Source of the DNA: an uncultured Lysobacterales bacterium
GTDB taxonomy: Bacteria > Pseudomonadota > Gammaproteobacteria > Xanthomonadales > SZUA-36
Length of the DNA: 32,962 nt
Direction of reading: 5' to 3'
Assembly (NCBI GenBank): GCA_937927755.1
Contig: CALBDB010000158.1
Location: forward strand, 1-32,962
Positions 1-32,962 of this stretch are shown here, one piece after another. Within the stretch, counting starts at the first letter, position 1; each line of letters begins with the position of its first letter. Both the position numbers and the translations under genes were made by a program. The notes under the pieces are model-generated. The model did no database searches and had not been told where the DNA came from. It worked only from the letters and a program-made list of their open reading frames with translations.

Positions 1-512
1 CGTACAGCCATGGCCAAATAGCCCCCCCCGCCCTGGCCGTGTATCTGCCCCGGGGCAACGCCTCTCTCAGCCGCGGTCATCAGCATATCCAGCACGGCAT
101 AACCAAATGGCCCCAGGTCAGTAGCGCGCATGGTCTCCAGGTCAGTGCCATACAGTTTGACCTCGATAAGATCCGGGATACGTCCGCTGACATACTGCTG
201 CAAATTTGGAAGCTTGCCAGGCTCGGCAGCAGCTATCACTGCCAGCTCCTGGACCTGCTGGTCTTCCAGTACCCGCCGAAAATTCTGAACCAGATCTTTG
301 ACCTGGCTCATGGATTGTTTTGCACGCTGGAGCGCAGCTTCGTTGTCCTGCTGGCTGGGGCGGCCGGTGAATAACATCACCGCCAACGCGGCCAGCATCA
401 AGGCGCCGATGACAATCAGCACCAAGGGGTTAATGCGCTCGAGATGCAATTGTTGCATAGTCGGCAGCTTGCCCCCATTGAAACTTTTAGTTGTCTTTTC
501 CGGTTTTTTCAT
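1..512 (-). CDS. algC: Phosphomannomutase/phosphoglucomutase, membrane-anchored N-terminal part (partial)
   Basis: The reading frame is open from an ATG at 512 to the left edge, giving about 170 residues; the rest lies outside the window. Residues 29-49 form one hydrophobic segment ([20 protein letters not shown]) after a basic start, followed by a Gln-rich, probably extracytoplasmic helical stretch and a Gly-rich [11 protein letters not shown] segment near the cut. The catalytic mutase domain is not reached, so the call rests on position directly after dut (the dut-algC pair of Pseudomonas and relatives) and on the known long, membrane-anchored AlgC forms. The start overlaps the dut stop as ATGA (509-512), implying translational coupling. 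AlgC enzymes interconvert hexose 6- and 1-phosphates for LPS and exopolysaccharide precursors. Another membrane protein coupled to dut is possible but less likely. Confidence 0.6.
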
Positions 513-979
513 TGATGGCCCGTGTGTCCAAATCCGCCCGCACCACGCTCACTTTCATCGAATGATTCAACCACTTCAAAATCAGCCATGATGACGGGAA
601 CAAATACCAGTTGCGCAATGCGTGAGCCCGGCTCTATCTCAAATGCTTTCTCCGATCGATTCCAGCATGATACGTAAACCTGACCCTGGTAATCACTGTC
701 GATCAGGCCCACGAGGTTCCCCAGTACAATACCGTGCTTGTGGCCCAACCCGGAGCGGGGCAGAATTACTGCCGCCATGGCGGGGTCAGAAATATGCATT
801 GCAAATCCGGTTGGTATCAGCAGCGTTTCACCTGGATGAACGGTAGTGACACCGTCGACGCAGGCACGAAGATCCATACCTGCTGACCCGTCGGTGGCAT
901 GTTCAGGCAGGGGAATTTCCCGGCCCAGGCGGGGATCGATAATCTTCAACTGGACAGCTTGCGGTTTTTCCCTTTCCAA
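509..979 (-). CDS. dut: Deoxyuridine 5'-triphosphate nucleotidohydrolase (dUTPase)
   Basis: Trimeric dUTPase of 156 aa, which hydrolyses dUTP to dUMP and PPi, keeping uracil out of DNA and feeding dTMP synthesis. All five family motifs are visible in order: [10 protein letters not shown] (30-39), PRSGLG (74-79), GLIDSDYQG (91-99, with the catalytic Asp), GSRIAQLVF (118-126) and the C-terminal glycine-rich lid [10 protein letters not shown] (145-154). The start chosen is TTG at 979, preceded by AAGGAAAC at a normal distance; no upstream ATG is in frame. The stop overlaps the start of the algC-like gene. In many gammaproteobacteria coaBC precedes dut, but here it does not: the next gene upstream is the divergent radC. 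Length and motifs are typical. Confidence 0.96.
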
Positions 980-1190
980 CTGGTTTCCTTTTTTGTCGGT
1001 TTTTGTGCTGTCGCACGAACTACGTATCTCGTGGTTTCCTTACCGTTAACATCATACCAATCCTTCGCCTTGTAGTCTGCAACACCGGCGCTTTTCCAGT
1101 TTTGACCTACAAATCCCGCAGCCAGGTACCACTATAAGGTTCGGCGCCGATGCTTCAGCATGGATGGCAGACTAACAAACAGACAACAGT
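980..1190. other. Divergent intergenic region dut/radC, no convincing gene
   Basis: These 211 bases separate dut from radC, where many gammaproteobacteria carry coaBC. On the minus strand a frame stays open from 1131 to 946, running into the start of dut. It would read as a protein-like but unrecognised stretch (for example [14 protein letters not shown]) but has no ATG, GTG or TTG start after the preceding TAG, so I do not call it a gene. I see no clean divergent promoter pair. TTGACC at 1102 and TATAAG at 1133 are too far apart (25 bases). Confidence 0.4.
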
Positions 1191-1865
1191 ATGAAACCAG
1201 TCAAGACCATGCATACGAATGGCAGTCAGCCAGCATCACCACCGTTCCAGCCCGGCTTGTTGTCGGATGCAGAACTGCTCGGGCGCCTGTTGTTCGCCGG
1301 CAAATCACGGCAGCACGCAACCCGGCAGGCCGAAAGCCTGCTGCAATGCTTTGGCGGTTTGCGGCAGCTCCAGATCGCAAGCAGGTTGTCGACAGACGAA
1401 CGTGAGGGCCTGGATGACGAAGATGCCAACCGTATCCGGTTGGCCCATGAACTGGTACACCGGCAACTGAAACAATCACTTCAAAGAGGTGTTTCCCTGA
1501 CCAGCCCGGCGATGACCATGGATTACCTGCAAACCGTACTAAGAGACCGCAGACGCGAGATCTTTACCTGTTTGTTCCTGGATACACGCCATCGCGTTAT
1601 CGCATCGGAAGACCTGTTCCAGGGCTCCATAGACGGTGCCTGCGTGTATCCCCGGATCGTTGCCGAAAGGGCTTTGCGGCTGAGCGCGGCAGCGGTGATC
1701 GTCGCCCACAACCACCCGTCCGGGGTCAGTGAGCCCAGCCTTGCGGACCAGGCGATTACACGGCGCTTGAAGGACGCTTTACTGCTGTTGGAAATCCGTC
1801 TGCTGGATCATTTTGTCGTAGGTGACGGCCCGCCGGTTTCAATGGCTTCTAGGGGGATGTTGTAA
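1191..1865 (+). CDS. radC: RadC family JAB/MPN-domain protein
   Basis: RadC/YicR family protein of 224 aa. The C-terminal MPN/JAB metalloprotease-like fold shows Glu140 (ASEDLFQGS), the zinc-binding signature HNHPSG (173-178) and the distal Asp186 in EPSLAD. The N-terminal helix-hairpin-helix region (about 22-60, LLSDAELLGRLLF...FGGLRQL) is recognisable but lacks the usual REKLL opening, so this end is somewhat divergent. The biochemical role of chromosomal RadC is unsettled despite its historical DNA repair name. ATG at 1191 was chosen; a second in-frame ATG at 1209 is possible, and neither has a strong ribosome site. Position directly before rpmB-rpmG matches the classic radC-rpmB-rpmG order. 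Confidence 0.92.
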   Translation: MKPVKTMHTNGSQPASPPFQPGLLSDAELLGRLLFAGKSRQHATRQAESLLQCFGGLRQLQIASRLSTDEREGLDDEDANRIRLAHELVHRQLKQSLQRGVSLTSPAMTMDYLQTVLRDRRREIFTCLFLDTRHRVIASEDLFQGSIDGACVYPRIVAERALRLSAAAVIVAHNHPSGVSEPSLADQAITRRLKDALLLLEIRLLDHFVVGDGPPVSMASRGML

Positions 1866-1923
1866 TTTTTTGCGAATACATTGGCCAGGACAGTTAAAAT
1901 GACGTGGTTTCAATGGAATTTGA

Positions 1924-1952
1924 TTGCATATCTGTCTGCATTGCGGTATAAA
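1924..1952 (+). promoter_or_regulatory. Sigma-70-type promoter for rpmB-rpmG
   Basis: TTGCAT (1924-1929), a 17-base spacer and TATAAA (1947-1952) lie about 40 bases upstream of the rpmB ATG. This fits the -35/-10 consensus well, so the ribosomal genes need not depend on radC transcription. The match was judged by eye. Confidence 0.65.
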
Positions 1953-1993
1953 GTGCGGCTCATTTTTGATAGTACAGTAAACGGAATAATCCA

Positions 1994-2230
1994 ATGTCCA
2001 GAGTTTGTCAGGTAACCGGTAAACGACCAGTAGCCGGAAACAACGTGTCGCATTCAAACATCAAGACCAAGCGACGCTTTTTGCCCAATATTCACCATCA
2101 CCGTTTTTGGGTGGAAAGTGAAAACCGTTGGGTTCGTTTGCGTATCTCCACCAAGGGATTGCGTATCATTGATAAGAAAGGCATCGACGCCGTATTGAAA
2201 GATATGCGTTCACGCGGCGAAAAGGTCTGA
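1994..2230 (+). CDS. rpmB: 50S ribosomal protein L28
   Basis: L28 of 78 aa, the normal bacterial length. It has the family start [11 protein letters not shown], the [17 protein letters not shown] core, WVRLRIST and the conserved C-terminal [10 protein letters not shown] segment. It is a structural component of the large ribosomal subunit. A promoter lies just upstream and rpmG follows 12 bases downstream, so the two are co-transcribed up to the terminator at 2433-2460. The Cys after SRV is common in L28; no full zinc-binding set is visible. Confidence 0.98.
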
Positions 2231-2242
2231 GGAGCATAAATC

Positions 2243-2410
2243 ATGGCAAAATCAGCACGAGATAAAATCCGCATGGTATCTTCCGAAGGTACCGGCCATT
2301 TCTATACCACGGATAAAAACAAGAAGAACACCCCCGGAAAAATGGAGATGAAGAAGTATGATCCCGTTGTCCGTAAGCACGTGATGTACAAGGAAGCCAA
2401 GATCAAGTAA
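2243..2410 (+). CDS. rpmG: 50S ribosomal protein L33
   Basis: L33 of 55 aa, reading [20 protein letters not shown] at the start and ending [19 protein letters not shown], as in the family. The segment [21 protein letters not shown] is the standard middle. GGAG at 2231-2234 serves as ribosome site, 8 bases before the ATG. There are no CxxC pairs, so this is the zinc-free (C-minus) L33 form. It is the second gene of the rpmB operon. Confidence 0.98.
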
Positions 2411-2432
2411 CTGGCTTTTGGTAAAAGTTTTG

Positions 2433-2460
2433 AAAAAACCCGCTATTTAGCGGGTTTTTT
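2433..2460. terminator. Bidirectional intrinsic terminator after rpmG and the hydantoinase gene
   Basis: A perfect 7-bp stem, CCCGCTA (2439-2445) with TAGCGGG (2448-2454), is flanked by six A on the left and at least six T on the right. It therefore works in both directions. It lies between the rpmG stop and the stop of the convergent hydantoinase-like gene, whose TAA overlaps the T-tract edge. Confidence 0.93.
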
Positions 2461-4436
2461 TATGCCTGCAATAACAAATTTCCCCATTCATCCGGTGTTG
2501 CCACCCAGCCAGGTTTGACCCATGCGGTGGCTGCGGACTCGACAATCAGCAAAGGACCGTCCAATGACAAGCCTGCCTGTAGGCCAGCCCGTTGGTTTAA
2601 TGGTACTTCCTTTGATAGTTCAGGCATTAAAACTCTCTCTCCATCTTTAAGGCCCGTGTGTTCCTGCCTGATATCAATCGACTGCAGCACTGCCGGTGCA
2701 CGGGCACTCAAGCGTATGTTTACCAGCTCTATCGGATGCGGCAGGCGTAAGCCGCTGGCTTTTTCGTGCGCCGCGTGAAAACCTGCTTCGTGCTCACCCC
2801 CGGCAGACCAGTCAATTCCGATGGCCGCGCTCTGGCCAAGGTAGCGAAGCTCAAGCCGGCGTCTGAACTTTACACTCCCCGGAGTACAACCCTCGGCCGT
2901 CAGCTGTGACAGCGCGTCCTTTTCGAGGCTGCGGAACCAGGATGCAATTTCTGTATCTGCCAGTTCGGCCAGCGGTCTCAGCACCGGCCTGGATGTCTCG
3001 CGGCCGGGTTCGCTGACCAGCATTCCCATCGCCGAAAGCACACCGGAGCGCGCGGGGATGATTATGCGTCTCATATCCAGCAATTCAGCCAGGTCACAGG
3101 CATGCAGACCACCGGCGCCGCCAAAACAGAGCAGTGCATAATCAGCCGGATCATGGCCGCGCTCAACGGAGATGACCCGCAAAGCCCGGGCCATGTGCTC
3201 GTTGGCCAGTCGCACGATACCCGAAGCCGCGTCCAGTACATCACAACCCATCTTCACCGCCAGTTCTGCAACGGCCTGCTCCGCTTTGCCCATAACCAGT
3301 GGCAGGTATCCACCCAGCAGTGTGTTCCCGGGTATTCGGCCAAGCAACAGGTTGGCATCGGTCACCGTTGCCTGCGTGCCACCCTGTCCATAACAGGCCG
3401 GTCCCGGGCTCGCCCCCGCGGATTGGGGGCCAACCAACAACATACCTGCCCGGTCCACCCTGGCGATTGAACCGCCACCGGCGCCGATGGTATGTATATC
3501 CACCGAGGGGATCGAGAGAGGCCATGCACCGATCCTGCACTGGCCGGTCAACGGAATTTCACCGTTCAGCAGCGCCACATCGGTTGATGTGCCACCCATG
3601 TCAAAGCTCATCAGTCTCGGGTTACCCGTCTGCGCCGCAATGCTGCGTGCTGCTGCCAGGCCTCCTGCCGGGCCGGACAACAATAATCGTACCGCCTGGT
3701 ACGCAGCCTGGTCTGCGGCAATGGTTGTCCCGGCGCTTTGCATCACGGCGATTCCCGCTTTTGGTAAACGGCTTTGCAAGCGCCCCAGGTAGCGGGAAAT
3801 CACCGGACCCACACTGGCGTTCAGCCAGGTGGCCATACCCCTTTCGTACTCCCGGACCTCGGGCAGAATTTCACTGGAGCAGGACACAAACCACCGGTCT
3901 TCCAGTTCTTCCGCAATGCGCTTTTCTTCCTGCGGCCGCAGGAATGAAAACAGCAGGTTGATCGCCACTGACTCAATGTCTAGCTCGTCCAGCCGGCCCT
4001 TGATTTGCTCAAGTTCATCATCGCTGATCGATTCCAGCAATTCACCATCTGCGGAAATACGAGTTGGAACCTCAACACACAACTCCCGGGGTACCGGCGG
4101 GCTGACTTCAGGCTGCTGAAGCTGATAGACCTGTTCCCGCTCCTGGCGGCCGAGCGTCAGCACATCGGCAAAACCACGTGATGTCACGTAGGCAACACGC
4201 ACGCCTTTACCCTCGAGTACGGCATTGGTACCTACCGTGGTGCCGTGAATTATCTGCAGGGCCCGGTCTTTAAGCCCAAGCCGGTTCAATCCCTCGACGA
4301 TGGGCCCGGATGGATCGGCCGGGTCTGACAGCACCTTGCAGTGCCGAATTGTGCCGGCATTCGGACTACGCTCCATCACCACGATATCGGTAAATGTACC
4401 GCCCGTATCAATGCCGACCAGTGTAATATCTTCCAT
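2460..4436 (-). CDS. Hydantoinase A / 5-oxoprolinase-like ATPase subunit
   Basis: HyuA-type protein, about 658 aa from the ATG at 4436. An actin-like ATPase opening (GIDTGGTFTDIV) starts within ten residues of this Met, then come HGTTVGTNAVLEGKG, SGPAGG, FDMGGTSTDVAL, IGAGGGSIA and CFGGAGG, all typical of the family. Such enzymes cleave 5-oxoproline, hydantoins or N-methylhydantoin with ATP, normally with a HyuB partner. No hyuB is in the window, so substrate and partner are unknown. In-frame ATGs at 4481 and 4526 would lengthen it by 15 or 30 residues; the longest would overlap the divergent mutM start, and the extension (IVNQPVVASAS) is not family-like. It sits on the opposite strand between rpmG and mutM, which are usually close together, suggesting an insertion. 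Confidence 0.88.
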   Translation of the reverse strand: MEDITLVGIDTGGTFTDIVVMERSPNAGTIRHCKVLSDPADPSGPIVEGLNRLGLKDRALQIIHGTTVGTNAVLEGKGVRVAYVTSRGFADVLTLGRQEREQVYQLQQPEVSPPVPRELCVEVPTRISADGELLESISDDELEQIKGRLDELDIESVAINLLFSFLRPQEEKRIAEELEDRWFVSCSSEILPEVREYERGMATWLNASVGPVISRYLGRLQSRLPKAGIAVMQSAGTTIAADQAAYQAVRLLLSGPAGGLAAARSIAAQTGNPRLMSFDMGGTSTDVALLNGEIPLTGQCRIGAWPLSIPSVDIHTIGAGGGSIARVDRAGMLLVGPQSAGASPGPACYGQGGTQATVTDANLLLGRIPGNTLLGGYLPLVMGKAEQAVAELAVKMGCDVLDAASGIVRLANEHMARALRVISVERGHDPADYALLCFGGAGGLHACDLAELLDMRRIIIPARSGVLSAMGMLVSEPGRETSRPVLRPLAELADTEIASWFRSLEKDALSQLTAEGCTPGSVKFRRRLELRYLGQSAAIGIDWSAGGEHEAGFHAAHEKASGLRLPHPIELVNIRLSARAPAVLQSIDIRQEHTGLKDGERVLMPELSKEVPLNQRAGLQAGLSLDGPLLIVESAATAWVKPGWVATPDEWGNLLLQA

Positions 4437-4498
4437 GGATGCAGATGCTACCACCGGCTGATTTACAATGTCGGCTGACATAAAGGTTTCAACAAAAA

Positions 4499-5311
4499 AT
4501 GCCCGAATTACCAGAAGTCGAAACAACGCTCAGGGGGATAGAGCCACACCTGCTCAAGCAGCGTATTGCGCAAGTAACTGTGCGCGATTCCAGGTTGCGC
4601 TGGCCGGTGCCTTCTGCGGTCGCAAAGGCCGAGGGTCAGCAGCTGATCAACCTTAGGCGGCGCGGCAAATACCTGCTGCTCGAACTGGAACAAGGCGGCC
4701 TGATCATACACCTGGGCATGTCCGGCTCACTGCGTATCCTGGATTCGCCAGTAAGCCCCGCCAAACATGACCATGTCGACATCATACTGAAGAGCGGCGC
4801 TTGTCTGCGCTTTAACGACCCCCGCCGCTTTGGCGCATTTCTGTGGGTGGACGGTATGATGGAAGACCACGTATTGCTACGTGATCTCGGTCCGGAACCT
4901 CTGTCCGGTGAATTCACCGCAGACTACCTGCACGGCGCATCGCGGGGGCGCAAGGTAGCCATCAAGAATTTCATTATGAATGGCCACATCGTTGTGGGTG
5001 TCGGCAACATTTATGCCTCGGAAGCATTGTTCATGGCCGGCATCCATCCATTACGCGCCGCCGGCCGGATTTCCAGGCAACGTTATGCGGCACTAGTTGA
5101 TGCCATCCGCGACGTTTTGGCCCGCGCCATCCGGCAGGGAGGAACCACCTTGAGGGATTTTGTGAGTTCAGACGGCGCACCAGGCTATTTCGCCCAGGAA
5201 CTGCTGGTATACGACCGGGCCGGCCTCGATTGTTTCCAGTGTGGGGCCCCTGTCCGCCAGAAAGTAATCGGCCAGCGGTCGAGTTATTACTGCACCACCT
5301 GCCAGCGGTAG
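4499..5311 (+). CDS. mutM: Formamidopyrimidine-DNA glycosylase (Fpg)
   Basis: Fpg/MutM of 270 aa, a bifunctional glycosylase/AP lyase removing 8-oxoguanine and formamidopyrimidines. It begins MPELPEVE, so Pro2 is the catalytic nucleophile, with Glu3 and Glu6 conserved. Also visible are HLGMSGSLR, the FNDPRRFG loop, VVGVGNIYASEALF (the helix-two-turn-helix) and a C-terminal zinc finger with Cys245, Cys248, Cys265 and Cys268. The start is fixed by the required MPELPE. AAAGG at 4482-4486 is a distant ribosome site. Length is standard. It shares an intergenic space of at most about 60 bases with the divergent hydantoinase-like gene. Confidence 0.98.
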   Translation: MPELPEVETTLRGIEPHLLKQRIAQVTVRDSRLRWPVPSAVAKAEGQQLINLRRRGKYLLLELEQGGLIIHLGMSGSLRILDSPVSPAKHDHVDIILKSGACLRFNDPRRFGAFLWVDGMMEDHVLLRDLGPEPLSGEFTADYLHGASRGRKVAIKNFIMNGHIVVGVGNIYASEALFMAGIHPLRAAGRISRQRYAALVDAIRDVLARAIRQGGTTLRDFVSSDGAPGYFAQELLVYDRAGLDCFQCGAPVRQKVIGQRSSYYCTTCQR

Positions 5312-5704
5312 CTCAGCATTTGGGCTATTCTGCTGTGGGAGGCGCATCTCGCGGCGATTAAGTCTTCAACCCTTTAAACCATGCACACCCTGGCAGCAAG
5401 GGGTGGGTATCCTCATTCAGGGATCTTCGTGAACGGGACGTTCGCGGCACGGGTCCAGGGAAGGACTCGCTAAAGCGATGCAGGAGGCCCGAGCCGAGAC
5501 CCCCCATGGATGCGTTCCCGGCGTGTCCCCGGGAGGGTGCCCGCCGCCTGATGCTTATTGGCACTGGTATTGGAGCGAATTGAATTTAACCGCCTGTAAG
5601 TCTGTGTATTACTGTATGAATCCGCGCGAAGGAGAGTGTTCCTGCCGTTTGCGTAAGCTCAACTGGTTAAATTTGGCGACCGGTGAACATCTGCTGAGTA
5701 CTGA
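5312..5704. repeat. Gene-poor intergenic region with a structured, repeat-like segment (about 5340-5570)
   Basis: No convincing gene lies in these 393 bases. The part from about 5340 to 5570 is richer in GC than its surroundings and contains short inverted repeats. One is CGTGAAC (5429-5435) pairing with GTTCGCG (5441-5447) over a 5-base loop, with one G-T pair. Another is CCCCGGGA near 5526-5533 inside a G/C-rich block. The segment with CCATGGATGCG followed by GGCGTGTCCCCGGGAGGG reminds me of dispersed intergenic repeats seen in environmental gammaproteobacteria; that is recollection, not a search result. Only one copy is seen here. The remainder (5571-5704) is of lower GC content. A 30-codon frame at 5616-5708 lacks supporting signals. 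Confidence 0.35.
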
Positions 5705-5920
5705 CTAACCGCCGGAACCTTTCTCCAGTTGCTCTTCCATTTTCTTTTTACGTTCTTCGATGGCGTCCAGGTAGGTCTCTTCGTAGCCCTCGGCCTTTCG
5801 CAAGGCTTTCACGGGTTCACCGATAAAGCTTTCTTCTATTGGGGGTGGCTCTACTTCTTTGATGCCCCTGATGTACCAGAGCACTGCGAACACCACGATT
5901 AAAAAGAACAACCAACGCAT
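5705..5920 (-). CDS. Small single-pass membrane protein of unknown function
   Basis: Protein of 71 aa that I do not recognise. Residues 3-19 (WLFFLIVVFAVLWYIRG) are one hydrophobic helix, followed by an acidic, Pro-containing linker (KEVEPPPIEES) and a charged, probably helical tail (about 38-66) ending EKKKMEEQLEKGSGG-like. This suggests a membrane-anchored cytoplasmic coil. The gene is well supported by a near-perfect ribosome site, AGGAGGT, about 8 bases before the ATG. It lies 40 bases downstream of tdk on the same strand and may be the last gene of the cyanophycin-tdk transcript. A real gene is likely; its function is not known to me. Confidence 0.72.
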   Translation of the reverse strand: MRWLFFLIVVFAVLWYIRGIKEVEPPPIEESFIGEPVKALRKAEGYEETYLDAIEERKKKMEEQLEKGSGG

Positions 5921-5960
5921 GACCGGCTACCTCCTGTAATGTGGTGAAATCATGTTCTGA

Positions 5961-6629
5961 CTATAGCAGGCCTTCGTCTTCCTGCTCTGGACCAAGGCTA
6001 TCTCCATCCGTAGCTTCGCTTTCTACCGGCTCGATAAACTTGATCCGGCGGCCACCGATAAACACATTTTTGAACTCGGCCCGGCTGACCGAAACGTATC
6101 TTTCGTTGCCGCCGATTTCCACCTGGGCGCCTTCTTTCAGGGCATAGCCTTCTTCATCGACCCGCACCACCATGTTGGCTTTTCGTCCCGTGTGACAAAT
6201 GGTTTTGATTTCGGAAAGCTCATCGGCCCAGGCCAGCAGGTATTTGCTGCCCTCGAACAGCTCACCCTGGAAATCGGTTCGTAAGCCGAAACACAGTACC
6301 GGTATATTCAGGCGATCAACAATTTCAGTTAACTGGAAAACCTGATCACGGTTTAAAAACTGTGACTCGTCTACCAGCACGCAATGGATGTTGTTGTCTT
6401 CCAGTTGTGCCCGGGTTATTTCAAACAGGTCGTCTTCGGTCGTGAACATCGTCGCCTTGGACTGCAGGCCTATACGAGACTTGATCCAGCCTTCCCCGTA
6501 ACGGTCATCCAGTTTTGGAGTAAACAACATCGGGGTCAGGCCGCGCTCACGGTAATTGTGTGCGGATTGCAGCAAAATCGTGGTTTTGCCGGCATTCATT
6601 GACGAGTAATTGAAAAAGAGTTTTGCCAT
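5961..6629 (-). CDS. tdk: Thymidine kinase (type II, TK1-like)
   Basis: Thymidine kinase of 222 aa, phosphorylating thymidine to dTMP for pyrimidine salvage. Visible are the P-loop region SSMNAGKTT (9-17), the Walker B-like [10 protein letters not shown] with catalytic Glu88, the [15 protein letters not shown] segment and the lasso-loop end [10 protein letters not shown]. The usual zinc-binding cysteines are incomplete. Relatives commonly read CHCGRKA and YVSVCRKHY here; this protein has CHTGRKA (Cys145, Thr147) and [10 protein letters not shown] Glu/Asp-rich tail of about 20 residues follows the conserved core, longer than the roughly 200-aa family norm. The gene starts 22 bases after the stop of the CphA-like Mur ligase, probably in one operon. 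Confidence 0.95.
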
Positions 6630-6651
6630 TGGATTTTCAGTTTACAGGGCT

Positions 6652-8349
6652 TTACTTATCAGCCACAAATTCACGGACCAGTGCCAGCAGTTCATCACGT
6701 TGGGTAAGGGCGAGTAACACCAGGCAATCGCCGGGCTTTGCTTCCGCCAGGGCCTTTTTGACGCCTTCAACGGGGCTTGCAAGCTCCGTGACCGTATCCC
6801 TGGGGACACCTGCATCAATCGCGAACGCTGTTATCAAACCGGGAACTTCGCCGGCCTCGCGTCCACGCTCATATCCCGGCAGTTCGCATACCAGCAGACG
6901 GTCGGGATTCAATCCACAAGCCGCCGCTACAAATTCACCGAGTTCCTTATCCGCTCGGTCGCCAGCCTGCCCCATTAAAACGATGTGCCGCCTGGCCTGA
7001 AATGCTTTGATGGTCTCACTGACGGCCTTGATACCGTGCTCATTGTGGGCAAAATCGAGGAAAATCCGGATGCCGTTCTTTTCAAACAGGTTACCGCGAC
7101 CGGGGTTTTCATCAGCATCGCCGCTGAAGCTTTCGAGCCCCTTGGCCAGTGCCTCATCGGAAGCGCCCAGTACATGACACAAGGCCATGGCGGCCAGGGC
7201 GTTACTGATGTTGTATCGCGCTATACCACCAAAGGTGACCGGGATTTTTGCAGCTTCTACGATATTTCGTGTGCCAATGTTCGTCGCCAGCACAAGCCAA
7301 CCGTCAGAAAGGTAGGCGGCCTCTCCCTGTTTTTCCAGGTGCGTTTCTAAAACCCGATTGTCTTGATCCAGCCCGAACCAGATGATCCTGTTGGAAAGTG
7401 TCGCTGCCATGCGGACACTCTCGGGGTCGTCGGCATTCAATATCAGCGGTGCGTTCGCACCAAGCGCACGGCGTACGATGAACTTGGCCTCAGCCATTTC
7501 AGACACCGAATTGATACCGTAATCGCCCAGGTGATCGGCTGCGATATTGGTAATCAGGGCACCGTCCGCATGTTCCACACCGATGCCGCGCCGCAGCAAA
7601 CCGCCGCGGGCAACTTCCAGCACCACTGCTTCGGATTTCGGGTGACGCAGAAGTGTGCGCGCACCACCGGGGCCGGAGTAATCACCATGGTCGAGGATTT
7701 CTTCGCCGACACGTATGTAATCCGTGGAGGTGATACCGGCGCGCAGACCGTCTGCTGCCAAAATGGCCGATGCCAGCCTGACCGTCGTTGATTTGCCGTT
7801 GGTGCCAGTCACGATACCCAGCGGAATTGAACCCACCTGCTGCCAGTTAATGGTCTCCGGCTCGGGAACAGCCGACGCCGGCCAGACTATGGCCGATTTT
7901 CCAAAACCAACGGAGGCTTCGTCATCATCCCAGAGAAAGGGCACATGGTTGTCTTGGGCTGCACGCTGCATTGCCAGCAGGGCCGTGTTCTGTTCTTCAG
8001 CCCGTTGGGCAACCAGTTTGGTTATTGCATCATCGAAACTCGGCAACGGTTCGCCGGCCAGTCGCGCGGCAACCCTGTTCAAGGCGACTTCATTGAGCTC
8101 ACATGCGGTGTATAAAACATCGATAGGCGCATTGATCACCAGGCTGGCACCGCCCGAAAATACCCGCCAGCAAATGTTTTCCGCACGCCAGCCCATGGCC
8201 TCCATCAGACGGCCGGTCTCTTCGGCCCAGGCTGATGTGACCCTTTCCGTGGAAACGCCATCAATGGCAATATCCAGCACTGCGCCCGGCATGTCCCAGA
8301 ACAGATTGGGGCCGGTCAGCCGGCGGTTGTCCAGCAATTTAATACTCAT
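6652..8349 (-). CDS. CphA-like Mur ligase lacking the ATP-grasp domain
   Basis: Protein of 565 aa. Residues about 175-565 are a Mur-ligase unit closely similar to the CphA encoded just upstream. It has the P-loop GTNGKSTT (182-189), then ITSTD, GDYSGPGGA, VVLEVARGGLLRRG, NIAADHLGDYGI, a GRGNLF segment and LDFAHNEHG. The first about 160 residues resemble the CphA N domain in outline, but the HxxEH motif of this window's CphA is replaced (DVLYTACELNEVAL), and the whole ATP-grasp domain is missing. In CphA the Mur-like domain attaches Arg to the Asp side chain, so an ATP-dependent amide ligase acting on cyanophycin or a related acidic peptide is my inference; substrate unknown. It begins 9 bases after the cphA stop. 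Confidence 0.88.
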   Translation of the reverse strand: MSIKLLDNRRLTGPNLFWDMPGAVLDIAIDGVSTERVTSAWAEETGRLMEAMGWRAENICWRVFSGGASLVINAPIDVLYTACELNEVALNRVAARLAGEPLPSFDDAITKLVAQRAEEQNTALLAMQRAAQDNHVPFLWDDDEASVGFGKSAIVWPASAVPEPETINWQQVGSIPLGIVTGTNGKSTTVRLASAILAADGLRAGITSTDYIRVGEEILDHGDYSGPGGARTLLRHPKSEAVVLEVARGGLLRRGIGVEHADGALITNIAADHLGDYGINSVSEMAEAKFIVRRALGANAPLILNADDPESVRMAATLSNRIIWFGLDQDNRVLETHLEKQGEAAYLSDGWLVLATNIGTRNIVEAAKIPVTFGGIARYNISNALAAMALCHVLGASDEALAKGLESFSGDADENPGRGNLFEKNGIRIFLDFAHNEHGIKAVSETIKAFQARRHIVLMGQAGDRADKELGEFVAAACGLNPDRLLVCELPGYERGREAGEVPGLITAFAIDAGVPRDTVTELASPVEGVKKALAEAKPGDCLVLLALTQRDELLALVREFVADK

Positions 8350-8358
8350 GCTGATGCT

Positions 8359-11166
8359 TCAGTCGCTTTCTTCTTCGTCCCTGGCAAGACGCACACCGCG
8401 CTCATCCCGGACCAGTCGCGCACCGGGGTCCAGCGAAAACGCATCCGGATCTTCCTCAACAAAACTCTGTGCAGCTTTTGATTCATCAGAAGCACCGACA
8501 GCCGCACTGTCACCTTCATAATGAATCACCTGGTTCCAGCTGCGCCGCACATCATCGGCAAACAAGACCACCAGGTCGCCGTCCTGTGCCATGTCGAGTG
8601 CTTTGTCGACAGAAAGTACTTCATCCGGCACCACTTCAATGGCGCTCGCCTCTACGCCATTGACCAGTAACTGGTCACGCAGCATGTCCGGCACTTCAGA
8701 TTGGCCACGCCCGCGACGGCGGTCATCGGCCCTGCAAATATAGTGATCGAAATGGCCGCTTGCTTCATCGGCGATCGCCCGGATATCTTCATCCCGGCGG
8801 TCGCCCGGCGCGGAGAGAACACAGATTCGGCGCCCGGCAACCTCGAGCCGGTCAACTAACTGGCAGATACTGTGGATCGCTGCGGCATTGTGGCCATAGT
8901 CCAGGATGACCCTGAACGGGTGCTCATCGAACACGTTCATGCGGCCCGGCGCCTGGAAAATTGTTGAGCTGAATGAACGCAGGCCATGACGGATATCGTC
9001 CAGTGATTTGCCCATCGAATAAGCCAATGCTGCAGCAAACATTGCATTCTGGACGTTGTGGGTTGCCTTGCCATCCATCGTAGCCGGTATCTGGTGGGTC
9101 CAGACCAACTGGGAATGGGTGCCATTGTCGTACAGGGTAATCATATCGCCATTAAAGCCCTGTTCAAGCACCATCGCCCTGCCGCCGGCGTTTACGTGTT
9201 CTTTCACCAGGGCGTGGGCCGGGTTCATGGTTACGTAACAGACGTGCTCGGCCTCGGTGTAATCCGCCATCTTCAGACAAAGATCATCATCGGCGTTCAG
9301 CACAGCGGTATCACGGGCTACTTCGATAACGATGCGCTTGAGCTCTGCCAGTTGTTCCAGCGTGTCAATACCCTTCAGCCCAAGATGGTCTGCGGCAACA
9401 TTCAAACAGGCCGAGACGTCGCAACGCCGATAACCCAAACCCGAACGCAGCAATCCGCCACGGGCCGTTTCCAACACGGCGACATCCACTGTCGGGTCAC
9501 GTAAAACAATATGTGCCGAGGTCGGCCCTGTCATATCACCTTTGACCGACAAACGCCCATCGATATAGACACCATCCGTGGATGTCATACCCACCGTGTG
9601 CCCGGCTGTTTTCAGGATATGGGACAACATACGTGAGGTCGTGGTTTTGCCGTTTGTGCCGGTGATGCTGGCCACCGGTATACGGGTCGGTGTTCCGGGC
9701 GGGAACAGCATATCCATTACTTTTCCGGCCACGTCTCGTGGTTCGCCTTCGGACGGAGCCACGTGCATCCGGAATCCGGGCGCCGCGTTGACCTCAACAA
9801 TAGCGCCACCCACTTCTTTGTAAGACTCGGTGATGTCCGAGGTCAGAAAATCCACTCCGCCTACGTCCAGGCCCACAGCGCGGATCGCCCGCACAGCCAT
9901 TTCACGGTTATCCGGATGCACCACATCAGTCAGATCAATGGCGGTGCCGCCGGTCGACAGGTTGGCAGTTTTGCGCAGATAGAATATCTCGCCATCCGGC
10001 AAAACCGAATCCGCATCGAGACCTGCCATTTCCAGTAGTTCAAAGGCTGGCCGGTCGAGTTCAAGCCTGGTCAGCACCTTCTCATGGCCTATCCCGCGGC
10101 GGGGGTCTTCGTTGACTTTGTCGACCAACTCCGTAACCGTACTTTTCCCATCACCGACAATGTGGCCAGGGACCCGCTTGGCAACCGCCACCAGCTCGTT
10201 ATTGACCACCAGCATACGGTGGTCAAAACCTTCCACGTAGCTTTCAACCAGCACCGCCCTGCTACTGCCGTGCTCGCGGGCAAAGACAAATGCACTCGCG
10301 ACCTGCTCATCACTGGTCAGGTTGATAGAAACACCCCGGCCGTGATTGGCATTGAGTGGCTTGAGGACCACCGGAAAACCAATACTGTGGGCCGCGCGAA
10401 TCGATGCGCGCTCGTTGTAGATCATCCTTTGAGTTGGCACCGGAAGTCCGAGATCACGCAACAGGTTGTGCGTGTCTTCCTTGTCACAGGATATTTCCAC
10501 GGCTATATGCGGAGTCTTACTGGTAATCGTGGCCTGTATACGTTGCTGGTAAGCACCATGTCCAAACTGCACCAGCGAATACTTGTTGAGCCTCATGTAA
10601 GGGATTGCCCTTTCTTCTGCCGCGTTTACCAATGATGCGGTACTGGGGCCCAGCTCCTTGCGTTGTGCAAACAGGATAAAGTCGTCGCGCTCCTGTTCAA
10701 AATTGAAATCTTTTTCGATTTCATCGGAAAATTCCTGCTCCAGGTTTTCCGGCAGCAGGCTCAGCAGCAGTTGCAGCGCGATACGTGCGGCCTCCAGCCC
10801 TACATCACGCTGCTTGTACTGAAACACCATGTTGTACTCACCCACCACGCCTGTGCCACGGGTGCGGCCGAATGATACATCCGAGCCCGCCTCGTTTTGC
10901 AGTTCCAGGGCCGCGTGCTCCCAAACGTGGGCCATCCAGGTGCCTTCGTCTTCACGCATGCGGCGGATAAACCCACCCTCTTCACCATAAGAACAGCCGT
11001 GGTTCTGCAAACCCGGCAAGGCTTCGATCAAGCCATCAATAAAGGCATTACCAAGCCGTGCTGTCGGCCACTCTTCGAGGACACCGAGATCCACCTGGTG
11101 CCGGATAACCGGAAAATGCGCGTACAGGCTCGGGCCGACGTAAACGTTTGTGGAGAGAATTTTCAT
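8359..11166 (-). CDS. cphA: Cyanophycin synthetase
   Basis: CphA of 935 aa, building multi-L-arginyl-poly-L-aspartate, a nitrogen and carbon reserve, with ATP. There are three modules. The N domain (1 to about 165) carries HVWEH (80-84). The ATP-grasp domain (about 215-475) has GFPVVLKPLNANHGRGVS, VESYVEGFDHR and the metal site IVEVNAAPGF; it adds Asp to the backbone. The Mur-ligase domain (about 495-870) has P-loop GTNGKTTT (503-510), ARGGLLRSGLG, AADHLG and DYGHN; it adds Arg to the side chain. A tail of about 55 residues, rich in Asp and Glu, follows. ATG at 11166 has AAGGT upstream. Flanked by cyanophycinase and a second Mur ligase. Length and architecture are typical of proteobacterial CphA. 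Confidence 0.97.
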   Translation of the reverse strand: MKILSTNVYVGPSLYAHFPVIRHQVDLGVLEEWPTARLGNAFIDGLIEALPGLQNHGCSYGEEGGFIRRMREDEGTWMAHVWEHAALELQNEAGSDVSFGRTRGTGVVGEYNMVFQYKQRDVGLEAARIALQLLLSLLPENLEQEFSDEIEKDFNFEQERDDFILFAQRKELGPSTASLVNAAEERAIPYMRLNKYSLVQFGHGAYQQRIQATITSKTPHIAVEISCDKEDTHNLLRDLGLPVPTQRMIYNERASIRAAHSIGFPVVLKPLNANHGRGVSINLTSDEQVASAFVFAREHGSSRAVLVESYVEGFDHRMLVVNNELVAVAKRVPGHIVGDGKSTVTELVDKVNEDPRRGIGHEKVLTRLELDRPAFELLEMAGLDADSVLPDGEIFYLRKTANLSTGGTAIDLTDVVHPDNREMAVRAIRAVGLDVGGVDFLTSDITESYKEVGGAIVEVNAAPGFRMHVAPSEGEPRDVAGKVMDMLFPPGTPTRIPVASITGTNGKTTTSRMLSHILKTAGHTVGMTSTDGVYIDGRLSVKGDMTGPTSAHIVLRDPTVDVAVLETARGGLLRSGLGYRRCDVSACLNVAADHLGLKGIDTLEQLAELKRIVIEVARDTAVLNADDDLCLKMADYTEAEHVCYVTMNPAHALVKEHVNAGGRAMVLEQGFNGDMITLYDNGTHSQLVWTHQIPATMDGKATHNVQNAMFAAALAYSMGKSLDDIRHGLRSFSSTIFQAPGRMNVFDEHPFRVILDYGHNAAAIHSICQLVDRLEVAGRRICVLSAPGDRRDEDIRAIADEASGHFDHYICRADDRRRGRGQSEVPDMLRDQLLVNGVEASAIEVVPDEVLSVDKALDMAQDGDLVVLFADDVRRSWNQVIHYEGDSAAVGASDESKAAQSFVEEDPDAFSLDPGARLVRDERGVRLARDEEESD

Positions 11167-11256
11167 AGCAATACCTTATATCAATTTTTCAGTAAAAATA
11201 GCACGCCGGGATTCCCAAGTGGCCTTTTCATCAATAACCCGGACTGCTGCTTGGCT

Positions 11257-12075
11257 TCATTTCAATGATGCTTCGCGGGTTTCAAGATTGAAATGCGAAC
11301 CGTGCGCCAGTACGTGAAGTTTCAATCCAATCAGCGAAACAGCTTCAGCCTTGCGTACATAACTCATCGATGAATGCCGCAAATCAGCCGGATCCACCAC
11401 TGTAACGGTACCGTGACCGACAACTTCCAGGACGCCATCAGGTGCTATAAACGCCGCGGTATTTTCATCAATACCCAGGCCGCAGGCAAAAGGGTTGAAT
11501 GACAGTGCCGCGAGCAAACGTCCTAGGCGCCCACGCTTGTTAAAGTGCTGGTCTATAATGGCGCGATTGGTCAGGCCAAGTCCGGGCGCCAGCACCACAC
11601 CACTTTCGCGTGGCGATGGACCGCCCCTCCCGCCCGCGATCATGTGTTCGGAAACAATAGCAGCACCAGCTGAAGTGCCTGCCATGTGAACCCCTTCTGA
11701 GTTCAGCCTGCGTATCGCGCGGGCCACCGGCGTTCCGCCCAGTATCGTGCTCAGACGCAACTGGTTTCCGCCGGTTATAAAGATACCGCTGGCTCTTTCA
11801 AGGGTGTCGAGAATCTTATCCTGGTAACAATCGTCGCGTTGTTCGATCGGTATACACATCGCCCTGGCGCCCATACCTTCAAACAACTCCTGGTACAGGG
11901 GGCCAGTTTCATCCAGCAGCGATGCCGTTGGAATGACCAGTATGCGGGCATCATCGCCACCGCATAAATCTACGAAACGCTCCAGGATTACGGGGTCTTT
12001 GCGTTTCGCCTCCGCTCCTCCAATGGGAACAACAAAACCTCGGTTCTGGCCTTGGGCAGGTGTAGCTGGGCTCAT
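11257..12075 (-). CDS. cphB: Cyanophycinase
   Basis: Cyanophycinase of 272 aa, a serine peptidase of the S51-like fold that cuts cyanophycin to beta-Asp-Arg dipeptides. The nucleophile elbow GTSAGAA (Ser135) is clear, along with FITGGNQLRL (99-108), the IIDQHFNKRGRLGRL segment with His177 and GIDENTA (201-207). It lacks a signal peptide, so it acts in the cytoplasm on stored granules. ATG at 12075 has AAGGT about 9 bases upstream. First gene of the probable cphB-cphA-Mur ligase-tdk transcript, with 90 bases to cphA. The dipeptide would need an isoaspartyl dipeptidase, not present in the window. Confidence 0.94.
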   Translation of the reverse strand: MSPATPAQGQNRGFVVPIGGAEAKRKDPVILERFVDLCGGDDARILVIPTASLLDETGPLYQELFEGMGARAMCIPIEQRDDCYQDKILDTLERASGIFITGGNQLRLSTILGGTPVARAIRRLNSEGVHMAGTSAGAAIVSEHMIAGGRGGPSPRESGVVLAPGLGLTNRAIIDQHFNKRGRLGRLLAALSFNPFACGLGIDENTAAFIAPDGVLEVVGHGTVTVVDPADLRHSSMSYVRKAEAVSLIGLKLHVLAHGSHFNLETREASLK

Positions 12076-12104
12076 TAATAATTACCTTCAAAAGCGGGGC
12101 GGAT

Positions 12105-12132
12105 ATTGTAGTTGCTTATGCCATGATTGGAA
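12105..12132 (-). promoter_or_regulatory. Candidate promoter for cphB
   Basis: Read on the minus strand, TTCCAA (12132-12127), a 16-base spacer and TACAAT (12110-12105) precede the cphB start by about 30 bases. The -10 is good and the -35 weak. It lies in the divergent space between cphB and ppa. Confidence 0.4.
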
Positions 12133-12210
12133 ATGCAAACATCATTTTATTTGCACAAAACATGCTGAAAACATTGCCAAAACGCTGAGACTGACCCGGC
12201 TAATTGCGGG

Positions 12211-12216
12211 TATAAT
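12211..12216 (+). promoter_or_regulatory. Candidate -10 element for ppa
   Basis: A consensus TATAAT lies 27 bases upstream of the ppa ATG. No good -35 hexamer is found at 16-18 bases (CTGACC at 12191 is too close), so either an activator or a weak -35 must be assumed. Confidence 0.45.
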
Positions 12217-12242
12217 GCCTGGTCACCAGAAGAGGAATTATC

Positions 12243-12791
12243 ATGAGCCTGCAACAGGTCCCGGCCGGAAGAAATTTGCCGGACGACATTAATGTCATCA
12301 TCGAAGTCCCGATGAACAGCCCGGCCATTAAATATGAGGTTGACAAGGACTCCGGCGCAATTTTTGTCGACCGGATGCTGAAGACCGCCATGTACTATCC
12401 CTGCAACTATGGTTATATCCCACATACACTGTGTGGTGATGGCGACCCGCTCGACGTCCTGGTTGTCCTGCCCCTGCCCATGTTGCCGGGCACCGTGGTG
12501 CGCTGCCGGCCGGTAGGGGTGCTGCAAATGAAGGATGAGTCGGGTGAAGATTCCAAGATCATCGCTGTCCCCGTTTCCGAAGTTACCGGTATTTACAGGG
12601 ATGTCGTGTCCGTTGAAGATCTCGACGATCTTTTGATCGACCAGGTCGAACATTTTTTTGAACACTACAAGGATCTTGAACGTAACAAGTGGGTAAGAAC
12701 CGGTGACTGGAAAGGAGTTGACGTTGCCCGCAAGGAAGTTCTTGATGCCGTTGCCCTCTACGAAGCAACTCCCGACAAGCCCAACTTCTAA
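12243..12791 (+). CDS. ppa: Inorganic pyrophosphatase (family I, soluble)
   Basis: Family I pyrophosphatase of 182 aa, hydrolysing PPi to two phosphates in the cytoplasm. The signature DGDPLDVLV (66-74) with three metal-binding aspartates is present, together with YPCNYGYIPHT, KYEVDKDSG, ARPVGVL-like (CRPVGVLQM) and HYKDLE...KWV. The ribosome site AGAGGA lies about 8 bases before the ATG. It is monocistronic, facing the acyltransferase-like gene 16 bases after its stop, with no terminator hairpin that I can see between them. Notable because the window also encodes a membrane pyrophosphatase and a PPi-dependent phosphofructokinase, which use the same PPi that this enzyme would waste. Confidence 0.97.
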   Translation: MSLQQVPAGRNLPDDINVIIEVPMNSPAIKYEVDKDSGAIFVDRMLKTAMYYPCNYGYIPHTLCGDGDPLDVLVVLPLPMLPGTVVRCRPVGVLQMKDESGEDSKIIAVPVSEVTGIYRDVVSVEDLDDLLIDQVEHFFEHYKDLERNKWVRTGDWKGVDVARKEVLDAVALYEATPDKPNF

Positions 12792-12807
12792 CGATACATT
12801 TTCTGGC

Positions 12808-13689
12808 TCACCTGAAAAACTGCTGGGCGGCTTGCCAGATTCGCCATTGGGCGGGATCCATTAACAGGTGACGGCTCAGGAAATCTGCGTAGTTCTGTAA
12901 GAACTCCTGCGCCTCACCGGTGCTGAACGGGCCCTCGAGTTCCAGCTTCTTTTTTACCGTGTCGCCCGGCTGAAGACTGATCGCGTAGAAAACAAATTCC
13001 TTTTCCTTTTCTGCAAGAATGCCCGGAAAGCCTGCATTAAAAATGGCGTTCCTGCCAAGAACCTGGCTATCCATCGTCGGGCGTCCTGCCATCGGGGGCG
13101 CGTCCATTACTACTATGACGCTGCCTTCCTGGTCCATCATAGTCCTCAACACTTTACCGGCACCGCCGACCGGTACTGCCCGTTCACCCATGGTTTTCAC
13201 CATGTAGCGGGCCGCCATTTTGCTGAAAAAATAGTAGAACGGCCGGATTTGCAGTATTTCCCTTTCCGGTGGCCGGTACGGCAACGCCGGGTCGAGACCC
13301 GCCTCCCGCAATAACCTGAGAATGGAAACGGATGGCCCCCAGTGCATGCCGATGATGACACGGTCCTTTGCGAGCTCAACGCTGGTGTCGCATTCTACTT
13401 CTGAAAGCACGGTCTGGGCGCGGCCAAACAGCATCATGTACAGGTCGCGCACATCAAGCAATTCCACCTGCTTCCAGCGTCTCTTGAAAACCGCTTCATC
13501 CTCAATTTCAACAAAGTCACGGGCGCCCTGGTAGGCGGCCTCAGCGGCCGCCGCCATGAACCATCGCCAGCAAGATGTCCTGTATACAATCGAATGGGAT
13601 ACTGATGCCGGCAGAAGCACTGCCAATCCGGGGATCAGCAGGTAAGTAAAAAGATCAGACAGTTGTTGAGATATCTTCGTCGCGCTCAT
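12808..13689 (-). CDS. Lipid A biosynthesis acyltransferase-like protein (LpxL/HtrB superfamily), acid residue missing
   Basis: Protein of 293 aa from the ATG at 13689; a GTG at 13692 would add one residue. The layout fits the LpxL/HtrB-like group: an N-terminal hydrophobic helix (about 12-35), an RVIIGMHWGPS strand-turn, then YRPPERE, a VPVGG turn and GSVIVVMDAPPMAG. The catalytic motif is normally H-x4-D/E, but here His116 is followed by WGPS and then Val121. It may therefore be inactive, use another acid, or do a different job. These enzymes transfer acyl chains at the inner membrane. It starts within a few bases of the prmA stop and is the distal gene of that operon. Family assignment is moderate and the specific substrate unknown. 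Confidence 0.6.
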   Translation of the reverse strand: MSATKISQQLSDLFTYLLIPGLAVLLPASVSHSIVYRTSCWRWFMAAAAEAAYQGARDFVEIEDEAVFKRRWKQVELLDVRDLYMMLFGRAQTVLSEVECDTSVELAKDRVIIGMHWGPSVSILRLLREAGLDPALPYRPPEREILQIRPFYYFFSKMAARYMVKTMGERAVPVGGAGKVLRTMMDQEGSVIVVMDAPPMAGRPTMDSQVLGRNAIFNAGFPGILAEKEKEFVFYAISLQPGDTVKKKLELEGPFSTGEAQEFLQNYADFLSRHLLMDPAQWRIWQAAQQFFR

Positions 13690-13695
13690 CACCCA

Positions 13696-14628
13696 TCACC
13701 CCCGTCCGGATATATCATCGCCGGCCTTGCGTCCGTGCAGGCGGACCCAGCCGTCGTCGATGGCCATTGTGATATGCGGAATCTGCGACCGGTAAGCGGC
13801 CATGACTTCTCCCGCCTGCTCTTCGAGTATCCCCGACAGCACAATTGTCCCGCCTGGGCGAAGTAAATTCATCAGCACCGGCGCAAGCTCAACCAGCGGG
13901 CCGGCCAGTATATTGGCCAGAACCACGTCCGCCCCCCTTGTATCGGCTTGTTCTGTATCGGTCTGGGCTACTGTGAATTGTTCCGGCATCAAAACCTGCA
14001 TCACTTCAAGTGAACTGTTCCGCCCGGCGTTGTCACGGGTGGCCAGCAGGGCCTGGGGGTCATTGTCAACACAGGTCACCCGGACTGCGCCCTTTATGGC
14101 GGCGGTAATACCCAGCACACCGGACCCGCAACCATAGTCAATCACGGATTGACCGTTGAAATCATGGCCATCCATCCATTGCAGGCAGAGGCGCGTGGTC
14201 GGGTGTGTCCCCGTACCAAAAGCGAGCCCCGGGTCCAGCCTGAGGACATGGCTTGCTTCCGGCGGTGCTGCCTGGTCACCGGGCACTATCCACAGACCGC
14301 GCCCGAAAAGCATGGGTTTGAACCGGTCCAGCCAAACCCTTTCCCACTGTTGGTCTTCAAAATTACGAAAAGCCACCTGATGCGGCCGATCGACACCGGG
14401 CACAAGACTGAGCATCCGCGCCAATGGCTCCACCGGTGTTTCGCCATTGAACAAAGCCGTCACACAAACCGATGGCCACAATGGAGTTTCGCCAACACCG
14501 GGTTCAAGGACCGGGTTGTCGGCGTTATCTGTCAGGGTCAGTGCCAGGACAGGCTGGTTTTCCAGCAGCTTCTCCACCAGTGATGCATTTTCCCGTGACA
14601 CACGCACAGTCAATTCCAGCCAGGACAT
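13696..14628 (-). CDS. prmA: Ribosomal protein L11 methyltransferase
   Basis: PrmA of 310 aa, an AdoMet-dependent enzyme trimethylating ribosomal protein L11. The N-terminal L11-recognition domain starts MSWLELTVRV and contains the WERVWLDRFKP segment. The catalytic part shows GLAFGTGTHPTTRLCL, the AdoMet motif IDYGCGSGVLGI, a VDNDPQAL acidic loop and LANILAGPLVEL, replacing the common N-ILA/NPPY-type motif exactly as in PrmA. The gene lies 26 bases after accC, the standard accB-accC-prmA order in gammaproteobacteria. A short Gly/Arg tail (DDISGRG) is unremarkable. Confidence 0.97.
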   Translation of the reverse strand: MSWLELTVRVSRENASLVEKLLENQPVLALTLTDNADNPVLEPGVGETPLWPSVCVTALFNGETPVEPLARMLSLVPGVDRPHQVAFRNFEDQQWERVWLDRFKPMLFGRGLWIVPGDQAAPPEASHVLRLDPGLAFGTGTHPTTRLCLQWMDGHDFNGQSVIDYGCGSGVLGITAAIKGAVRVTCVDNDPQALLATRDNAGRNSSLEVMQVLMPEQFTVAQTDTEQADTRGADVVLANILAGPLVELAPVLMNLLRPGGTIVLSGILEEQAGEVMAAYRSQIPHITMAIDDGWVRLHGRKAGDDISGRG

Positions 14629-14654
14629 GAGATTTCCTTACGCTTGCCTTGCCG

Positions 14655-16013
14655 TTATTCAGATGCCCGGTCTTTGAGTCGCTTTTCGAGGTAGTGGATG
14701 TTGAAACCGCCCTTGATAAACCCCGGATCCAACAGCAGCCACTTGTGCAGCGGAATATTGGTCTTGATGCCGTTCAGCACCATCTCATCCAACGCCATGC
14801 GCATGCGGGCAATGGCAGTCTCCCGGTCTTCACCGTGTGCAATCAGTTTGCCAATCATGGAGTCATAATTGGGCGGTACCGTGTAACTATCATAAATATG
14901 CGAGTCAACGCGTATGCCAGGACCACCGGGTACGTGAAAACCGTTCACTGTGCCCGGACAGGGCATAAAGGTTTCCGGGTCCTCCGCGTTGATGCGACAT
15001 TCAATTGCATGGCCGCGTACAACAATGTCGTCCTGGGTATAGGAGAGTTTCTCCCCGGCAGCGACCCGGATCTGTTCCTTGATCAGGTCAACACCGGTAA
15101 TTAGCTCGGAGACCGGATGCTCAACCTGTATGCGGGTGTTCATCTCAATAAAATAGAAACGGCCGCCATCGTATAAGAACTCAAAGGTGCCGGCACCGCG
15201 ATAACCGATCCGCTTACAGGCTTCCACACAAACACCGCCAATCTCGGCACGTTGTTCCGGCGTGATACCCGGCGCAGGCGCTTCTTCGATAACCTTCTGG
15301 TGACGGCGCTGGGTTGAGCAATCACGTTCTGCCAGGTGAATGGCGTTGCCGTGTTGATCTGCCATTACCTGTACTTCTACGTGGCGCGGATTTTCCAGGA
15401 ATTTCTCCATGTAAATCGTGCCGTCACCAAATGTTGTCTGTGCCTCCTGCTGGGTCAACTGCAGCGCATTGGATAAGTGCGCCTCCGTATGAACCACCCG
15501 CATTCCTCGCCCGCCACCGCCGGCAGCGGCCTTGATTATCACGGGATATCCGATGCGGCGGGCGATTGCGTGGTTTTCAGCCATATCACCCGTCAATGCA
15601 CCATCGGAGCCGGGCACGCATGGCACACCGGCGTCCAGCATTGCCTCGATCGCGGATACCTTGTCACCCATCAGGCGAATGGTTTCCGGGCGGGGCCCGA
15701 TAAATACGAATCCACTTTTCTCAACCCGCTCTGCAAAATCAGCGTTCTCGGCCAGAAAGCCGTATCCCGGATGGACGGCCACCGCGTCGGTGACTTCTGT
15801 CGCGGCAATTATGGCAGGGACATTCAGGTAGCTCTCAGTACCGGGAGCGGGGCCGATGCACACGGCCTCATCAGCCAGTGCGACATGCTTCAGGTTTCGG
15901 TCGACGGTGGAGTGCACTGCGACGGTCTTGATACCCATGGAGTGACAGGCGCGCAGGATGCGCAGCGCAATTTCGCCGCGATTGGCGATAACAAGTTTTT
16001 CAAATACAGCCAT
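14655..16013 (-). CDS. accC: Acetyl-CoA carboxylase, biotin carboxylase subunit
   Basis: Biotin carboxylase of 452 aa, using ATP and bicarbonate to carboxylate the biotin on AccB in the first step of fatty acid synthesis. It begins [19 protein letters not shown]. Visible are [10 protein letters not shown], the ATP-grasp glycine loop [14 protein letters not shown] (161-174), [12 protein letters not shown], the metal and substrate site [16 protein letters not shown] and an LIAHGEDRE turn near the C-terminus. Length matches the family. Immediately downstream of accB (33 bases) and upstream of prmA. No fusion with AccB is present, so this is the bacterial multi-subunit enzyme; the carboxyltransferase subunits are not in the window. 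Confidence 0.98.
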
Positions 16014-16046
16014 GTTTGCTTAATCCGGATTGATTGGCCAGTAGGT

Positions 16047-16508
16047 TCATCGAATAATGAACAATGGCTGGTCGTATTCGACTGGTTGGCCATTCTCGAC
16101 CAGTATCGCCACCACCGTACCGGATATATCCGCTTCGATCTGGTTGAACATCTTCATGGCTTCAATAATACACAGAGTGTCACCAACACCAACTGTCTGG
16201 CCCATGGTCACGAAGGGCTGTGCCTCCGGCCCCGAAGCGGCATAGAATGTTCCCACCATGGGTGCGAGCACGGGCTCACCATCCGGAACCTTTTCCGCTT
16301 CATCCACAACCGGTTCGGCTGCCATTGGCGCCGCTGCCGGGGTTGCCGGGGGCACAGCAATCAGTTGCTGCGGTGCGGTCGCAGGCATCGCCTGAAACGG
16401 TCCGCCACGTATCAGGCGTACGGATTCTTCGCCTTCTACAATCTCAATTTCTGTCAGGTTGGATTCTTCCAACAGCTCAATGAGTTTTTTAATCTTTCTG
16501 ATATCCAC
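16047..16508 (-). CDS. accB: Biotin carboxyl carrier protein of acetyl-CoA carboxylase
   Basis: BCCP of 153 aa. The N-terminal helical part ([20 protein letters not shown]) is followed by a Pro/Ala-rich flexible linker (about 36-75) and a biotinyl domain. The biotinylated Lys119 is in [12 protein letters not shown]; the usual motif is EAMKMMNQ, so Phe replaces the second Met after Lys, a tolerated position. The thumb-like stretch [14 protein letters not shown] is also present. AccB carries carboxybiotin between AccC and the carboxyltransferase. It lies 17 bases downstream of aroQ and 33 upstream of accC. Confidence 0.97.
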
Positions 16509-16525
16509 TTGCTGTCGCTCCCGTA

Positions 16526-16966
16526 TCAGGGTTCAATTCGGTTCAAAATAGCCTGTAAGGCCAGTAAATAACTTTCGCCGCGAAACCCACTGATCACACC
16601 GATGGCGATATCGGAGAAATATGTGACCTGCCTGAAAGGCTCGCGTGAGCTAACGGCCGACAGATGGACTTCCACAAACGGAATCTCCACCGCCAGCAGC
16701 GCATCCCTGATGGACACGCTTGTGTGTGTATAACCCGCCGGGTTGATGATGATGTAATCCACGCCATCCTCGCCGGCCTTCTGAATGGCATCCACCATCC
16801 CGCCTTCAGAATTTGTCTGAAAATGGTTTAGCTCCACGCCACAGCTCTCAGCAAACGCTTCAAGCTCCTGCATAATGTCCTGCAAACTGCTTTGCCCGTA
16901 TACACCGGGTTCCCTTTGGCCGAGAAGGTTCAGGTTGGGACCATTAAAAACGCGTATTTTAACCAC
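16526..16966 (-). CDS. aroQ: 3-dehydroquinate dehydratase, type II
   Basis: Type II dehydroquinase of 146 aa, the third step of the shikimate pathway. The core [10 protein letters not shown] (7-16), catalytic Tyr23 in [19 protein letters not shown], the [17 protein letters not shown] helix and the substrate-binding [14 protein letters not shown] (99-112, His101) all match. The start is a GTG at 16966 with GAGGAT 11 bases upstream. The gene precedes accB as in Pseudomonas and Xanthomonas, so aroQ-accB-accC-prmA probably form one transcript. Confidence 0.97.
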
Positions 16967-17082
16967 GGACAGGTAATCCTCTTCGGGGGCGACAAGTCTG
17001 AACCAAAATTCGACATATGTCTACCGTTCGCCACCGTATTGAAGAAGATCGCAGCAATATCGCTGCACCACCGTACGTAAGC

Positions 17083-17174
17083 GTAGGGTTTGGGAGCGAC
17101 CGGCGCAGCTGGTTGTTATTTTCCAAGCCATCTGCAAACCCGGGTCAATCGCGACACAAGCGTCGCTCCTACAG
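17083..17174. repeat. Inverted REP-like pair between tlpA and aroQ
   Basis: GGAGCGAC (17093-17100) is repeated inverted as GTCGCTCC (17162-17169), 61 bases apart. The right-hand copy, read on the minus strand, is CTGTAGGAGCGACGCTTGTG followed by TCGCG, close to the GTAGGAGC-type REP sequences of Pseudomonas and Xanthomonas, with its own internal palindrome GCGAC...GTCGC. The arrangement of two REPs facing each other resembles a REPIN. The stop codon of tlpA (TAG) lies inside the right-hand copy. The 202-base gap 16967-17168 holds no gene. Confidence 0.6.
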
Positions 17175-17723
17175 GTGATCGTCCAATAGTCCTGCAATAT
17201 CCTCGGGCTTGATTTCACCGGCATGCTGCCAGCGTATGACTCCGTTTTTATCCACCAGCACACTGTAGGGCAGCACGCCTTCCAGGTTGCCGTAGGCAGC
17301 GCTGGTTTCCATTACGTCGGCAGCGCCTAAAAGGATCGGGTAGGTGATGCCGTAATTTTCAGCAAAATCCCTGGCGCTTTGAACATCGTCCAGTGCGATG
17401 CCGACAACCTGCAAACCTTTTGAGCCATGTTCTCTTTGCAGATCCACCAGCATCGGCATCTCGTGACGGCAGGGGGGGCACCAGGTGGCCCAAAAGTTGA
17501 TCAGCAGAGTTTTGCCCGTAAAGTCCGCCGGGGTGACAAATTCTCCGCGGTTGCTGCCCAGGCGAAAATCCGGGCGCGGTACCCCGATGAGGCTGATATT
17601 CGATGGCCGCGTCATCACTGCGGCGGGTGCCGGGGCGACGGGCTCGGCAAAGTGCCTTGCAGACAAGTAAAATCCCGCCAATAGCGCTGCTATGGCGACA
17701 AGTGTGACTGCTAATTGCCTCAC
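17169..17723 (-). CDS. TlpA-like periplasmic thioredoxin-fold protein
   Basis: Protein of 184 aa with an N-terminal signal anchor (about 5-24, VTLVAIAALLAGFYLSA) and a periplasmic thioredoxin fold. The redox site is WATWCPPCRHEMP (CPPC), preceded by FTGKTLLINF, and a later cis-Pro region reads GVLPYSVLVDKNG. This places it in the TlpA/ResA/DsbE-like group of AhpC/TSA-fold reductases. The gene starts with GTG at 17723, sharing a base with the dsbD stop (TAGTG), so the pair is translationally coupled and DsbD is the likely electron donor. Clients may include cytochrome c maturation or other oxidised cysteines, which the sequence does not reveal. Its stop lies in the REP-like sequence. Confidence 0.92.
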   Translation of the reverse strand: MRQLAVTLVAIAALLAGFYLSARHFAEPVAPAPAAVMTRPSNISLIGVPRPDFRLGSNRGEFVTPADFTGKTLLINFWATWCPPCRHEMPMLVDLQREHGSKGLQVVGIALDDVQSARDFAENYGITYPILLGAADVMETSAAYGNLEGVLPYSVLVDKNGVIRWQHAGEIKPEDIAGLLDDHL

Positions 17724-20047
17724 TATTGTTTATCCAGAACGTTTTGCAGGTAGCCGGCAAATTCGTCGGCTTCAAAATAGCCCACCAGTCTTTGGCCGCG
17801 CAATTCATTTCCATCCCGGTCAAAAAACAGGATGGCTGGTGGGCCTATAACACCGTATTTTTCCATTAGCGCGGCATCGATTTCATCGTTGTCGGTTACA
17901 TCGGCCTGTAACGGCTGGATCTTAGCGAACAAGGCCTGGATTTCGGGTTCAGCAAAGGTATTGCGTTCCATGCGTACGCATTCAACACACCAGTCTGCGT
18001 AAAAATCCAACATTGCAGGCTTCCCCGCCCGGTTGGCTGCAGCCACTGCAGCATCCAGGTCATCCAGCGACTTGATCCTGGTGAATGTGATATGTTCTGC
18101 CCGGGCTGCCTGTCCGCCGGAGCGTATGCTTTTCAGCGGCTTCATCCACTCGTCCCCGCCGCTTGCTGCACCGATCACCTCAAGGGCGCCGAGCAACAAC
18201 AACACGAGGCCCATTGATTTCCACAGACGACGCCAGCCTGATGCGCCTTCCGGTATACGCTCCAGGGCACCGAGGTAAACACCGCTGGCTATCGCCAATA
18301 CACCCCAGAGCAGCAGGATGACCGGGCCCTGCACAATCCGCTCTAGCATCCAAATCGCCAGTGCCAGTAACCCGATACCGAAAACCGCCTTGATCGAATC
18401 CATCCAGGGACCGGCTTTGGGTACCAGTTTACCCGCAGACACTCCAAACAGTATCAATGGCAAACCCATTCCCATGGAAAGCGCGAACAATGCCGCGCCG
18501 CCCAACATGGCGCTGCCGGAAGCACCAATAACGATCAGGGCTGCAGCCAGCGGTGGCGCGACACAAGGCCCAACGATCAATGCAGACAAAAAGCCCATAA
18601 TCGCAACGCCGGTAAGACTGCCGCCTTTTTGCTGGTTACTTGCCTCAGTCAAGCGTGTCTGGAACTTGGCCGGCAATTGAAGCTCGAAAAACCCGAACAT
18701 CGAGAGCGCCAACGCTATGAAAATCGCGATAAAGAATCCGAGTATCCACGGGTTCTGGAATAAAGCCTGGAGATTCTGTCCGAACAGACCGGCCAATACA
18801 CCGGCAACGGTGTAGGTGACCGCCATGGCAAGCACATAAACCAGTGACAGCCAGAAGGCCCGGGATGTCGTCATGCGGTCACCCTGCCCTGCAATAATGC
18901 CTGAAAGTATCGGCACCATTGGGAAGACGCAGGGTGTAAATGCCAGCAGCAGACCGGCGATGAAAAATGCAAACAGCGCGCCCGCCGGGTTTTTCAACAA
19001 CATCTGAGCGAGGGCATCCTGCTCTGAAACCGCAGCCGCTTCGTAACGGGCATCCTCTTGTGATTCGATTGCCTGTGCTGTTCTTGGTGAACTTTCAGAC
19101 GGTGTTGCCTTGTTTATGGCTTCGGCCGAAGCCGGCATAAGCAGGTTTACACTGGTGGTTTGCGGGGGATAACAGATGTCACCGTCGCGACAGCCCTGGT
19201 ATCCGGCTTCCAGGCTGATGGTTTGCTCCTGCCCGGCAGGACGGTTGACACGAACGGGTACTTCTATCTGTCCGAAATAGACTTCCACCGGGCCGAATTC
19301 AGGGTCATCCTTGATTGTGCCGCCGGGGAAAGACGTCTCACGGACTTCAAAACCACTGCCCCCTGACACCTCGAAAGAAAACTTGTCCCGGTACAGGTAA
19401 TAACCGGGTTGTGCCGTAAACCGCACGAGTATGCTGTCGGCTGACAGGCCGATCGCTTCGTACACAAAGGCATCTTCCGGTTGCAAAGCCGGTTCCTTGA
19501 ATACCGCATCAGGCCCTGTTTCTCCACCGCCCTGGTTAAACAAACCATCCAACGATGAGGCAGGCTGTGACGGGGCAGTCAACGACCCTGTCGTTGGCGA
19601 TGCGGGCAAATTTACGACAAGTAATTGCTCCGTGGGCGGATAACACAGAACGCTTTCCAGGCAGCCTTGGGAACGGACTTTCAGACTTATCGCATCCACA
19701 CCTGCCGGAACCGATTCCAGCGGAACGCCAATTGTCAAACTATCGTGAAACTTGATGACCTCTTCACCGAGCAAATCGTCAAACTGGGGCTTTCCGTCGG
19801 GTATATCCAGTGCGCCTAAAACCACACCCGGGGTGTCGGTTTTGATTTTCAGAAACTTGTTGTTGTACAGGTAGTACTCTTCGGCGATTTCCCAGCTGAC
19901 ATCGATTCGGTCCCTGCTGTCTGCCTGCGACGAGATTCTGAAAACGTCATCAAAATCTCTGATTTCATCGAACTCCAGCGCGGCCGCAAGCTGCGGCAAT
20001 ACAAACAACAAGCTGGATAGCCATTTAATTTTTATATTTTTCATCAT
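17723..20047 (-). CDS. dsbD: Thiol:disulfide interchange protein DsbD with duplicated N-terminal domain
   Basis: From the ATG at 20047 the protein has 774 aa, against about 565 in E. coli. A signal peptide ends after LPQLAAA (about 23). Two consecutive periplasmic alpha domains follow: about 25-150 with Cys129/Cys135 (GCLESVLCYPP) and about 185-308 with Cys286/Cys292 (GCRDGDICYPP), joined by a Ser/Pro/Gly linker. The membrane domain (about 355-625) has the paired cysteines Cys373 (FTPCVFP) and Cys495 (GPCVAPP). The C-terminal thioredoxin domain has DWCVEC (Cys687, Cys690). DsbD moves electrons from cytoplasmic thioredoxin to periplasmic partners. An in-frame extension to 20185 was rejected because it hides the signal peptide. 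Coupled to the TlpA-like gene. Confidence 0.95.
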   Translation of the reverse strand: MMKNIKIKWLSSLLFVLPQLAAALEFDEIRDFDDVFRISSQADSRDRIDVSWEIAEEYYLYNNKFLKIKTDTPGVVLGALDIPDGKPQFDDLLGEEVIKFHDSLTIGVPLESVPAGVDAISLKVRSQGCLESVLCYPPTEQLLVVNLPASPTTGSLTAPSQPASSLDGLFNQGGGETGPDAVFKEPALQPEDAFVYEAIGLSADSILVRFTAQPGYYLYRDKFSFEVSGGSGFEVRETSFPGGTIKDDPEFGPVEVYFGQIEVPVRVNRPAGQEQTISLEAGYQGCRDGDICYPPQTTSVNLLMPASAEAINKATPSESSPRTAQAIESQEDARYEAAAVSEQDALAQMLLKNPAGALFAFFIAGLLLAFTPCVFPMVPILSGIIAGQGDRMTTSRAFWLSLVYVLAMAVTYTVAGVLAGLFGQNLQALFQNPWILGFFIAIFIALALSMFGFFELQLPAKFQTRLTEASNQQKGGSLTGVAIMGFLSALIVGPCVAPPLAAALIVIGASGSAMLGGAALFALSMGMGLPLILFGVSAGKLVPKAGPWMDSIKAVFGIGLLALAIWMLERIVQGPVILLLWGVLAIASGVYLGALERIPEGASGWRRLWKSMGLVLLLLGALEVIGAASGGDEWMKPLKSIRSGGQAARAEHITFTRIKSLDDLDAAVAAANRAGKPAMLDFYADWCVECVRMERNTFAEPEIQALFAKIQPLQADVTDNDEIDAALMEKYGVIGPPAILFFDRDGNELRGQRLVGYFEADEFAGYLQNVLDKQ

Positions 20048-20164
20048 CGGAAAGGACCGTAATCTATTTTGTGCGTACATCGCCCCGCAATAGACGCTTG
20101 TTTTGCACAGTAGTTTCATAACACTGACCGCGAATTTTACCTGAACACAAGCGTGGTGACCTTG

Positions 20165-20193
20165 TTGTTTGTATTTTAAGATCATCGTATACT
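20165..20193 (+). promoter_or_regulatory. Sigma-70-type promoter of the tetR-RND operon
   Basis: TTGTTT (20165-20170), a 17-base spacer and TATACT (20188-20193) form a good promoter. The TetR-type palindrome starts on the very next base, so bound repressor would cover the transcription start. Confidence 0.65.
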
Positions 20194-20213
20194 AACCGAC
20201 CGTTCGGTCAGTT
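20194..20213. promoter_or_regulatory. Palindromic operator, probably bound by the adjacent TetR protein
   Basis: AACCGACCGTTCGGTCAGTT is an inverted repeat centred between 20203 and 20204. Eight of nine base pairs in the arms match, with a TT centre. The spacing and sequence resemble operators of AcrR/TetR-type efflux regulators. It begins one base after the -10 and ends 25 bases before the tetR start. It also lies in the leader of the divergent dsbD, which it might affect. Confidence 0.7.
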
Positions 20214-20237
20214 TATGAATTAAGCGAGATAGAGACC

Positions 20238-20864
20238 ATGCAGACACCCCCGGACAACGCCACTGTCAGTGCAAGCGGTGAACAAGGCATCCTGGAAGCC
20301 GCCGAAATTTTATTTGCGGAAAAAGGTTTCGATGCCGTTTCGATGAGCGCCATCGCCAAACTTGCAAACACAAGCAAACCCAACATCTATCATCATTTTA
20401 AAAACAAGGACGAGTTGTACCTTGCGATCATAAAGACCGCCGTACAGCGTGCTTCGAGTCTGCTCGATGAGCTTGAAGGCGCACCGGGCACATTCAGGCA
20501 ACGTTTGGCGAGATTCTCCGCCGGTCAGCTGGATAACATTATTGCCCACGGCCGCAGCACCCAGTTGGTACTGCGCGAGGCCCTGTCCGGTAACTCCGAG
20601 CGCGCCCGGGAGACAGCCAATTACATGGTGAGCGAAGTGTTTAACCGCCTGGTGGCAATGGTCCGGCATGGCCAGGAAAACGGCGAACTTCGCGAGGACA
20701 TTGATCCGACGCTGGCTGCGTTCATGATCGAGTCTGCAAATATGTTCTATTTCCAGACCATGCCGATAATGAAAAACATTCCCGAGATTAATTATGCCGA
20801 TGATGCAGGCGCGTTTACCGAAGGTGTCATGGATATTATTTTTAACGGGGTGCTGCAGAAATGA
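20238..20864 (+). CDS. TetR/AcrR family transcriptional regulator
   Basis: Regulator of 208 aa. The N-terminal DNA-binding domain (about 15-62) is typical: ILEAAEILFAEKGFDAVSM, then the helix-turn-helix SAIAKLANTSKPNIYHHFKNK and DELYLAI. The remaining helical part (about 75-208) is the variable ligand and dimer domain, which does not identify the ligand. A strong promoter and palindrome lie just upstream, so it is probably a self-regulating repressor. Its stop overlaps the start of the efflux adaptor gene as ATGA (20861-20864), indicating that regulator, adaptor and pump form one coupled operon. Confidence 0.95.
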   Translation: MQTPPDNATVSASGEQGILEAAEILFAEKGFDAVSMSAIAKLANTSKPNIYHHFKNKDELYLAIIKTAVQRASSLLDELEGAPGTFRQRLARFSAGQLDNIIAHGRSTQLVLREALSGNSERARETANYMVSEVFNRLVAMVRHGQENGELREDIDPTLAAFMIESANMFYFQTMPIMKNIPEINYADDAGAFTEGVMDIIFNGVLQK

Positions 20865-21979
20865 AAATCCTGAACATGGAGTCTCCGGCGGTCATCACCG
20901 CCGTACTACTGGCCACACTGACTCTTGGTGCGTGCAGCAAAGGGGACGGCAACGACACTGGCGCGGGGACCGACAGGGAGGCTGTTCTGATCTCTACGGC
21001 TAAAGCCGGGACGCGTGATCTGCCGATATGGCTGGAAACTGTTGGCCGGACCCACAGCCAGTCTGCGCCCACGCTGGCCGCCGAGGTTGCCGGCCGCATT
21101 ACCATGGTATCCGCAGACACCGGTGACCGCATTGAACAGGGGCAGCTACTCGCCGAGACCGATACATCGACCCTGTTGCTTCAGCAGCAGGCAGCGCAGG
21201 CCGGTATTGATCGTCTGCTTGTACACATTGCCAATGGTGAGCGCCGGGTTCAGCGCTTCGAGACACTGTCCTCAAAGAACCTGTCCTCCCAAACCCAGCT
21301 TGATGACGCACGCGAACAACTGGAAGCCTTCAGGGCAGACCATAAAGCCGCCGAGGCACAACTTGCCATCGTCAATGACGCGTTGGCCAAATCCCGTATC
21401 GTCGCGCCGGTTCCGGGTGTAATTCAGAGGCGCATGATATCCACCGGTGATTTTGTGAGCCGTGGCCAGCCATTATTTGAGGTCACCCAGCCGGAATTTC
21501 TGCAGGCATGGCTGCCCTATCCTGAATCCGTCGCCCTGCAAATCCGGATCGGCCAACCGGCAAAAATCTACAGCCCGCTCACACCGGGTGAACCTGTGGA
21601 GGGAGCCGTTACAGACCTGCAGCCGACGGTTGGTATGGGGAGCCGCGCCGTGATGGCCATCGTCGATCTGGAAAATCCGGGCCAGTTGAGACCCGGCGCC
21701 ACGCTGACAGGAATGGTGCTGGTGGAAACCCGAAAATCATCCGTCATGGTGCCAAACATGAGCATCGTACGACGGCCAGCCGGTGACATGGTTTACGTGA
21801 TCAAAGACAACAGGGCCGAAGCACGACCGGTCATCAGCGGTCATCGTGAAGACGCCTACATTGAAATCATATCCGGTCTCGATGGCGGCGAAACGGTGGC
21901 GACCGATGGTGCTGCTTTTCTGACCGATGGCGCAGCCGTGAGTGTCGTGGATTCCGGTACTCAGGAGTACTTAAATTGA
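20861..21979 (+). CDS. RND efflux periplasmic adaptor (membrane fusion protein), lipoprotein
   Basis: Adaptor of 372 aa in the AcrA/MexA-type HlyD family. A signal peptide ends in a lipobox LGAC with Cys25, so it is lipid-anchored. The lipoyl halves (EVAGRITMVSADTGDRIEQGQLLAE and SRIVAPVPGVIQRR), a coiled hairpin rich in Gln and Glu (about 105-165), a beta-barrel part (about 200-285) and a membrane-proximal end are in the family order. It links the pump to an outer-membrane channel. The residue after Cys25 is Ser rather than Asp, which under the Lol rule would not favour inner-membrane retention. The start overlaps the TetR stop and the stop overlaps the TTG start of the pump. Confidence 0.94.
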   Translation: MKILNMESPAVITAVLLATLTLGACSKGDGNDTGAGTDREAVLISTAKAGTRDLPIWLETVGRTHSQSAPTLAAEVAGRITMVSADTGDRIEQGQLLAETDTSTLLLQQQAAQAGIDRLLVHIANGERRVQRFETLSSKNLSSQTQLDDAREQLEAFRADHKAAEAQLAIVNDALAKSRIVAPVPGVIQRRMISTGDFVSRGQPLFEVTQPEFLQAWLPYPESVALQIRIGQPAKIYSPLTPGEPVEGAVTDLQPTVGMGSRAVMAIVDLENPGQLRPGATLTGMVLVETRKSSVMVPNMSIVRRPAGDMVYVIKDNRAEARPVISGHREDAYIEIISGLDGGETVATDGAAFLTDGAAVSVVDSGTQEYLN

Positions 21980-24900
21980 ATCTTCCCGAGATTGCTATCC
22001 GGCGACATGTTTTCGCCTATATGCTCTCGGCAGTGCTGGTGCTGTTTGGCATCATCAGTTACAAGGACATCGGCGTTGACCGGTTTCCGACCGTTGAGTT
22101 TCCAATGATCTCCGTGACCACGATATTGCCGGGTGCGACCCCCGAAATTATCGACGCCAGTGTTACGAACCTGATCGAGTCGGTGGTCAACAGCTCTCCG
22201 GGTATTGATCACATCCAGTCGAACTCTGCGGCCGGTGTCTCATCGATCAATATTCGTTTCAATATGGAGAAGGATGTTGATGTGGCATTCAACGAAGTGC
22301 AGGCGCGGGTTAACAGAATCCTCAGAGACCTGCCCGATGAAGCCGAACCGCCCGTGGTAGCCAAGATCGAAATCGGCGCATTACCGATAATGTGGCTTGT
22401 CTTGAGTGGTGATCGTACTTTGCAGCAACTGAATCAGTACGCGCGCAACATCATCAAGAAACGTCTGGAAACTATTAACGGAGTGGGTGAAATACAGCTC
22501 GGCGGAGAATTAAGACGCACAATCCGGGTTAACCTGGACCCTGTTCGGATGGAACAACTTGGAATAACCGTGCCCGATGTCGTCAGGGTGTTCAACCGCG
22601 AACACCTGCGTCTACCGGGCGGTTTCCTGATCAAGGACGCCAAAGAAACCCTGATCGAACTGGATCTTGAATACCACAGCCCTGAACAACTGGGCGATAT
22701 GATCATCAGTTATTCGGGTGATGCACCCCAGCGTTTGCGTGACTTTGCGAAAATTAAAGACGACCTGGCAGATTTTCGCCAACTGGCACGCTTTAACGGC
22801 CAACCCTCGGTTGGTATCGGTATTCTCAAGGTTCAGGACGCAAACACCGTGGCGATAGTCGAAGAAATAAAACGCCGCATGAACGAAGAGTTGATTCCCC
22901 AGTTGCCACCCGGCATCGAACTGGGTATAGCCCACGATGACGGGGAACTGACCCAGGGGGTTGTTGACTCGCTGGAAGAACACCTGCTTTCCGGCGCCCT
23001 GCTCACCGCGCTGGTTGTTTTACTGTTTCTCAAAAATCTGCGCTCAACGTTTATCATCGCCGTGGCCATTCCGGTTTCATTGCTGGGCGCAATCGCGGTC
23101 ATGTATTTTCTCGGCTATACCTTCAATACAATGACCATGCTGGGCCTGTTGTTACTAATTGGCGTGGTGGTCGATGATGCCATCGTGGTGCTCGAGAATA
23201 TCTATCGGCACGGCGAAGAACACGGTTCAGGCCGCGTGGACGCGGCTATCAGCGGTACACGGCAGGTTGTGTTCGCAGTGCTGGCTGCCACCCTGACCCT
23301 GGTCGCGATATTTGCACCCGTGATTTTCATGAAAGGCATTATCGGCAGGTTCTTTGAAGCCTTTGCCGTGGTCGTAACATTTGGTGTGCTGGCATCGCTT
23401 TTCGTATCGCTTACGCTTACACCGATGCTGTGCTCACGTTTTCTCAAGGTCGAAAGAAAGCATGGGAAACTGTACCTGGCAATCGACCGCGGCTTTGATG
23501 CCCTGGACAGGTTTTATGGGAAACTCCTAGGTTTTTCATTGAGCAACCGTCGGTTGGTGGCCTGGATCACGCTCGCGGCAGTGCTTTCCAGCGGCTATTT
23601 TTTCAGCCATACCGGATCTGGGTTCATGCCGGAAGAGGACGAAGGGCGTTTTATCATAAGCGTGAAGGCACCGCTGGGCTCTTCCATCAACTACACCGAA
23701 GCAAAGATCAAGGAGATTGAAAACATACTTGCCCAGGACGGGGACATAGCCAGTTACTACGTCACCGTGGGCGCCGATCGCTCCCGCCAGGTCAGCAATG
23801 CTAGTTTCCTGGTCCGGATGGTTTCCTGGGAAGACCGCGATATCAGCCAGGTCGAAATGATACATAAACTACAGGAGGACCTGGCAGGAGTCGCCGGCGT
23901 GCAGGCTTATCCATCACCGATGCCCATGGTCGGCGGTAACCGCGGCGAGCCGCTGTATTTCATACTGAAGGGTCCCGATCTTAACGAGGTTGCGCGCCTG
24001 GCCGATATCGTCAGGCAGCGCCTGGATAATCAGCCTGAAATCGGCAACCTGGACCTGGAGTTGCAACTCGACCTGCCCCAACTGGAAACAAAAGTAGACC
24101 GCGCCCTGGTCCGCAGCCTGGGGCTGACTACGGCTGATGTCGCGCTGGCCATCAATGTGCTGGCCGGCGGCCTCGATATCGCGCGTTTCAATGACGATCC
24201 CGGTGATGGCGAACGTTACGACATCCGTTTGAAGGCAGGCGCAGGCCAGTTGGATTTTAGTGACGATATCGCAAAAATATATTTGCGTTCATCAACCGGG
24301 GAAATGGTCAGCCTTGCCAACCTGGTGGACCTGCAACCAAGCCTGGGCGCTGCGGTCATTTCACGCTATGACCTGCAGTACGCTGCCAATTTCTACAGCA
24401 CCCCGACCGTTTCCCTGGGCGAGGCCGTGGACATGGTAATGGCGGCTACCGAGGGCATGCTGCCGTTGGGCTATGAAGTCAAAATGTCCGGTCGGGCGGA
24501 AGAGTTTGGCAAAACTGTTTATTACATGGTTTTCGCTTTCGTGGTGGCCATCATCCTCGTATACATGGTGCTCGCCAGCCAGTTCAACTCTTTCATCCAG
24601 CCATTCATCATCATGGTCGCACAACCGCTGGCCATTATTGGCGGCGTGGTTGCACTGTGGTTAACCGGCCATACGCTGAACATATTTTCCATGATCGGCC
24701 TGGTGCTGCTGATGGGCCTGGTGGCCAAGAACTCCATCCTGTTGGTGGACCTGACCAACCAACGCCGGGCGGATGGCAAGAGCATCGAACAATCTTTGAC
24801 AGAAGCCTGCCCGATACGTCTGCGCCCGATTCTGATGACCTCCCTTACCATCATCCTGGCCATGCTTCCCGCGGCCTTTGGCGTGGGTGCCGGCGCCGAT

Positions 24901-25023
24901 GCCAATGCGCCGATGGCCGTGGCGGTCATCGGCGGCATGATCAGTTCAACGCTGCTATCGCTTGTGGTTGTGCCAGCGGTGTATTCGCTGGTCGAGGGTG
25001 CGCTGGAGCAAAGGTCAAGCTAG
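21976..25023 (+). CDS. RND multidrug-type efflux transporter (HAE1-like)
   Basis: Inner-membrane RND pump of 1015 aa. The first transmembrane helix (about 12-30) is followed by the porter-domain start GVDRFPTVEFPMISVTTILPGATPE-type sequence, 11 further membrane helices in two blocks and a second periplasmic loop. The proton-relay aspartates Asp400 and Asp401 are in GVVVDDAIVVLEN of TM4, and the TM10-11 region has GLVAKNSILLVD. Such pumps extrude drugs, detergents or other hydrophobic compounds; the substrate is unknown. The start is TTG at 21976 with AGGAG 8 bases before. Unusually, no outer-membrane factor follows, so it must recruit a TolC-like channel encoded elsewhere. Confidence 0.95.
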   Translation: MNLPEIAIRRHVFAYMLSAVLVLFGIISYKDIGVDRFPTVEFPMISVTTILPGATPEIIDASVTNLIESVVNSSPGIDHIQSNSAAGVSSINIRFNMEKDVDVAFNEVQARVNRILRDLPDEAEPPVVAKIEIGALPIMWLVLSGDRTLQQLNQYARNIIKKRLETINGVGEIQLGGELRRTIRVNLDPVRMEQLGITVPDVVRVFNREHLRLPGGFLIKDAKETLIELDLEYHSPEQLGDMIISYSGDAPQRLRDFAKIKDDLADFRQLARFNGQPSVGIGILKVQDANTVAIVEEIKRRMNEELIPQLPPGIELGIAHDDGELTQGVVDSLEEHLLSGALLTALVVLLFLKNLRSTFIIAVAIPVSLLGAIAVMYFLGYTFNTMTMLGLLLLIGVVVDDAIVVLENIYRHGEEHGSGRVDAAISGTRQVVFAVLAATLTLVAIFAPVIFMKGIIGRFFEAFAVVVTFGVLASLFVSLTLTPMLCSRFLKVERKHGKLYLAIDRGFDALDRFYGKLLGFSLSNRRLVAWITLAAVLSSGYFFSHTGSGFMPEEDEGRFIISVKAPLGSSINYTEAKIKEIENILAQDGDIASYYVTVGADRSRQVSNASFLVRMVSWEDRDISQVEMIHKLQEDLAGVAGVQAYPSPMPMVGGNRGEPLYFILKGPDLNEVARLADIVRQRLDNQPEIGNLDLELQLDLPQLETKVDRALVRSLGLTTADVALAINVLAGGLDIARFNDDPGDGERYDIRLKAGAGQLDFSDDIAKIYLRSSTGEMVSLANLVDLQPSLGAAVISRYDLQYAANFYSTPTVSLGEAVDMVMAATEGMLPLGYEVKMSGRAEEFGKTVYYMVFAFVVAIILVYMVLASQFNSFIQPFIIMVAQPLAIIGGVVALWLTGHTLNIFSMIGLVLLMGLVAKNSILLVDLTNQRRADGKSIEQSLTEACPIRLRPILMTSLTIILAMLPAAFGVGAGADANAPMAVAVIGGMISSTLLSLVVVPAVYSLVEGALEQRSS

Positions 25024-25059
25024 AATCTATATTCAGACCAATGTGGGAGGGCTTTCGAT

Positions 25060-25722
25060 ATGTGGCGAACTTGGAGACTGAATTCAGAAGCTGGTCGGTC
25101 GCAACCGGGGGTTGTCGTGGCAGTAATTGTATTGCTCACCGCCTTTAACCCCGTCTGTGCAGAAGCGCAACAACAGCAGACAAACGCTTCCCGCCCAATT
25201 GCATCCCATATCTGGATTCAGGACCCCTGGACCAATGAGTCTGTCCTCACAACCGTTCGTGAGCCCGACACGTCCTTGTGGAATGCCAAGAGAATCACGG
25301 ATTACGAGGAAAGCCTGTTGGTTGAGACCGCCCCGCCGCTGGGCATTTTAACGATCAACAAGCTGAATATTCAGGTGCCCGTTTACAACGGTACAGACGA
25401 ATTCATCCTGAACCGGGGCGCCGGCCGTATTAAGGGAATGGCAAAAATGGATGACGATGGCAACCTGGGCATCTCTGCCCATCGCGATGGTTTTTTCAGG
25501 GGCCTCAAAGACATTAAATTGGGTGATGACATTCAAATACAGACTACCCGTGGTGTAGAAAACTACGCAGTTACCGCGATCAACATCGTTCCAAAAGAAG
25601 ATGCTTCCGTGCTGAAGGAGGCCGATGAAAAGACTCTGACCCTGGTGACCTGCTATCCATTTTACTTTGTTGGGCACGCGCCAAAGCGATGGATCGTTAC
25701 AGCAACCCCAGCACCTCAATAG
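25060..25722 (+). CDS. Sortase family protein (class D-like, Gram-negative)
   Basis: Protein of 220 aa with an N-terminal hydrophobic segment (about 17-34) as anchor or signal. The catalytic triad of sortases is visible: His141 in LGISAHRDG, Cys198 in TLVTCYP and Arg210 in APKRWIV, with the expected beta-barrel strand LGILTINKLNIQVPVYNG before it. Sortases cut a C-terminal sorting signal and attach the protein to another amine. They are common in Gram-positives and sporadic in proteobacteria, where their substrates are poorly known. GGGAGG lies 9 bases before the ATG. It stands 36 bases after the RND pump and 78 before a membrane protein gene. No LPxTG-type substrate was recognised in the window. 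Confidence 0.88.
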   Translation: MWRTWRLNSEAGRSQPGVVVAVIVLLTAFNPVCAEAQQQQTNASRPIASHIWIQDPWTNESVLTTVREPDTSLWNAKRITDYEESLLVETAPPLGILTINKLNIQVPVYNGTDEFILNRGAGRIKGMAKMDDDGNLGISAHRDGFFRGLKDIKLGDDIQIQTTRGVENYAVTAINIVPKEDASVLKEADEKTLTLVTCYPFYFVGHAPKRWIVTATPAPQ

Positions 25723-25800
25723 AGTTGGACGCACTAATCTACAACGTGCTAGCTTTCTGCCTCCAACAGCAAAAACAATAAGAAAAGAGGTATTTAGCTG

Positions 25801-26982
25801 ATGCGTAACGCCCCTGATTCCACAGATTCAAAGCCTGTTTTTGAAAAGGCTGGTGAAGCAAAGATTTTTTATCTGTTGATTGCGCTGTTGGTAATCGCCG
25901 TGGCATTGGTTGCGATCATGTCCCGCATGGAAGATCCCGGCTCGTGGATGGAGGGCCCGGCAATTCTCATAATGATTTCCTTTATGCCATTGACGGCATT
26001 GACCTACCTGCATTACCGGCTTCCCAAGAAACAACAGGAGTTTGATGTCATAAAGGCCGCCTTTCATGCCCATAACAACGAACCGGAAGACGCCACGATC
26101 ATCCTCCAGCGCTCGGATCATGCCGCGGACTATGTCGTTCCGATATTTTTCGTAAGCCTTTTCAGCATCCTGGGTTTCTATATTCTGTTCACCGATTCGG
26201 CCAATGTCCTTTTTAATAGTTCTCACTTTATCTCAAGCGACCATGAGGTTTTTAACACGCCGGAATATCGAAGAGGTATTGTCGCCATAGGGATGGCTTT
26301 TCTCGGCGCTTATATTTGGTCCATTCAATATATTTTCAGACGTATGGTCACCCTTGACCTGCCGCCCGGCGCATATTTTAGTGTTGGTACTCGCTTGATT
26401 TATAGCTCATTTCTTGCCGTAATTTTTCAATTCGTACTACCAAAGATTGAGAGCGGATCGGTCGCACACATCAATTCCCAGGTCGTGGTAATTTCGTTCC
26501 TGATAGGTATTTTTCCTGACCGGGCTCTGTCCTGGATGCGCGAATCAATCAGCCAGATTTTTATGCAGCCCAAACAATCAGCTGCTCAGTTGCCGCTGGA
26601 AATGATCGAAGGCATCAGTGGCTTCCACAAGGCCCGCTTGAACGAGCTGGGCATCGACAGCGTGCAGAACCTGGCGCATGCCAGCCTGATGGAGTTGATC
26701 CTGAAAACCCCCTTTAAACCCAGGGTTTTGGTCGACTGGATGGCGCAGGCCAGATTATGTCTCGAATTCAAAGATAATACCGCCGCGATCCGCAGTGCAG
26801 GCGTCCGCACCATTCTGGATTTTCTGGAGGTCTTGCAGGGTGACAGCGAAACCCGTGCAAGTGAATTGGCGGAATCTTCCGGCATACCCATCAACCTGAT
26901 CAAAACGATATACACCGCCAGCTGTGATGAAAAATCTCTTACAAGATTGCGCAAAGCCTACGATGTGCTGAATATCATCTGA
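25801..26982 (+). CDS. Multi-pass membrane protein with C-terminal helix-hairpin-helix-like segment
   Basis: Protein of 393 aa that I do not recognise. The N-terminal two-thirds has about six membrane helices (roughly 20-41, 50-74, 108-133, 159-179, 197-212, 224-241). A soluble C-terminal part of about 130 residues follows, containing LPLEMIEGISGFHKARLNELGIDSVQNLA-type sequence (about 262-290). That pattern (IxGIxxxxxxxLxxxGIxSxxxLA) is typical of helix-hairpin-helix or DUF4332-like folds that bind DNA or proteins. AGAGG stands before the ATG. It is followed by a strong terminator, so it may form a two-gene unit with the sortase, but neither gene reveals the link. Confidence 0.75.
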   Translation: MRNAPDSTDSKPVFEKAGEAKIFYLLIALLVIAVALVAIMSRMEDPGSWMEGPAILIMISFMPLTALTYLHYRLPKKQQEFDVIKAAFHAHNNEPEDATIILQRSDHAADYVVPIFFVSLFSILGFYILFTDSANVLFNSSHFISSDHEVFNTPEYRRGIVAIGMAFLGAYIWSIQYIFRRMVTLDLPPGAYFSVGTRLIYSSFLAVIFQFVLPKIESGSVAHINSQVVVISFLIGIFPDRALSWMRESISQIFMQPKQSAAQLPLEMIEGISGFHKARLNELGIDSVQNLAHASLMELILKTPFKPRVLVDWMAQARLCLEFKDNTAAIRSAGVRTILDFLEVLQGDSETRASELAESSGIPINLIKTIYTASCDEKSLTRLRKAYDVLNII

Positions 26983-27013
26983 CAGTCTTTAAAGCAGCGC
27001 TTGTTACACATCA

Positions 27014-27041
27014 AAAAAAAGGGGCCAGGCGGCCCCTTTTT
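27014..27041. terminator. Bidirectional intrinsic terminator between the membrane protein gene and hppA
   Basis: A perfect GGGGCC (27021-27026) / GGCCCC (27031-27036) stem with a 4-base loop is flanked by A (27013-27020) and T (27037-27041) tracts. It serves both the plus-strand membrane protein gene and the convergent hppA. Confidence 0.93.
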
Positions 27042-27059
27042 CATAGTTAAAATCAGCTT

Positions 27060-29189
27060 CTAACCGAGCAAAATCCCACCGTACTGAACAAAAAACGGTG
27101 CAAACACCAGGCTCAGGATGGCTGAAAGCTTGATCAGGATATTCAACGACGGACCTGAAGTGTCTTTCAAGGGATCACCTACCGTGTCGCCAACCACTGC
27201 TGCATGGTGATTCTCCGAACCCTTGCCACCATGATGACCGGCTTCGATGTATTTCTTGGCGTTGTCCCAGGCGCCGCCGCTATTGGCAGAGGCAATCGCG
27301 AGAACACCGCCTGTAACCAGTGACCCAACCAGGATACCGGCTACGGCCTGAACACCAAACAGGAAGCCTGCTACCAGCGGCGTACCCATGATCAGCACGC
27401 CGGGGGCGATCATTTCGCGCAAAGCTGCCTGGGTAGAGATCGCAACACACTGTGCGTAGTTGGGCTCACCAGTTCCTTCCATGATGCCAGGGATGGTCTT
27501 AAACTGATGACGCACCTCCTCAATCATTGCAAATGCGGCTTTACCTACTGACTTCATGGTCATGGCGGTAAACAGGAACGGTAATACCGCACCGATAAAC
27601 ACGCTGGTGTATATCATCGGATCAAGCAGGCTCATGTTAATCGGCTCGCCCGCCAGTTTTTCGGATGCGGTAATGAAGGCAGCAAACAGTGCCAGCGAGG
27701 TCAGGATGGCCGCGCCAATCGCAAAACCTTTGCCAATAGCCGCAGTCGTATTGCCCGCGGAATCCAGGATATCGGTACGCCGACGGACTTCTTTTTCGAG
27801 ACCAACCATTTCAGCAATACCACCGGCGTTGTCGGCAACCGGTCCGTACGCATCGATGGTCAATGCGACAACCAGCGTGCCGAGCATACCCAGTGAGGCG
27901 ATGGCCACACCATACATTCCGGCAAGGTTCCATGAAATGAATATACTGATCGCAATACACAGGTATGGCAGAACCGTGCTCTTGTAACCCAGCGCCAGGC
28001 CATAAATGATGTTGGTCGCAACACCCGTTTCACAGGACTTGGCAACTTCCTGCACCGGTTTATATTTTTCCGACGTGTAATAACCCGTCAACAAACCCAC
28101 GGCCAGGCCGGCTACCAGGCCAGAGAAGAAGCACCAGTACACACCCATGCTTGAGTACATTTTTCCGCCCAGCTCAAACGAACCGGGAATCAGCGCCATG
28201 GTGGCAAAATACATTGCAATCGCCATCAGCACACTGGAGATGACCAACAGTTTCATCAGTGCGGGTGCAACATCATGTTCGGTTTTTACACCGACCATAA
28301 GCTTGGTGATAAAACTGACGGGAATACCTATCGCACTTATCAGAACGGGATACAACAGGGCATTCGGGTCGGCGGCAAATGCAACCGCGGAAATCACCAT
28401 GGCGGCACAAGTACTCTCAGCACAGGAACCAAACAGGTCGGCACCCATTCCCGCAACATCACCTACGTTGTCGCCCACATTGTCAGCTATAACTGCAGGG
28501 TTTCTCGGATCATCTTCCGGAATCCCCTGCTCGACTTTCCCCACGAGATCAGCGCCTACGTCGGCAGCCTTGGTAAAAATACCGCCACCCACGCGGGCGA
28601 ACAGAGCGATGGTTGAACCACCCAGACCGAAACCGGCGATTACTTCCATCAGGACATGGTTGTTTTCTGTTCCAAGATCCTTCATCAACCAACTCATTGC
28701 TACGTAAATTATCACGAGACCAAGCACCGCCAGGCTGACAAGGGCAAACCCCATTACTGCACCCGAATTGATTGCTACATCAAATGCATGCGAAATGTCT
28801 TTCTTGGCTGATACAGTTGTACGCGCATTACCCTGCGTGGCAACCTTCATGCCAATGTAACCTGACATGATCGAGATAAACCCGCCAAACAGGAAGGCAA
28901 TAGCGGTATAAATGCCTTCGCGGTAATCAGGTGTGTGGGCGTCATCAATCAGAACCGCTATGATGGCTGCAAAAGAGACCATGAAAATGGTCAGGAACTT
29001 GTATTCCTGTTTCAGAAAAGCCATCGCGCCTTGCGCAATTGCACCATGGATGAATTTCAGACGTTTACCATCAGCCTCATTTAAACCCAGATCCAATGGC
29101 ACGCTGGTGACCTTTTTCATATAGAAAAAAGCAATCGCCAGCCCCAGCAAGGAAAGTACGGTGCTGACTGTAATTGTTATACCTGACAT
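27060..29189 (-). CDS. hppA: K+-stimulated proton-translocating membrane pyrophosphatase
   Basis: Membrane pyrophosphatase of 709 aa with about 16 helices, coupling PPi hydrolysis to ion pumping. The substrate site reads [20 protein letters not shown] (201-220) and [19 protein letters not shown] (226-244); the second site includes the [16 protein letters not shown] segment and a C-terminal [25 protein letters not shown] (479-488) has Ala where K+-independent enzymes carry Lys, so K+ dependence is expected. [12 protein letters not shown] in TM6 resembles H+-pumping enzymes rather than the GAES form of Na+ pumps. A GGGGAG ribosome site precedes ATG 29189. Co-directional with pfp upstream; together they suggest PPi-based energy conservation. 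Confidence 0.96.
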
Positions 29190-29361
29190 TTTGATTTATC
29201 TCCCCAGGACGTATTGATTGTTTTGATCGCGCGAACTATATCACAACAACCTAAATTTTTGCCCCAAATACACTGTTAATTATGGATAAAACAAGAAAGG
29301 GTGCGGCGCATTTTCTTATCTTAAAAAAGCGCTCGCAAACCTCTGTTGTTTACCGGACTGT

Positions 29362-30624
29362 TCAAAGCTCAAATCGCGGCAGCTTTCTCGGAACCAGCAG
29401 ATTTTTCAGGTGGACGTATTTTGGCAAGCCGTGGCGGTCATACGGCGGATAGTCTTCCCCGATGATCAGCGGCTCCAGGTAACGCCGCGCAGCGGCAGTG
29501 ATACCAAATCCGTCTGCGGATATGTATTTTCTCGGCATCATTTTTTCGCGGTTGGCAACCCTGGCAATGTCCGCTTCGCCGACTTTCCAGCGATAAGGCT
29601 GATCGGATGTCCTTACAACCACCGGCATGACACCGGATTTACCCTGCAGGGCCAGATCAACGGCGGCCTTGCCCATGGCGTAAGCCTGTTCCACGTCATT
29701 TTTCGAAGCAATATGCCTGGCGGATCGTTGCAGGTAGTCGGATACCGCCCAGTGATTTTTATAGCCCAGTGCATCGGTGATCATGCCTGCCACCACCGGC
29801 GCTACACCGCCCAGCTGTGCATGACCAAATGCATCCCGCCGGCCGGAGTCGGCCAGGAACTTGCCCTTTTTGTCCCTGACTCCCTCGGAAACGACGATTG
29901 AACAATAACCATATTTCTTAACCGCCTGGTCAACTTTAGCCAGCATGGCTTTTTCATCCAGCGGAATTTCCGGAAACAGGATTAGGTGCGGCGGGTCGCC
30001 TTTCTTCCTTTGTGCAAGACCGCCGGCAGCCGCAATCCAGCCCGCGTGGCGGCCCATGACTTCGAGCACGAACACCTTGGTTGAGCTAGACGCCATGGAT
30101 TCGACATCAAGACTTGCTTCGAGAATTGAAACGGCAACGTACTTGGCAACAGAACCAAACCCAGGGCTGTTGTCTGTAATGGGCAGGTCGTTATCAATCG
30201 TTTTTGGAACACCGATGCACTGCACCGGGAACCCCAGGGTTTTGCCGATCTGCGAAACCTTGTAGGCCGTATCGGCCGAGTCACCGCCACCATTATAAAA
30301 AAAGTAACCGATATCATGAGCCTTGAAGACCTCGATCAATCGTTCGTATTGCGCACGGTTCTCATCGATACCCTTTAGCTTGAACCGACATGATCCGAAT
30401 GCTCCGCCCGGTGTATGCCGCAAGGCTGCGATATCCGCTTTGCTCTCTTTACCGGTATCGATAAGTTCTTCATTGAGGATGCCGATAATGCCGTCTTTTC
30501 CAGCGTAAACCTTACCCAGTTTGTCTTTATTTTTACGGGCAGTTTCGATCAAACCGCAGGCCGTGGCGTTAATAACCGGTGTGACGCCACCGGACTGTGC
30601 ATATAGTAAATTCTTTTTAACCAT
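29362..30624 (-). CDS. pfp: Pyrophosphate-dependent 6-phosphofructokinase
   Basis: PPi-PFK of 420 aa, interconverting fructose 6-phosphate and fructose 1,6-bisphosphate with PPi, reversibly. The PPi-type signatures are GGGDSADTA (112-120) and PKTIDNDL (140-147), with Lys where ATP enzymes have Gly; MGRHAGWIAAAGGL and a C-terminal ADGFGITAAARRYLEP follow. Related to the long-chain PPi-PFKs of Xanthomonas, methanotrophs and sulfur oxidisers. It is divergent from adk across 92 bases and lies 172 bases from hppA on the same strand. The gap 29190-29361 contains no other gene; I see no clean hppA promoter consensus there. Confidence 0.95.
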   Translation of the reverse strand: MVKKNLLYAQSGGVTPVINATACGLIETARKNKDKLGKVYAGKDGIIGILNEELIDTGKESKADIAALRHTPGGAFGSCRFKLKGIDENRAQYERLIEVFKAHDIGYFFYNGGGDSADTAYKVSQIGKTLGFPVQCIGVPKTIDNDLPITDNSPGFGSVAKYVAVSILEASLDVESMASSSTKVFVLEVMGRHAGWIAAAGGLAQRKKGDPPHLILFPEIPLDEKAMLAKVDQAVKKYGYCSIVVSEGVRDKKGKFLADSGRRDAFGHAQLGGVAPVVAGMITDALGYKNHWAVSDYLQRSARHIASKNDVEQAYAMGKAAVDLALQGKSGVMPVVVRTSDQPYRWKVGEADIARVANREKMMPRKYISADGFGITAAARRYLEPLIIGEDYPPYDRHGLPKYVHLKNLLVPRKLPRFEL

Positions 30625-30697
30625 GATTGTCCCTGATATTCCTCGTAGATCTACATTGACTTGGCTGTGTTGAGCGGTTAGCGTTAGCGCCTATTTT

Positions 30698-30715
30698 AGA
30701 GGATGGGAACCCTCT
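30698..30715 (+). promoter_or_regulatory. Small hairpin overlapping the adk ribosome site
   Basis: AGAGG (30698-30702) pairs with CCTCT (30711-30715) around an 8-base loop, just before the adk ATG at 30717. GAGGA within the stem or GGGA in the loop would be the ribosome site, so the hairpin could modestly control translation. Its biological role is speculative. Confidence 0.3.
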
Positions 30716-30716
30716 C

Positions 30717-31295
30717 ATGCGAATTGTTATTTTAGGGCCACCGGGATCGGGCAAAGGTACCCAGGCAGCCATGTTGGTTGAGGAGTTGGGCGTACCTCAT
30801 ATTTCAACCGGTGCACTACTTCGCAATGCCGCGAAGAGAGGCACAGCGCTCGGGTTGCAAGCCAAGGCTATCACCGATAAAGGTGAATTGGTTCCGGACG
30901 ACATCATGTCAGACATGATCGAGGAACGTCTGAGCAGGGTTGACGTTGCCAATGGTTTTTTGCTGGACGGCTACCCCCGAACAGTGACGCAGGCCAAATC
31001 GCTTGACGCCATGTTGGCGCGCCTCGGAAAGCCGGTTCAGGAGGCTCTGCATATTGATGTCGACCCTGAGTTGATCATAAAGCGCATTGCCAAGCGTGCC
31101 AAGGAAGAAGGACGCAGCGATGACACTGTAGAAACCGTCCGGAACCGCATGCGGGTTTATGCGGAACAAACCGCACCGGTCGCGGATTATTATGAAAACC
31201 AGGGATTGCTTACCCGGGTTTTGGGTGACGGCAACAAAGAGGAAATTCTGCAGCGTATTCTCAGTGTTTTAAAAGTCAACGCCACGATCGATTGA
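30717..31295 (+). CDS. adk: Adenylate kinase (short form)
   Basis: Adenylate kinase of 192 aa, balancing ATP, AMP and ADP. The P-loop GPPGSGKGTQ (7-16), ISTGALLR, the DDIMSDMIEERL segment and LDGYPRTVTQA are all present. The LID region (about 122-146, KRAKEEGRSDDTVETVRNRM) is short and lacks zinc cysteines, unlike the longer roughly 214-aa enzyme of E. coli. Short forms of this kind are known from Xanthomonas. It is divergent from pfp and followed at 57 bases by a small membrane protein gene and mpl. Confidence 0.97.
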   Translation: MRIVILGPPGSGKGTQAAMLVEELGVPHISTGALLRNAAKRGTALGLQAKAITDKGELVPDDIMSDMIEERLSRVDVANGFLLDGYPRTVTQAKSLDAMLARLGKPVQEALHIDVDPELIIKRIAKRAKEEGRSDDTVETVRNRMRVYAEQTAPVADYYENQGLLTRVLGDGNKEEILQRILSVLKVNATID

Positions 31296-31352
31296 GTGGC
31301 CGGATGAAACATCACAGTCCGGTTTAAGCAGGCAGGATTACTACTTATTTAT

Positions 31353-31853
31353 ATGAATGGCATCTTTTTGAGCCTGGTTAATATGTTGCGCTTACGCGGT
31401 GGGCCTGAGAGCCTGCCGGCTTCATGGCCGCTGTTGATCTTCCTGGTGGCTGCCTACATAGTGCAAAACCTGATTACGGGACAGCAGTTCGAGGATGAGC
31501 ATGCCGCCGCCAAGAGCCTGGTGGCCATTTCGTTGCAGGTTGTTGTATTGTCGGGCCTCCTTTACTGGCGCCGTCACCCGGAACGCTTTACACAAACACT
31601 TAGCGCAATGGTCATGGTCGGGATTGTTTTCAATATCGTTACCTGGGCGCTTTTGACCCAGTCAGACCCGACCGCCAATCAACCGGTATTGGCACTGGCC
31701 TGGTTTTCTGTTTTTATCTGGAGCATGTTTGTCGATGCCAATATTTACCGTCACTCATTGTCGATCACTTTGTCCATGGGCATGCTGATTACCGTGCTGA
31801 CACTTGCAGCCAGTTACGTCCTGATAGAAATGTTGTTCCTGGTGGGCCAATGA
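31353..31853 (+). CDS. Multi-pass inner membrane protein of unknown function
   Basis: Protein of 166 aa that I do not recognise. Four or five hydrophobic stretches are visible (roughly 25-42, 54-72, 85-102, 109-127, 137-160), with short polar connections, some containing Arg/Lys (YWRRHPERF, ANIYRHS), so most of it is membrane. It lies between adk and mpl; its stop overlaps the mpl start as ATGA (31850-31853), implying co-translation with mpl and possibly a role in the envelope. The ribosome site is not clear (AGGCAGGA lies about 18 bases before the ATG). Confidence 0.72.
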   Translation: MNGIFLSLVNMLRLRGGPESLPASWPLLIFLVAAYIVQNLITGQQFEDEHAAAKSLVAISLQVVVLSGLLYWRRHPERFTQTLSAMVMVGIVFNIVTWALLTQSDPTANQPVLALAWFSVFIWSMFVDANIYRHSLSITLSMGMLITVLTLAASYVLIEMLFLVGQ

Positions 31854-32962
31854 AGATTCATATTCTGGGTGCCTGCGGCACATTCATGGGTGGTGTGGCC
31901 ATCCTGGCACGGCGTGCCGGCCACGAGGTGTCCGGTGCCGACCAGCATACCTACCCTCCAATGAGCACTCTGCTCGAGGGTGAAGGCATCGTCCTGCACG
32001 AGGGCTACAGCGAAGAGCCCATGCACGACAAGCCTGACCTGGTCATCATTGGAAATGCGCTTAGCAGGGGTAACCCTGCTGTCGAGTATGTTCTTAACCA
32101 GGGGCTTAAATACACTTCCGGTCCACGCTGGCTGGGGGAAAACTACCTGCGCGACCGCGATGTCATTGCAGTGGCCGGCACACACGGAAAAACGACCTCT
32201 TCCAGCATGATTGCCTGGATACTGGAGTACGCCGGCATGAATCCCGGTTTCCTGATCGGCGGGGTTCCACTTAACTTCAATGTATCGGCCCGGGAAGGGT
32301 CCGGTTATTTCGTGGTTGAAGCAGACGAATACGACACGGCGTTTTTTGACAAACGCTCAAAATTTGTCCACTACCGCCCGAAAGTCGCCACGCTGAACAA
32401 TCTTGAATATGATCATGCCGATATCTTTCCGAATCTCGCGGCCATTGAGACCCAGTTCCACCATCTGATCCGGACGATACCCGGAAATGGCATTATAATC
32501 AGTAATGGTGAAGACCACGCTCTCGAGAATGTCCTGGCCAGGGGCTGCTGGAGCAACCTGCAACGTTTTTCCTTTGACGGCAAGCATGAATGGCATGTTG
32601 AAATGATCACCGCCGATGGCAGTGAACTGCGTTTCAGTCACAAGCAACAGGAAGCAGGCGCACTGAAATGGGATTATTGTGGCCGCCACAATGCGATGAA
32701 CGCCTGTACGGCCGTTGCGACTGCCGCGTCCATCGGTGTGCCGGCGACGACCGCCATTGAGGCGCTGGCGTCATTCCAGGGTGTAAAGCGTCGCCTTGAA
32801 GTTATTGCCCACCAGAACGATATCCATGTCTACGATGATTTCGCCCATCATCCAACAGCCATCAGGCTTACCCTCGAAGGTCTGCGGCGAAAAGTCGGCA
32901 ATGCACGAATTCTTGTTGGGCTCGAACCACGCAGCAATACCATGCGCGCCGGTGTTCATGCG
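31850..32962 (+). CDS. mpl: UDP-N-acetylmuramate:L-Ala-gamma-D-Glu-meso-DAP ligase (partial)
   Basis: Murein peptide ligase, 371 codons to the right edge; the family norm is about 450, so roughly 80 residues lie outside. It rejoins recycled cell-wall tripeptide to UDP-MurNAc. It begins MKIHILGACGTFMGG, the UDP-binding start of the Mur ligases, then P-loop GTHGKTT (110-116), EADEYDTAFFD, YDHADIF and a central YDDFAHHPTAI. The AFFD variant after EADEYDT is characteristic of Mpl rather than MurC. Start overlaps the preceding membrane protein stop. Confidence 0.95.
   Translation, partial: MKIHILGACGTFMGGVAILARRAGHEVSGADQHTYPPMSTLLEGEGIVLHEGYSEEPMHDKPDLVIIGNALSRGNPAVEYVLNQGLKYTSGPRWLGENYLRDRDVIAVAGTHGKTTSSSMIAWILEYAGMNPGFLIGGVPLNFNVSAREGSGYFVVEADEYDTAFFDKRSKFVHYRPKVATLNNLEYDHADIFPNLAAIETQFHHLIRTIPGNGIIISNGEDHALENVLARGCWSNLQRFSFDGKHEWHVEMITADGSELRFSHKQQEAGALKWDYCGRHNAMNACTAVATAASIGVPATTAIEALASFQGVKRRLEVIAHQNDIHVYDDFAHHPTAIRLTLEGLRRKVGNARILVGLEPRSNTMRAGVHA

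Follow-up and report, generated by a model that had tools for sequence, protein, structure and literature searches.

MurX, a CphA-Derived Mur-Type Ligase Encoded Beside Cyanophycin Synthetase, Is a Candidate Third Component of Cyanophycin Metabolism

The Locus

A cyanophycin operon lies on the minus strand of the window, that is, the whole 32,962-nucleotide stretch of DNA analyzed here, which comes from an uncultured Lysobacterales bacterium. Specifically, the order on the minus strand is cphB, cphA, a gene encoding a protein that we call MurX, and a gene for thymidine kinase (Table 1). MurX is a working name for a 565-residue, CphA-derived, Mur-type ligase. The plus-strand frame over the same interval is riddled with stops, and the 565-residue frame runs on the minus strand, beginning after a gap of exactly 9 bases (8358-8350) from cphA. 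The original prediction, made from the letters of this DNA, had described the reading frame and its distance from cphA correctly while omitting the strand, and the motifs that it listed (ITSTD, ARGGLLR, AADHLG, and D-x-x-HN, the last as DFAHN) are all found in MurX. The thymidine kinase probably lies outside MurX function.

Table 1. Features of the cyanophycin operon, in minus-strand order, with the predicted domains of MurX
Feature	Positions	Strand	Description
cphB, cyanophycinase	11257..12075	-	272 aa; leads the conserved trio
cphA, complete cyanophycin synthetase	8359..11166	-	935 aa; HxxEH (N domain), ATP-grasp, and Mur domains intact
CphA C-terminal tail, residues 918-935	8362..8415	-	LVRDERGVRLARDEEESD; conserved in CphAs of MurX-bearing genomes; ends in Asp
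MurX, Mur-type ligase without ATP-grasp	6652..8349	-	565 aa; from ORF, domain search, alignment, and AlphaFold model
MurX residues 1-100, diverged CphA N domain	8050..8349	-	no HxxEH peptidase site; RRLTGPNL conserved
MurX residues 117-157, remnant of the CphA segment entering ATP-grasp	7879..8001	-	FLWDDDEASVGFGK, aligned with SLVQFGHG of CphA
MurX residues 176-410, Mur ligase core	7120..7824	-	P-loop GTNGK, STD, ARGGLLR, ADH, K289, NADD
MurX residues 411-565, Mur ligase lid	6655..7119	-	NPGR, DFAHN, GDR, and RGR kept; R791, D814, and D871 of CphA lost
Thymidine kinase	5961..6629	-	22 bases downstream of MurX; adjoins in 14 related loci

Other genes in the window deserve mention. A minus-strand ORF at 2460-4526 encodes a hydantoinase/oxoprolinase family protein (688 aa) with a partial match to caprolactamase alpha, and it overlaps the start of mutM on the opposite strand. 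Two further minus-strand ORFs, upstream of cphB at 12147-12665 and 12808-13692, have no Pfam or NCBIfam match; in nine loci, a member of one 293-residue family is encoded within a few genes of the operon, on its upstream side.

Domain Composition and Fold

Pfam identifies two domains in MurX, Mur_ligase_M and Mur_ligase_C, at 74.6 and 53 bits against curated cut-offs of 24 and 28.4, which places the protein in the Mur ligase superfamily. Pfam finds no match in MurX to ATP-grasp or to the CphA N domain (PF18921). The best-matching family model for 54 of 54 MurX homologs is TIGR02068 (cyanophycin synthetase), each time as a partial match; in MurX itself, this model scores 350 bits against a cut-off of 850 and aligns over profile positions 475-858 only. 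Homologs are all 545-585 residues long, and the HxxEH motif is absent from all 54 that are full length. Thus, the domain searches and the homologs agree with the original prediction that MurX possesses neither ATP-grasp nor HxxEH.

An AlphaFold model of MurX, computed from an alignment of 54 MurX sequences, has a pLDDT of 94.8 and a pTM of 0.93. Its best PDB matches are full-length CphA1 structures, with TM scores of 0.85-0.86 of the query and both end domains covered. Specifically, SuCphA1 (7lgj; 869 residues) gives 0.85 of the query over 873 alignment columns and TeCphA1 (7wae) gives 0.86, versus about 0.55 for MurE. A profile alignment of the N part of MurX with that of CphA is colinear, pairing GPNLF with GPSLY and SVGFGK with SLVQFGHG, and its global E value of 1.4e-4 is weak by itself. 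Because the best folds are those of full-length CphA, the N part of MurX appears to be the CphA N domain, positioned relative to the M domain as it is in CphA. Thus, MurX is predicted, from alignment and model, to be the N and M domains of CphA without the intervening ATP-grasp (G) domain or the N-domain peptidase site. The derivation from CphA that was originally proposed is upheld. The original description of a short N region leading directly to the P-loop needs amendment: the N part is indeed short, but it corresponds to a diverged CphA N domain together with the segment that precedes ATP-grasp.

Relation to Known Ligases

MurX shares with CphA1 (SuCphA1 7LG5/7LGJ/7LGQ and TeCphA1 7WAE; TIGR02068) the arrangement of an N domain and a Mur-type M domain, as well as the M-domain catalytic residues. 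It differs in having no G domain, no HxxEH, an altered lid, and the low TIGR02068 score given above. CphA2, a cyanobacterial enzyme whose working site is the G site, is likewise a CphA derivative minus one of the two ligase activities. MurX, having lost G and kept M, is roughly the reverse of CphA2, and ATP-grasp, which serves CphA2 as the sole polymerizing site, is absent from it. As in MurX, the N-domain peptidase motif is absent from CphA2 (PMC9262961), which repolymerizes beta-Asp-Arg dipeptides with one active site (PMC10206079). MurX is therefore neither CphA1, as it has no G domain, nor CphA2, as the opposite domain is kept.

The core and lid fold, the ATP site, and the catalytic residues are also common to MurX, MurE, and other Mur ligases, but the N-terminal domain of MurX is that of CphA, not the UDP-binding one. 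MurX scores 96 bits with the MurE model TIGR01085, whose cut-off is 257, and a separate MurE-like ORF with the DNPR motif exists in the window's genome. Together, the score, the N domain, and the separate ORF rule out that MurX is the cell-wall MurE. MurX falls in no characterized ligase family, an outcome on which the original prediction had depended.

Other CphA-like proteins came to light. A second CphA-like protein in Betaproteobacteria (720-780 aa) is, like MurX, a CphA paralog that adjoins cphA. Its construction is the opposite: it keeps N and G, ends before the M lid, and accompanies another CphA clade. At seven loci (L074, L093, L095, L096, L097, L100, and L103), such a protein, with HxxEH and ATP-grasp retained, is encoded directly upstream of a cphA of another type, the product of which has no HxxEH. 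Thus, at these loci, the jobs appear to be split between two proteins. Yet another CphA-like family, of 767-784 residues, is encoded on the minus strand at L086:1453-3753 and L087:1426-3777, both in one Lysobacterales metagenome-assembled genome (G663). Each combines an N domain with an ATP-grasp that is degenerate and greatly reduced in length; the Mur module is complete, with THHAGIM or AHHRGMA in place of ARGGLLR. They are possibly a further derived ligase.

Distribution and Pairing with cphA

A search of 84,980 genomes, from a species-level collection, yielded 60 loci homologous to MurX, a recurrence far beyond chance. In nearly all of those with enough contig, cphA lies directly upstream on the same strand; cphB usually precedes it, and an amidohydrolase resembling isoaspartyl dipeptidase stands before cphB in 33 loci. 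Three MurX loci have no cphA nearby (L022, L035, and L051), and in each of these genomes another contig encodes a CphA of the same clade. The neighbors at these three loci point to no other pathway, and we rejected the idea that MurX serves one there.

Genome surveys give the same picture. Of the 274 Gammaproteobacterial genomes examined, a TIGR02068 match above the cut-off occurs in 13 and MurX in six, where it adjoins cphA every time. MurX is present in five of 398 Pseudomonadota genomes, the window's included, always adjoining a CphA of the same clade. Two more MurX genomes came from a third sample, both with MurX paired with cphA, and in that sample all eight genomes with a CphA of the clade also have MurX. 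Overall, cphA is adjacent in 12 of the 12 MurX genomes surveyed. The original prediction would have lost its footing had relatives lacked linkage to cphA; the linkage is conserved.

The association is confined to one CphA clade, which spans Gamma- and Alphaproteobacteria, Myxococcota, SAR324, and Hydrogenedentota. Among the CphAs of this clade that could be checked, every one has MurX in the same genome. Identity to the window's CphA is about 60% or higher for CphAs accompanied by MurX and at most 48% for plasmid CphAs without it. MurX was not found at 18 fetched loci with other CphAs (35-45% identical). The sampling for MurX covers CphAs on either side of the 50-60% identity range, to which the Acinetobacter and Tatumella types belong; CphA of the Acinetobacter type, which probably marks where the clade ends, was looked for and is absent from the sampled genomes. 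This pairing with a single CphA clade, like the CphA tail described below, goes beyond what the original prediction saw.

MurX forms a single clade with support of 100/99 in an 81-row tree, and its pairwise distances track those of the partner CphA (r = 0.952; 47 operons; 0/2000 permutations). The mean distance is 0.55 for MurX versus 0.32 for CphA; thus, MurX is the faster evolving, a pattern that would be compatible with a looser and less essential role as well. Part of the association could stem from shared ancestry, given that one clade is marked by both MurX and the CphA type.

The trio of cphB, cphA, and MurX also occurs on four plasmid records: two from Ruegeria, one from Shinella zoogloeoides, and one from an unverified "Roseateles." RefSeq annotates these plasmid copies of MurX as "Mur ligase family protein." Cultured carriers of MurX include Marinicella and Paraglaciecola in addition to Ruegeria and Shinella. 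The Ruegeria trio (L088 and L091, about 2.0-4.7 kb) adjoins saccharopine dehydrogenase-type and aldehyde dehydrogenase genes, neighbors that may point to lysine metabolism. Next to the Shinella trio (L089, about 1.0-4.8 kb) are genes for a Tn3 family transposase and a recombinase, suggesting that the trio moves as a cassette. Variants of the arrangement exist as well. Three small, near-complete genomes of about 2.0-2.1 Mb (L068, L069, and L106) have cphA and MurX with no adjoining cphB; their MurX proteins are the most diverged found (32% identical), and the aligned L068 copy is without the last Arg of RGR. Finally, the cphA at L024:3727-5990 looks broken by internal stops while the adjoining MurX is open, possibly through sequencing error or recent loss.

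A Conserved Asp-Ending Tail on the Partner CphA

In MurX-bearing genomes, CphA carries a C-terminal tail with a terminal Asp, a feature that is new in the present analysis. The tail follows a variable linker and has the pattern L-I-x-D-E-R-G-V-R-L-A-R-x(n)-E-x-[SAGND]-D. It is recognizable in 72 of 72 CphAs from such genomes, with Asp as the last residue in all 72 and Glu as the fourth-last in 69; two further MurX genomes also fit the pattern. CphAs without MurX, those beside cphB included, have no such tail, and CphA-MurX pairs without an adjoining cphB (L068 and L069) retain it. Thus, the tail goes with MurX and not with cphB. In the CphAs of Acinetobacter and Tatumella, a match to the tail is weak or undetectable.

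Across 47 genes, the six-residue motif of the tail appears in 43 different DNA encodings; Asp is specified by either of its two codons, and genomes with MurX on another contig still have the tail. The tail is therefore conserved at the protein level, and the same observations rule out that it is a mere ribosome-binding site for murX. In an AlphaFold model of an in-frame read-through comprising the tail and MurX, the tail is predicted to form a hairpin (pLDDT about 54-68), an outcome that speaks neither for nor against docking; the terminal Asp is blocked in this construct. Because a polymer must present a bare C-terminal Asp to the M domain of CphA (PMC9427784), an Asp-ending CphA tail could be a substrate of, or a dock for, MurX.

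Catalytic Residues and the Altered Lid

Among the CphA M domains used, 80 alignment columns are universal, and 49 of these, the catalytic ones included, are kept in at least 90% of MurX sequences. The catalytic residues are invariant or nearly so in 54-61 homologs: the P-loop, the Mg-ligand Glu, the DH pair, K289, NPGR, the His of DFAHN, GDR, and RGR are all retained. Mutation of the DH pair inactivates the SuCphA1 M domain (PMC9262961). Equivalents of K499, R731, and H748, the TeCphA1 M-domain residues taken for comparison (PMC9427784), are also kept. In seven close pairs, pN/pS of MurX is 0.17-0.29, indicating purifying selection. Judged by its residues, MurX is an active-looking ligase, not a relic.

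The lid has diverged at specific positions. R791 is present in 70 of 70 CphAs versus at most two of 61 MurX proteins, an acid at D814 in 70 of 70 versus 12 of 61, and an acid at D871 in 69 of 69 versus none of 61. A profile alignment with the MurE ORF of the same genome puts D814 and D871 at or beside the DNPR motif and GKG glycines of MurE, positions that we take to be contacts for the incoming diaminopimelate in E. coli MurE. Because the acids at these amino acid-binding positions have changed, Arg is doubtful as the MurX substrate, and homology with MurE suggests that the incoming amino acid differs from Arg or is not Arg alone. The loss of these lid acids supports the original suggestion that MurX may add a different amino acid. 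In the core, MurX fixes R254, T267, and, nearly, R231, where CphA is variable or has another residue. A "DDD motif" thought to be universal in CphA was rejected as the lost Arg site: in a larger CphA set, only its first acid (D814) is universal.

Proposed Function

We favor, with moderate confidence, the idea that MurX is an active accessory ligase that acts on an Asp-terminated acceptor in the cyanophycin metabolism of one CphA clade. The notion is that the N domain and M core of MurX would hold the acceptor, MurX would phosphorylate the free Asp carboxylate with ATP, and the activated Asp would be joined to the amino group of an incoming amino acid, much as the CphA M domain adds Arg. Given that an intact M domain is already available in the partner CphA, MurX presumably must do something extra. 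The acceptor would most likely be the end of an unfinished cyanophycin chain, and the CphA's own Asp-ending tail could be an alternative acceptor or docking site. A more specific proposal, which we regard as doubtful, is that MurX ligates an amino acid onto the C-terminal Asp of the tail (DERGVR...E-x-x-D-COOH), which would mimic a bare cyanophycin chain end. If true, the tail would become a protein-bound primer or anchor, and the polymer could be begun on or tethered to the synthetase, comparable to glycogen on glycogenin.

Could MurX instead supply a second M activity, adding Arg (or Lys) to Asp residues left bare by CphA and so finishing or repairing the polymer? Its fold and catalytic residues are those of the Arg-adding M domain, it retains the Arg residues equivalent to R790 and RGR, and it shares an operon with cphA. 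We nonetheless consider this possibility unlikely, given that MurX no longer has the acids retained by CphA at the predicted amino acid site and that an intact M domain already exists in the partner CphA. Alternatively, MurX could be a non-catalytic partner that binds cyanophycin or CphA, perhaps via the tail, to regulate or scaffold, with its ATP site acting as a sensor. The one-to-one relation with a single CphA clade, the conservation of the CphA tail in the same genomes, and the retention of an N domain minus its peptidase site are all compatible with such a role, which we judge improbable: a scaffold has no need for the catalytic residues that are kept in 54-61 sequences.

The original prediction also raised the possibility that MurX primes the polymer, for instance by making soluble primers or dipeptides (such as beta-Asp-X) that CphA then polymerizes. 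Coupling of Asp to an amino acid is conceivable for an M-type ligase on its own, and the operon context is compatible. However, in CphA, the N-domain site makes primers by cleavage (PMC9262961), and all 48 full-length partner CphAs keep this C..HxxEH site; priming by MurX in place of CphA is thus disfavored. In addition, the CphA M domain requires a chain with a bare Asp end (PMC9427784), and we hold priming to be very improbable. Lastly, despite its missing domain and faster evolution, MurX has next to no chance of being a decaying duplicate of the M domain retained by chance beside cphA, a reading ruled out by its selection and conservation: an ORF kept across five or more phyla-level groups, the pN/pS values, a single old origin, and invariant catalytic residues.

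Significance

Cyanophycin is a nitrogen-storage polymer, and its metabolism as described comprises a synthetase, a cyanophycinase, and dipeptidases. We found no description of MurX in the open-access papers searched, a scope that leaves priority uncertain; within those papers, the original statement that no function is established for this arrangement holds. MurX, conserved beside CphA, looks like an overlooked third component of the pathway. A conserved third gene implies that something extra is done to the polymer or to the synthetase, be it another side chain, a cap, repair, or a protein-primed start, and MurX may therefore be relevant to biopolymer engineering. MurX and CphA2 would represent two opposite domain subtractions from one polymerase, open to comparison.
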